In this document: piece by piece, positions 1 through 50,152 of the stretch
Layout: every line of letters begins with the position of its first letter
Numbering within the stretch: the stretch's first letter is position 1
From: Crocinitomicaceae bacterium
GTDB lineage: Bacteria > Bacteroidota > Bacteroidia > Flavobacteriales_D > Parvicellaceae
Reading direction: 5' to 3'
NCBI GenBank assembly: GCA_018663635.1
Contig: JABJPZ010000237.1
Coordinates: 1 to 50,152 of the forward strand
Length of the DNA: 50,152 nt
Position numbers and translations under genes: made by a program
The notes under the pieces: model-generated
What the model was told of the DNA's origin: nothing
Database searches by the model: none
What the model saw: the letters and a program-made list of their open reading frames with translations, nothing else

Positions 1-2
1 CA

Positions 3-1340
3 CCCGGACATAAAGATTTTGCAGAAGATACTTTCAGGACATTAACAGCAGTAGACAGTGTTATTTTGGTGATAGATTGTGCTAGTGGCGTTGAGTCACA
101 AACCGAAAAGCTCATGGAGGTATGCAGGATGAGAAAAACACCTGTGATCGTTTTCATCAATAAAATGGATCGCGAAGGACGGGACGCATTTGACCTATTG
201 GATGAATTAGAAGACAAGTTAAGTATAAAAGTAAGACCCCTTTCCTGGCCTATTGGTATAGGAGAAACTTTTAAAGGGGTCTATAATATGCATCGTGGAA
301 ATTTAAATCTATTTGAAGGGAGCAAAACTAATATTGCTAAGGAAAATATTGAAATTGACAACTTACAATCTACTGTTCTAGACCAATATGTGGGAGAAGA
401 TTTTGCGAACGAATTACGAGAAGAAGTAGAACTGGTTAATGGTGTTTATAACGAGCTTGATGTCAGTCAATACCTAAGTGGCGAGGTAGCACCCGTGTTT
501 TTCGGATCCGCATTAAACAACTTTGGTGTACAAGAATTACTCAACACTTTTATTGAAATAGCACCAGAACCCAGAGGTAGAGAATCGGATGTTGGATTAA
601 TATCTCCAACTGACAATAAATTTTCGGGGTTTGTTTTCAAAATCCATGCTAATCTAGACCCAAAACACCGCGATAGAATTGCTTTTCTTAGAATAGTAAG
701 CGGCAAGTTCGAACGAAACAAATTCTACCAGCATTCCCGAGTTGAAAAAAAATTAAAATTCGCTAATCCTACGAGTTTTATGGCTCAAGATAAAAGTGTT
801 ATTGATGAAGCTTATCCCGGAGATGTTATTGGATTATATGACACCGGAAATTTTAAGATCGGTGATACCCTCACAGAAGGACCGTCTTTTCTTTTTAAAG
901 GAATACCAAGTTTTTCTCCAGAGATTTTTAAAGAGCTACAGAACAACGATCCGATGAAATCTAAACAGTTAGAAAAAGGAATCCAGCAGCTTACGGATGA
1001 GGGCGTTGCTCAACTTTTCATAAAACAACCCGGAAACAGAAAAATTGTTGGAACCGTTGGAGAACTTCAATTTGAAGTAATTCAATACCGTTTGAAGCAC
1101 GAATACAACGCTGAATGTACTTTTGTGCCAAAAAATTATTTTAAGGCCTGCTGGATGACAACAACTTCCGAGGAACAATTAGCTGAATTCTTGAAAAGAA
1201 AAGCAAGCTACATTGTTAGTGACAAGGATTCAAACCCTGTTTTTCTGGCAGAATCACCTTGGCTACTCAGCTCCGCGGAGGAAGATTTTCCTGAAATCAC
1301 ATTTCATAAAACTTCAGAATTCAAATTAGAGAAAAGCTGA
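3..1340 (+). CDS. prfC: Peptide chain release factor 3, 5'-truncated by the window edge
   Basis: Reading frame is open from base 3 ([32 protein letters not shown]3 region of a translational GTPase), followed by [21 protein letters not shown] and RF3-like domains to a stop at 1340. Confidence 0.95.
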
Positions 1341-1384
1341 TTTTTGGCTGAATTATTGTAGATTAAGAAAAAAGAGATTTTATA

Positions 1385-2005
1385 ATGCTCAAAACCTTTT
1401 TCTTCTTTCTTTTTAGTACACTCGCCATTAATGGAATGAGTCAAGACCATATTGATTGGACAGCAGGATGGGATCATAAAACACTGAATCAAGCAAGGAA
1501 TCTACCCTCTTCTAAAATGAATGAGGTTGAAGAAAATGTACTCTTTTATTGCAATCTTGCTCGAATGAATCCTAAGCTATTCCTAACAACTACACTCTCA
1601 CTGTATATCGAAGTAAGAGCGGTCAAAAATTCCTCCTATTTATCTTCCTTAAAACGTTTTTTGAAAAAATCTAAGAAGCTACCTCCTTTTATCGCAAATG
1701 ATTCTTTACATAAAGTTGCTGAAATCCATGCTGTGCACAGTGGTAAAAAAGGTACGATCGGACATCAGAATTACAGCAAAAGATTTAAATACGTAGAAGA
1801 CGTTTTTCCGACAAACGGAGAAAATTGTGACTATGGTAACCAGAAAGCAATTGATATTGTATTTAGCTGGCTAATCGACGAAGGAATTGCTAATCTAGGT
1901 CACAGAAAAAACGTTTTTGACAAAGAATTTAGTCATGCCGCCGTATCAATTGCTCCACACAAATCATATCAAGTCAATGCTGTTATGGCTTTTGGATCAC
2001 GCTAA
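1385..2005 (+). CDS. Secreted CAP-domain (SCP/PR-1-like) protein
   Basis: N-terminal signal peptide; CAP-like motifs NLARMNPKLF, EIHAVHSGKKGTIGH, GENCDYG and GHRKNVFDKEF. Confidence 0.75.
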   Translation: MLKTFFFFLFSTLAINGMSQDHIDWTAGWDHKTLNQARNLPSSKMNEVEENVLFYCNLARMNPKLFLTTTLSLYIEVRAVKNSSYLSSLKRFLKKSKKLPPFIANDSLHKVAEIHAVHSGKKGTIGHQNYSKRFKYVEDVFPTNGENCDYGNQKAIDIVFSWLIDEGIANLGHRKNVFDKEFSHAAVSIAPHKSYQVNAVMAFGSR

Positions 2006-2013
2006 TGCCATCA

Positions 2014-2991
2014 TTACCAATCTTGCTCAAAAAAATAATTTACAAGCCCATTTATTTGACTCACTTTTAAGGTACTGTCCTCATCAAAGAATGAATTGAC
2101 AGCCTCATCAATTTCTCCTTTTGTGATTTCTCCATTATTATCTATGTCAAAAGCTAAATATTCTGCGGGAATTGAAGACATATTCGCTGCAACCTCTGTC
2201 TCTGTTTTCGACTTCTCAGCAATCACTACTTGAACCAATTGATCATATTCATAATTCATGTCAGCCACTTTTACACCCGTTTCCGTATAGGACTCAAAGT
2301 GGCCGTGCTTGCAATACGTTTCTGTTTTCGGATCAAAAATATAATGTCTTTTATTTTTAATTGTTCCACTAGTATAATTTTCAGCTATTTCATAAATTAA
2401 AGAATCTTCATCAATCAATTCTGTATATTTCAATGGAAATCCTTCCTCATCATTCCATTGTTCCATTTTTAAATACCCCACATCCGAAATTTCCAGCAAA
2501 TATTTTAGTCTACCGCTGTAATGGTACTTTTCATGTAACATTATGAACCCATCATCAAATACCCTGCGTTCCCTTATTTCTCCAAAAATGTAATAGCTAG
2601 TAAAGAGTTTTGGCTTCCCTTTCTTCACCTTCAGTTCTCGCTCAACTTGGTCATTAGGATAATAATTTCTGTATTTAATTAAGGAACCATCTTCGTACAC
2701 TCCTCGATGTAAAACTTTTCCATTAGAATAGTAATCCACTTGTTCCTTATTAGCCAAATGATTGAAAACATCCTTCCTTAAGTTAACCTGCCCCGTTATA
2801 CCAGGACAATATTGATCGTAAATAACTATGCCATCAGTAGCATCTTCCAATTCTTCTAAGTCATACTGGAAAAGGAAATCCAACTCCAATACCGTGCGAA
2901 TAGAATCTTGCCCAGACACAGACCATGCTGTTAGCATTAATACAATGACTAAGGCTGATTTACTATGGAATGGATGGTTAGAAATTATCAT
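2014..2991 (-). CDS. Secreted protein with MORN-variant (YwqK-like) repeats and a C-terminal EF-hand
   Basis: Repeated YxNGKxxxxGxYxxG-like segments (YYSNGKVLHRGVYEDGSLIKYRNYYPNDQ); canonical EF-hand loop DIDNNGEITKGE near the C-terminus; signal peptide. Confidence 0.6.
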   Translation of the reverse strand: MIISNHPFHSKSALVIVLMLTAWSVSGQDSIRTVLELDFLFQYDLEELEDATDGIVIYDQYCPGITGQVNLRKDVFNHLANKEQVDYYSNGKVLHRGVYEDGSLIKYRNYYPNDQVERELKVKKGKPKLFTSYYIFGEIRERRVFDDGFIMLHEKYHYSGRLKYLLEISDVGYLKMEQWNDEEGFPLKYTELIDEDSLIYEIAENYTSGTIKNKRHYIFDPKTETYCKHGHFESYTETGVKVADMNYEYDQLVQVVIAEKSKTETEVAANMSSIPAEYLAFDIDNNGEITKGEIDEAVNSFFDEDSTLKVSQINGLVNYFFEQDW

Positions 2992-3212
2992 TTCATTAGT
3001 TAGTTGTTTTAATCTAAGTGCAAATTCCTGCTACTCACTGCACAACCGCAAATGTTTACGCCATAAAAAACGAAAAGTTTCTTTAGAAATTCAATCTGAA
3101 TTGTGGAAATAGAGCACACAGTAAATTAACTTAGAAAATATTTCAGAAAGAAAAGCGTTTAGCGTCATTAGAACCAATGGTTATATTATTTTTGAAGCAT
3201 TAAATATAAATT

Positions 3213-4028
3213 ATGAATAAGCTGTATTTATTTCTATTGACGCTGCCGTGCTTCGGAAATGCTTTTGGTCAGGCAACCACGGTTATTTTTGAAGATTTTC
3301 AAGGAGCATTCCCTTCTGATTGGTCGCTAATCAATAATGATGGGCTTTCGCCAGAAGCCAGTGTTGACTTCATCAATGATGCCTGGGTAGTAACAGAAGA
3401 TTTGGATAACATTGGTTCAGGAGATTCTGTACTTACCAGTACCTCATGGTACGACCCGGTAGGAACATCTGACGACTGGTTAATTTCTCCACCGATTACC
3501 CTGGGATCATTCGGAAACAAACTCTCCTTTAAGGCAAAATCCTATGATGGCAGTTATCCTGATGGGTTTCAAGTTTTTGCTTCTACCCATAATTTAATCG
3601 ATAGTTTTTTTCAACAAGATACTTTACTGAATATTCCTGCACAATCACCTGAATGGACGAGCTATTTCATTTCACTTGATTCATTTGATTTGGCTGACCA
3701 AACTATATACCTCGCTTTCAGAAACAACTCTTCTGACCAATACTTGTTAAGTCTAGACAGTATTTATGTTGGTATTGAACACCCCGTAAGTATTCCAATA
3801 AATGATGCACAGGTTATCACCCATATTTTTCCCAATCCCGCTACAAGCACTATCCGAATTGAGACAATTGCAAAAATAGTTAGTGTAAAAATATTTACCA
3901 CAGAAGGCAGACATCTAAGAACCTACACTAGCAATGTAATTAATGTTTCAGAAATCAATGAAGGTCAGTACTTTATGTCAATAACAACAAACGAAGGACA
4001 GGTAATTAAAAAATTTATTAAATACTAG
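3213..4028 (+). CDS. T9SS type A sorting domain protein with a choice-of-anchor J (cleaved adhesin-like) domain
   Basis: Signal peptide; IFEDFQGAFPSDWSLINNDG...DDWLISPPITL; C-terminal IFPNPATSTIRIE...GQYFMSITTNEGQVIKKFIKY. Confidence 0.8.
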   Translation: MNKLYLFLLTLPCFGNAFGQATTVIFEDFQGAFPSDWSLINNDGLSPEASVDFINDAWVVTEDLDNIGSGDSVLTSTSWYDPVGTSDDWLISPPITLGSFGNKLSFKAKSYDGSYPDGFQVFASTHNLIDSFFQQDTLLNIPAQSPEWTSYFISLDSFDLADQTIYLAFRNNSSDQYLLSLDSIYVGIEHPVSIPINDAQVITHIFPNPATSTIRIETIAKIVSVKIFTTEGRHLRTYTSNVINVSEINEGQYFMSITTNEGQVIKKFIKY

Positions 4029-4166
4029 ATTATTGAAGCCTCTCTCCTGAAAAGTACATGCTATAAAAGACCTATTATAATTCTACTTATTGGATAAATA
4101 ATTGTAGCTAGTTACAATATTATCTCTCAAATACTTTAGTATTTTAGTTTAAAATTACTCAGTGAC

Positions 4167-5087
4167 ATGCAAAATGAAATAATCATATACGGAATAGAAG
4201 CGCTTTTTGGAATCATTTTAATAATTAAAACCTTTATGATAATTCCAGAAAGGCAGTCATGGGTTATCCAAAGGCTGGGAAAGTACAACCGAATCTCTGA
4301 TGCTGGGCTAAAATTGAAAATTCCATTTATTGAGTCGATCGTATCGAAGGAGAACTTAAAGATTCAACAATTAGACGTTAACGTTGAAACTAAAACATTA
4401 GATAATGTATTTGTTGAATTAAAGATTTCCGTACAGTACAGAATTATTAAATCTAAAGTTTACGAAGCATTTTACGAGTTAGAAGATCCACACGGTCAAG
4501 TAGCAGCATATATTTTTGACGAAGTACGAGCTGAAGTACCAAAACTGAAACTGGATGATGTTTTTTCTAAAAAAGAAGACATAGCCATTGCTGTGCGGGA
4601 CAACATATCGGAACAAATGCAAAAATATGGGTATAAAATAGTAAAGACATTAATTACAGATATTGCTCCCGACGAATTAGTCAAAATTTCTATGAACAGA
4701 ATAAATGCCGCGATGCGTGACAAGGAAGCGGCTGTTCAAGAAGCAGAAGCAGAAAAAATTACCATTGTTAAACGCGCGGAAGCGGAAGCAGATAGCAAAA
4801 GATTGTCCGGAGAAGGAATTGCGCAGCAAAGATTGGCGATTGTCCGTGGATTTAAAGAATCAGTAGAAGATTTTCAACAAGCCCTCCAAGAAGTTGATCC
4901 TCAAGAAATTATGCAGTTTGTATTAATGACACAGTACTTTGACACATTAACTTCAATAGGGTCGAATAGCACCAATAACACCATCATGGTTCCTCATACT
5001 CCAGGAGGCATGAAAGACTTTCAGCAGCAAATAATTGACGGTACCATCATTGGAAAAAAGTTAGCCGGTAACAAAGAGACTCAATAA
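4167..5087 (+). CDS. SPFH/Band 7 (stomatin-like) membrane protein
   Basis: PERQSWVIQRLGKYNRISDAGLKLKIPFIE, QLDVNVETKTLDNVFVELKISVQYRI, and an AEAEKITIVKRAEAEADSKRLSGEGIAQQR coiled region. Confidence 0.9.
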   Translation: MQNEIIIYGIEALFGIILIIKTFMIIPERQSWVIQRLGKYNRISDAGLKLKIPFIESIVSKENLKIQQLDVNVETKTLDNVFVELKISVQYRIIKSKVYEAFYELEDPHGQVAAYIFDEVRAEVPKLKLDDVFSKKEDIAIAVRDNISEQMQKYGYKIVKTLITDIAPDELVKISMNRINAAMRDKEAAVQEAEAEKITIVKRAEAEADSKRLSGEGIAQQRLAIVRGFKESVEDFQQALQEVDPQEIMQFVLMTQYFDTLTSIGSNSTNNTIMVPHTPGGMKDFQQQIIDGTIIGKKLAGNKETQ

Positions 5088-5097
5088 CTTTTATTAA

Positions 5098-5270
5098 ATA
5101 AAAAACCCACATGGCGTAGAAGTTTATTAAACCTCTAAAGACACTTATGAGAACGCAGATTGAGTTCTGTAATCCGCCTGGAATCAAAAAGAAACAGCGG
5201 CACGCCATAATTCAAACAATTAATTCCCAATATAAAAAACGTTAGGTTTAAATACTGGCCATGTGGGTCG
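5098..5270 (-). ncRNA. Candidate structured small RNA (6S-like or other unassigned), probably minus strand
   Basis: Perfect 10-bp closing stem CCCACATGGC (5106-5115) / GCCATGTGGG (5258-5267). Nested 8-bp stem TTAAACCT (5127-5134) / AGGTTTAA (5244-5251). Internal hairpins AGAAC/GTTCT (5150-5154/5164-5168) and CCGC/GCGG (5174-5177/5197-5200). Read on the minus strand, the closing stem is followed immediately by TTTTTT (5105-5100), as in an intrinsic terminator. No ORF fits here. Confidence 0.5.
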
Positions 5271-5412
5271 GCTTGCACCTGGACTCAGATATAACAAAAG
5301 TTATTCGATTCCTTCTACTAAATTAAGATTTCTTAACTAATATTGCAATCACTATCTAACCTAAATTCTTAATTTCAAGAAATTATTGTACTAAACTCAT
5401 AATATATTAGCT

Positions 5413-6012
5413 ATGGCAGCAAGACACTCAATTTCCTCAGACGAAGGAATGCAAAAATTAAAAGAAGGTAACGGTCGATACGTGGAAGACAAGATTCTTA
5501 AACCCAGTATTAATTCTCTTCAACGTTATGAATTAACAACCGGACAGAATCCATTCGCTATCATTTTAAATTGTGCCGACTCAAGAGTAGTACCTGAGCT
5601 TATTTTTGACAGAGGAATTGGAGATCTATTTGTTATCAGAGTCGCAGGCAACATTGCTAATCCCTCTTCAATTGCCAGTATTGAGTACGCTGTTGAACAC
5701 ATTGGCACTAATTTAATCGTTGTACTCGGACACGAATCATGTGGTGCGGTTGGCGCAGCAATTGCGAGCTATCCGGACGGTGACAATGGCCCTAATTTAA
5801 ACCATTTGATTAGCTTCATTAACCCTGCAGTAAAAGCAAAACCAGGCGCTCCTATTAAGGAGGTGGTAGAATGCAATGCAGCAATTAATGCAACGGCTCT
5901 TATTTCTAACTCTGATATCATTCGCAAATACGTAGATTCTGGGGATTTAAAAGTGGTACCTGCCTACTACGGCTTTACTTCAGGAAAAGTTGACTTCCTA
6001 AACGAAAAATAA
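5413..6012 (+). CDS. Beta-carbonic anhydrase
   Basis: Zinc/active-site motifs NCADSRVVPE and GHESCGAVGAA. Confidence 0.93.
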   Translation: MAARHSISSDEGMQKLKEGNGRYVEDKILKPSINSLQRYELTTGQNPFAIILNCADSRVVPELIFDRGIGDLFVIRVAGNIANPSSIASIEYAVEHIGTNLIVVLGHESCGAVGAAIASYPDGDNGPNLNHLISFINPAVKAKPGAPIKEVVECNAAINATALISNSDIIRKYVDSGDLKVVPAYYGFTSGKVDFLNEK

Positions 6013-6017
6013 ATTGG

Positions 6018-6659
6018 TTGAGAATAGAATTTAATAACGTAATTCCCACACCATTAAATGACCAAACTTACTTTACTGAAAGTGCGTGGGGCAAGAAAAT
6101 TGAATTAAACACAGACAAAACCTACCTTTTAACCTCAGAAAGTGGAAAAGGAAAATCTTCATTTATTTCGTTTTTATATGGATCGCGAACAGATTATACT
6201 GGGGAAATAAAATTGAATGGTAAACGCTGGGAAGAGTATAGCCTGAATGAACGCTCTGAATTAAGAAGTAAAACCTTAAGCTATTTACCTCAAGATATTT
6301 TATTATTTCCTCAGCTAACACTCCTTGAGAACTTAATAATTAAAAATAATCTAACCCATTCAAAAAGTGAACAAGAATTAAAACAACACATTGATACACT
6401 AGGGCTTTCATCCCAAATTAATCAAAAAGCAGCAACATTATCTAAAGGTCAACAGCAACGCGTCGGAATATTAAGAGCACTTTTACAACCATTTGAATTT
6501 GTTCTACTTGATGAGCCTTTTAGCCACCTTGACCTAACCAATATTGAAATTGCAATAGAGCTAATTGAGGATGTATGTAGCCAAAATAAGGCAGGCTATT
6601 TAATTTCCACTCTGGGCCCAAAGCACGGGCTAACTGTTAGCGACACAATTTATTTATGA
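6018..6659 (+). CDS. ABC transporter ATP-binding protein (TTG start)
   Basis: Walker A-like SESGKGKSS, signature LSKGQQQRVGILRALL, Walker B FVLLDEPFSHLD; ATGA overlap with the downstream permease. Confidence 0.88.
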   Translation: MRIEFNNVIPTPLNDQTYFTESAWGKKIELNTDKTYLLTSESGKGKSSFISFLYGSRTDYTGEIKLNGKRWEEYSLNERSELRSKTLSYLPQDILLFPQLTLLENLIIKNNLTHSKSEQELKQHIDTLGLSSQINQKAATLSKGQQQRVGILRALLQPFEFVLLDEPFSHLDLTNIEIAIELIEDVCSQNKAGYLISTLGPKHGLTVSDTIYL

Positions 6660-7825
6660 TTGGTAAATTGATATTTAGTAATGGTAAAAGCGGGCAGCTT
6701 ACATTCTCTGTCGCAGGCTCCATTATTGGTCTGGCAATCATGTTGTTGTCCATCCAGCTTTATTTGGACATCACCACAATTCTTCGCACACCCGCCATCT
6801 CAGGAACAGACTTTCTGGTAATCAACAAAGAAGTAAACATGCTTGCTGATGGTAATTTTAATCAATCAGAGCTTGAGAATCTGAAGCAACAAGAATTTGT
6901 AATTGATGCTGCTCCTGTTTTTGGAAATAATTTTCAGTCACTTGTTGTAGCTGAAGTAGGACCACAATCTTCCTTTAATACACTAATGCCATTGATTACA
7001 GTTCCCAACGAGTTCATAGACAATTTACCTCCAAAATTCAAATGGAAGATTGGTGACAATGAAGTTCCTGTTATTGTACCTACCTCCTTTTTTAACTCCT
7101 ATAATTTTGGCATAGCCGAAGCAGCCAGATCCCCTAAAGTGACAAAAGAACTTATTTCTCACATCAAGCCAAAATTGAAAATTGGAAATGCAACCTGGTA
7201 TAATGTCCGAATAGCAGCTTTCTCCGATCGTTTTTCTGATGGTGTAATTGTTCCAGAAAGCTTCATGAATTACAATAATAATAAGTTCGGAATAGGCGAA
7301 AAAAACAAAATAAATCGCATTGTTATTAGTACATCTAATTCAAAAAACCCGTCGTTAGCCAATTACTTGTCAGATCATTTATACGAAACAAATTCTGATA
7401 AGATTAACGGAGGCAAAGTAACCGAGATCATGAATGTTTTACTTCCAATCATTGTAATCATTTCATTAGTAATTATCCTTCTTTCTTTATTGACTTTCAT
7501 CCAAAATGCCCAATTACTATTATCAAATTCCGATTATGAAATTAAGTTGTTGGGCTTAATCGGATACTCTTTTAGCTTCGTTAGTGCTGCAGTAATGCAG
7601 AATTTCAACAAACTATTCGGGCTAATAACATTGAGTACCATTCCTATAGTAATTGCAGTTAAATACTACATATCATCCATCTTTAACCATGAACTAGGAA
7701 TCGACATTGGAATTGGACTAAGCTGGACTACGTTAGTAATTGGTCTTTGTGTTTACACCTGTTTCTACCTGGTTCAATTTATAATTATAAGATCAACAGT
7801 GAAAAACCTGGTCCGATCATCCTAA
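6656..7825 (+). CDS. ABC transporter permease, FtsX/MacB-like topology
   Basis: N-terminal TM segment, large periplasmic domain, and C-terminal TM cluster; translationally coupled to the ATPase. Confidence 0.65.
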   Translation: MIGKLIFSNGKSGQLTFSVAGSIIGLAIMLLSIQLYLDITTILRTPAISGTDFLVINKEVNMLADGNFNQSELENLKQQEFVIDAAPVFGNNFQSLVVAEVGPQSSFNTLMPLITVPNEFIDNLPPKFKWKIGDNEVPVIVPTSFFNSYNFGIAEAARSPKVTKELISHIKPKLKIGNATWYNVRIAAFSDRFSDGVIVPESFMNYNNNKFGIGEKNKINRIVISTSNSKNPSLANYLSDHLYETNSDKINGGKVTEIMNVLLPIIVIISLVIILLSLLTFIQNAQLLLSNSDYEIKLLGLIGYSFSFVSAAVMQNFNKLFGLITLSTIPIVIAVKYYISSIFNHELGIDIGIGLSWTTLVIGLCVYTCFYLVQFIIIRSTVKNLVRSS

Positions 7826-7948
7826 AAATATCAAGATTAAATACTTAAATTTTTGTTAAATCTTGACCATATGCGTTCAATTTGGGCTGCTTTCTTAAAT
7901 TTGGTTCGTTATTTGAAATGGTACCTTTAATTAACAATCGAAAACAAC

Positions 7949-9604
7949 ATGAATATGAAAGAATGGATATTAACACTTATTACGTTCTTGGGTGTTACGA
8001 GTTTGTCAGCTCAAAACTATAGCTATACGTTTAAAGTTAATGGTTTGGCTGCTGGTCAAGATGTGTATTTAGCAAACTATTTTGGAGACAAACTATACTA
8101 TTACGATACGACGAAGTCTGAATTGGGTGTTGCTAAATTTGAGAGATCCTCTATAAAAGGTGGCGTTTACGCCGTTGTTTTGCCTGGTCCAAAAACTTTT
8201 GAAGTAATTCTCAGCGAGAATGAGCCCAAAGTAGTATTGCAAACAGACACCATTAATTTTGTAAAATCAATGAAAGTGCTGAAGTCTGATGAAAATAAAT
8301 TATTTTACTCTTATTTCAGTTACCTAAGTGAAAAACAAGCTCTTGCTGGTCCATTAAGAAATAAGAAAGACCAAGCTTCTAAAGATCAGCTATTTGCTAT
8401 TGACAAAGAAGTGAAGGCACATCAAAAACAATTAGCTCAAGAAAATGGAAACAATCTTTTCGGTGCAATCATTGCCATGAGCTTGGAACCAGAAATTCCA
8501 GAATTATTAAAAGGAGATACCTCGAAGCAAATGGAACGCTATCACTACTATAAAAACCATTACTTTGACGAATATCATCTCGACGATCCACGAATTGTAA
8601 AAACACCCATATTTGCTAAAAAACTGAAATACTTTTTTGAAAAAGTGTGTATTCAGCATCCCGACTCAATTTTAGATCAAGCCTACAAACTAATTGATCA
8701 ATTACCCAAAAAAACAGACCTTTTTAAATATGTGGTGCATACCCTTACATACAAATACGAGACAAGTAAAATTATGGGGATGGACGCTGTATTTGTAGGG
8801 ATTGCATTGAAGTACTACTGCAGAGGAAGCAATGGACAAACACAAGCATTCTGGCTTGAAGATCAATACTTGGAAAATATTAAAAAGGCACAACTTGCAC
8901 TTTCAGCAGCACAAAAAGAGCTCAACAAAATCAAGGAAAGTAAAAATTCAGAAGAACTTGAGGCCTTAGAAAAAGAAGTTGAAGAAAAACAAAAAAAGCT
9001 CGGCGCAGTCGAGAAAAACAATAAAATCAAAGAAATATGTGAAAGAGCAACAACACTCAACCGACTAAAACTATACGGGCCTGCTCCTGATTTGATTCTC
9101 CAAGATACAAGCGAAAAAAATTGGATAGACATTAGAAAACTACCCAATGAGTATAAAATACTCGTGTTTTGGGACCCTGGTTGTGGCCATTGCAAAAAAG
9201 AAATTCCAAAGCTGAAAAAGCTATATGATGAAATTAATGTGAAAAAGCTAGATATTGAAATCATTGGCGTAAATACCGAACTAGAGAATACACCCTGGAA
9301 AAAATACATTCGGGAGAACAACTTGAACTGGATTAATATTTCTGACAACCCCGAAGTTAATAGCAATGCCGCAAAGTACATTGTGAATGAACGAAAAACA
9401 ACACTTAACAGCTTGAATTTCAGAGACATTTATGACATTTTTTCTACACCTCAAATATTTTTATTAGACAAAGAAAACAACATTGTTGCAAAAAAAATCG
9501 GGGTAGTCAATTTGGTTGAAATTTTAGAAAGAAAGCTCTCTATTGATTTTAACTATGAGCCGCCAAAGGCTGAAAAGGAGACTGATGATCACAAAGATCA
9601 TTAA
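7949..9604 (+). CDS. TlpA-like thiol-disulfide oxidoreductase with a long N-terminal region and coiled-coil insert
   Basis: Signal peptide; C-terminal thioredoxin fold with LVFWDPGCGHCKKEIPKLKKLYDE; coiled coil QKELNKIKESKNSEELEALEKEVEEKQKKL. Confidence 0.82.
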   Translation: MNMKEWILTLITFLGVTSLSAQNYSYTFKVNGLAAGQDVYLANYFGDKLYYYDTTKSELGVAKFERSSIKGGVYAVVLPGPKTFEVILSENEPKVVLQTDTINFVKSMKVLKSDENKLFYSYFSYLSEKQALAGPLRNKKDQASKDQLFAIDKEVKAHQKQLAQENGNNLFGAIIAMSLEPEIPELLKGDTSKQMERYHYYKNHYFDEYHLDDPRIVKTPIFAKKLKYFFEKVCIQHPDSILDQAYKLIDQLPKKTDLFKYVVHTLTYKYETSKIMGMDAVFVGIALKYYCRGSNGQTQAFWLEDQYLENIKKAQLALSAAQKELNKIKESKNSEELEALEKEVEEKQKKLGAVEKNNKIKEICERATTLNRLKLYGPAPDLILQDTSEKNWIDIRKLPNEYKILVFWDPGCGHCKKEIPKLKKLYDEINVKKLDIEIIGVNTELENTPWKKYIRENNLNWINISDNPEVNSNAAKYIVNERKTTLNSLNFRDIYDIFSTPQIFLLDKENNIVAKKIGVVNLVEILERKLSIDFNYEPPKAEKETDDHKDH

Positions 9605-9609
9605 TAATG

Positions 9610-10566
9610 TTAGAAGTTAAAACGGCGCAAACTCGTGTTCGTGAAACTCCATTCAGGGGTATCTAGTGGCCCGGAAGCTATCTCTGAAACACTATACCAC
9701 GGACTCAGTTCTGAATTAACAGGATTCCTTAAAATATGTGATTCTTGCGCAGGCATATAGCTTTGAGCTAATAAAAATAATTTTTCATCCGTTTCAGTAT
9801 CAATTGCAACATCAAGCACAATTACTGCATGACCAGGAGACCCTCCATTAATGACAACATCGCCAATTTGTATATCCGTCCAAGCTTTTGGCGATAGCTC
9901 TTTCTCTAAAGAAGCTGTGCCGGCATAATTAAATATACTAAGCATGTATTTTCTAAAACTAGGATAAGTGTCATCACAACTAGTACAATTTTTCCAGATT
10001 ACTTCATGTCCAGAAACAGATGGTCTTTTTCCAGTAATCCATTTACTAAAAGGAATATTATCGCCGCTAGTGTACTTAAAATGAATGTTGCTAAAATCCT
10101 CTTTTTGATAATGAAATTCTGCTTTCAATCGCATTACGGCATCTGCACATTGTTGAAGGTTCCGTTCGTCTACATCCAAGTCTAATACAGCAACATGTGC
10201 TGACTGATTCCATTTTTCTTCTTTATTGTACAACAAAACATTTGGCCTCCCCTCCTTTAACGGAATGTGTCTCAACCAATATCCATATGATTGGGGATGA
10301 GAAGAAACTCTTTCAAACCCGTCAGGAGTTGGAATCCGATTTACAAGCGTATTTTTAATATCAAAATCGGATATCCAAGAGTAATTCAGCCTAACACTGT
10401 CTATCCCAGAGACTAAAGTAGTGGTAGTATCGATTTGGTTCGAATTGAGTATTGAAGATGGAACTGATTGTACATTAATATTGTCGTTATCCTGTTGCTT
10501 GTTGTCTTGCGAACAAGCATTAATAACAATTGTTATCAGAAGTATAGATATTGTATTATTGTTCAT
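9610..10566 (-). CDS. DUF4846-like lipoprotein
   Basis: Lipobox VINACSQ; RIPTPDGFERVSSHPQSYGYWLRHIPLKEGRPNVLLYN. Start chosen as MNNNTISILL (10566) rather than the longer ORF at 10581. Confidence 0.7.
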   Translation of the reverse strand: MNNNTISILLITIVINACSQDNKQQDNDNINVQSVPSSILNSNQIDTTTTLVSGIDSVRLNYSWISDFDIKNTLVNRIPTPDGFERVSSHPQSYGYWLRHIPLKEGRPNVLLYNKEEKWNQSAHVAVLDLDVDERNLQQCADAVMRLKAEFHYQKEDFSNIHFKYTSGDNIPFSKWITGKRPSVSGHEVIWKNCTSCDDTYPSFRKYMLSIFNYAGTASLEKELSPKAWTDIQIGDVVINGGSPGHAVIVLDVAIDTETDEKLFLLAQSYMPAQESHILRNPVNSELSPWYSVSEIASGPLDTPEWSFTNTSLRRFNF

Positions 10567-10600
10567 ATTCTTTAAATGCAATTTTTAATAAAAGGTACAA

Positions 10601-11044
10601 TTGAATTTAATAACAAAAATAACATTATTCAGTATGATAGGATTACTCTTCAGTTGCGGTACCCCAAGTGGTCTTGGCGTTTCTCCAGATGGAAAACTAA
10701 AGTCTGTGCCCAAAAGTCCCAATTGCGTTTCTAGCCAAGCAGAATCAGATGACCGGACTCACTTTATGCCTGCATGGGATTATGTGGATTACAATGAAGC
10801 CTATAAGAAAATTGAACAGTGCATTAGTGAATTTGGAAATACCACTGTAATCAAATCAGACAGCACCTATATGCACGTTGTTTTTGTAACGGGTTGGATG
10901 AAATGGAATGACGATGTTGAATTCTACTTTAATAAAAATTCGAAACAAATCCACTTCAGATCCGCCTCCAGAATTGGATATAGCGACCATCAAGTGAATA
11001 GAAAAAGGATGAAGCGATTGAAAGAAATGTTTTATAATCAATAG
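10601..11044 (+). CDS. DUF1499-like lipoprotein (TTG start)
   Basis: Lipobox LLFSCGT; KSVPKSPNCVSSQA...DVEFYFNKNSKQIHFRSASRIGYSDHQVNRKRM is typical of the family. Confidence 0.75.
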   Translation: MNLITKITLFSMIGLLFSCGTPSGLGVSPDGKLKSVPKSPNCVSSQAESDDRTHFMPAWDYVDYNEAYKKIEQCISEFGNTTVIKSDSTYMHVVFVTGWMKWNDDVEFYFNKNSKQIHFRSASRIGYSDHQVNRKRMKRLKEMFYNQ

Positions 11045-11077
11045 ACCTTCTTAACTTTATAGACCAAATCAAAGATT

Positions 11078-11941
11078 ATGACTGATATTGCTTGGGAAAA
11101 TGCCCTGCCTAAATTAAGAAACGGGAAAGGTTTTGAAGACATTACCTACAAAAAATGTAATGGGGTTGCTAGAATCGCATTCAATCGCCCAAATGTTCGA
11201 AATGCGTTTAGGCCCAACACAACAAGTGAGCTTTATCAAGCATTTTATGACGCCCAGGAAGATACAAGTATTGGAGTTGTGCTTCTTTCAGGAGAGGGAC
11301 CGTCAACGAAAGATGGTGTTTATGCCTTCTGCAGCGGCGGGGATCAAAGCGCGCGAGGGCACCAAGGATACGTTGGAACAGATGGTATGCATCGATTGAA
11401 TATTCTAGAAGTTCAAAGACTCATCCGATTCATGCCGAAAGTAGTTATTGCTGTAGTTCCAGGATGGGCAGTTGGGGGCGGTCATAGCTTACATGTAGTT
11501 TGTGACATGACACTAGCAAGTAAAGAACACGCTATTTTCAAACAAACAGATGCCGATGTAACAAGTTTTGATGGCGGTTATGGATCGGCTTACCTGGCCA
11601 AAATGGTTGGCCAAAAAAAGGCGAGGGAAATTTTCTTTTTGGGTAGAAATTATTCCGCTCAAGAAGCTTTTGAAATGGGAATGGTAAATGCCGTAATTAC
11701 GCACGACAAATTAGAAACAACCGCTTTCGAATGGGCGCAGGAAGTGTTGGCTAAATCACCTACGTCAATAAAAATGTTGAAATTTTCAATGAATTTAACT
11801 GATGATGGTATGGTTGGGCAGCAAGTTTTTGCAGGTGAAGCCACTAGATTAGCATATATGACCGAAGAAGCCAAAGAAGGAAGAGATGCGTTCCTTGAAA
11901 AACGAAAACCTGATTTCTCTAAAATAAAATGGCTCCCCTAA
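11078..11941 (+). CDS. menB: 1,4-dihydroxy-2-naphthoyl-CoA synthase
   Basis: Crotonase-fold motifs NRPNVRNAFRP, FCSGGDQSARGHQGYVG, VVPGWAVGGGHSLHVVCDMTLAS, TDADVTSFDGGYGSAYLAKMVGQKKAREIFFLGR. Confidence 0.95.
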   Translation: MTDIAWENALPKLRNGKGFEDITYKKCNGVARIAFNRPNVRNAFRPNTTSELYQAFYDAQEDTSIGVVLLSGEGPSTKDGVYAFCSGGDQSARGHQGYVGTDGMHRLNILEVQRLIRFMPKVVIAVVPGWAVGGGHSLHVVCDMTLASKEHAIFKQTDADVTSFDGGYGSAYLAKMVGQKKAREIFFLGRNYSAQEAFEMGMVNAVITHDKLETTAFEWAQEVLAKSPTSIKMLKFSMNLTDDGMVGQQVFAGEATRLAYMTEEAKEGRDAFLEKRKPDFSKIKWLP

Positions 11942-11947
11942 TCCTGA

Positions 11948-14900
11948 TTAATTTGTTACAAGAACTTTTCCTTTATAAAAGAAATTCCTTGTTTGAACCG
12001 AATACAAGTAAGTACCGGTTGCCAAATTAAGCTCCTTAATCGATACCGGATTTTCAAGTGATTGAATTAAGTGAGCCTTTAACTTCCCTTCGGTATTGAA
12101 CAAACTGAAGGTCATCTGACCTTTATCTGATGTTACAATATTAATTTCGCCTGTTCGAGATACTGGATTAGGGTAAACGGTAATAAATTTTTCATCGTAT
12201 TTAGGAATAGTAACAGAAACACCTCCCAAATTAATATTGTCTACGAATAATGCCTGACCATATCCACCATAGTTTCTAAAAGTAACACGCATGTTGTTAT
12301 TTCCGATATAAGCTGATAAATCAACAGAGTCCTTTCTCCATTGCGCTGCAGTAGGTACAAACTGACCTCCCGAATAATCAGGTGCTGTAGGCAAGTCCGA
12401 ATCAGCTTTAAAATAAACCGAGGTCCATGATTGTCCGCAATCAGAAGAAACCAAGACTTCTAAAGAATCTTTATTTACAGAGCTATATCTTGCGTAAGCG
12501 ACATCGAAACTTAACCAACCGCTAGTAGCAGCGCTAAAGTCTAAAGGAGCTGTTACATCGCAATAATTGCCCCAAGCATAGACATTATAGTTATCCACCA
12601 TCATGGCATTGGCACTAGAGCCAAAACCACCTGCTAGAGATGTTTGTTCCCAGTTAATATTCCCGGTAGAGCTTCCATACCATTCATTTGGAGGAAATGA
12701 TAATTCAAAATCTTCTTGTAACTGAGCAGCAATCGGTGTTTCAATATTAATATATAAAGAATCTATATCCGACTGTCCACCGCTATTGGTTACCGTGAGC
12801 GTAACCAAAAATGTACCTGTTGAATTAAATTTAACAGCTGGATTTCTAATGGTTGAAGATGTGATATGGGCATTTTCAAAAGTCCAGCTCCAAGTTGCCC
12901 CTGAATGGTTTAACATTGAATGATCATCGAAATAAAAAGTATCTGCTTCACACAATGCGGTAAGCATATTAACCATGATTTTTGCTTCAGGTTTACTGGG
13001 CGACTCATACAGAGGACTTTCCCATATACCTTTTCCATAACTCGCCATTCTAATTTTCCCGTCTCTATAAAAAGGTTTTAGTATATCCGTTGAGATTTTC
13101 ACTGGTAAACCAACATCATCAATTTGCCAGCCACTCATAGAATTATTTTTATAAAAAACCGTACTATTCGTCCCCAAGTAAATACCGCCATCTGTTCCTC
13201 CAATATGAGTCATTGAATGAATGGAATGCCCATTCAATTCAGTACTTGTTATATTCGTCCAGTTCAAGCCGCCGTCAATTGACTTGTACACTTTGTTCCC
13301 GTTCGGACCATAAGGAAAGGCTATCCAAATATGATTATGATTAGATGGATCAATAGCTATCAACCCTTTGGAGGTTGAAATTGGAAGAGCCAGATTAACT
13401 GCCGTATTCCACTCATTTATTGTTTTATGTAATGTACAAGACCCTGAACCTCTAACTACTGCGTATTGCACTTCTGGAGCATCTCTAGAAACTTCGATGT
13501 AGGTTACAGTAGCGCCAACTGAAAAAGTATGAATCGCCGTAAATAATGTCCCGCCATCCGAGCTCTTAAAAAGTTGGTTATCCTTTCCCAAATAAATGAT
13601 GTTGTGACAATTCGGATGAAATTCCATTTCCGACGATTCAGCCGCCCAGTAACTTTCATTGGGCGCCATTCCCATAGATGCACCAATAATTGGATCACCA
13701 ATATTTTCAGGCACTATTCTACCTCCTACATCTGATAAATATACCCGTCTATCTTGTCCAGGATTAACATATCCCGTTGGCGCCTCACCTCCGCCTAAAT
13801 TTAGAAATTCTCCAGCTGCATAATCTTGGTAATAAGCGGCATTACCATTGTGATATAAGCCACCAACCAATACATCCACATTCCAGCCCGAACCTAATCC
13901 CCAAAAATCAGAACCGTGAACTCCACTCATGGATACCGTTGGTTGCGTAAAAAAGAAATCAGAAGATTTGTAAATACCACCATCAGTAGTCGCCCAATAT
14001 TCGTTTCCAAACTGTCTAAAATCTTGCATGTCTACGTGCATGTTATAATTCCAACATTGATAACCATTGACACACTCAAATGTTACGCCAGCATCATTAG
14101 AACGCCACATATTGAGACCTCCAATTACAATCTGGTCCGGATCATCCTTACTCGCCATAATCGCGCAATTATAAAACCCTTGATGATAAGCCCAAGAGTC
14201 AGAACCTCTCGCCAAGTTGGGTATAGAGTCAGAATAAGGACTACCAATTTGACCTATAGGATTTATCCAGTTATAACCGCCATCATCACTCCTAAAGAGC
14301 CCGATATAACCTATATCTCCAGGTTTCGAGTCTCCAATTAAATATACATACACTCTGGAGGTATCCGCAGTAGTTACAGCAATTCTTGCCCCACGACACA
14401 ACCTGTCGGGATCTGTAGAATTATACCAACCAGAAGATTGTCGTGTCCAGTTTGCACCGCCATCCAATGAAACAAAAATATCTACCACATCGTCATCCAA
14501 TTCATCCATTGCCAAAAAAAGCTTATCAGGATTTAGTGGGTTCGATTTGATATCATAAGCAGGGTCATTTAATAGGTTCACCCAAGAAAGTCCACCGTCA
14601 TCTGTTCTATGAACACCTGTAGGACCTGTGGTCATTACTATATTCGGGTTACCGGGATGAATAAATATTTCAGCCGGATCTAAAGCAGATGAATTCAACG
14701 CTATCGTCCAGCTTGCGCCGCCATCTATTGTTTTATATAAGATGTCTCCTCCTCCCGCGTAGGCTACGTTCGGATCACTTGGATGGGCAGCAATTGCAGT
14801 CGTGCCCCAATTTGTGCCCAAATTAAGTGACACATTGCTCCAGTTTGTTCCACCATCTATCGATTTATAAATTTCTCCAGGCTCGGTACCACAATACATG

Positions 14901-15361
14901 GTTGTAGGTGTTCCTGCACATTGTGTTATGGAATATACATTAGTTTGATTCGCTTTTAAGTCACCTGATTCATCAAATACCTTCAGAGGGCCTACCACAG
15001 ACCAAGAGCCAGTCTTCATCTCTTTATTAGCATTTTTTTTACGCACTCTAATTTCACGGTATTCTTGAATTAAATTATGATCAACGAAACCATTGTCATC
15101 AATAAAATCTCCCACAGCTCTTCTCCATCTTTTAAACTCTTGGGTATAAAACGACTTTACAAAATTATTACTCGTGTAATAATCATTGTATAATTTGTCA
15201 ATCTCAAATACATTTGGATTCGTCCCATAAAGTTTTTTTACCCACAAAGGGGCATTACCCAACTCATAACTGTTAGCCGGCTGAAGCATCTGGGCAGATA
15301 CTCGGCAAGTAATAGATAGGGCAATTATCAAGGTGAAACAAGCGAATGAAAATTTAATCAT
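11948..15361 (-). CDS. Large secreted VPS10/sortilin-type beta-propeller protein with PKD-like domain and T9SS C-terminal sorting signal
   Basis: Many SxDGGxxW repeats (SIDGGTNWSNVS, TIDGGASWTIA, RSDDGGYNWI, SIDGGLNWTNI); PKD-like GATWSWTFENAHITSSTIRNPAVKFNSTGTFLVTLTVTNSGG; C-terminal YPNPVSRTGEINI...GTYLYSV. Confidence 0.88.
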   Translation of the reverse strand: MIKFSFACFTLIIALSITCRVSAQMLQPANSYELGNAPLWVKKLYGTNPNVFEIDKLYNDYYTSNNFVKSFYTQEFKRWRRAVGDFIDDNGFVDHNLIQEYREIRVRKKNANKEMKTGSWSVVGPLKVFDESGDLKANQTNVYSITQCAGTPTTMYCGTEPGEIYKSIDGGTNWSNVSLNLGTNWGTTAIAAHPSDPNVAYAGGGDILYKTIDGGASWTIALNSSALDPAEIFIHPGNPNIVMTTGPTGVHRTDDGGLSWVNLLNDPAYDIKSNPLNPDKLFLAMDELDDDVVDIFVSLDGGANWTRQSSGWYNSTDPDRLCRGARIAVTTADTSRVYVYLIGDSKPGDIGYIGLFRSDDGGYNWINPIGQIGSPYSDSIPNLARGSDSWAYHQGFYNCAIMASKDDPDQIVIGGLNMWRSNDAGVTFECVNGYQCWNYNMHVDMQDFRQFGNEYWATTDGGIYKSSDFFFTQPTVSMSGVHGSDFWGLGSGWNVDVLVGGLYHNGNAAYYQDYAAGEFLNLGGGEAPTGYVNPGQDRRVYLSDVGGRIVPENIGDPIIGASMGMAPNESYWAAESSEMEFHPNCHNIIYLGKDNQLFKSSDGGTLFTAIHTFSVGATVTYIEVSRDAPEVQYAVVRGSGSCTLHKTINEWNTAVNLALPISTSKGLIAIDPSNHNHIWIAFPYGPNGNKVYKSIDGGLNWTNITSTELNGHSIHSMTHIGGTDGGIYLGTNSTVFYKNNSMSGWQIDDVGLPVKISTDILKPFYRDGKIRMASYGKGIWESPLYESPSKPEAKIMVNMLTALCEADTFYFDDHSMLNHSGATWSWTFENAHITSSTIRNPAVKFNSTGTFLVTLTVTNSGGQSDIDSLYINIETPIAAQLQEDFELSFPPNEWYGSSTGNINWEQTSLAGGFGSSANAMMVDNYNVYAWGNYCDVTAPLDFSAATSGWLSFDVAYARYSSVNKDSLEVLVSSDCGQSWTSVYFKADSDLPTAPDYSGGQFVPTAAQWRKDSVDLSAYIGNNNMRVTFRNYGGYGQALFVDNINLGGVSVTIPKYDEKFITVYPNPVSRTGEINIVTSDKGQMTFSLFNTEGKLKAHLIQSLENPVSIKELNLATGTYLYSVQTRNFFYKGKVLVTN

Positions 15362-15514
15362 GGTGTTAAATAGTTAATAACGAAATGTATAAACTTAATG
15401 TTAACGGATAAGATAATCAAAGTATTTAGAAAACACAGAAGTTAGTTAACTTAAGACCCGATTTGAAAGCACAATGATGAAAAATTGCAAACTAATTTTT
15501 AGGCAAACAATCCT

Positions 15515-16678
15515 TTATTGCTTCAAGAATTTTTTCAAGATAAATTCACCATTAGGCATTGAAATACGGAAAAAATAGACACCATTCTTAAAAGAATTGG
15601 TGGGAATTGACAGCTTATTCTCGCCCTGGACAATCCTAAATTGCCGCTTAACTAATACCTGGCCTACAACATTGCAAATATCTACTTGTATCGGTGTTAA
15701 TCCAACTGACGACAATTGAATGATTAAATCATCTTGAACAGGATTTGGATAGCTATTAACTAAATGAAACGATTCACTTGATACAGTAGCTATTGAATAA
15801 AACGTTTCTTTACCATTAAAATCGACTTGTGAGATACGGTAGTAAGACAAACCTTCAGCAAGATTAGCATCTACGTATCTATATTTTCTGTTCGTTGAAA
15901 CACTACCTGATCCTGGAACACTTCCAATAGAATTGAATTTCAAACCATCTATACTTTTCCAAATAACAAATTCCTTATTATTTAATTCTGCTAAAGTCTG
16001 CCAATCCAAAACAACAGTTTTCTCTTCAACTTTAGCAGCAAAATACAATAGTTCGATAGGCAATGGTAAAGAACAAAAATTTACAGTGGCTGAATCAATC
16101 GAGCCTGATTGCAGATTAATGCTTGGATCAGAACCATCTTGACAACAAACATCAACTTCAGAAATTAATGCTGGATTCCCACCATTATTATGAAGTTTAA
16201 CGTCGCACGCTAACAGTGTTCCACCACATTCTAGTGTGCATCCATGACAGTCGTATTTTTGACCTTGTTGAATTTCAATGGTATCGTAGTTACACGTGTA
16301 ACCATCGTCGTGGTACTTTTTAATACCCAAATACCCACTGTTGTAGACTTCTCCATCATTGTGCAGTTCCTCTGTAATTTCTATTCGACCATAGTTGTAC
16401 AACTTTCCTGTTGTAGCAACATTAATTTTATGCCCACCAGAATAATTACCACTTACATCAATATAGAGAACTCCATTTACTGTGATGTTTGCAGAAGAAA
16501 CAATATCATGTTTGATAAAAACAGTATCGGTTATTACTATATTTGGATTAGGACAAAAATCCCACACTGCACAATCGTTGAAAGTACTTGAATTAATAGA
16601 CGTACTATTCACTTGCCCAAGACAATTAAGTATGCAAAATGAAATAACGGCAATACTAGAAATTACTTGTTTTAACAT
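15515..16678 (-). CDS. T9SS type A sorting domain-containing secreted protein
   Basis: Signal peptide; pre-C-terminal LDWQTLAELNNKEFVIWKSIDGLKFNSIG...YYRISQVDFNGKETFYS; C-terminal SYPNPVQDDLIIQ...GVYFFRISMPNGEFILKKFLKQ. Confidence 0.85.
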   Translation of the reverse strand: MLKQVISSIAVISFCILNCLGQVNSTSINSSTFNDCAVWDFCPNPNIVITDTVFIKHDIVSSANITVNGVLYIDVSGNYSGGHKINVATTGKLYNYGRIEITEELHNDGEVYNSGYLGIKKYHDDGYTCNYDTIEIQQGQKYDCHGCTLECGGTLLACDVKLHNNGGNPALISEVDVCCQDGSDPSINLQSGSIDSATVNFCSLPLPIELLYFAAKVEEKTVVLDWQTLAELNNKEFVIWKSIDGLKFNSIGSVPGSGSVSTNRKYRYVDANLAEGLSYYRISQVDFNGKETFYSIATVSSESFHLVNSYPNPVQDDLIIQLSSVGLTPIQVDICNVVGQVLVKRQFRIVQGENKLSIPTNSFKNGVYFFRISMPNGEFILKKFLKQ

Positions 16679-16815
16679 GTGGTTTAGGTCAAAAGTAAAG
16701 CTTTAAACAAAACAATATTCTGTAAAAATACGCTATTTAATCGATGAAATGAAATAAAAACCCTTCTAAGCGACTAAAAAGCTAGACTAAATTAAAAGTT
16801 AGTATTATCTCTATT

Positions 16816-17535
16816 TTGAAACGAATCAATAAATATTTAAGTGAATCCGGACATTGTTCACGCCGGGAAGCGGACAAATTAATTAATCAAGGAAGGGTGA
16901 CCGTGAACGGCGTTCTACCCCTAGTGGGAACCAAGCTAATGCCTACTGACGAGGTGCGAGTGGATGGTAAGCTTATCTCTTCTAGAGAAACAATTCCTGT
17001 TTACATTGCTTTTAACAAGCCAATTGGAATTGTTTGTACTACAGATACAAAATCCGAAAAAGACAACATCATTGATTTCATCAATCATCCATCTCGAATC
17101 TTCCCTATTGGACGCCTGGACAAACCCAGTGAAGGGTTAATTCTACTGACCAACGATGGAGACATTGTAAATAAAATATTGAGAGCCAACAATAAGCATG
17201 ACAAAGAATATATTGTGACGGTCAACAAGCCCATCACTGATGATTTTATATTCAAAATGAAATCAGGCATACCCATATTAGATACGGTAACACAAAATTG
17301 TTTTGTAGAAAAAATTGGGAAATTCAAGTTTCGAATAATTCTGACACAAGGACTCAACAGACAAATACGTAGGATGTGTGATTACTTGAGTTACGATGTC
17401 ACTAAGCTGAAAAGAATTCGCATCATGAATATCCAACTTGACCTGCCTTTAGGTAAGTGGAGAGATTTATCAACGAAAGAATTAACACTATTGAATCGTT
17501 TAATGACCAATTCATCAAAAACAGCTGACAGCTAA
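16816..17535 (+). CDS. rluF: RsuA/RluB/RluF-family rRNA pseudouridine synthase, RluF-like
   Basis: S4 domain [30 protein letters not shown]; catalytic [48 protein letters not shown] start. Confidence 0.85.
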
Positions 17536-17573
17536 CATACCCGGTTTGTAAAAAACTCGTTTAAAATCATCAT

Positions 17574-18215
17574 TTAGGCTTTAAAAAAATGATAGTGGAC
17601 TAATTTAATGTATTCCATAATAACCATCACAAATCCCTTTTCACTCTGCCAATATTGATCTTCTTGATACTTATTATTAGCCGCACCCACAACAATTAAT
17701 TCAATGCCGTTTGCTTTAAATTTATCCCAAAAAATATGATTGATCCTTCTGGTATGAAAGCGATCTGAGATAATCATTACTTTGGTCCAATCAAATTCCA
17801 AGCATTTTTTAAATATAATGTCAGCTTCTTCCACAGTACTTGTTCCTGCTTGCATTGCCTCAATCTGATTTTCTGGAACTCCCATTTGCTGGATAAAGCC
17901 CTTAGTTAAATGAGCCTCAGAATCTGGAACATCAAAATAAGATGACAAATCATTATGATGTTCGCCCGTACAAATAAAATTTTGAACTAAGCCTAACTGA
18001 TAGATCTCAGCCGCCTTCGACGCCCGTATCTCAGCATTTCCTCCAAGAACAAATGCAACTTGAGCTGATTCTAAATCGTTTTCGCAAATTAAATAAGCCC
18101 CGAGAAGACCTAAAATTTTGATTTTAAACGTGAACAGCACCAAAAACAACAGCGTTAACAAGACCAGTTTGTTTCGGTATCTACCCCAATAATACTTTAC
18201 ATCGTAAATTAACAT
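17574..18215 (-). CDS. YdcF/SanA/ElyC-family (DUF218) membrane protein
   Basis: N-terminal TM; AFVLGGNAEIRASKAAEIYQLGLVQNFICTGEH...STVEEADIIF...MIISDRFHTRRINHIF. Confidence 0.8.
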   Translation of the reverse strand: MLIYDVKYYWGRYRNKLVLLTLLFLVLFTFKIKILGLLGAYLICENDLESAQVAFVLGGNAEIRASKAAEIYQLGLVQNFICTGEHHNDLSSYFDVPDSEAHLTKGFIQQMGVPENQIEAMQAGTSTVEEADIIFKKCLEFDWTKVMIISDRFHTRRINHIFWDKFKANGIELIVVGAANNKYQEDQYWQSEKGFVMVIMEYIKLVHYHFFKA

Positions 18216-18224
18216 TGCATCAAC

Positions 18225-20309
18225 TTAATACGCACCATGATATTTTCTCAAGAACCATTCTATCCCCAAAAAGAAAATAAGTAGAAAACAAATCCACCTC
18301 CAATTTACCAGGTCTGTAAGATTCTTTTCGAAATAAGAAACGTCTACTATTTCCTTTTTACTTAGTATGGTTGATTTTAAGCTATCTAATTGATTCGGAT
18401 AAAACAAGCTGCCTCCACTTCTATCTGCTATATTAAACAATAGAGAATGATTCGCAGTCGCATTAATCATTTCAACTTTCAATTCAGCTATTGAAAACAT
18501 ACCTTTTTGTTCAAATACTTCACCAGACCTATTGGCACTCGCAACATAGCTATATTCACCTTCTGGAAGGCGTTTACAATTCAAACGATAGGAATTCATA
18601 ACAGGCGTAAAAGAGAAATTAAATTCTTCCCCTACCTCATTAAAAACAGAAAGCTGTACCTCAACATTATTGATTAATTCATAGCTTTCGTTATACAATT
18701 CCGCATTGAATATAATGTCTTCATCTTCTCGAAACTCAGACGAAGTATATATTCGAAAAAAACTTTTATCCTCTTTGGAGGCTAGATAGGTTACAATTTT
18801 AGCGAAGAAATTGTCAAATCTTTCATGCGAATTATTCTCTCTGTAATCCGCCATTCTCCACCTCCACAATCCTTCACCGAGGAAAATACCACATTTATTC
18901 TGTTGACTTTTATTAAAAAGTAACAATGGAAAATTTGTTTGTGACCTACCTATTTTTTGGTAGCACATGATTTCAGCCGAATTATTCACTAAATAATCAT
19001 TAGCAAATGGAACAGCTATTGGCGGATACTTTTCTAAATCTCTCTTAAAATCGTCATCTAAAGTAAACAAAGAAAAAGAGGTGTTTAAAAGTGCCTGCGC
19101 TTCAGAAACTCCCTTAGGAGCTAATAAATTTAAACCAGCATTAAGCGAATTGAACTTATTAAAATTAGTTTGGGAACCCAGCACATAAAATATTGGAATT
19201 CTGGATGAACTAAAATTTAATACTTCAGGAAGAGATGTGGATTTAAAAGGAATTTGATGCGCAATTACTAAACTGTAATCATTTACCTCCTCTTTAAATT
19301 CACTCAACAATTGAACATCAACTTCATAATTTTTATTTTTTTCAACAGCAACTTTAAGCGCATAAATATCCGGATTAGCCGCGCCAGCCAGCAATAAAAC
19401 TTTTTGTTTACTATTTAAAACTTCTATATAAATTTCCTTCGAATTGTTTTCGACGGTCAGCTCTCCTTCAATTGAGCTTACAACAACGCTGTACTTTTGA
19501 AGTCCGCTTTTATTTGCTTCGATTTGAAAAGGTACGATTGTAAAGTATTCATTTTTATCTATCGATATAATTTGGCTTGATATGGTTTTACCATCGTGAA
19601 TAATGTCTACCGAAGTCTTAGCTCCTTCACACTGTTTTCCAGCTATCGCTATTTCAATAGGAAATATATTTCCTAAATAAGCTAATCGATTATAAGCAAT
19701 TTCGGTTATGATGATATCTTTTCTTGAATTAGTATCGCCAAGTGCAATTGTAAAAATAGAAGTATTCTTAATTTTTTGCGCTGAATAAGTTGGATCCGTA
19801 CCGCTATTATAAATACCGTCTGTTGCTAGTATTATCGCTCCAACATTCCTATTGTAATATCTCGTGTAAACTTCATCAAACACATTGGAAATATTGGTTG
19901 TTTTATCCGTAAAATCAACTTTTAATCCTTGCCTGATTTCATTACCGAATGTATAGGATTGAATTTCATATTTTTCACCCAAATCAGTTTTTAAAGCGGC
20001 CAGCTGCTCTATGAATTCGCTTTGAATAACAGCTGAATCCCTTGACAACAATAATGACTCTGAATTATCTTGCAACAAAACAATGACTGGCTTCTCTACT
20101 TTACTAGTCACTGATTCTAAAAGTGGTTCTAAAAGCAATAAAGCAAGAATTGTAACAATAATGAACCGGAAAGAACTGAGCAGTATTTTCCATGATCTTG
20201 ACAACTCCTTTAGCAGCTTGTCATTTCGATATAAAAAAATGGCATAAGCTAACCCTATAACGACACAGACAATACCATACCACGCAGGAAAACTTAGGCT
20301 AATACTCAT
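18225..20309 (-). CDS. Membrane protein with VWA-like domain
   Basis: N-terminal TMs; VIVLLQDNSESLLLS (MIDAS-like DxSxS degenerate); GAIILATDGIYNSGTDP; C-terminal TM NWRWICFLLIFFLGIEWFLRKYHG. Confidence 0.7.
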   Translation of the reverse strand: MSISLSFPAWYGIVCVVIGLAYAIFLYRNDKLLKELSRSWKILLSSFRFIIVTILALLLLEPLLESVTSKVEKPVIVLLQDNSESLLLSRDSAVIQSEFIEQLAALKTDLGEKYEIQSYTFGNEIRQGLKVDFTDKTTNISNVFDEVYTRYYNRNVGAIILATDGIYNSGTDPTYSAQKIKNTSIFTIALGDTNSRKDIIITEIAYNRLAYLGNIFPIEIAIAGKQCEGAKTSVDIIHDGKTISSQIISIDKNEYFTIVPFQIEANKSGLQKYSVVVSSIEGELTVENNSKEIYIEVLNSKQKVLLLAGAANPDIYALKVAVEKNKNYEVDVQLLSEFKEEVNDYSLVIAHQIPFKSTSLPEVLNFSSSRIPIFYVLGSQTNFNKFNSLNAGLNLLAPKGVSEAQALLNTSFSLFTLDDDFKRDLEKYPPIAVPFANDYLVNNSAEIMCYQKIGRSQTNFPLLLFNKSQQNKCGIFLGEGLWRWRMADYRENNSHERFDNFFAKIVTYLASKEDKSFFRIYTSSEFREDEDIIFNAELYNESYELINNVEVQLSVFNEVGEEFNFSFTPVMNSYRLNCKRLPEGEYSYVASANRSGEVFEQKGMFSIAELKVEMINATANHSLLFNIADRSGGSLFYPNQLDSLKSTILSKKEIVDVSYFEKNLTDLVNWRWICFLLIFFLGIEWFLRKYHGAY

Positions 20310-20314
20310 TCAAA

Positions 20315-21061
20315 TTAAGTTAGCATTCCGCCACATACATTAACAACTTGGCCAGTGACATAAGCCGACAGATCTGAGGCTAAAAACAAAGCCATATTTG
20401 CTACATCTTCAGGTGTTCCGCCTCTTTTCAAAGGAATCGCGTCTCTCCACTCTTGAACAACTTTTTCATCTAATGCACCTGTCATTTCGGTTTCAATAAA
20501 GCCTGGTGCAATGGCATTACATCGGATATTTCTAGAACCCAATTCCTGCGCTACTGACTTCGTAAAACCGTTGATACCAGCCTTAGACGCAGCATAATTA
20601 GCCTGTCCTGCATTGCCCTTAACACCAACCACAGAACTAATATTAACAATTGAACCTTTCCGTTGCTTCAACATGGTTCTTTGAACCGCCTTAGTCATAT
20701 TGAATACCGACTTTAAATTGGTATTGATAACTTCATCCCAATTTTCTTCTGTCATTCGCATTAATAAACCGTCTCGCGTGATTCCAGCATTGTTAATAAC
20801 CACATCGATTGTCTCAAATTTATCCAGCGCCAAAGCAACAAGTTCTTCACACGCATGATAATCCGCAGCATTTGATTTTACAGCAATGGCTTCCACTCCT
20901 CTACCCTTTAAGTCCTTTTCAATTGCTTTTGCTTTTTCTTCTGACGATGCATAGGTGAAAATTACGTTGGCACCAGAGTCTGCAAACAATTCAGCGATTC
21001 CTTTACCTATACCTCTTGTTGCACCCGTTATTATTACCGTTTTATCCTGTAAAATCTTCAT
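20315..21061 (-). CDS. fabG: 3-oxoacyl-[acyl-carrier-protein] reductase
   Basis: TGATRGIGKGIA, NNAGITRDGLLMRM, SSVVGVKGNAGQANYAASKAG, VTGQVVNVCGGM. Confidence 0.95.
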   Translation of the reverse strand: MKILQDKTVIITGATRGIGKGIAELFADSGANVIFTYASSEEKAKAIEKDLKGRGVEAIAVKSNAADYHACEELVALALDKFETIDVVINNAGITRDGLLMRMTEENWDEVINTNLKSVFNMTKAVQRTMLKQRKGSIVNISSVVGVKGNAGQANYAASKAGINGFTKSVAQELGSRNIRCNAIAPGFIETEMTGALDEKVVQEWRDAIPLKRGGTPEDVANMALFLASDLSAYVTGQVVNVCGGMLT

Positions 21062-21129
21062 TTCGTTTAATTGTTTTCTTTTTATGCATTATTATTCCAT
21101 AATTTCGCCGAATGGAAACGCCAAATATA

Positions 21130-21861
21130 ATGAGAAAAACGATTCTTACTCTTACAACTTTTGCTATTATCAATACTTCTTTTGCACAGAATTGGCTAGA
21201 TATTGGAATAAAAGGTGGCTATGGACTCTCATTATTGTACAATCAAAATATTTTTGATGACTCTGGATTTAATCATCAATTATCCGGGGCCTATTCATTT
21301 GGTGGAAAAATCGGTCTGAATTTTGGAGAAAACCACGAGGTAACTGTGGATATACTTAGCAGTAGTTTCAAACAAAAATTTAAATTCAACATCACGGATT
21401 CTCTCAGTGGCGGCAGTCCAACTTACAATTCACAGATTAATTACCAAGCATTGGATATTTTGTTGATGTATCGCAGCAATAATGAAGGCAGGTATTTTGA
21501 AATTGGACCGTATATGTCATTAATCAAAGAGGCTCAACACACCAATGAATATCTTGACATTGTAAATGAAACCGTTACCAACAATTGGAATAAAAATGGT
21601 TATGGAGTTGCGATGGGCTTCGGTGCTTATCTTATCGGTTCTGAAAATTTCGGGGTTACTTTTGGTGCAAGATTTAATTACATGATATCAGATGCAATAA
21701 GCACATTGGGCCAATCTAATAATTTTCCGGCAAACAAAAATTATGATAGCTACAAAGCCTCTCACCCTTTCAGCGCAATGATTGTAATGGAGATGAATTA
21801 TGATCTTGGATATTTAGCCAGTGCAAAGTGCTCTAAAAGAAGAAAGATTATTTTGTTTTAG
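21130..21861 (+). CDS. Outer-membrane beta-barrel/porin-family protein
   Basis: Signal peptide (MRKTILTLTTFAIINTSFAQ), alternating amphipathic strands, C-terminal aromatic residue (RRKIILF). Confidence 0.65.
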   Translation: MRKTILTLTTFAIINTSFAQNWLDIGIKGGYGLSLLYNQNIFDDSGFNHQLSGAYSFGGKIGLNFGENHEVTVDILSSSFKQKFKFNITDSLSGGSPTYNSQINYQALDILLMYRSNNEGRYFEIGPYMSLIKEAQHTNEYLDIVNETVTNNWNKNGYGVAMGFGAYLIGSENFGVTFGARFNYMISDAISTLGQSNNFPANKNYDSYKASHPFSAMIVMEMNYDLGYLASAKCSKRRKIILF

Positions 21862-22101
21862 TGCTTGCTGTTCAAGTCTTAGACCAATCATTTCATCAGG
21901 ACTAACTTTTCCGCTAGCAATTTCTTCTTACTTACACATTGAATGGAGTAAATTCCTGCAGGGTTTTAGACATGTTAAATTGAGCGAATCCAAGAGCATC
22001 TAACGGATATTTTTCTATGATTTTACCGAAATATCAGTGAGGTATACTTCTTTTGCAATTTGAATTACTTGTACAGTTAGTCGCCACGCAATCGGTTTGG
22101 G
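21840..22101 (-). pseudogene. Degraded coding remnant of unknown family, several frameshifts
   Basis: On the minus strand, three coding-like peptides lie collinearly in different frames: PKPIAWRLTVQVIQIAKEVYLTDISVKS* (22101-22015), YFGKIIEKYPLDALGFAQFNMSKTLQEFTPFNV* (ending at 21932) and EEIASGKVSPDEMIGLRLEQQALKQNN (from 21927 downward). No intact ORF explains the region. Confidence 0.4.
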
Positions 22102-22284
22102 TCAAGCTTCACAAGGCGGAAACTTGCAGAAATGCAGCTGGCTAAGCCTATTTTTTAGATCTAAACTCAAAATCGGGCTAAACGGAAGCAACATTTTTTT
22201 TCCTCTGGATGGCCACTAAATTAAAGCGCAATTAAACCTTTTACTTAAAGAGAAGTCTACTTAGTATAAATCAAAACAACAATT

Positions 22285-22686
22285 ATGAGATCATTTATCA
22301 CATTATTTCTTGCCTTGGCTACCATTATATCCACGATGTCTTTTTCAAAAAATATTAATTCAGGTGGAGAATGGCAGCGACTTGGAACTAGAATTGTAAA
22401 TATGCAAGCAGACCATGATGAGCTTCCAGTAACCGCGTTCAAAGGAGCCTTCACGAAGCTTAAGCTTCGTGTAAAAGGAGCTCCTATTTTCGTCAAAAAC
22501 ATACGTGTCATTTTTGGAAATGGACAAGACTTAAACCTTAAGGTGGGACATAAATTTACACCGGGATCAGAAAGAATTCTTGACTTACCAGGCAATAAAA
22601 GAATAATTAAGAAAATTAATTTCAACTATAAAACAGTTACTACAAGCAAAGGCAGAGCTGAAGTAGTGGTTTGGGGCAAACGGTAA
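22285..22686 (+). CDS. Small secreted DUF2541-like protein
   Basis: Signal peptide; WQRLGTRIVNMQADHDELPVTAFKGAFTKLKLRVKGAPIFVKNIRVIFGNG. Confidence 0.65.
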   Translation: MRSFITLFLALATIISTMSFSKNINSGGEWQRLGTRIVNMQADHDELPVTAFKGAFTKLKLRVKGAPIFVKNIRVIFGNGQDLNLKVGHKFTPGSERILDLPGNKRIIKKINFNYKTVTTSKGRAEVVVWGKR

Positions 22687-22737
22687 AATAGCCATGCATT
22701 AGCATGCTTTCTTGCATTCGTTCAATATTTATTGATT

Positions 22738-23835
22738 TTATTGGTCTTGCTTTCCTGAACAAGTCGAAAAGCGCATCCATATTGGACGATGATCGCTGTA
22801 TTTATACTTAAGCTCCTTTGGTGTGAGCTTTTCTAAGTCTTCGATATAAAAATTGCCATTGGGTTCATCATAAACCATAACGCCATAATCCACATTCCAT
22901 TGACAATTCTCTAACTCGAATTCTTCAAAAACATCTGAGGTAATCCAAAAGGTGTCATAGACCATTGTATTATCAGATACTGTAGTTGAATGCAACTGTG
23001 GATCCTCAATGTAAGGGTTGTCATGCACCTCGCGCAATTGAACTAATGTAGAATCAAAAGATTCAATGTGTGGTGATCTAAATAATTCGAAATCGTAAGC
23101 TATCTGTTGTATTCCATATTCCTTTCGATCAGTATTAAAATGACCACCTCCAAATCGATTAAAATCTCCAAGCACAATTACGTCCGGATCTACCGAATAT
23201 TCCAGTGGTTGGTGCAAGATCGCATTTAGCTCTTTGTAATCAGCTTGCCGCCTAAAATAGTCAGAATCGTTCCAAGCGAAATGACAGCTTATCAAGGTGA
23301 AATCAAAATCTCCCGACAACCAATGTGTTTGAACGTATTTTCTATTCCTAGGTTCAGAACAAGCAATCAATGCCGAATTTTTACCTTCTATTTTCCTTAG
23401 ATCAACCTTTAAAGAATCATAAATAAAAGCCATTGACTCCATGCGCATTCCTTTTCCAATCCTTTCTGAAGTAAACCATTTATATCCTTTCAATGAAATA
23501 CGGTTAAGAGAAGTCGTCAGGTCAGCAACGGCAGAATCTCCTCTAACTCCATCCACAACTTCCTGAAGCACGATTATGCTAAAATTTCCTCGTGAAAGTA
23601 AAGAAGCACAATTCGTAATTCTATCTGGAGTGCGATAGCTGGATTCAGACCGAACGTATCGCGCATCTTTATGTTGAATGCTAATCTCTTTGTATTTGTG
23701 ATCTACTCCTCCTAAAAGGTATACGTTAAAGCTGCATATGTTGATAGAACAACTGTCTTCAACTAATAATTGAGCTTGTGAGTTAAAGCTAATGGATAAG
23801 ATTAAAATCAATATGCTCCACTTAGCATTCATCAA
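22738..23835 (-). CDS. Secreted endonuclease/exonuclease/phosphatase-family protein
   Basis: INICSFNVYLLGG, VLQEVVDG, PDVIVLGDFNRFGGG and a C-terminal SDHRPIWMRF. Confidence 0.85.
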   Translation of the reverse strand: MMNAKWSILILILSISFNSQAQLLVEDSCSINICSFNVYLLGGVDHKYKEISIQHKDARYVRSESSYRTPDRITNCASLLSRGNFSIIVLQEVVDGVRGDSAVADLTTSLNRISLKGYKWFTSERIGKGMRMESMAFIYDSLKVDLRKIEGKNSALIACSEPRNRKYVQTHWLSGDFDFTLISCHFAWNDSDYFRRQADYKELNAILHQPLEYSVDPDVIVLGDFNRFGGGHFNTDRKEYGIQQIAYDFELFRSPHIESFDSTLVQLREVHDNPYIEDPQLHSTTVSDNTMVYDTFWITSDVFEEFELENCQWNVDYGVMVYDEPNGNFYIEDLEKLTPKELKYKYSDHRPIWMRFSTCSGKQDQ

Positions 23836-25238
23836 ACGCCTATTGTAGATTTACATGCTTCTAAAATTCGAAGTGCTCCAGCTAAATCCGTACTCTCTGC
23901 ATAGCACCTTAATACGGGCTCAGTTCCAGAAGGCCGAATCATCATCCATTGATCATCCCCTAGAAAAAACTTGTAACCATCAGTTGTATCTACTTTTTCC
24001 ACTTTATAAGGTCCGAATTGGGTATAATGACCGTTTTTACAATTTTCAACAATTTCTTGCTTTAAAGTTTCATCAAGATGAAGGTCATCACGCCAATATT
24101 TAAACTCCCCAACTAAATCATAAATTTCCTGGATTAAATTCTCCAAAGATTTGCCAGACTTAGCCATATACTCCCATATAACTAGCCCCATCCATATACC
24201 ATCTCGCTCAGGGATATGGCCTTTTATCGCGATTCCTCCAGACTCTTCTCCACCTATCAACACATCCTCAGAAATCATTTGTTTGGCAATGTATTTAAAT
24301 CCTATTTTAACCGTATCATGCTCAAGACCCCATTGTTCTGCTAATTTAGTAACGCGTGGAGTAGTTGACGCTGCAACGCATACTTTACCCGTCATTCCTT
24401 TGTGTTTGTACAAATAATTTAGCAACAGCAAAATAATATGATGAGAATCTACAAACTCCCCGAGACTATTATACAATCCTATTCGGTCTGCATCTCCATC
24501 TGTAGCTAATCCGCAGGCTATGTCTCCTCGCACTTTAATTAATTCAGAAAATTCAGTTAAATTTTTATGAATTGGTTCTGGAGCCTGCCCCATAAAAGAT
24601 GGATTATGCTCACAATGCAAAAACGTCATTTCTGGAAAAATTCGTTTCAATACGTTTTGACCAGAACCATACATGGCATCATAAGCAAAATTTAATCCTG
24701 AGTTTCTAATTGCATCCAAATCAAAATTAGCTTCTATTGCAGAAACATACATAGTTTCCAAATCAATAATTTCGATGCTTCCAGTTTGAACCATTCCATT
24801 AAAACTCATCGAATCCAAATCTACCTTGTGTTCAGCAGGAATAATCGCTTCCACTTCTTTAACATATTCTTCAATTAGTGGTCCACCATGATGGCTTTTG
24901 AGTTTATACCCATTATAGTCAGGCGGATTATGACTTGCTGTTAAAACAACCCCCATAGATGCGTTAAAATGTTTAGTCCCATAACTTACCATAGGTGTAG
25001 AAACAAATCCCCTAGACATTTTAACATTAACACCATGAACTACAAATACTTTTGCAGCTACTTCAGCAAACATTTCCCCGCCGAATCTACAATCGTAACC
25101 TAAAACAATTGAAGGAGAATCAAAATTCTGTTTCACCCATAATGCAGTTGCCACAGCCACTCTTGCAACATTATCTACTGTATATTCCTTAGCAATTATT
25201 GCTCTCCAACCATCAGTTCCAAACTTAATCTCAACCAT
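23832..25238 (-). CDS. Phosphoglucomutase/phosphomannomutase family protein
   Basis: FGTDGWRAIIAKEYT, catalytic TASHNPPDYNGYKLK, metal site DGDADRIGLY, GGEESGGIAIKGHIPERDG, phosphate-binding RPSGTEPVLRCYAES. Confidence 0.93.
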   Translation of the reverse strand: MVEIKFGTDGWRAIIAKEYTVDNVARVAVATALWVKQNFDSPSIVLGYDCRFGGEMFAEVAAKVFVVHGVNVKMSRGFVSTPMVSYGTKHFNASMGVVLTASHNPPDYNGYKLKSHHGGPLIEEYVKEVEAIIPAEHKVDLDSMSFNGMVQTGSIEIIDLETMYVSAIEANFDLDAIRNSGLNFAYDAMYGSGQNVLKRIFPEMTFLHCEHNPSFMGQAPEPIHKNLTEFSELIKVRGDIACGLATDGDADRIGLYNSLGEFVDSHHIILLLLNYLYKHKGMTGKVCVAASTTPRVTKLAEQWGLEHDTVKIGFKYIAKQMISEDVLIGGEESGGIAIKGHIPERDGIWMGLVIWEYMAKSGKSLENLIQEIYDLVGEFKYWRDDLHLDETLKQEIVENCKNGHYTQFGPYKVEKVDTTDGYKFFLGDDQWMMIRPSGTEPVLRCYAESTDLAGALRILEACKSTIGV

Positions 25239-25358
25239 CTAGTGTATTTATAATTTCTGTTTAAAGCGCCGAAATTAAGGATTTTTCGTATTCATTTTTA
25301 GTCTTAAACAAGGTATTGTAAAGAAAAGAAAAAACTAAAGTAGATATTGAATTGAAAG

Positions 25359-26171
25359 TTAATTCAAAATAAACTTAACTGTTTGATCCAAAACTTCCGT
25401 TAAAGCTTCTGGCAATTCAGTCTCTGGCCAAGGTTCTGAAGCCCCGAAGGTATGTCCTGCACCATGAACCAATTGCAGTCTAGAAGTAGTACCCCATTTT
25501 TTTAAATTAAAGGCCTCATTTACATTAACAGCTTCGTCCTCTGAACCGTGAATAATTAAGTACGGTACGGTCAAACTGCTGACTGATTTTTGAATACTCA
25601 ACCTGTTCCTGCTTTTATCAAAATCTTCGTAAAATTGCCAAAAATGAGGCATTTCTTGCCCAGTTCTTCCATTTTTAACGTAAAAAACACCATTTTCTTT
25701 CCATTTCGACAAATACTTACCTTTTGGGAATCGAGTTGAAAAGTCAGAAACGCCCGCCCATGAAACCACTTTTGATATTCGGTTATCTCCTGCCCCAACT
25801 ATGGTAACGATTCCTCCGCCTCTACTATGGCCAATAAGAGTCAAAGAAGAAAATCCATATTCTTGCTCTATAACATCGATTACGTCATTTAAATCTTGGA
25901 TTTCTTTTGAATAATTGTTTTCACCAAAGGCCTTAAGATCCGGAAAATCTATTGGATTGGAGAGCGTTCCACCATTACACGAGAAATTAAATTTTACAAT
26001 ACAAATATTGCGATTCGCTAAATAATCTGCCATTAAATTCCAACAGCCCCAGTCTTTAAATCCCTTGTAACCGTGGCAAAAAATTACTGTATGTCCCCCA
26101 ACTGGCCCCCTTATATCCAGCAAGATAGAACGACTGCTTTCGCGATCAATTATTAAATCTTCTGAATTCAT
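25359..26171 (-). CDS. Alpha/beta hydrolase (dienelactone hydrolase/BAAT-like)
   Basis: VIFCHGYKGFKDWG, nucleophile elbow GHSRGGG, IHGSEDEAV and a C-terminal GAGHTFG. Confidence 0.88.
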   Translation of the reverse strand: MNSEDLIIDRESSRSILLDIRGPVGGHTVIFCHGYKGFKDWGCWNLMADYLANRNICIVKFNFSCNGGTLSNPIDFPDLKAFGENNYSKEIQDLNDVIDVIEQEYGFSSLTLIGHSRGGGIVTIVGAGDNRISKVVSWAGVSDFSTRFPKGKYLSKWKENGVFYVKNGRTGQEMPHFWQFYEDFDKSRNRLSIQKSVSSLTVPYLIIHGSEDEAVNVNEAFNLKKWGTTSRLQLVHGAGHTFGASEPWPETELPEALTEVLDQTVKFILN

Positions 26172-26212
26172 CGTGCAATATAATAGATATCATAGTAAAG
26201 ATTGGTTGAGTT

Positions 26213-26848
26213 TTGATTAATTTCACCAATGAAAAAATATCCAAGTTGAAAGAAAAAATAAAATCCATCATTCAAAAACAAGTAGATGCCATAAACAAAA
26301 TGCCTATTGATGGAATTTCACAAATTGCTATTGAAATGATTCATAAGGCAGTTCACGTTAATGGCGGTAAGCTGGTAGTGAGCGGTATGGGAAAGGCTGG
26401 CCAAATTGGGTTAAATATTGCTACTACATTCAGTTCGACCGGTACACCTTCCATTTTTCTTCACCCCTCAGAAGCACAACATGGAGATCTGGGCTTATTA
26501 CAAGAAAATGATTTGCTTTTTGTGATTTCGAATTCAGGAAAGACTCGGGAACTTATTGAATTAACTCAATTAGCAAAAGGCCTTCATCCAAAAGTAAAAG
26601 TCATTTGCTTATCTGGCAAAACAGAAAGTAATTTGTCTAAGAGGGCTGATCTGACGATATCGACAGGAAATCCAAAAGAGGTCTGTCCTTTAGGATTAAC
26701 CCCAACTACTTCAACCACTTGTATGACAATAGTTGGTGATGTTTTAGTAGTTCTGATGATGGAAAAAATAAAATTCACAAAAGAAGATTACGCCAAAAGA
26801 CACCACAGTGGATACCTTGGAGAAAAAGCAAGAAATGAAAATAGATAG
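26213..26848 (+). CDS. kdsD: SIS-domain D-arabinose 5-phosphate isomerase-like protein, no CBS domains (TTG start)
   Basis: VVSGMGKAGQIGLNIATTFSSTGTPSIFLHPSEAQHGDLG, ISNSGKTRE, HHSGYLG. Ends after 211 aa without a CBS pair; located directly upstream of kdsA. Confidence 0.8.
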   Translation: MINFTNEKISKLKEKIKSIIQKQVDAINKMPIDGISQIAIEMIHKAVHVNGGKLVVSGMGKAGQIGLNIATTFSSTGTPSIFLHPSEAQHGDLGLLQENDLLFVISNSGKTRELIELTQLAKGLHPKVKVICLSGKTESNLSKRADLTISTGNPKEVCPLGLTPTTSTTCMTIVGDVLVVLMMEKIKFTKEDYAKRHHSGYLGEKARNENR

Positions 26849-27620
26849 CCCCTTTTTTTTAATCGCAGGCCCTTGTGCCATTGAAGATGAATCGACAGCT
26901 TTTGAAATAGCAACACATGCAAAATCGATCTGTGAGAAATACGGCATTAAACTCATTTTTAAAGGAAGCTACAAGAAAGCCAATCGAAGTAAATTATCCA
27001 GCTTCACAGGTATTGGAGACGAAAAAGCGTTAAGAATCTTAAGTAATATCGGCAAAGAGCTGAATTTGGAAACAATTACTGACGTGCATGAAAGCCATGA
27101 GCCAGAAATGGTTGCAAAGTATGTCACACACATCCAAATACCTGCTTTTTTATGCCGCCAAACTGACCTACTAATTGCAGCTGGAAATACAGGATGTACC
27201 GTGAATTTAAAAAAGGGACAATTCATTTCACCTGAAGCAATCTCTTTTGGTTTAGAAAAAATTAAATCAACCGGAAATAATAATGTCTGGCTTTGTGAAA
27301 GAGGAACCACATTTGGATATTCAGATCTGGTAGTAGATGCGACGTCTATAGCCAGAATGAATGAATTTGGACATCCAGTTGTTATGGACTGCACACATGC
27401 TGTCCAAAAACCAAACACTTCAAGTGGGGTTACTGGAGGAGATCCAGAGATGATTTCGACATTAGCACTTCATGCAATGGCAACAGGAGCAGCTGGTTTA
27501 TTCATGGAAATTCACCCCGATCCTAAATCCGCTTTGAGCGACCCAATGACCATGCTACAAATGGACCGACTCGAAGATATTATTACAAAATGTATCAAAG
27601 TTAAACAAGCGGTTTCATGA
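26835..27620 (+). CDS. kdsA: 3-deoxy-8-phosphooctulonate synthase
   Basis: LIAGPCAIEDE, FKGSYKKANRSKLSSFTGIGDE, IPAFLCRQTDLLIAAG, CERGTTFGYSDLVVD, MEIHPDPKSALSD. Confidence 0.95.
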   Translation: MKIDSPFFLIAGPCAIEDESTAFEIATHAKSICEKYGIKLIFKGSYKKANRSKLSSFTGIGDEKALRILSNIGKELNLETITDVHESHEPEMVAKYVTHIQIPAFLCRQTDLLIAAGNTGCTVNLKKGQFISPEAISFGLEKIKSTGNNNVWLCERGTTFGYSDLVVDATSIARMNEFGHPVVMDCTHAVQKPNTSSGVTGGDPEMISTLALHAMATGAAGLFMEIHPDPKSALSDPMTMLQMDRLEDIITKCIKVKQAVS

Positions 27621-28366
27621 AAGTACTTGGTATAATCCCTGCACGTTATGGTAGCGCTCGGTTCGAGGGTAAACCCCTTGCAGACATCTATGGAAAACCA
27701 ATGATTCAGCGAGTATATGAGCAAGCAATTAAAGCCATTGATATTGTTTATGTTGCTACTGATCATACGCAGATATACGATGTAGTTAAATCTTTTGGTG
27801 GAAATGTCGTTATGACAAATGCTGACCATGAAACAGGGACCAACAGATGTCTCGAAGCCTCAAACAAAATTCAAGAAAGTTTCAGCCACGATGTGGTAAT
27901 CAACATTCAAGGAGATGAACCTTTACTTGATCCTGACAATTTAAAGGCACTTATTCAAATTTTTGTTTCAGATCATTCCGTTGATTTTGGCACCCTAATA
28001 AAGAGTGTAGATCCAAATAAAGACAAACTGGAAGCAGGTGATGGCGTTTACGTGACCAAGACAGAAAACAATGAAGCCATCTTATTCAGCCGATCAATCA
28101 TTCCATTTGTGCGCGATTGCTCCAAAGAAAACTGGATAAAACAACATACTTTTTTCAAACACATAGGCGTTTATGCCTACACGGTTAGTGCGCTACAAAA
28201 ATTTGCTGTACTTCCTAAATCGAAATTAGAAATTGCCGAGAACTTAGAACAATTAAGGTGGTTAGAAAACGGTGGTAAAATCAAACTGGCGCTAGTTGTG
28301 GACAGGGGTATTGCAGTGGATACTCCAGAAGATTTAGAACGCGTTCTAAAAAGACTGAAAGAATGA
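27617..28366 (+). CDS. kdsB: 3-deoxy-manno-octulosonate cytidylyltransferase
   Basis: IIPARYGSARFEGKPLADIYGKPMIQRVYEQA, NIQGDEPLLDP, FFKHIGVYAYTVSAL. Confidence 0.95.
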   Translation: MKVLGIIPARYGSARFEGKPLADIYGKPMIQRVYEQAIKAIDIVYVATDHTQIYDVVKSFGGNVVMTNADHETGTNRCLEASNKIQESFSHDVVINIQGDEPLLDPDNLKALIQIFVSDHSVDFGTLIKSVDPNKDKLEAGDGVYVTKTENNEAILFSRSIIPFVRDCSKENWIKQHTFFKHIGVYAYTVSALQKFAVLPKSKLEIAENLEQLRWLENGGKIKLALVVDRGIAVDTPEDLERVLKRLKE

Positions 28367-29358
28367 TTCTGCATTTGGAAAATAAAACACCAAGTGTCTG
28401 TATTCGCGATCTTGAAAAAAATCATTTTGCTAAATTCATATTTCATCAAGATTACATCCAAGCTGTAACGTCAAAAAATACCGTGATAATTCCCGATTCA
28501 ATTGCCCCCTATGTTATCGACTCCTGGCCTTTTGACTCTGATTTTCAATTAGGCAACGTGGAGTATAAACCAAGGAGAACCGTTAAAATAGGCCATAAGC
28601 TGCTTGGTGGCAATACGAAAAACTTACACTTAATAGCCGGCCCATGTTCCGTAGAAAGCAAAGAACAAATTACAACAGTAGCAAAGGCGCTCATAAAAAA
28701 TGGCATCACATCAATTAGGGCAGGTTGCTTCAAGCCAAGGACAAGCCCCTACTCATTTATGGGACTCGGAGAAGAGGGTCTTCTTTTGTTAAATGATGTC
28801 CGTGAAGAATTCGGCCTTAACATTGTTACTGAAGCAAGAGATGCAACCAATATAGATTTGGTACTGAAATACGCGGATGTTGTTCAAATTGGAACAAAAT
28901 CAATGTATGACCATGGAATTCTATCAGCTTGTGGCGAATCAGATAAGACCATTATGTTAAAACGTGGTTTTGGTAGCACTTTGCAGGAATTTCTGCAAGC
29001 AGCGGAATTTATAATGAGTGCAGGAAATGAGAACGTTATTTTGTGTGAAAGAGGTATTCGAACATTCGAAAGTAAAACCAGATTCACTCTTGATCTTTGC
29101 GGAGTAGCCTTTTTAAAACATCATTGCAATCTTCCAGTTGTTGTTGATCCTAGCCATGCTCTTGGTCATAGCTATGGAATCATTGACTTATCCAAAGCTG
29201 CAACAGCCATGGAAGTGGACGGTTTACTAATTGAAACTCATCCATCTCCAAAAAAAGCCTTAAGTGATGCTAGCCAGCAAATTGACCTGAAAGAACTAGA
29301 ACAATTATGCTCCTCTGTTCAAAGTCTAGCTAAGAGCCTTTCATTGAATATAATTTAA
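28363..29358 (+). CDS. 3-deoxy-7-phosphoheptulonate (DAHP) synthase, KDO8PS-related type I with about 85-aa N-terminal extension
   Basis: LHLIAGPCSVESKEQ, RAGCFKPRTSPYSFMGLGEEGL, CERGIRTFESKTRFTLDL, VVVDPSHALGHSYGI, LLIETHPSPKKALSDASQQ. Confidence 0.88.
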   Translation: MILHLENKTPSVCIRDLEKNHFAKFIFHQDYIQAVTSKNTVIIPDSIAPYVIDSWPFDSDFQLGNVEYKPRRTVKIGHKLLGGNTKNLHLIAGPCSVESKEQITTVAKALIKNGITSIRAGCFKPRTSPYSFMGLGEEGLLLLNDVREEFGLNIVTEARDATNIDLVLKYADVVQIGTKSMYDHGILSACGESDKTIMLKRGFGSTLQEFLQAAEFIMSAGNENVILCERGIRTFESKTRFTLDLCGVAFLKHHCNLPVVVDPSHALGHSYGIIDLSKAATAMEVDGLLIETHPSPKKALSDASQQIDLKELEQLCSSVQSLAKSLSLNII

Positions 29359-29417
29359 TGCTGTTTTTTGGTTTATTAACAAGCATTTTTTGTAATTTAA
29401 ATTAAAGAAAATAAATT

Positions 29418-30050
29418 ATGAGACATCTTTTAGTATTTATCATCTGTCTATTGTGCTCCCCATTTTATTCTCAATTAAGTTTGAAAGACGGGATAACCTG
29501 GGCAACAGAGCACAACTTAGTACTCTCTCCCAAATACGAAGTTGACATTGGCATAAAAGACCATGCAGCACCAATTATTGTAACCAGAAATGGAGGTATA
29601 GCTATAATCGGTGACTACATTGAAGTTGAAACAGAAGGCGTTAAAATTGTTGTATTAAATGATAAAGCTGAAATTATTTTCACTCATTTTTTTGGACCTT
29701 ACGCCGATAATCTAGAAGCCCAAGGAATCATTGAAGATCGCAACGGTCATTTCTACGGAATCATGGAAACACATGACAAAGTTAAAGATAATGACACCAG
29801 AGAGCGAGTTGTAAAAATTGACCACTCCGGTAAAATCAAGTGGGACATTGCTTTAGAGCAAAAGGACAATCATTATCATAGGCATTGCAATACCATTGTA
29901 CTACATAGTGATGGCAAAAGACTGAGCATGAAAGGGACGGTTCAACCAGACAAAACTGCTATTCAAAATAAAGAACATTACAAATGGACCGCAACACTTG
30001 ACCACAACGGTGTGTTAATTCATGAAATTGGAAAAAAATTGGGGAAATAA
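29418..30050 (+). CDS. Secreted hypothetical protein
   Basis: Signal peptide and intact 210-aa ORF; no recognised family. Confidence 0.6.
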   Translation: MRHLLVFIICLLCSPFYSQLSLKDGITWATEHNLVLSPKYEVDIGIKDHAAPIIVTRNGGIAIIGDYIEVETEGVKIVVLNDKAEIIFTHFFGPYADNLEAQGIIEDRNGHFYGIMETHDKVKDNDTRERVVKIDHSGKIKWDIALEQKDNHYHRHCNTIVLHSDGKRLSMKGTVQPDKTAIQNKEHYKWTATLDHNGVLIHEIGKKLGK

Positions 30051-30095
30051 ATCTTCACTGATATTTTTTAATCTATTTCTAAAAGTTTTTCAGGA

Positions 30096-30707
30096 ATGAG
30101 CACTGTATTTTTGACCATCACATTGTTGCTCTGGTTCCTACCCAGTTTCGCACAATCAGATTATAATTCAAAGGAGCTTCAAAGAAGAATTGAGTTAAAC
30201 ACGAATTACCTGGATTCTGCATCATCTCCTTTACATCCAGATTCGTTACGCTCATTTATTGGATTAAGTTATTACGATATTGATGAAAGCTACAGGTTAG
30301 CTGTAAAGGTGAAAAAAAAATTAGGAGCTTCATTTACCATGGCAACCAGTTCAGGAAAGCTGAAAGAGTTTCGGCAATATGCTGTGCTAAAATTTGCACT
30401 TAACGGCAGTAAATTCAAGTTGCCCATTTATCAAAATATTAAATTGATGAGGAACCCTCTCTACCGAGACTATTTATTCATTCCTTTTATGGACCTAACT
30501 AATGGCAGCTCAACTTATGGAGGTGGAAGGTATATAGAAGCACGCATCCCGAAAAAAGGAGAATTGTTAGAACTTGATTTCAACAAAAGCTTTAACCCAT
30601 ATTGTCATTATTCAACAGGTTATAACTGCCCGATTCCTCCCAAAGAAAATTATCTGAATACGAAAATAGAGGCTGGAGAAAAATTACTTTACAAAAGTAT
30701 CCACTAA
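30096..30707 (+). CDS. DUF1684-like secreted protein
   Basis: FIPFMDLTNGSSTYGGGRYIEARIPKKGELLELDFNKSFNPYCHYSTGYNCPIPPKENYL. Confidence 0.8.
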   Translation: MSTVFLTITLLLWFLPSFAQSDYNSKELQRRIELNTNYLDSASSPLHPDSLRSFIGLSYYDIDESYRLAVKVKKKLGASFTMATSSGKLKEFRQYAVLKFALNGSKFKLPIYQNIKLMRNPLYRDYLFIPFMDLTNGSSTYGGGRYIEARIPKKGELLELDFNKSFNPYCHYSTGYNCPIPPKENYLNTKIEAGEKLLYKSIH

Positions 30708-30773
30708 ATAATTTCTATTGGATTTTCGTTTAGTAAACAAGCAGCTATGGTTGTAAAGCTTACACAAATAGCC

Positions 30774-31373
30774 TTAATTATTTTTCATAATTCTGAATGA
30801 ATTGAAAAAAATATCATTAGCAGCTTCCTGAACACGACCAGAATCAGACGAAACAACTAACTGAAAAAGCACATTTTTGTGCAAACTATGAAAACAGGAT
30901 ATATGGTCCGATTTATTTTTACCTTGTAAATAATGTCCTTCCTGACCAGCTATTAACCGATTTTCGTCAATACTTATAGTATCTAACCCATATTCTTTTT
31001 TAATTTCTACTATACTATTTTCAACAAGTAATCGGTCAAATGAGTCAGCCTGGCTTTCAAAAACTTCCGGAGGATATGCTAAACATCTCACAATATACAC
31101 TTCGTGCTTTTTTGGCTTACAAATCGTTACGAAAGACTTAATTTGACCATCCGGAGAAGAGATCGAACTATTGCGTTGAATAATGGTATCAGGAAATAAT
31201 ATTTCGTACAATTCATGGCTCACGAAGTAGGCAGAATCATTCGATACATTTTGCTCCTCCCTTTCAGTAGGAGACACATTCAGTATCGATTGTTTATGAT
31301 TTTCCGAATTTGATTGACACGTACTGAATACCAGTATGATAAGAACCGAAACAAGAATACAATTATTTGTCAT
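30774..31373 (-). CDS. Hypothetical lipoprotein
   Basis: Lipobox LVFSTCQS; intact ORF overlapping the upstream pqiA-like gene start/stop. Confidence 0.55.
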   Translation of the reverse strand: MTNNCILVSVLIILVFSTCQSNSENHKQSILNVSPTEREEQNVSNDSAYFVSHELYEILFPDTIIQRNSSISSPDGQIKSFVTICKPKKHEVYIVRCLAYPPEVFESQADSFDRLLVENSIVEIKKEYGLDTISIDENRLIAGQEGHYLQGKNKSDHISCFHSLHKNVLFQLVVSSDSGRVQEAANDIFFNSFRIMKNN

Positions 31374-32295
31374 TATTGCTTTCCGATTTCAGGCATAAAT
31401 TAATAAAATGTGTTGATAGTAAAGACAGGATGACATATGAAGCAAAACAATACAATCCAAAAAGCGGTTTTGTTTGCGTTTCAATTCCCACATTCATATT
31501 TGCAAAAGAAAAATAGCCTAAAAATAGGGCCACGACAAAAACATCTGCCATACTCCACTTGCCCAAATAGTTCGTAATAAAAAGAACAATGCGATTATTT
31601 GCGAATCTCGTACTAAATAACTGTAAAAAAGAACAAAACAACTTGGTAACAGGAAGTATCAAAGAAAAAATTAAAATAGCTATACCTACAAAGTAATTAC
31701 CTTGTGAAAGCAATATTTGAATAAGACCCATGATAGACTTGCTCTGATAGAAATAATACATTCTCCCCTCAAAAGTTACGTCGAAACTTATGAGCTCTAA
31801 CATCCCAGAACTGAGCATTGGGAAATCCGAAGCAGCCTGAGAAAAATTAAATGGAATGGTCAAGTCTGTATTGAATGCCGCCATTTCCATCATCGGTGTT
31901 GCTACTCCAATTATTAGAGCAAATACAGCTATTGACAAAGTAGAGTAAGCCAGGTATCTCCAGACTACTCTATTTCGCAAAAAAAGTATTACTGGAGCAA
32001 CTATCAACAGAAATGCAATCAAGGACATCCACAAACCATATTTCAGTATAGAATCATGTGCCCTATTTGATCTTGCCTTGAAAACATCGGCTCGTGCTAC
32101 TTTTTCTTCCCAACTTCCATTCGGTATCCAACTAACAGGATCTAAAATCCCCTCAGTTAAAACAACAGCCTCCGTATACTTTTCACGATTTAAAAGAAAT
32201 TCCTTTGCGGAACCTAACATTTTATACGAACCATAAGCGCTTGTTAAAACAAATGCAAAAAGAATAAAGAGGTACACTAAGTTTCGTGCTTTCAT
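31363..32295 (-). CDS. Paraquat-inducible protein A (PqiA)-like membrane protein
   Basis: ILIFSLILPVTKLFCSF, LGKWSMADVFVVALFLGYFSFA, GLYCFASYVILSLLSTH. Confidence 0.75.
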   Translation of the reverse strand: MKARNLVYLFILFAFVLTSAYGSYKMLGSAKEFLLNREKYTEAVVLTEGILDPVSWIPNGSWEEKVARADVFKARSNRAHDSILKYGLWMSLIAFLLIVAPVILFLRNRVVWRYLAYSTLSIAVFALIIGVATPMMEMAAFNTDLTIPFNFSQAASDFPMLSSGMLELISFDVTFEGRMYYFYQSKSIMGLIQILLSQGNYFVGIAILIFSLILPVTKLFCSFLQLFSTRFANNRIVLFITNYLGKWSMADVFVVALFLGYFSFANMNVGIETQTKPLFGLYCFASYVILSLLSTHFINLCLKSESNNDK

Positions 32296-32351
32296 CTCAA
32301 GAATGAATCAATTAGGAACAAGTTTACATAAAATCCTAAATGCGATAACAA

Positions 32352-32816
32352 TTACTTTGTTAATGTTTTTAAAACAATTCCAAACTCATCCTTATTCAAA
32401 TAGCCTTGAAATTGGGCGACAACATTAAGATTGCTATCTAAAAATACTGTAGTTGGATACGTTAACTTACCATCAACTGCACCAATTTTCATCGCAAGTC
32501 TATTTAGCAACTTTCCATTGGGTTGCATCTCAGGCGCAAAATCCATCCCTCTATACCTAATGGTATCTGTTGTTTCTGCATCTAAAGCAATGGAGTAATA
32601 ATCTTGATTAAGTAGTCGAGAAAGTACATCGTCCTTAAAAACAAACTTTTGCATCATTTTGCAGTAATTACACCAGGGAGCGTGAATAAAAACAACAATG
32701 GGTTTAGGAGTTAACCCCATACTGTCTGACAAACTTTCGAATCTAACCCAATTTACTTGAGTCATTGCAACATTCCCTATAACAAGAATTGATATCAGGA
32801 CACCGATTGCCTTCAT
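32352..32816 (-). CDS. Thioredoxin-family periplasmic protein
   Basis: Signal peptide; VFIHAPWCNYCKMMQKFVFKD; cis-Pro YPTTVFLDSN. Confidence 0.88.
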   Translation of the reverse strand: MKAIGVLISILVIGNVAMTQVNWVRFESLSDSMGLTPKPIVVFIHAPWCNYCKMMQKFVFKDDVLSRLLNQDYYSIALDAETTDTIRYRGMDFAPEMQPNGKLLNRLAMKIGAVDGKLTYPTTVFLDSNLNVVAQFQGYLNKDEFGIVLKTLTK

Positions 32817-35053
32817 TCCAAATGAAACGTAAGCCCGAAATAACCTCTTGTTCCTTGATTGGGTGCATAAACATAAGATGGGTCAAAAGTATAACCAAAA
32901 GGATTATTTATCGCATCATCTACTTCCCTATCAAACGGATCATACGGACGCATTATTGAGTTTGCCGGAGGTCTAAAATTGAAGATGTTTTTAACGCCCA
33001 AATATAAATCGAATTTCTGATTTATCGCTTTTGTTAATTTTAGATTGTGAATGGCAAAAGGCTGAGAATGATCCGGTCTAAAATCATTTTCTAAAGTAGG
33101 AAGCCTCATCTTGCCATAGCTGACGGAAGTATAGTCCAATGTCATTTTTAACTTCCTGAATTGGTAGCTAATAGCCGCCGTACCAGACACACGCTCAGTA
33201 AGCATGGGGTATTCTCTAGAATAAGCATCTTCATTTAGTTTATTCATTTGAAAAGCATCTAAAAGTGAAAAACCTAGATTTATGGTCAGCGGGAATTCAA
33301 ATTTATATCGAGCATCTACATTCAAGCCTCTATAAATTGCATAGCCATTTAAATTCTCATAGATGATTTTGTCATCATCTTCTCCATAGTTTGGGTTAAT
33401 TTTATTGGTAAAATAAGTGTAGAATAAATGACCATCCAAAGTCAACATCCCAAATCGTGTGAAAATCCTTCTTGTCACATTAAAAGAGGTATTGTAGCAC
33501 GTTTCAGGCTTAAGCGCTTCTTTTATGATAACTTCTCTGGCACCAGTCAAAGCTGCATGTTCCTCTGCAAAAAGATTGACTACCCTAAACCCATTACCTA
33601 GTGCAAAACGCATATCGATCTTATCGTTAGGAGAATTTTTATAATTGAGTCGAGGAGAAAGAACATTCCCGTGAATGGGGTGGTAATCTACACGCATACC
33701 CGTTAATAGTTGGCTTCGGTCTGAGAAGAGAGTTAAGTTCTGAAAAAAAGCGCCTGGCAAACCAATTACCGATGGATTATTGAACATGACATTATCCAAT
33801 ACTTCACTGGTTGCTACAGTGTTATCATCGTAAAAAGTATGTCTGTAGGCAATTCCTGCAGACAAATTGTTTTTTCCTAGCTGCTTACTCCAATTAAGCT
33901 GATTGAATATAATTTTCTGAGTTGCATCAAATTTCATATCTCCATAAACAGAATTTTGTTCATGACTAGAAACCGATGACTGCAGAATTATACGTTCTTT
34001 AAAAGGAAGTTGATAATTCCCTATAAATTCATACCTGCTGGTCCATATTGATTCTCCATATATTTCATCACCACCTCTGTGCGCCTTTGTCCATTGCATC
34101 TCTCCTCCCCAACGATCTTCATATACATATCTGAATGCAACATTTGCAATTCTGTTTTTACTTCTTTTTATATTCCACTTATTAAAAACAGAAATGCGAT
34201 TCTGCAGTGTTACATCCGTAAAATTATCGCCATTGAAATCAGTCGGATTATCGTATTTAAAGTAATTGACTCCTAACAATGTGCTAATTCTACCAAATTG
34301 AGCAGAAGTACCAATATCGATGTTATTCTCCAGATAAGTAGATAAGCTAATGTCAAGGTCAAATTTTTTACTTGTATTTGGGTTTCGAGTGATTACGTTT
34401 ATAAGTCCACCGACTGCTTCAGATCCGTAAAGGGTTGAAGCAGGTCCTTTTATTACTTCTATGCGCTCAATTAAACTACTTGGAATCCCCTGTAAGCCAT
34501 AAACAGTAGACAACCCGCCAACTATTGGCATTCCGTCAATGGTAATCATCGTATATGCGCCTTCCATGCCATTGATATGGATATCCCCCGTATTACAGAC
34601 GTTACAATTCATTTGAGTTCGTATTCCATTTACTTGATCAATTATGCCGTATATATTAGGTGAAGGGTTTTTCTTGAAAAAGGATGGCCTCAACACGGTA
34701 ATCGCCACAGGTGATTTAGATTTTGATATCTCAGATAATGTACCGGAAATAACTACTTCATCAAGCTCTTTTATTGATCTTAACGTAAAAGTAACGGACG
34801 ATTGATTCGTTGAAAAATGTACTTGTTTGCTATAATACCCAAAAGCTGAAAGCTCCAAATTATGTTTACCCGAATTTACAATTGCTGAAACTTGACCCAG
34901 TTCATTCGTTTGAACAAAAACAACACTATCTATTCTAAGGTCAACGTAAGGAATGGCAATACCTTCAGCGTCAATAACGCTAAATTCAACACGAATCTGA
35001 CTATGTACACTTATTGAAAGGAATAAAGATAAAATACCGACTATTTTATACAC
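32813..35053 (-). CDS. TonB-dependent receptor with carboxypeptidase-like N-terminal domain (GTG start)
   Basis: Plug-domain motifs VNGIRTQMNCNVCNTGDIHINGMEGAYTMITIDGMPIVGG, IERIEVIKGPASTLYGSEAVGGLINVITR; C-terminal barrel ending GYFGLTFHLE. Confidence 0.93.
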   Translation of the reverse strand: MYKIVGILSLFLSISVHSQIRVEFSVIDAEGIAIPYVDLRIDSVVFVQTNELGQVSAIVNSGKHNLELSAFGYYSKQVHFSTNQSSVTFTLRSIKELDEVVISGTLSEISKSKSPVAITVLRPSFFKKNPSPNIYGIIDQVNGIRTQMNCNVCNTGDIHINGMEGAYTMITIDGMPIVGGLSTVYGLQGIPSSLIERIEVIKGPASTLYGSEAVGGLINVITRNPNTSKKFDLDISLSTYLENNIDIGTSAQFGRISTLLGVNYFKYDNPTDFNGDNFTDVTLQNRISVFNKWNIKRSKNRIANVAFRYVYEDRWGGEMQWTKAHRGGDEIYGESIWTSRYEFIGNYQLPFKERIILQSSVSSHEQNSVYGDMKFDATQKIIFNQLNWSKQLGKNNLSAGIAYRHTFYDDNTVATSEVLDNVMFNNPSVIGLPGAFFQNLTLFSDRSQLLTGMRVDYHPIHGNVLSPRLNYKNSPNDKIDMRFALGNGFRVVNLFAEEHAALTGAREVIIKEALKPETCYNTSFNVTRRIFTRFGMLTLDGHLFYTYFTNKINPNYGEDDDKIIYENLNGYAIYRGLNVDARYKFEFPLTINLGFSLLDAFQMNKLNEDAYSREYPMLTERVSGTAAISYQFRKLKMTLDYTSVSYGKMRLPTLENDFRPDHSQPFAIHNLKLTKAINQKFDLYLGVKNIFNFRPPANSIMRPYDPFDREVDDAINNPFGYTFDPSYVYAPNQGTRGYFGLTFHLE

Positions 35054-35064
35054 TTAAAATATAA

Positions 35065-35082
35065 TTTTAGGCTAATCTAAAA
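35065..35082. promoter_or_regulatory. Candidate DtxR/IdeR-like operator
   Basis: TTTTAGGCTAATCTAAAA, an 18-bp imperfect dyad (TTTTAG/CTAAAA arms) with TTAGGCTAA core similarity to iron-box sequences; lies between the divergent TonB receptor and dtxR-family genes. Confidence 0.55.
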
Positions 35083-35125
35083 AATATATACTTAACATCT
35101 AAATAATTCTGTAAATTGCGCTTGA

Positions 35126-35794
35126 ATGAGGCATTTTATCAATCATACAGAAGAGAATTATTTAAAAGCCATTTACAGTTTATCTCAAAAGCCCAATCAA
35201 GGCGTTAGTACGAATGCAATTGCAAAATCTTTGGACACAAAAGCTTCTAGCGTAACTGACATGATGCAGAAATTGGCAGAAAAAGGTTTGGTGAGCTATA
35301 AAAAGTATTATGGTGTTCAATTGACCAGTAGTGGACAGTTGATTGCCCTCAACACGATCAGGAAACACCGACTTTGGGAAGTTTTCTTAGTGGACAAACT
35401 TAGCTTCAATTGGGATGAAGTGCATGAAATAGCAGAACAATTAGAACATATCCAATCTTCCGAATTAACCAATCGATTGGATATTTTTCTTGGCAATCCT
35501 AAATTTGATCCCCATGGAGATCCGATTCCAAATAGTCAAGGTGAAATAGAAAACTATCATGATACGTTATTATTGTCAGAACTAGAAATAGGAGCGTTTT
35601 GCACACTGGTTGGTGTTGCTGATTCGTCAAGTGTATTCTTAAAACATTTAGAAAAGAGTCAATTAAAACTAGGGTCTGAAATACGCCTTATTAATGTTTT
35701 TGAATATGATCGATCTTTGAGCATTGAAGTAGCAAATATCCAAAGAAGTATCTCCAATAGGGTTGCCGATAATTTAATTGTTAAGCCATTGTAA
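35126..35794 (+). CDS. DtxR/MntR-family metal-dependent transcriptional regulator
   Basis: ENYLKAIYSL...VSTNAIAKSLDTKASSVTDMMQKLAEKGLVSYKKYYGVQLTSSG, RLWEVFLVDKL, CDP-like metal-site region HPHGDPIPN-type KFDPHGDPIPNSQG. Confidence 0.93.
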   Translation: MRHFINHTEENYLKAIYSLSQKPNQGVSTNAIAKSLDTKASSVTDMMQKLAEKGLVSYKKYYGVQLTSSGQLIALNTIRKHRLWEVFLVDKLSFNWDEVHEIAEQLEHIQSSELTNRLDIFLGNPKFDPHGDPIPNSQGEIENYHDTLLLSELEIGAFCTLVGVADSSSVFLKHLEKSQLKLGSEIRLINVFEYDRSLSIEVANIQRSISNRVADNLIVKPL

Positions 35795-36618
35795 TGGAGT
35801 CTCTCTATAAGTGGTTCGCTAATATTGACCCTATTCTTGCAGCGCTAATTGCAACAACATTTACCTGGCTACTTACGGCTGCTGGAGCCGCATTAGTATT
35901 TTTCTTTAAAGAGCTCAAAAGATCATTGCTAGACGGTTTGTTGGGATTCACAGGAGGTGTAATGGTTGCGGCAAGCTGTTTTGGTCTTCTAATGCCCGCA
36001 ATAGAACAAGCATCAAATATGGGCATGTCTGATGGATGGGAAGTTATGCCAGCTGCAGTGGGATTCCTTTTAGGCGCCGTCTTTTTATTTGGGCTAGACA
36101 AATTATTACCTCATTTACATATTAATTTCTCGAAAGATGAGAAAGAGGGAATCCAAACAGATTGGCACAGCACAACACTTCTGGTATTGGCAATTACTTT
36201 ACACAATATTCCTGAAGGGCTTGCCGTCGGTGTAATATTTGGAGCAGCTGGTGGTGATATAGAATTAATTTCTGCGGCTGTAGTTATCGCAATTGGCATA
36301 GGTATTCAAAATTTTCCAGAAGGAATTGCGGTCGCAATGCCACTTAGAAGACAAGGTGTTTCTAGAAGAAAAAGCTTTTGGTACGGTCAGCTCTCTGCAA
36401 TTGTAGAGCCAATAGCGGGGGTTTGCGGTGCCTGGGCTGTCACCTCGTTTGAGCCAATTCTACCGTATGCCTTAGCTTTTGCTGCCGGGGCTATGATTTA
36501 TGTAGTTGTGGAAGAAGTGATTCCAGAAACACAAAGGGACAAGTATACTGATATCGCAACGATGGGATTTATCCTTGGTTTTATACTCATGATGGTACTA
36601 GACGTTGTATTAGGTTGA
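35794..36618 (+). CDS. ZIP-family metal transporter
   Basis: ALTLHNIPEGLAVGV-type ITLHNIPEGLAVGVIFG and IGIQNFPEGIAVAMPLR motifs; 1-nt overlap (TAATG) with dtxR. Confidence 0.93.
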   Translation: MESLYKWFANIDPILAALIATTFTWLLTAAGAALVFFFKELKRSLLDGLLGFTGGVMVAASCFGLLMPAIEQASNMGMSDGWEVMPAAVGFLLGAVFLFGLDKLLPHLHINFSKDEKEGIQTDWHSTTLLVLAITLHNIPEGLAVGVIFGAAGGDIELISAAVVIAIGIGIQNFPEGIAVAMPLRRQGVSRRKSFWYGQLSAIVEPIAGVCGAWAVTSFEPILPYALAFAAGAMIYVVVEEVIPETQRDKYTDIATMGFILGFILMMVLDVVLG

Positions 36619-36644
36619 AAACCCTAGTTTATTACCTTTGAAGT

Positions 36645-37103
36645 ATGTCTTCCGATAACATCAACATAAAAAACAAAAAAGCTCGATTTGAGTACCTTAT
36701 CATCGATGAATTTGTAGCCGGAATTCAATTATTGGGTACAGAAATCAAGTCTATTCGACAAGGTAAGGCAAGTATTGGTGAAGCGTATTGTGTAATCCAA
36801 AAAGAAGAAGTTTTTTTAAGAAATGCATACATTGACGAATATGAAAATGGCGGCCATTACAATCATGAAGTAAGAAGAGATCGCAAGCTTTTATTGAATA
36901 GAGCAGAAATAACGAAAATTCACAAAAATCTAAAAACGAAAGGATTTACATTAATACCCTTGAGTTTATTCATAAACAGTAAAGGCTTGGCAAAAATAAA
37001 AATTGGTCTGGCCCAAGGTAAAAAGCTTCATGACAAAAGAGAAACTATCAAAGACCGCGATAATAAAAGGTCCTTGGATAGAATAAAAAAAGATTATAGA
37101 TAA
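36645..37103 (+). CDS. smpB: SsrA-binding protein
   Basis: NKKARFEYLIIDEFVAGIQLLGTEIKSIRQGKASIGEAYC, LTLIPLSLFINSKGLAKIKIGLAQGKKLHDKRETIKDRD. Confidence 0.95.
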   Translation: MSSDNINIKNKKARFEYLIIDEFVAGIQLLGTEIKSIRQGKASIGEAYCVIQKEEVFLRNAYIDEYENGGHYNHEVRRDRKLLLNRAEITKIHKNLKTKGFTLIPLSLFINSKGLAKIKIGLAQGKKLHDKRETIKDRDNKRSLDRIKKDYR

Positions 37104-37131
37104 AAAAAGCCCACCATAATGGCAGGCTTTT
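37103..37131 (+). terminator. Candidate intrinsic (possibly bidirectional) terminator after smpB
   Basis: AAAAGCC (37105-37111) / GGCTTTT (37125-37131) stem between the convergent smpB and 37153-38004 genes. Confidence 0.6.
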
Positions 37132-37152
37132 AAATAATATATAAAGTTCTGC

Positions 37153-38004
37153 TTAAAAATGAAACGTTGCTACTAAAGACGCAGTACCTAATTGATTACC
37201 ACCATTTATATCTGCACCTAATGCAAAACCATTGCTGCCGGCAGTCTCCGTAACAACATCTTCCATAGACGTTCCGCCACTACTCACCTGTTGCGATGTA
37301 GATGAACCAGCACCTTGACTCGATAAGCCTAGCCCCCAGCCATACTCAGCACCAATAGAAATTTTCGGTGCAATAAAATATTCACATCCAACAAATCCTC
37401 TTAATTGGAAACCAATGGTTGATCCTGAGATACTACCTTTTGCATCAGTAGTACCATCTACACCGTGAACCTGACTTGATACTGCGGGTGTACCAGCAGG
37501 AGAATAGGTGTTACCATAAGTATAAATTGTTTTAGCCGTACTCAACATGAATAGCAGTTCTCCTCCATAAAAACCCTGAAGTCTTCCTTTACCTCTTCTC
37601 CACTCCATTCCACCGCCAATAGCGATGAAACTAGAAGAACTTTTCTTAGAGTCTTCCACCGTAGCAGTAGAACCTGGGTCATTATCTAGAGCAACCAAAT
37701 CTGGCACCAATGCTTTGTCTGTAAAAGAATTGATTCCAATATTTAACTTAACTCTGTAAGCGGTTGTCGCATCTTTAAAATATTTACCTACGATTGTTCC
37801 ACTATTTACAAAATCTGCTCCTGGAGCTGTAGTATCAGAACTAAATAGATTACCTGCGTAATTCAAAAACGGTGCAGCATCAAACTGAATGGCCCAATCA
37901 CCTGCTTCCGGAAGAATGGCTTCGCCTTTTTTAGACGTCAGCTCCTGTGCAAAAAAACTTGCTCCAGAAAATAACATGGCACATAAGACTACTTTCTTTT
38001 TCAT
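37153..38004 (-). CDS. Outer-membrane beta-barrel protein
   Basis: Signal peptide MKKKVVLCAMLFSGASFFAQ; glycine/aromatic-rich strands; C-terminal LVATFHF. Confidence 0.7.
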   Translation of the reverse strand: MKKKVVLCAMLFSGASFFAQELTSKKGEAILPEAGDWAIQFDAAPFLNYAGNLFSSDTTAPGADFVNSGTIVGKYFKDATTAYRVKLNIGINSFTDKALVPDLVALDNDPGSTATVEDSKKSSSSFIAIGGGMEWRRGKGRLQGFYGGELLFMLSTAKTIYTYGNTYSPAGTPAVSSQVHGVDGTTDAKGSISGSTIGFQLRGFVGCEYFIAPKISIGAEYGWGLGLSSQGAGSSTSQQVSSGGTSMEDVVTETAGSNGFALGADINGGNQLGTASLVATFHF

Positions 38005-38193
38005 AACTCTTTGTTTTTTGTTTAATTGTTAACTAAATCAATAACCACTATCGCTTTAATCAAATTCCAAAAGAAAAAACCACAAAATTGAATTTTCTTT
38101 CAAGGCAAATAAGCAAAGCAGAACTATTACGGCACCTTGATGCAAAATGTTTCGATTCGAAATAAAAAACTAATTAAAATATGAAATTGCTGT

Positions 38194-38841
38194 TCATTGC
38201 TGATTGCGATTGGGCAACATCGGAACAAAAGAGAAGTCTCCACATTTTTCTATTCGAAAATCATCTGATCCGTTTTTATAGACATAAACCATTGTTTGTG
38301 ATTCTCCTCCAATGGGCACAACCATTTCTCCCCCGATTGATAATTGCGCTAAAACGGCTTTGGGTATTTCAGGTGCCCCGCATGTGATTATTATTTTATC
38401 AAATGGTGCCCATTTCGGCAAACCTTTATAACCATCTCCAAAAAACAATCGTGCATTGTATCTTTTGTCTTCTAAAAAAACTTTCGTTTTATCATACAAC
38501 TCTCGCTGCCTCTCAATAGAATAAACTTTTGCCTTCAACTCGCAAAGTACGGCAGTTTGAAATCCGCAACCTGTACCAATTTCTAAAACCTTATCCCCTT
38601 TCTTAATGTTAAGCAAAGTAGTCTGAAAAGCAACAGTTGATGGATGGGAAATTGTTTGACCAGCACCTATCGGGAAAGCGGTATCCTGGTAGGCGAATTC
38701 CAAAAACGCACTGCTGTCAATAAAATGATGTCTGGGTATGCGACCCATTGCATCTAACACATCATCTGCGTATAAGTCTTTTAAACGTAATTCGCTGATT
38801 AGCCTATTACGCATACCTTTATGTTTATTGGAATCTTGCAC
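38194..38841 (-). CDS. pcm: Protein-L-isoaspartate O-methyltransferase
   Basis: IPRHHFIDSSAFLEFAYQDTAFPIGAGQTISHPSTVAFQT, VLEIGTGCGFQTAVL. Confidence 0.93.
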   Translation of the reverse strand: MQDSNKHKGMRNRLISELRLKDLYADDVLDAMGRIPRHHFIDSSAFLEFAYQDTAFPIGAGQTISHPSTVAFQTTLLNIKKGDKVLEIGTGCGFQTAVLCELKAKVYSIERQRELYDKTKVFLEDKRYNARLFFGDGYKGLPKWAPFDKIIITCGAPEIPKAVLAQLSIGGEMVVPIGGESQTMVYVYKNGSDDFRIEKCGDFSFVPMLPNRNQQ

Positions 38842-38984
38842 GATACAATAATACTCCTATTTAAAATTCATTTAAAACTTTTCATTAAAGAGATATTGGA
38901 GTTTTTATGTTGATAATTATATTCTGATTTCATCGGTTCAAGGATTCCCTCATTTATGTTTGTAGAAACAACAACTAGACAAAT

Positions 38985-39962
38985 ATGAAAATTGGTGTAG
39001 CGGGAGCCGGACATCTTGGCAAAATTCACATAAAACTTATCTCAGAGATTCCTGATTTCGACCTTGTCGGCATTTATGATCTTGACCAAGGTAATTGTCG
39101 TGCAGTTGCGAATGAATACAACATAAAAGCATTTGAAAACTATTCAGATATGGTGCAAGAAGTGGATGCAGTTGATATTGTAACACCCACATTATCGCAC
39201 TATGATTTAGCCATAGAGGCCATCAAAAATTTCAAACACGCTTTCATAGAGAAACCGGTAACGAATACCGTTTTAGAAGCCAAATCTCTGTTAGATGTTG
39301 TGCACGAAGCAAACGTAAAAGTTCAAGTAGGACATGTTGAACGCTTTAATCCAGCATTCAAGGCAGCTCAAGAATATTTTACCCACCCCATGTTCATCGA
39401 AACACATCGCTTAGCTCAGTTTAATCCAAGAGGAACAGATGTACCCGTTGTTTTGGACTTAATGATTCATGATCTTGACATTGTACTAAAAGTCGTGAAA
39501 TCTAATGTCCGAAAAGTTTCTGCCAGCGGTGTTGCTGTTGTAAGTGAAACACCTGACATAGCCAATGCCAGGATTGAATTTGATAACGGCTGTGTCGCTA
39601 ATTTAACTGCTAGTCGAATCTCTCTTAAAAACATGCGTAAGTCCAGGTTTTTTCAAAAGGATGCATATATTTCTGTTGATTTCCTTGAAAAGAAAACGGA
39701 AATAATACAAATGGAGGAAGTTCATGGTGAGCCAGGACCTTTTGATTTATGTGTTGACCTTCCAGATAATCGAAAAAAGAAAATCTTGATTAATCAACCA
39801 GAAGTAAATCCAACAAATGCAATCAAGGAGGAATTGCAAGCATTTCATCATTCAATTATCACCAATAGCATACCAATTGTTCCATTAGAGGATGGTTATC
39901 ACGCCCTAAAAGTGGCAAATACTATTCTTGAAAAGCTAGGTTCAGTGAGTGCTTTAAGTTAA
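38985..39962 (+). CDS. Gfo/Idh/MocA-family oxidoreductase
   Basis: GVAGAGHLGKIHIKL Rossmann start; AFIEKPVTNTVLEAKSLLD; VGHVERFNPAF. Confidence 0.92.
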   Translation: MKIGVAGAGHLGKIHIKLISEIPDFDLVGIYDLDQGNCRAVANEYNIKAFENYSDMVQEVDAVDIVTPTLSHYDLAIEAIKNFKHAFIEKPVTNTVLEAKSLLDVVHEANVKVQVGHVERFNPAFKAAQEYFTHPMFIETHRLAQFNPRGTDVPVVLDLMIHDLDIVLKVVKSNVRKVSASGVAVVSETPDIANARIEFDNGCVANLTASRISLKNMRKSRFFQKDAYISVDFLEKKTEIIQMEEVHGEPGPFDLCVDLPDNRKKKILINQPEVNPTNAIKEELQAFHHSIITNSIPIVPLEDGYHALKVANTILEKLGSVSALS

Positions 39963-40021
39963 TTTCTATTTAAGTATAATATTTCTAATACATTTGCGTT
40001 TTTTTTTAATACGTACTGCGA

Positions 40022-40888
40022 ATGCGTTTATTTAGAAAACTAACCTTATTGGCATTGATCGGTTTTACTATTGCATCTACCCGATGTACTAAGGTGAATA
40101 ATGAGCAGTCCATCCCTTCCTACATAGAGGTGGAACAGTTTGTTCTGTCTACTAATAGCACTGAGGGGACAAATAGCCATAACATTGTAGACGCATGGAT
40201 ATTTGTAGATGATCAACTAATGGGGGTTTTTGAGCTTCCTGCTCGAGTCCCGACTCTTCGAACAGGTGTCCAAAACATCAAAATTTTTCCGGGTATTAAG
40301 AATAACGGGCAAAGTGACAATCGGGTTCGTTATCCATTTTACACCTATTACGATTCTTCTATCGACTTAGTACCCGACAGTACGGTAATTATCAATCCCG
40401 AAATTGGATACATTTCGGACATCGATATTTGGGAAGAGAATTTCGAAGATGGCGGAATCGCATTTTCTAAAACTATAGTAAGCGATACCAATTTTGTTCA
40501 AGACAGCAGTAATCCTTTTGAAGGAAGTAAATCAGGTATTGTTCGATTCGCAAGTTCAGACCTCTTCTTCGAGTCAAGAACGAATGAGCCCTTGTTTAAT
40601 GATTTTCCAAAATTGGGTCTCCCAATATATTTAGAACTCAATTACCGATCAAATACTTCTTTCGTTTTCGGATTATTTAACAATGATGGTAGCTTGCCCG
40701 CTGATGCGCAAATATCACTATTTACCTTTAATCCTAAACCCGACTGGAATAAAACTTACATCAAATTATCTGACGCTGTTAGCTCATTGAGCACTGCTAA
40801 TCAATTTGATATTTATTTTTCTGCTCTGAACAATGGTGAAGCTGCCACACCCAAAATAGAATTTGATAATATCAAAATTGTATTTTAA
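40022..40888 (+). CDS. Hypothetical lipoprotein
   Basis: Lipobox IASTRC; intact 288-aa ORF with EENFEDG...FDNIKI pattern suggestive of a jelly-roll domain. Confidence 0.6.
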   Translation: MRLFRKLTLLALIGFTIASTRCTKVNNEQSIPSYIEVEQFVLSTNSTEGTNSHNIVDAWIFVDDQLMGVFELPARVPTLRTGVQNIKIFPGIKNNGQSDNRVRYPFYTYYDSSIDLVPDSTVIINPEIGYISDIDIWEENFEDGGIAFSKTIVSDTNFVQDSSNPFEGSKSGIVRFASSDLFFESRTNEPLFNDFPKLGLPIYLELNYRSNTSFVFGLFNNDGSLPADAQISLFTFNPKPDWNKTYIKLSDAVSSLSTANQFDIYFSALNNGEAATPKIEFDNIKIVF

Positions 40889-40889
40889 T

Positions 40890-42305
40890 ATGAAGAAAAA
40901 AACACTTGTTCTAACGTATGTCTTGCTAGATTTTATAGCTGCCTCTGCTGTTTGGGTCATGTTTTACTTCTTCCGAAAAGAATACATTGAAGCAGTCGCA
41001 TTTGTACCCGACGAGAATTTATACATTGGATTATCTGTCGTACCTTTTTTCTGGATTATTTTGTATGCTGCAGCTGGTTCCTATAAAAATGTCTACAGAA
41101 AATACAGATTAAAGGAATTCGGACAAACATTATTCATTTCTATATTAGGAACACTGTTTTTATTTTTCTTTTTAATTCTTGATGACCAAATTGGAGACCT
41201 TAATGATGTTGATAGGTATAAAAATTACTACAAGAGTGTCCTGACCTTATTTTCTCTTCATTTTTTGATAACCGTTACACTCCGACTTATTATAACAACA
41301 AGAACAGTTAAAAAAATTCATAGAAGGGAAATTGGTTTTAATACCTTATTGATTGGCGGGAATGAAAGAGCTATGGCCATTTATAATGAAATTGAAAACA
41401 TTAAAAATTCACCCGGTTATAAATTTTTAGGTTTTATTAGTACGAATGGTGTGGACCGAACACTACTCACTGCACCGATAAAGTATTTTGGCAATTATGA
41501 TGTTCTTCATGATACCATTACTGCCAATGAAATAACAGAGGTAATCATTGCTATTGAATCAAGTGAACACAAATACCTGAAAAAAATCATTGACGATTTA
41601 GAAAACTACAATGTGAAAGTCAAAATCATTCCGGATATGTACGACATTCTAACGGGCCAAGTTAAAATGAATAGCATTTTCGGGACACCTTTAATTGAAG
41701 TGAACAAACAGATTATGCCAGCCTGGCAGATAACGCTCAAGCGAGTTCTTGACCTTATTTTTTCATTTTGTGCATTAATCATCTTTTCTCCTGTTTATCT
41801 ATTTTTTATGATTGCCATTAAATGCTCTTCGAAAGGTCCTGTATTTTTCAAACAAGAGAGAATTGGATGGTATGGAAAACCATTTATGATTTATAAATTC
41901 CGATCAATGTCAGTTGATGCTGAAAAAAGAGGGCCGCAATTATCCAGTGCGCATGATGACAGAATTACTAAAATTGGCAAATTCATGCGTAAAAGTAGGT
42001 TGGATGAGCTTCCACAGTTTTGGAATGTGATTAAAGGTGACATGTCTGTGGTTGGGCCGCGACCAGAAAGACAATTTTACATAGATAAAATAACGCAACA
42101 AGCCGAGCACTATAGTCACCTGCACAAAGTGCGCCCGGGAATCACATCTTGGGGGCAAGTAAAATACGGTTACGCAGAAAATGTAGAAGAAATGATTCAA
42201 CGGTTAAAATTTGATATACTCTACATTGAAAACATGAGTATTGCATTAGATTTTAAAATCTTAATTTATACTATATTAATTGTTCTTAAAGGTTCAGGCA
42301 AATAG
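40890..42305 (+). CDS. Polyprenyl glycosylphosphotransferase (WcaJ/bacterial sugar transferase family)
   Basis: N-terminal TMs and CoA-binding-like Rossmann region TLLIGGNERAMAIYNEI; C-terminal KRVLDLIFSFCALIIFSPVY, GPVFFKQERIGWYGKPFMIYKFRSM, RLDELPQFWNVIKGDMSVVGPRPE. Confidence 0.93.
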   Translation: MKKKTLVLTYVLLDFIAASAVWVMFYFFRKEYIEAVAFVPDENLYIGLSVVPFFWIILYAAAGSYKNVYRKYRLKEFGQTLFISILGTLFLFFFLILDDQIGDLNDVDRYKNYYKSVLTLFSLHFLITVTLRLIITTRTVKKIHRREIGFNTLLIGGNERAMAIYNEIENIKNSPGYKFLGFISTNGVDRTLLTAPIKYFGNYDVLHDTITANEITEVIIAIESSEHKYLKKIIDDLENYNVKVKIIPDMYDILTGQVKMNSIFGTPLIEVNKQIMPAWQITLKRVLDLIFSFCALIIFSPVYLFFMIAIKCSSKGPVFFKQERIGWYGKPFMIYKFRSMSVDAEKRGPQLSSAHDDRITKIGKFMRKSRLDELPQFWNVIKGDMSVVGPRPERQFYIDKITQQAEHYSHLHKVRPGITSWGQVKYGYAENVEEMIQRLKFDILYIENMSIALDFKILIYTILIVLKGSGK

Positions 42306-42356
42306 TTTGCGCATAGCTCCTCCTTTTCTATCTTTGAATTGAAATTGACCTTCAAT

Positions 42357-43265
42357 ATGAAAAATATAGCAGTAATAGGCGCAGGTACTATGGGCAATGG
42401 AATTGCACATGTCTTTGCACAAAAAAATCATACCGTTCACTTGATTGACATTTCTCAGGAAGCATTAGACAAAGGAATGAGAACCATTGCCAATAACTTG
42501 GATAGAATGGTTAAAAAAGAAAAAATATCTGAGAATGAAAAAACAGATACTATCAACAACATTCAAACATTCACAAATTTACCAGAAGGTGTATCAGGTT
42601 GTGAATTAATCGTTGAGGCTGCAACTGAAAATTTAGAACTAAAATTAAAAATATTCAAGCAAATTGATGCGGCAGCAGACTCCAGCGCAATTCTCGCCAC
42701 TAATACTAGTTCCATTTCTATTACAAAAATTGCGGCTGTTACTTCTCGACCAGAAAAGGTAATTGGAATGCATTTTATGAATCCCGTTCCAGTAATGAAA
42801 CTGGTGGAGGTAATAAGAGGCTACGCTACTTCAGACGAAGTAACCAAAGTCATTATGGAAAAATCTGCTTCTTTAGGCAAGGTGCCGACTGAAGTGAATG
42901 ATTACCCTGGTTTCGTTGCCAATAAAATTTTAATGCCCATGATCAATGAGGCCATCATTACCCTTCATGAAGGTGTTGCGGGTGTTGAAGAAATAGATAC
43001 GGTAATGAAATTAGGTATGGCCCACCCAATGGGTCCATTACAATTAGCGGATTTTATCGGTCTGGATGTTTGTTTGTCTATTTTAAAAGTTCTACAAGAT
43101 GGTTTTGGAAATCCTAAATATGCACCCTGCCCACTTCTTGTTAATATGGTTACGGCTGGAAACCTAGGTGTAAAATCTAAAGAGGGCTTTTATTCATGGG
43201 GGCATGGAACCAAAGACTTAATTGTAGCAGATAACTTTAGAAAACCCCACCCCACCCTGATTTAA
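42357..43265 (+). CDS. 3-hydroxybutyryl-CoA dehydrogenase family protein
   Basis: NIAVIGAGTMGNGIAHVFAQ, ATNTSSISITKIAAVTSRPEKVIGMHFMNPVPVMKLVEVI, DYPGFVANKILMPMINEAI. Confidence 0.93.
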   Translation: MKNIAVIGAGTMGNGIAHVFAQKNHTVHLIDISQEALDKGMRTIANNLDRMVKKEKISENEKTDTINNIQTFTNLPEGVSGCELIVEAATENLELKLKIFKQIDAAADSSAILATNTSSISITKIAAVTSRPEKVIGMHFMNPVPVMKLVEVIRGYATSDEVTKVIMEKSASLGKVPTEVNDYPGFVANKILMPMINEAIITLHEGVAGVEEIDTVMKLGMAHPMGPLQLADFIGLDVCLSILKVLQDGFGNPKYAPCPLLVNMVTAGNLGVKSKEGFYSWGHGTKDLIVADNFRKPHPTLI

Positions 43266-43353
43266 CCACGCATAATTAAATGTACTGGGTAATCGTAATT
43301 TCATTTTGCATTAGTTGCGAGAATTGCTAAAATATCTACTGACTGATTAGTAG

Positions 43354-44085
43354 CTATTGCCTAGCATAAGAGAATTCAATCCATCCTTTTTGATTTGAAC
43401 CCGCTGAAAAATCATCATTAAAATGAGATCGCAAGGCATAATCTGTCGCGTTTTCTCTGAGACAATCATTGTCAGTGTCTGTTCGGTTTTCATCTACAAT
43501 AGCTGAAGTTACTTCACCTTGACGATTTACTTTTATATTGATCCGAACCCTACCCATTGCCTTACATACATAAGATGGTAATGGCAAACTATAATTCTTT
43601 CTTCCTTTTAAGGACCACTCTGCAGTAGCATTCAATCCATCAGTCCCAACCGAAGCATCTACATTTTTTGATTTCGCATCGTAAAGCATGTTCTTTTTTT
43701 CTCTTTCACGACGTTGATCATCTAATTCTTTCAGTGCTTTTTTCGTTTTAGTTGCCTCTAATTCATATTGAGACTCTAAATCACTCACCATTTTGTCAAC
43801 CTCTTTTGCCAGCTCATTTTTATTAAGTTTATTGGAGTATTGTGTTTCTGAATTAACATCAGCAGCAACATTGGTTAGTGGAGTTCCTGATTGGTCTTCC
43901 AACGGTTCATTTTTCGGTTTTTCTAGCATTGGATCTATTTCCTCTGAAAAATCAATTACAACTGTATTCACTACTGCCACTCGTTGCAACGATTTATAGC
44001 TGATAAAAAGCATAACAATTAAATGAATTACCAAAGTACCCAAAACTCCAACAATTACCCATTGGTATTTAGACCAAAAATTCAA
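43354..44085 (-). CDS. TonB/TolA-like periplasmic protein with single TM anchor
   Basis: N-terminal TM WVIVGVLGTLVIHLIVMLF; charged coiled middle; C-terminal GRVRINIKVNRQGEVTSAIVDENRT...ARSHF-type domain. Confidence 0.65.
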   Translation of the reverse strand: MNFWSKYQWVIVGVLGTLVIHLIVMLFISYKSLQRVAVVNTVVIDFSEEIDPMLEKPKNEPLEDQSGTPLTNVAADVNSETQYSNKLNKNELAKEVDKMVSDLESQYELEATKTKKALKELDDQRREREKKNMLYDAKSKNVDASVGTDGLNATAEWSLKGRKNYSLPLPSYVCKAMGRVRINIKVNRQGEVTSAIVDENRTDTDNDCLRENATDYALRSHFNDDFSAGSNQKGWIEFSYARQ

Positions 44086-45038
44086 TTGATTAGTTGATCA
44101 ATATTAGAGAAAACAAACCAAATTGGGATTACTATTCCAAGCAACCACAAAGCAAATAAAATTACTTTTTGCCCCGTTCCTAAATCAATCTGAATTGGAC
44201 TTTTCAGGATAGCTTTCACTTGTCTTATTAATAAATTCTCATTAACAAAAGGTTCAAAACTATCAGGATTAATAGGTGCCTTTGGCAATTGTTCCAATAA
44301 ATACTTGCGAATTTCCCAATACTCTTGATCTGAAATATCTTGATACGTTTTACTTAAATCAACGCTTAAATTTTTCACAAGTTCAACCCTTAATTTTTGA
44401 GCTCTAATCATCGAGTAAATGCGTATGCCAATAAAAATGGCAAATACACCCATTGAGAGATTGTAAAAAGCTGCCCAAGCAAACAAAAGTGCCGCCAGAG
44501 AAAGAAATACTAACTTAATCTGCTCTTTAAATAAAAGAAAAAATGCATCCGTCAATTTACCGCCGTCCATTGAATCAAAAGGCAATAAATTAATCAAATT
44601 GACAAAGATAAATGCCTGACCTACAATCGATAAAACTTCATGTTCTATTGAAAAGGCATGAGACATGAGGATTATACCCAAAACAACTCCTGGTAAAGGT
44701 CCAGACAATAATGTTATAATGCGTTTCTTCTGACTGACTAAAGGTGCTTGAGGCTCGATAGATCTACTAAATACCGGAAAAAAGAAAATCGAATCGTCTT
44801 TCGTTTTGAAAATTTTCATTGCAGTTAAATGTCCTAGCTCATGAATCATTAATATAATTAGTATGGCCAGAACCGTATCTATACTCCCACCTGAAAGAAA
44901 ATAAAAGAGCACCATGAAAACGCCTACTTTCGCAATAGAACTCCCTAATTGACCATTGTCAGATTTCAATTCAGGCTTTGGCGGATATTGTTTAAACTCA
45001 TTTTGATTCACAAATACAAAAATAATAGCATTATTCAA
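44082..45038 (-). CDS. Site-2 protease family (M50) metalloprotease
   Basis: HELGH zinc motif (LMIHELGHLTAMKIF) and NLLPFDSMDGGKL second motif; multiple TMs. Confidence 0.87.
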   Translation of the reverse strand: MNNAIIFVFVNQNEFKQYPPKPELKSDNGQLGSSIAKVGVFMVLFYFLSGGSIDTVLAILIILMIHELGHLTAMKIFKTKDDSIFFFPVFSRSIEPQAPLVSQKKRIITLLSGPLPGVVLGIILMSHAFSIEHEVLSIVGQAFIFVNLINLLPFDSMDGGKLTDAFFLLFKEQIKLVFLSLAALLFAWAAFYNLSMGVFAIFIGIRIYSMIRAQKLRVELVKNLSVDLSKTYQDISDQEYWEIRKYLLEQLPKAPINPDSFEPFVNENLLIRQVKAILKSPIQIDLGTGQKVILFALWLLGIVIPIWFVFSNIDQLIN

Positions 45039-45150
45039 CTTTCTTGCATAATAGCAGCTATTCTAAAGGCATGGTGCTTTATTACAAATCGATTAATATA
45101 TTTGAATCACCAATTATCTATCAATAAAAAATAAACCAAAACCTATTTGC

Positions 45151-48100
45151 ATGAAGTCTTCTCTTTTTACTTTTACCCTAATATTTCTTTTTTGTTCTGT
45201 TTCCTTCAGCCAAAAAAATAATAAAGTCACTTCGAATACTTCAGAAAAGTTAAATTCAGCCACTTTTTCGGGGATGAAATTTCGAAATATTGGACCTGCT
45301 TTTACCTCAGGTCGAGTTGCAGACATAGCTGTCAATTCAAAAAATCCATTTGAATATTACATTGCTGTTGCATCTGGCGGTGTTTGGAAGACTAATAATA
45401 GCGGAAATACATATGTACCTATTTTCGATAATGAAAACTCTTATTCTATTGGTTGTATTGCTCTATCGCCTTCAAATGAAAATATAATCTGGATTGGTAC
45501 TGGTGAAAACAATAATCAAAGAAGTGTTGCATACGGTGATGGCGTTTATAAAAGTGAAGATGGTGGAAAGACTTTCAAGAATATGGGACTGAAAAAGTCA
45601 GAGCATATTGGTAAAATTATTATTCATCCAAAAAACGACAAAATTGTTTATGTCGCTGCGTATGGCCCTCTTTGGTCAGCTGGTGGAGAGAGGGGTGTTT
45701 ATAAAACTATTGACGGTGGTAATACCTGGACAAAAGTGTTGTCAATCTCAGAAAACACTGGGATCAGCGACCTAATCATGGACCCTAGAAATCCTGAAAT
45801 CGTTTATGCAGCAGCTCACCAAAGAAGAAGGCATGTTTGGACCTACATAGATGGCGGACTAGAAAGTGCTATTCATAAAAGTGATGACGGTGGTACCACT
45901 TGGAAAAAACTATCTAATGGTCTTCCTTCAGGGCAAATAGGTCGAATTGGCTTGGCTATTTCACCTGTAGATCCTGACTATGTTTATGCCATTATAAAAG
46001 CATCGGGTACAACAGGCGGATTCTATCGAAGTAAAGACAGAGGAGCAAGCTGGGCAAAAATGAGTAACTATCAAACATCCGGTAATTATTATCAAGAAAT
46101 TGTTTGCGACCCACACGACAAGCATAAAATATTCAGCATGAATACATGGCTGCATCATTCAGAAGATGGAGGTAAAACATTTAAAAAAACTGGAGAAAAA
46201 CATAAACATGTGGACAATCATTGCATGTGGATAGACCCAAGCAATACTGATCATTGGATTGTTGGTTGCGATGGCGGCTTGTATGAAACTTGGGATCATG
46301 CTAAGAACTGGCATTTCAAACCCAATTTGCCGATCACACAATTTTACCGAGTTGCCGTAGATAATGCGCTGCCATTTTACAACATTTATGGGGGCACTCA
46401 AGACAATAATTCAATGGGAGGTCCTTCAAGAACTTTAAACAATGCTGGAATCATTAATTCAGACTGGTACATTACAAATGGTGGTGATGGCTTTGAGTCA
46501 CAAATTGACCCTACCAATCCGAATATAGTTTATGCCCAGGCTCAATACGGTTGGTTAGTGCGTTATGACAAGAAAAGTGGCGAAAAAATTGGCATTCAGC
46601 CAATGCCAAAAAAAGGTGAGGCACCTTATCGTTGGAATTGGGACGCTCCCCTATTAATTAGTCCACACAACCACAAAAGGTTGTATTTCTGCGCCAATAA
46701 AGTTTTTCGCAGCGATGACAGAGGAAATACCTGGAGTGTCATAAGTGGTGACCTTTCTAGACAAATAGATAGAAATAAATTGAAAGTCATGGGACGTGTT
46801 TGGGGAATGGATGCTGTTATGAAAAATAAATCAACATCCATTTACGGGAATATCGTTGCATTTGATGAGTCACCTTTAAAAGAAGGCCTATTGTTTGCAG
46901 GATCAGATGACGGATTGATTCACATTTCAGAAAACAACGGTGAAAGCTGGATGAAAATTGAGGGAATTGAAGGAGTACCACCTAACACATATGTTAATTC
47001 AATTGTCGCCTCAAAACATAATGAAAATTTAGTGTTTGCGGCCTTCAACAATCATAAAAATGGTGATTTCAAACCCTATTTGTTTCAATCCAATGATAAA
47101 GGAAAAACGTGGACTTCAATTGCCTCTAACCTTCCCGATAGAGGTTCCGTTTTTAGTATTGTTGAAGATCATCTAAATGACCAACTACTCTTTGCAGGTA
47201 CTGAATTTGGTGTGTTTTTCTCTATTGATAAAGGAAATCAATGGACACAATTAAAAAGTGGCATTCCTACCATTGCAGCTAGAGATTTAGCCATACAGGA
47301 AAGAGAAAGTGACCTTGTCGTTGCCTCTTTTGGCCGAGGATTTTATGTCTTAGACAATTACGCCCCATTAAGAGAAATAACAACACAGATACTAAAAAAA
47401 GAATCTCACATTTTTTCTATCAAAAATGGGCTCATGTATATTCCGACCAATCCGATTGGTCTACGAGGGAAATCAGCCCAAGGAGAAAGCTATTATACCG
47501 CACCCAACCCGGAATATGGTGTAACATTCACCTATTTCATCAAATCTAAGGCGAAGACTATGAAAGATTTGAGACAAGAAAAAGAAAAAATACTTGCAAA
47601 AAAGGGGAAAGATGTCTTTTATCCGAGTATTACAGAAATTCTTTCGGAAGACCAAGAAGAAAAGCCTTACCTACTATTTATCATTAGAGATTCGGACGGA
47701 AATGCAGTGAGAAAAATCAAAACAGGACCAAAGTCAGGAATAAACAGAATCAATTGGAATTTTAGATTAGCATCTACCAATCCGATACAATTAAAAGAAA
47801 GTACAACTGGTCGATACAGCATGAAAGATGATGGTCCAATGGCTTTGCCTGGTTCCTACACTATCGAGCTACACCAAGCAACCAATGGAAAATTGCAATT
47901 ATTAAATGAACCCGTACCATTCAAAATTGAACCACTCAATAATCAATCTTTACTAGCCACTAGTAAAGCTACTCTTCTTGAGTTCCAGAATCAAATCGCC
48001 GAATTAAGAAGAAGAGTTAGAAGTGCAGGTGCGCTTTTGTCTGAATCAGCATCACAATTAAAATACATTAAAGCTGCTGTCCAAAGCTATCCATCTGTCC

Positions 48101-48435
48101 CCTTAGACCTTATGCCACGAATCAAAAGCTTAGAAACTGAACTGAACCAAATCGAAATGAAATTATTTGGTAATAACAGTAAATCTAAACGCGAATTTGA
48201 AACTTATCCTAGTATTTCAGGAAGAATCGGAACAGTAGTCTATCAGCTTTGGTATACCACAACATCTGCTACAAATACGCAAAAAGAAGGGTACAGAATT
48301 GCAAAAGAGGAATTTGAACCTTTACTATTGAAATTGAAGAACTCATCAACTGAAATCACTGCTTTAGAAGAAGAGCTAGAAAAGCATGGGGTGCCATATA
48401 CGCCAGGAAGAGGGGCCAATTGGAAGACAGAGTAA
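45151..48435 (+). CDS. VPS10/sortilin-repeat glycosyl hydrolase-like secreted protein
   Basis: Signal peptide; [42 protein letters not shown] and repeated SxDGGxTxxxxG ([36 protein letters not shown]); no T9SS tail. Confidence 0.9.
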
Positions 48436-48463
48436 TAGCGAATTATTGATACAACTGCAGATA

Positions 48464-49252
48464 ATGGACATTGAGAATTGCATAAAAATCTCTTCCAAAA
48501 AGCTGAGAAAAAAAGTTTGGCAGGCCAACGATCAATTTGGATTGATTGAAGAAGGTGATAAAATTATGGTTTGTCTATCTGGCGGTAAAGACAGCTATAC
48601 CCTTCTTGATCTATTAAGGACGATGCAAAATGCACCGCATATTAATTTCAGCATTATTGCCGTTCACTTGAACCAAAAGCAACCCAATTATCCAGAACAT
48701 ATTCTACCTGCTTACTTAGATGAATTAAAAGTTGATTATCAAATCATAGAAAAGGACACTTATAGTATTGTTTTGGACAAGATTGATGTTGGCAAAACCA
48801 TGTGTAGTTTATGTTCAAGATTACGCAGAGGAACATTGTACCAAGCAGCAAGCGAATTAGGAGCAACTAAAATTGCGCTTGGCCATCATAGAGATGACAT
48901 CTTGGAAACCTTTTTCCTAAACTTATTTTTCAATGGCAAAATAGAAACCATGTCACCGAAATTTAAAACCGATAATGGTAGGCACATTGTCATTCGACCA
49001 TTAGCCTTTTGCAAGGAAACAGATATTGAAGCGTATAGTACGCTTAAAGAATTTCCAATTATCCCTTGCAATCTATGCGGCTCTCAAGATGGTTTGCAAA
49101 GGCAACTTGCAAAAAAGATGCTTCATGAATGGGAAGAAAAGTTTCCTGGACGGCTTGAAAGTGTTTTTACTTCTTTTAAAAATATTCACCCCTCACATAT
49201 GCTGGATACAACACTTTATGATTTTCAAAAAATATCCGCCTTTACGAGCTAA
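48464..49252 (+). CDS. ttcA: tRNA 2-thiocytidine(32) synthetase-like protein
   Basis: PP-loop [77 protein letters not shown]. Start placed at 48464. Confidence 0.92.
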
Positions 49253-49335
49253 CCACTGCGCAGTTTAACTAGCATTCAAGCGTTTTCTTGTTGATTGTAT
49301 TCAAATAATGACATACTTTTATAGACTACTTTATT

Positions 49336-50152
49336 TATGCATTTCAAGATTAAATTATTCTCTCTGATCATAGGGTTGCTTGCAGTCCCCAACATCTTTG
49401 TTGCTCAGAATATTAATTATCAAGTGCGTATCTCTCAGCTAATGGCACAAGGTGATGCAACCGAATTAGTAGGTGAACAAGAACCCACATGGTTCATTTG
49501 GATAAGTGATAATGGAACAACACCTGGATCAATCAATACTTGGCAAGCAACGGGTTGCATTAATGCTACAACTCCTTACGCTGCATGGTGGACTGGCGCT
49601 ACAAATCAAGGACCAAGTATTCCATACAATTGGTTTACAGGAGCCAGTACTATCTTAAATTCTGATGCATCCCAAATCTCCGTAGAAATTGAAGGACATG
49701 AGGAGGATGGATGTGGAAGCGATTGCGATGTTAATCCAACTCAATTAAATCCATTTGCTTCCAATTTTTGTATTGATGGTGACGATAATCACGATACTAG
49801 AGCTCCAGCCGGTAGTGCTATTTTCGTTAATGACCCTCCATGCACCTGGAATACGTATCAATTCCAAAATCAAGATTATTATTGTGAGTTAGAAATTTAT
49901 TGGGAATACGTGACCGTAGATCCAGGACAAATTGATGGCGACCAATCGGTATGCCCGGGTGCTAATCCGTCTGCATTAGGGAACGTTATTTCAGGAACAG
50001 CGGGAACGTCTCCACACATCACTTATCAATGGCAGCAGGATATCGGGTGCATCGGTGCTTTTGTTGATATATTTTCCGCTAATTCCAGTTCTTACACCCC
50101 TCTACCCTTAGCATCACAAGATATTTGCTATAGGCGGTCAGCTATATCTGCC
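49336..50152 (+). CDS. Secreted cell-surface protein, 3'-truncated by window edge (adhesin-like repeats)
   Basis: Open frame from ATG 49336 to window end, with signal peptide MHFKIKLFSLIIGLLAVPNIFVAQ and GDQSVCPGANPSALGNVISGTAGTSPHITYQWQQ repeat-like domain. Absent from the ORF track because it has no stop in the window. Confidence 0.8.

Follow-up and report, generated by a model that had tools for sequence, protein, structure and literature searches.

The window (the whole 50,152-nucleotide stretch of DNA analysed here) contains a 325-nt gap, positions 5088-5412, flanked by two plus-strand genes, one for an SPFH/Band-7 protein (Pfam PF01145) and the other for a carbonic anhydrase (PF00484). 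A reading made from the sequence alone had picked out four helices (5106-5115/5258-5267, 5127-5134/5244-5251, 5150-5154/5164-5168, and 5174-5177/5197-5200) and a minus-strand 3' arm, GCCATGTGGG, that continues into TTTTTT, all of which are indeed present, and had proposed a minus-strand RNA of the 6S type. 6S RNA is a bacterial small RNA that switches RNA polymerase off as growth slows. The minus strand between 5270 and 5100 encodes a conserved structured RNA, and with a probability of about 0.92 the segment from ∼5313 to 5100 represents a divergent 6S RNA gene in this member of the Flavobacteriales. The gene and its strand were established computationally, as were its fold, its homology, its copy number, and the conserved promoter motif. 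Its expression, polymerase binding, and synthesis of product RNA (pRNA) are inferred; by analogy with 6S RNAs already characterised, its rod would resemble an open promoter and keep the primary-sigma polymerase bound until pRNA synthesis releases it. Standard annotation passes over the gene, whose sequence is by now too unlike those in the catalogue to be recognised (18.7 bits, with the cut-off at 60).

The transcript is predicted to start near 5313 (about 5311-5313) and to end at 5100, giving a length of ∼215 nt. The sequence-only reading had expected ∼165-175 nt, from ∼5270 to 5098; it had the strand right, but the 5' end probably lies further upstream. The parts of the RNA and of its putative promoter are as follows, in transcript order.

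5346-5348, minus strand: TTG, a tentative -33-like element, 20 nt upstream of the -7 box
5318-5325, minus strand: putative -7 promoter box TAATTTAG, matching 5 of the 6 specified bases of the consensus TAnnTTTG
5281-5312, minus strand: leader hairpin L-I, starting about at the predicted transcript start; a leader hairpin at this place is also predicted for the majority of the 19 closest relatives, although the sequences diverge
5270-5279, minus strand: second leader hairpin, L-II (GGU-GCAA-GCC, GNRA loop), directly adjoining the closing stem; hairpin score 6.5
5258-5267, minus strand: 5' arm of closing stem P1 (CCCACAUGGC); compensatory changes in 7 of 10 pairs within the family and in 9 of 10 across families
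5244-5251, minus strand: 5' arm of stem P2 (UUAAACCU); pairing is complete (100% of cells) across 19 sequences, with a C-G to U-A exchange among them
5231-5243, minus strand: 5' strand of the central bubble, 13 nt unpaired between P2 and P3; by analogy, the proposed pRNA template
5224-5230, minus strand: 5' arm of stem P3 (UUGGGAA); 4 pairs with double changes
5212-5217, minus strand: 5' arm of stem P4 (GUUUGA); double changes in all 6 pairs
5197-5200, minus strand: 5' arm of stem P5 (CCGC); relatives vary between CCGC/GCGG, CCGA/UCGG, and CCAC/GUGG
5174-5177, minus strand: 3' arm of stem P5 (GCGG), opening the conserved GGAUUACA motif, whose columns are invariant in 19 sequences
5158-5163, minus strand: 3' arm of stem P4 (UCAAUC); covariation in 19 sequences
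5147-5153, minus strand: 3' arm of stem P3 (UUCUCAU); covariation in 19 sequences
5135-5146, minus strand: 3' strand of the central bubble, 12 nt unpaired between P3 and P2
5127-5134, minus strand: 3' arm of stem P2 (AGGUUUAA); covariation in 19 sequences
5106-5115, minus strand: 3' arm of closing stem P1 (GCCAUGUGGG); sequence and covariation
5100-5105, minus strand: U-tract, predicted from sequence to form an intrinsic terminator together with P1; U-rich in all 19 relatives

When 98 related genomes were searched by BLAST with a 211-bp region, clear homologues turned up in about 20 of them, nearly all in the same family, with identities down to ∼69-75%. In a sequence-only alignment of 19 sequences (A1), the conserved fold is an unbranched rod that consists of P1, P2, a bubble of 13 x 12 nt, P3, P4, P5, and a variable tip. 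This is the 6S shape, in which a large central bubble separates the closing stem from the terminal one. The covariation called for by the sequence-only reading was found: 95.2% of the cells are paired and 21 of the 35 pairs have changed on both sides, versus 86.0% and 11.7 in shuffles and 25-51% of the cells paired with slid partners (a second count of the same rod gave 96% paired and compensatory changes in 21 of 36 pairs). When the comparison was extended across families to 57 sequences, in an alignment (A4) that was fitted to the structure, 94.9% of the cells are paired and 31 of 34 pairs carry compensatory changes, with a covariation score of 0.671 versus 0.249 for shuffled sequences and 0.07-0.14 for slid partners. 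The same rod is returned by RNAalifold without an input structure.

Three of the four helices picked out initially, namely the closing stem, the 8-bp stem, and the CCGC/GCGG stem, are thus conserved, all with compensatory changes, but the hairpin 5150-5154/5164-5168 is not, as the number of the 19 relatives able to form a given pair ranges only from 7 to 18. It also clashes with the covarying stems 5224-5230/5147-5153 and 5212-5217/5158-5163, which had escaped notice in the sequence-only reading.

The distribution of the RNA was followed with a covariance model, R1, built from these 19 sequences. Of the 245 Flavobacteriales genomes searched, 84 matched it strongly, representing 8 families. Among 148 other genomes, mostly from the rest of the class, R1 found it in 4 more (two of those loci also match the Rfam family RF01693); with so few matches, this set also serves to check specificity. 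In four genomes of the same family that are at least 95% complete (G004, G005, G006, and G012), strict filters left no R1 match at E <= 0.1; there, the 6S RNA is either still more divergent, or lost, or missed. One genome is placed in a different family, f11, yet its 6S RNA (locus L011, G048:C108, 159 bits) is no more distant from the window's family than are those of that family's own members; this likeness could come from transfer, a misbinned contig, or loose taxonomy.

A scan of the whole window against Rfam at gathering thresholds came back empty, and the best low-threshold match in the gap is a full-length one to RF01693 (Bacteroidales-1) on the minus strand at 5273-5099, with 18.7 bits and an E value of 0.42, which is insignificant on its own. 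The gathering cut-off of 60 bits, which the window fails to reach, is passed by 1 of the 98 related genomes, and in the window's own genome another locus outscores the window with this model. At the loci of the BLAST relatives, the same model reaches E values of 2.9e-6 (G013), 8.7e-5 (G022), and 4.6e-4 (G007 and G008), with others up to about 1e-2, and R1 in turn picks up loci from other families that RF01693 had detected first, mostly with E values of 1e-10 to 1e-18. Significant homology to RF01693 is therefore seen through the aligned relatives and reciprocally with R1, not with the window alone. The similarities extend to the core motifs AUGGCG...GGAUUACA, the closing stem with its U-tract terminator, and the size; in contrast, the RF01693 model has no counterpart of the 5' GNRA leader hairpin found in the window's lineage.

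The second relevant family, RF01685 (6S-Flavo), matches relatives of the window RNA at identical coordinates, at E values of 4.5e-6 (G027, the best, with 46.4 bits), 1.1e-5 (G032), 9.2e-5 (G009), and 2.8e-4 (G024). However, the Rfam model spans only 108 internal positions, its cut-off of 85 bits is reached in none of the genomes searched, and the window itself gives no match at E <= 1. Two loci (L021, G027:C353, and L016, G024:C28) clearly match both RF01693 and RF01685, and a third (L019, G032:C149) also matches both, one of the two marginally. Given these common loci, Bacteroidales-1 and 6S-Flavo very likely describe one and the same RNA, which suggests that the two entries belong merged or in one clan. 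6S-Flavo has been described as a 6S-type RNA (PMC2864571), whereas the equation of Bacteroidales-1 with 6S RNA rests on the Rfam annotation "6S-Bacteroidales RNA suggested." Judging by these sequence relationships, the window's gene belongs, as a divergent member, among the Bacteroidota 6S RNAs catalogued under the two names. Of the family names floated initially, Bacteroidales-1 was apt, whereas Flavo-1 should give way to 6S-Flavo, and the alternative of a new class finds no support.

The canonical 6S family, RF00013, shares with this RNA the rod, the central bubble, the closing and terminal stems, and the length of about 170-190 nt. Nevertheless, it was rejected as the family, with no match at E <= 1 in any of the 98 related genomes; the E. 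coli, B. subtilis, Caulobacter, and Synechococcus controls all matched. Low-threshold matches in the gap to snoZ163, GcvB, and Plastid-rpl20 score far below their cut-offs and were set aside as chance.

Most likely, the window RNA would sequester the primary-sigma polymerase and release it by pRNA synthesis. In this mechanism, modelled on better-known 6S RNAs, the rod would pass for an open promoter, to which the enzyme stays bound as growth slows, and release would follow once the polymerase has copied a short product RNA off the bubble's 5' strand; P1, running into the U-tract, would double as closing stem and terminator, in line with the initial view that the RNA carries its own terminator. 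Within the same phylum, a 6S RNA and its pRNAs have been detected experimentally in Bacteroides thetaiotaomicron (PMC7366714), the basis for the mechanistic analogy, and Flavobacterium psychrophilum also expresses a 6S RNA (PMC9723704). As the 6S assignment rests on homology and shape, the RNA might instead be a conserved polymerase- or protein-binding RNA that descends from 6S RNA or resembles it and serves another function, such as one of the Ms1 type, binding core polymerase without giving rise to pRNA. Ms1 illustrates that a 6S-shaped RNA can bind core RNA polymerase instead (PMC9130861). Such a function is improbable here, given that the loci match RF01685 and RF01693 and that pRNAs have been reported for the Bacteroides 6S RNA (PMC7366714).

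Taken by itself, the window sequence has a multibranched minimum-energy fold (-53.6 kcal/mol, compared to -46.2 kcal/mol for the constrained rod). This fold was rejected as the conserved structure, as only 67% of its inner pairs form in the alignment versus 96% for the rod. 6S RNAs refold during pRNA synthesis, so the multibranched fold may represent an alternative state of the RNA. In many of the relatives at loci L012-L027, the 3' strand of the bubble and the 3' arm of P2 can form a local hairpin, GUUAAAC-AGAA-GUUUAAC, that competes with P2; exactly this hairpin is not available to the window, where another can form locally. The competing hairpin may act as a refolding switch during pRNA release.

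Against dinucleotide shuffles (n = 200), the minus strand at 5270-5098 folds with -53.6 kcal/mol versus -34.2 +/- 3.8 kcal/mol (z = -5.1; none of the 200 shuffles is as low). Location between two genes could also suggest a cis element of a neighbour, either a 3' untranslated region or terminator of the SPFH gene or a plus-strand leader of the carbonic anhydrase gene, and the plus strand does beat its shuffles, with a weaker fold (z = -2.9). However, the U-tract, the -7 box, the stronger fold, and the best matches of all models are on the minus strand, and the SPFH and carbonic anhydrase genes flank the RNA in only 3 of 34 tested loci, all three within the genus, with different neighbours elsewhere. 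This limited synteny shows the RNA to be an independent gene and not an untranslated-region element, so a cis role is largely refuted and very unlikely. With its own -7 box and U-tract terminator, a size of ∼160-220 nt, one copy per genome, and unconserved neighbours, the RNA has the properties of a free-standing gene.

Of the 84 Flavobacteriales genomes positive with R1, 83 carry one copy, and the remaining genome has one weak extra match. A mobile or repetitive palindromic (MITE-like) element with terminal inverted repeats, which the perfect 10-bp inverted repeat of the closing stem might bring to mind, is hardly credible and was rejected on copy number, given a single copy in the window's own genome, long-term conservation with internal covariation, and no further copies with target-site duplications seen.

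In 19 aligned leaders, the TAnnTT columns that precede the rod do not vary; they correspond to the core of TAnnTTTG, the -7 box consensus of the Bacteroidota sigma-ABfr (PMC7366714). The motif TAnnTTT[GA] occurs at a similar distance in 38 of 50 relatives, versus 8.4 expected. Measured from the model start, it lies at -55 to -61 for the window's family and for most of the f8 relatives, whereas -24 to -36 is the usual distance for families f3, f4, and f13. The window and its two closest relatives miss the strict motif by one or two substitutions in the box. TTG is found at a spacing of 18-22 nt from the -7 box in many relatives, not all. The promoter of the 6S gene is accordingly predicted, from its sequence, to be of the sigma-ABfr type, TTG-N20-TAATTTAG.

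In the lineages with long leaders (the window's and several others), a promoter ∼55-61 nt upstream of the rod is predicted to be followed by a leader of two hairpins. As a MAFFT alignment of the leaders (A5) lined up the hairpins too poorly for pair counts, hairpins were compared with shuffles instead. A hairpin score of at least 8 (a cut chosen by the author) was found at the L-II site in 31 of 36 long-leader relatives, versus 8.1 expected, but in only 1 of 14 relatives from lineages with nearer promoters, versus 3.2 expected, so that an L-II-type hairpin is missing from the latter, although these counts somewhat overstate the evidence because related sequences are not independent. The window's own L-II, at 6.5, falls just under the cut. 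In many relatives, GNRA loops are combined with varied stems, for example, GGUA-GCAA-UACC, GGUC-GUAA-GACC, GACC-GCAA-GGUC, and GAUGU-GUAG-ACAUC. A limited literature search found no description of such a 6S leader. Tentatively, and with the odds somewhat against it, the two-hairpin leader could be a working part of the 6S RNA in part of the Flavobacteriales, making it a variant with an added 5' domain. If it is retained in the RNA and has a role, the leader could protect or process the 5' end, bind a protein or the polymerase, or modulate pRNA release.

The 6S kind of RNA is itself already known, and what is new here is a divergent 6S gene below the Rfam cut-offs together with a lineage-specific leader. 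The analysis supplies a 6S RNA gene for Flavobacteriales genomes in which the present Rfam cut-offs find nothing, and a structure-based model could annotate 6S RNA over much of the order. It also reveals a structured leader, specific to certain lineages, whose presence tracks the position of the promoter.
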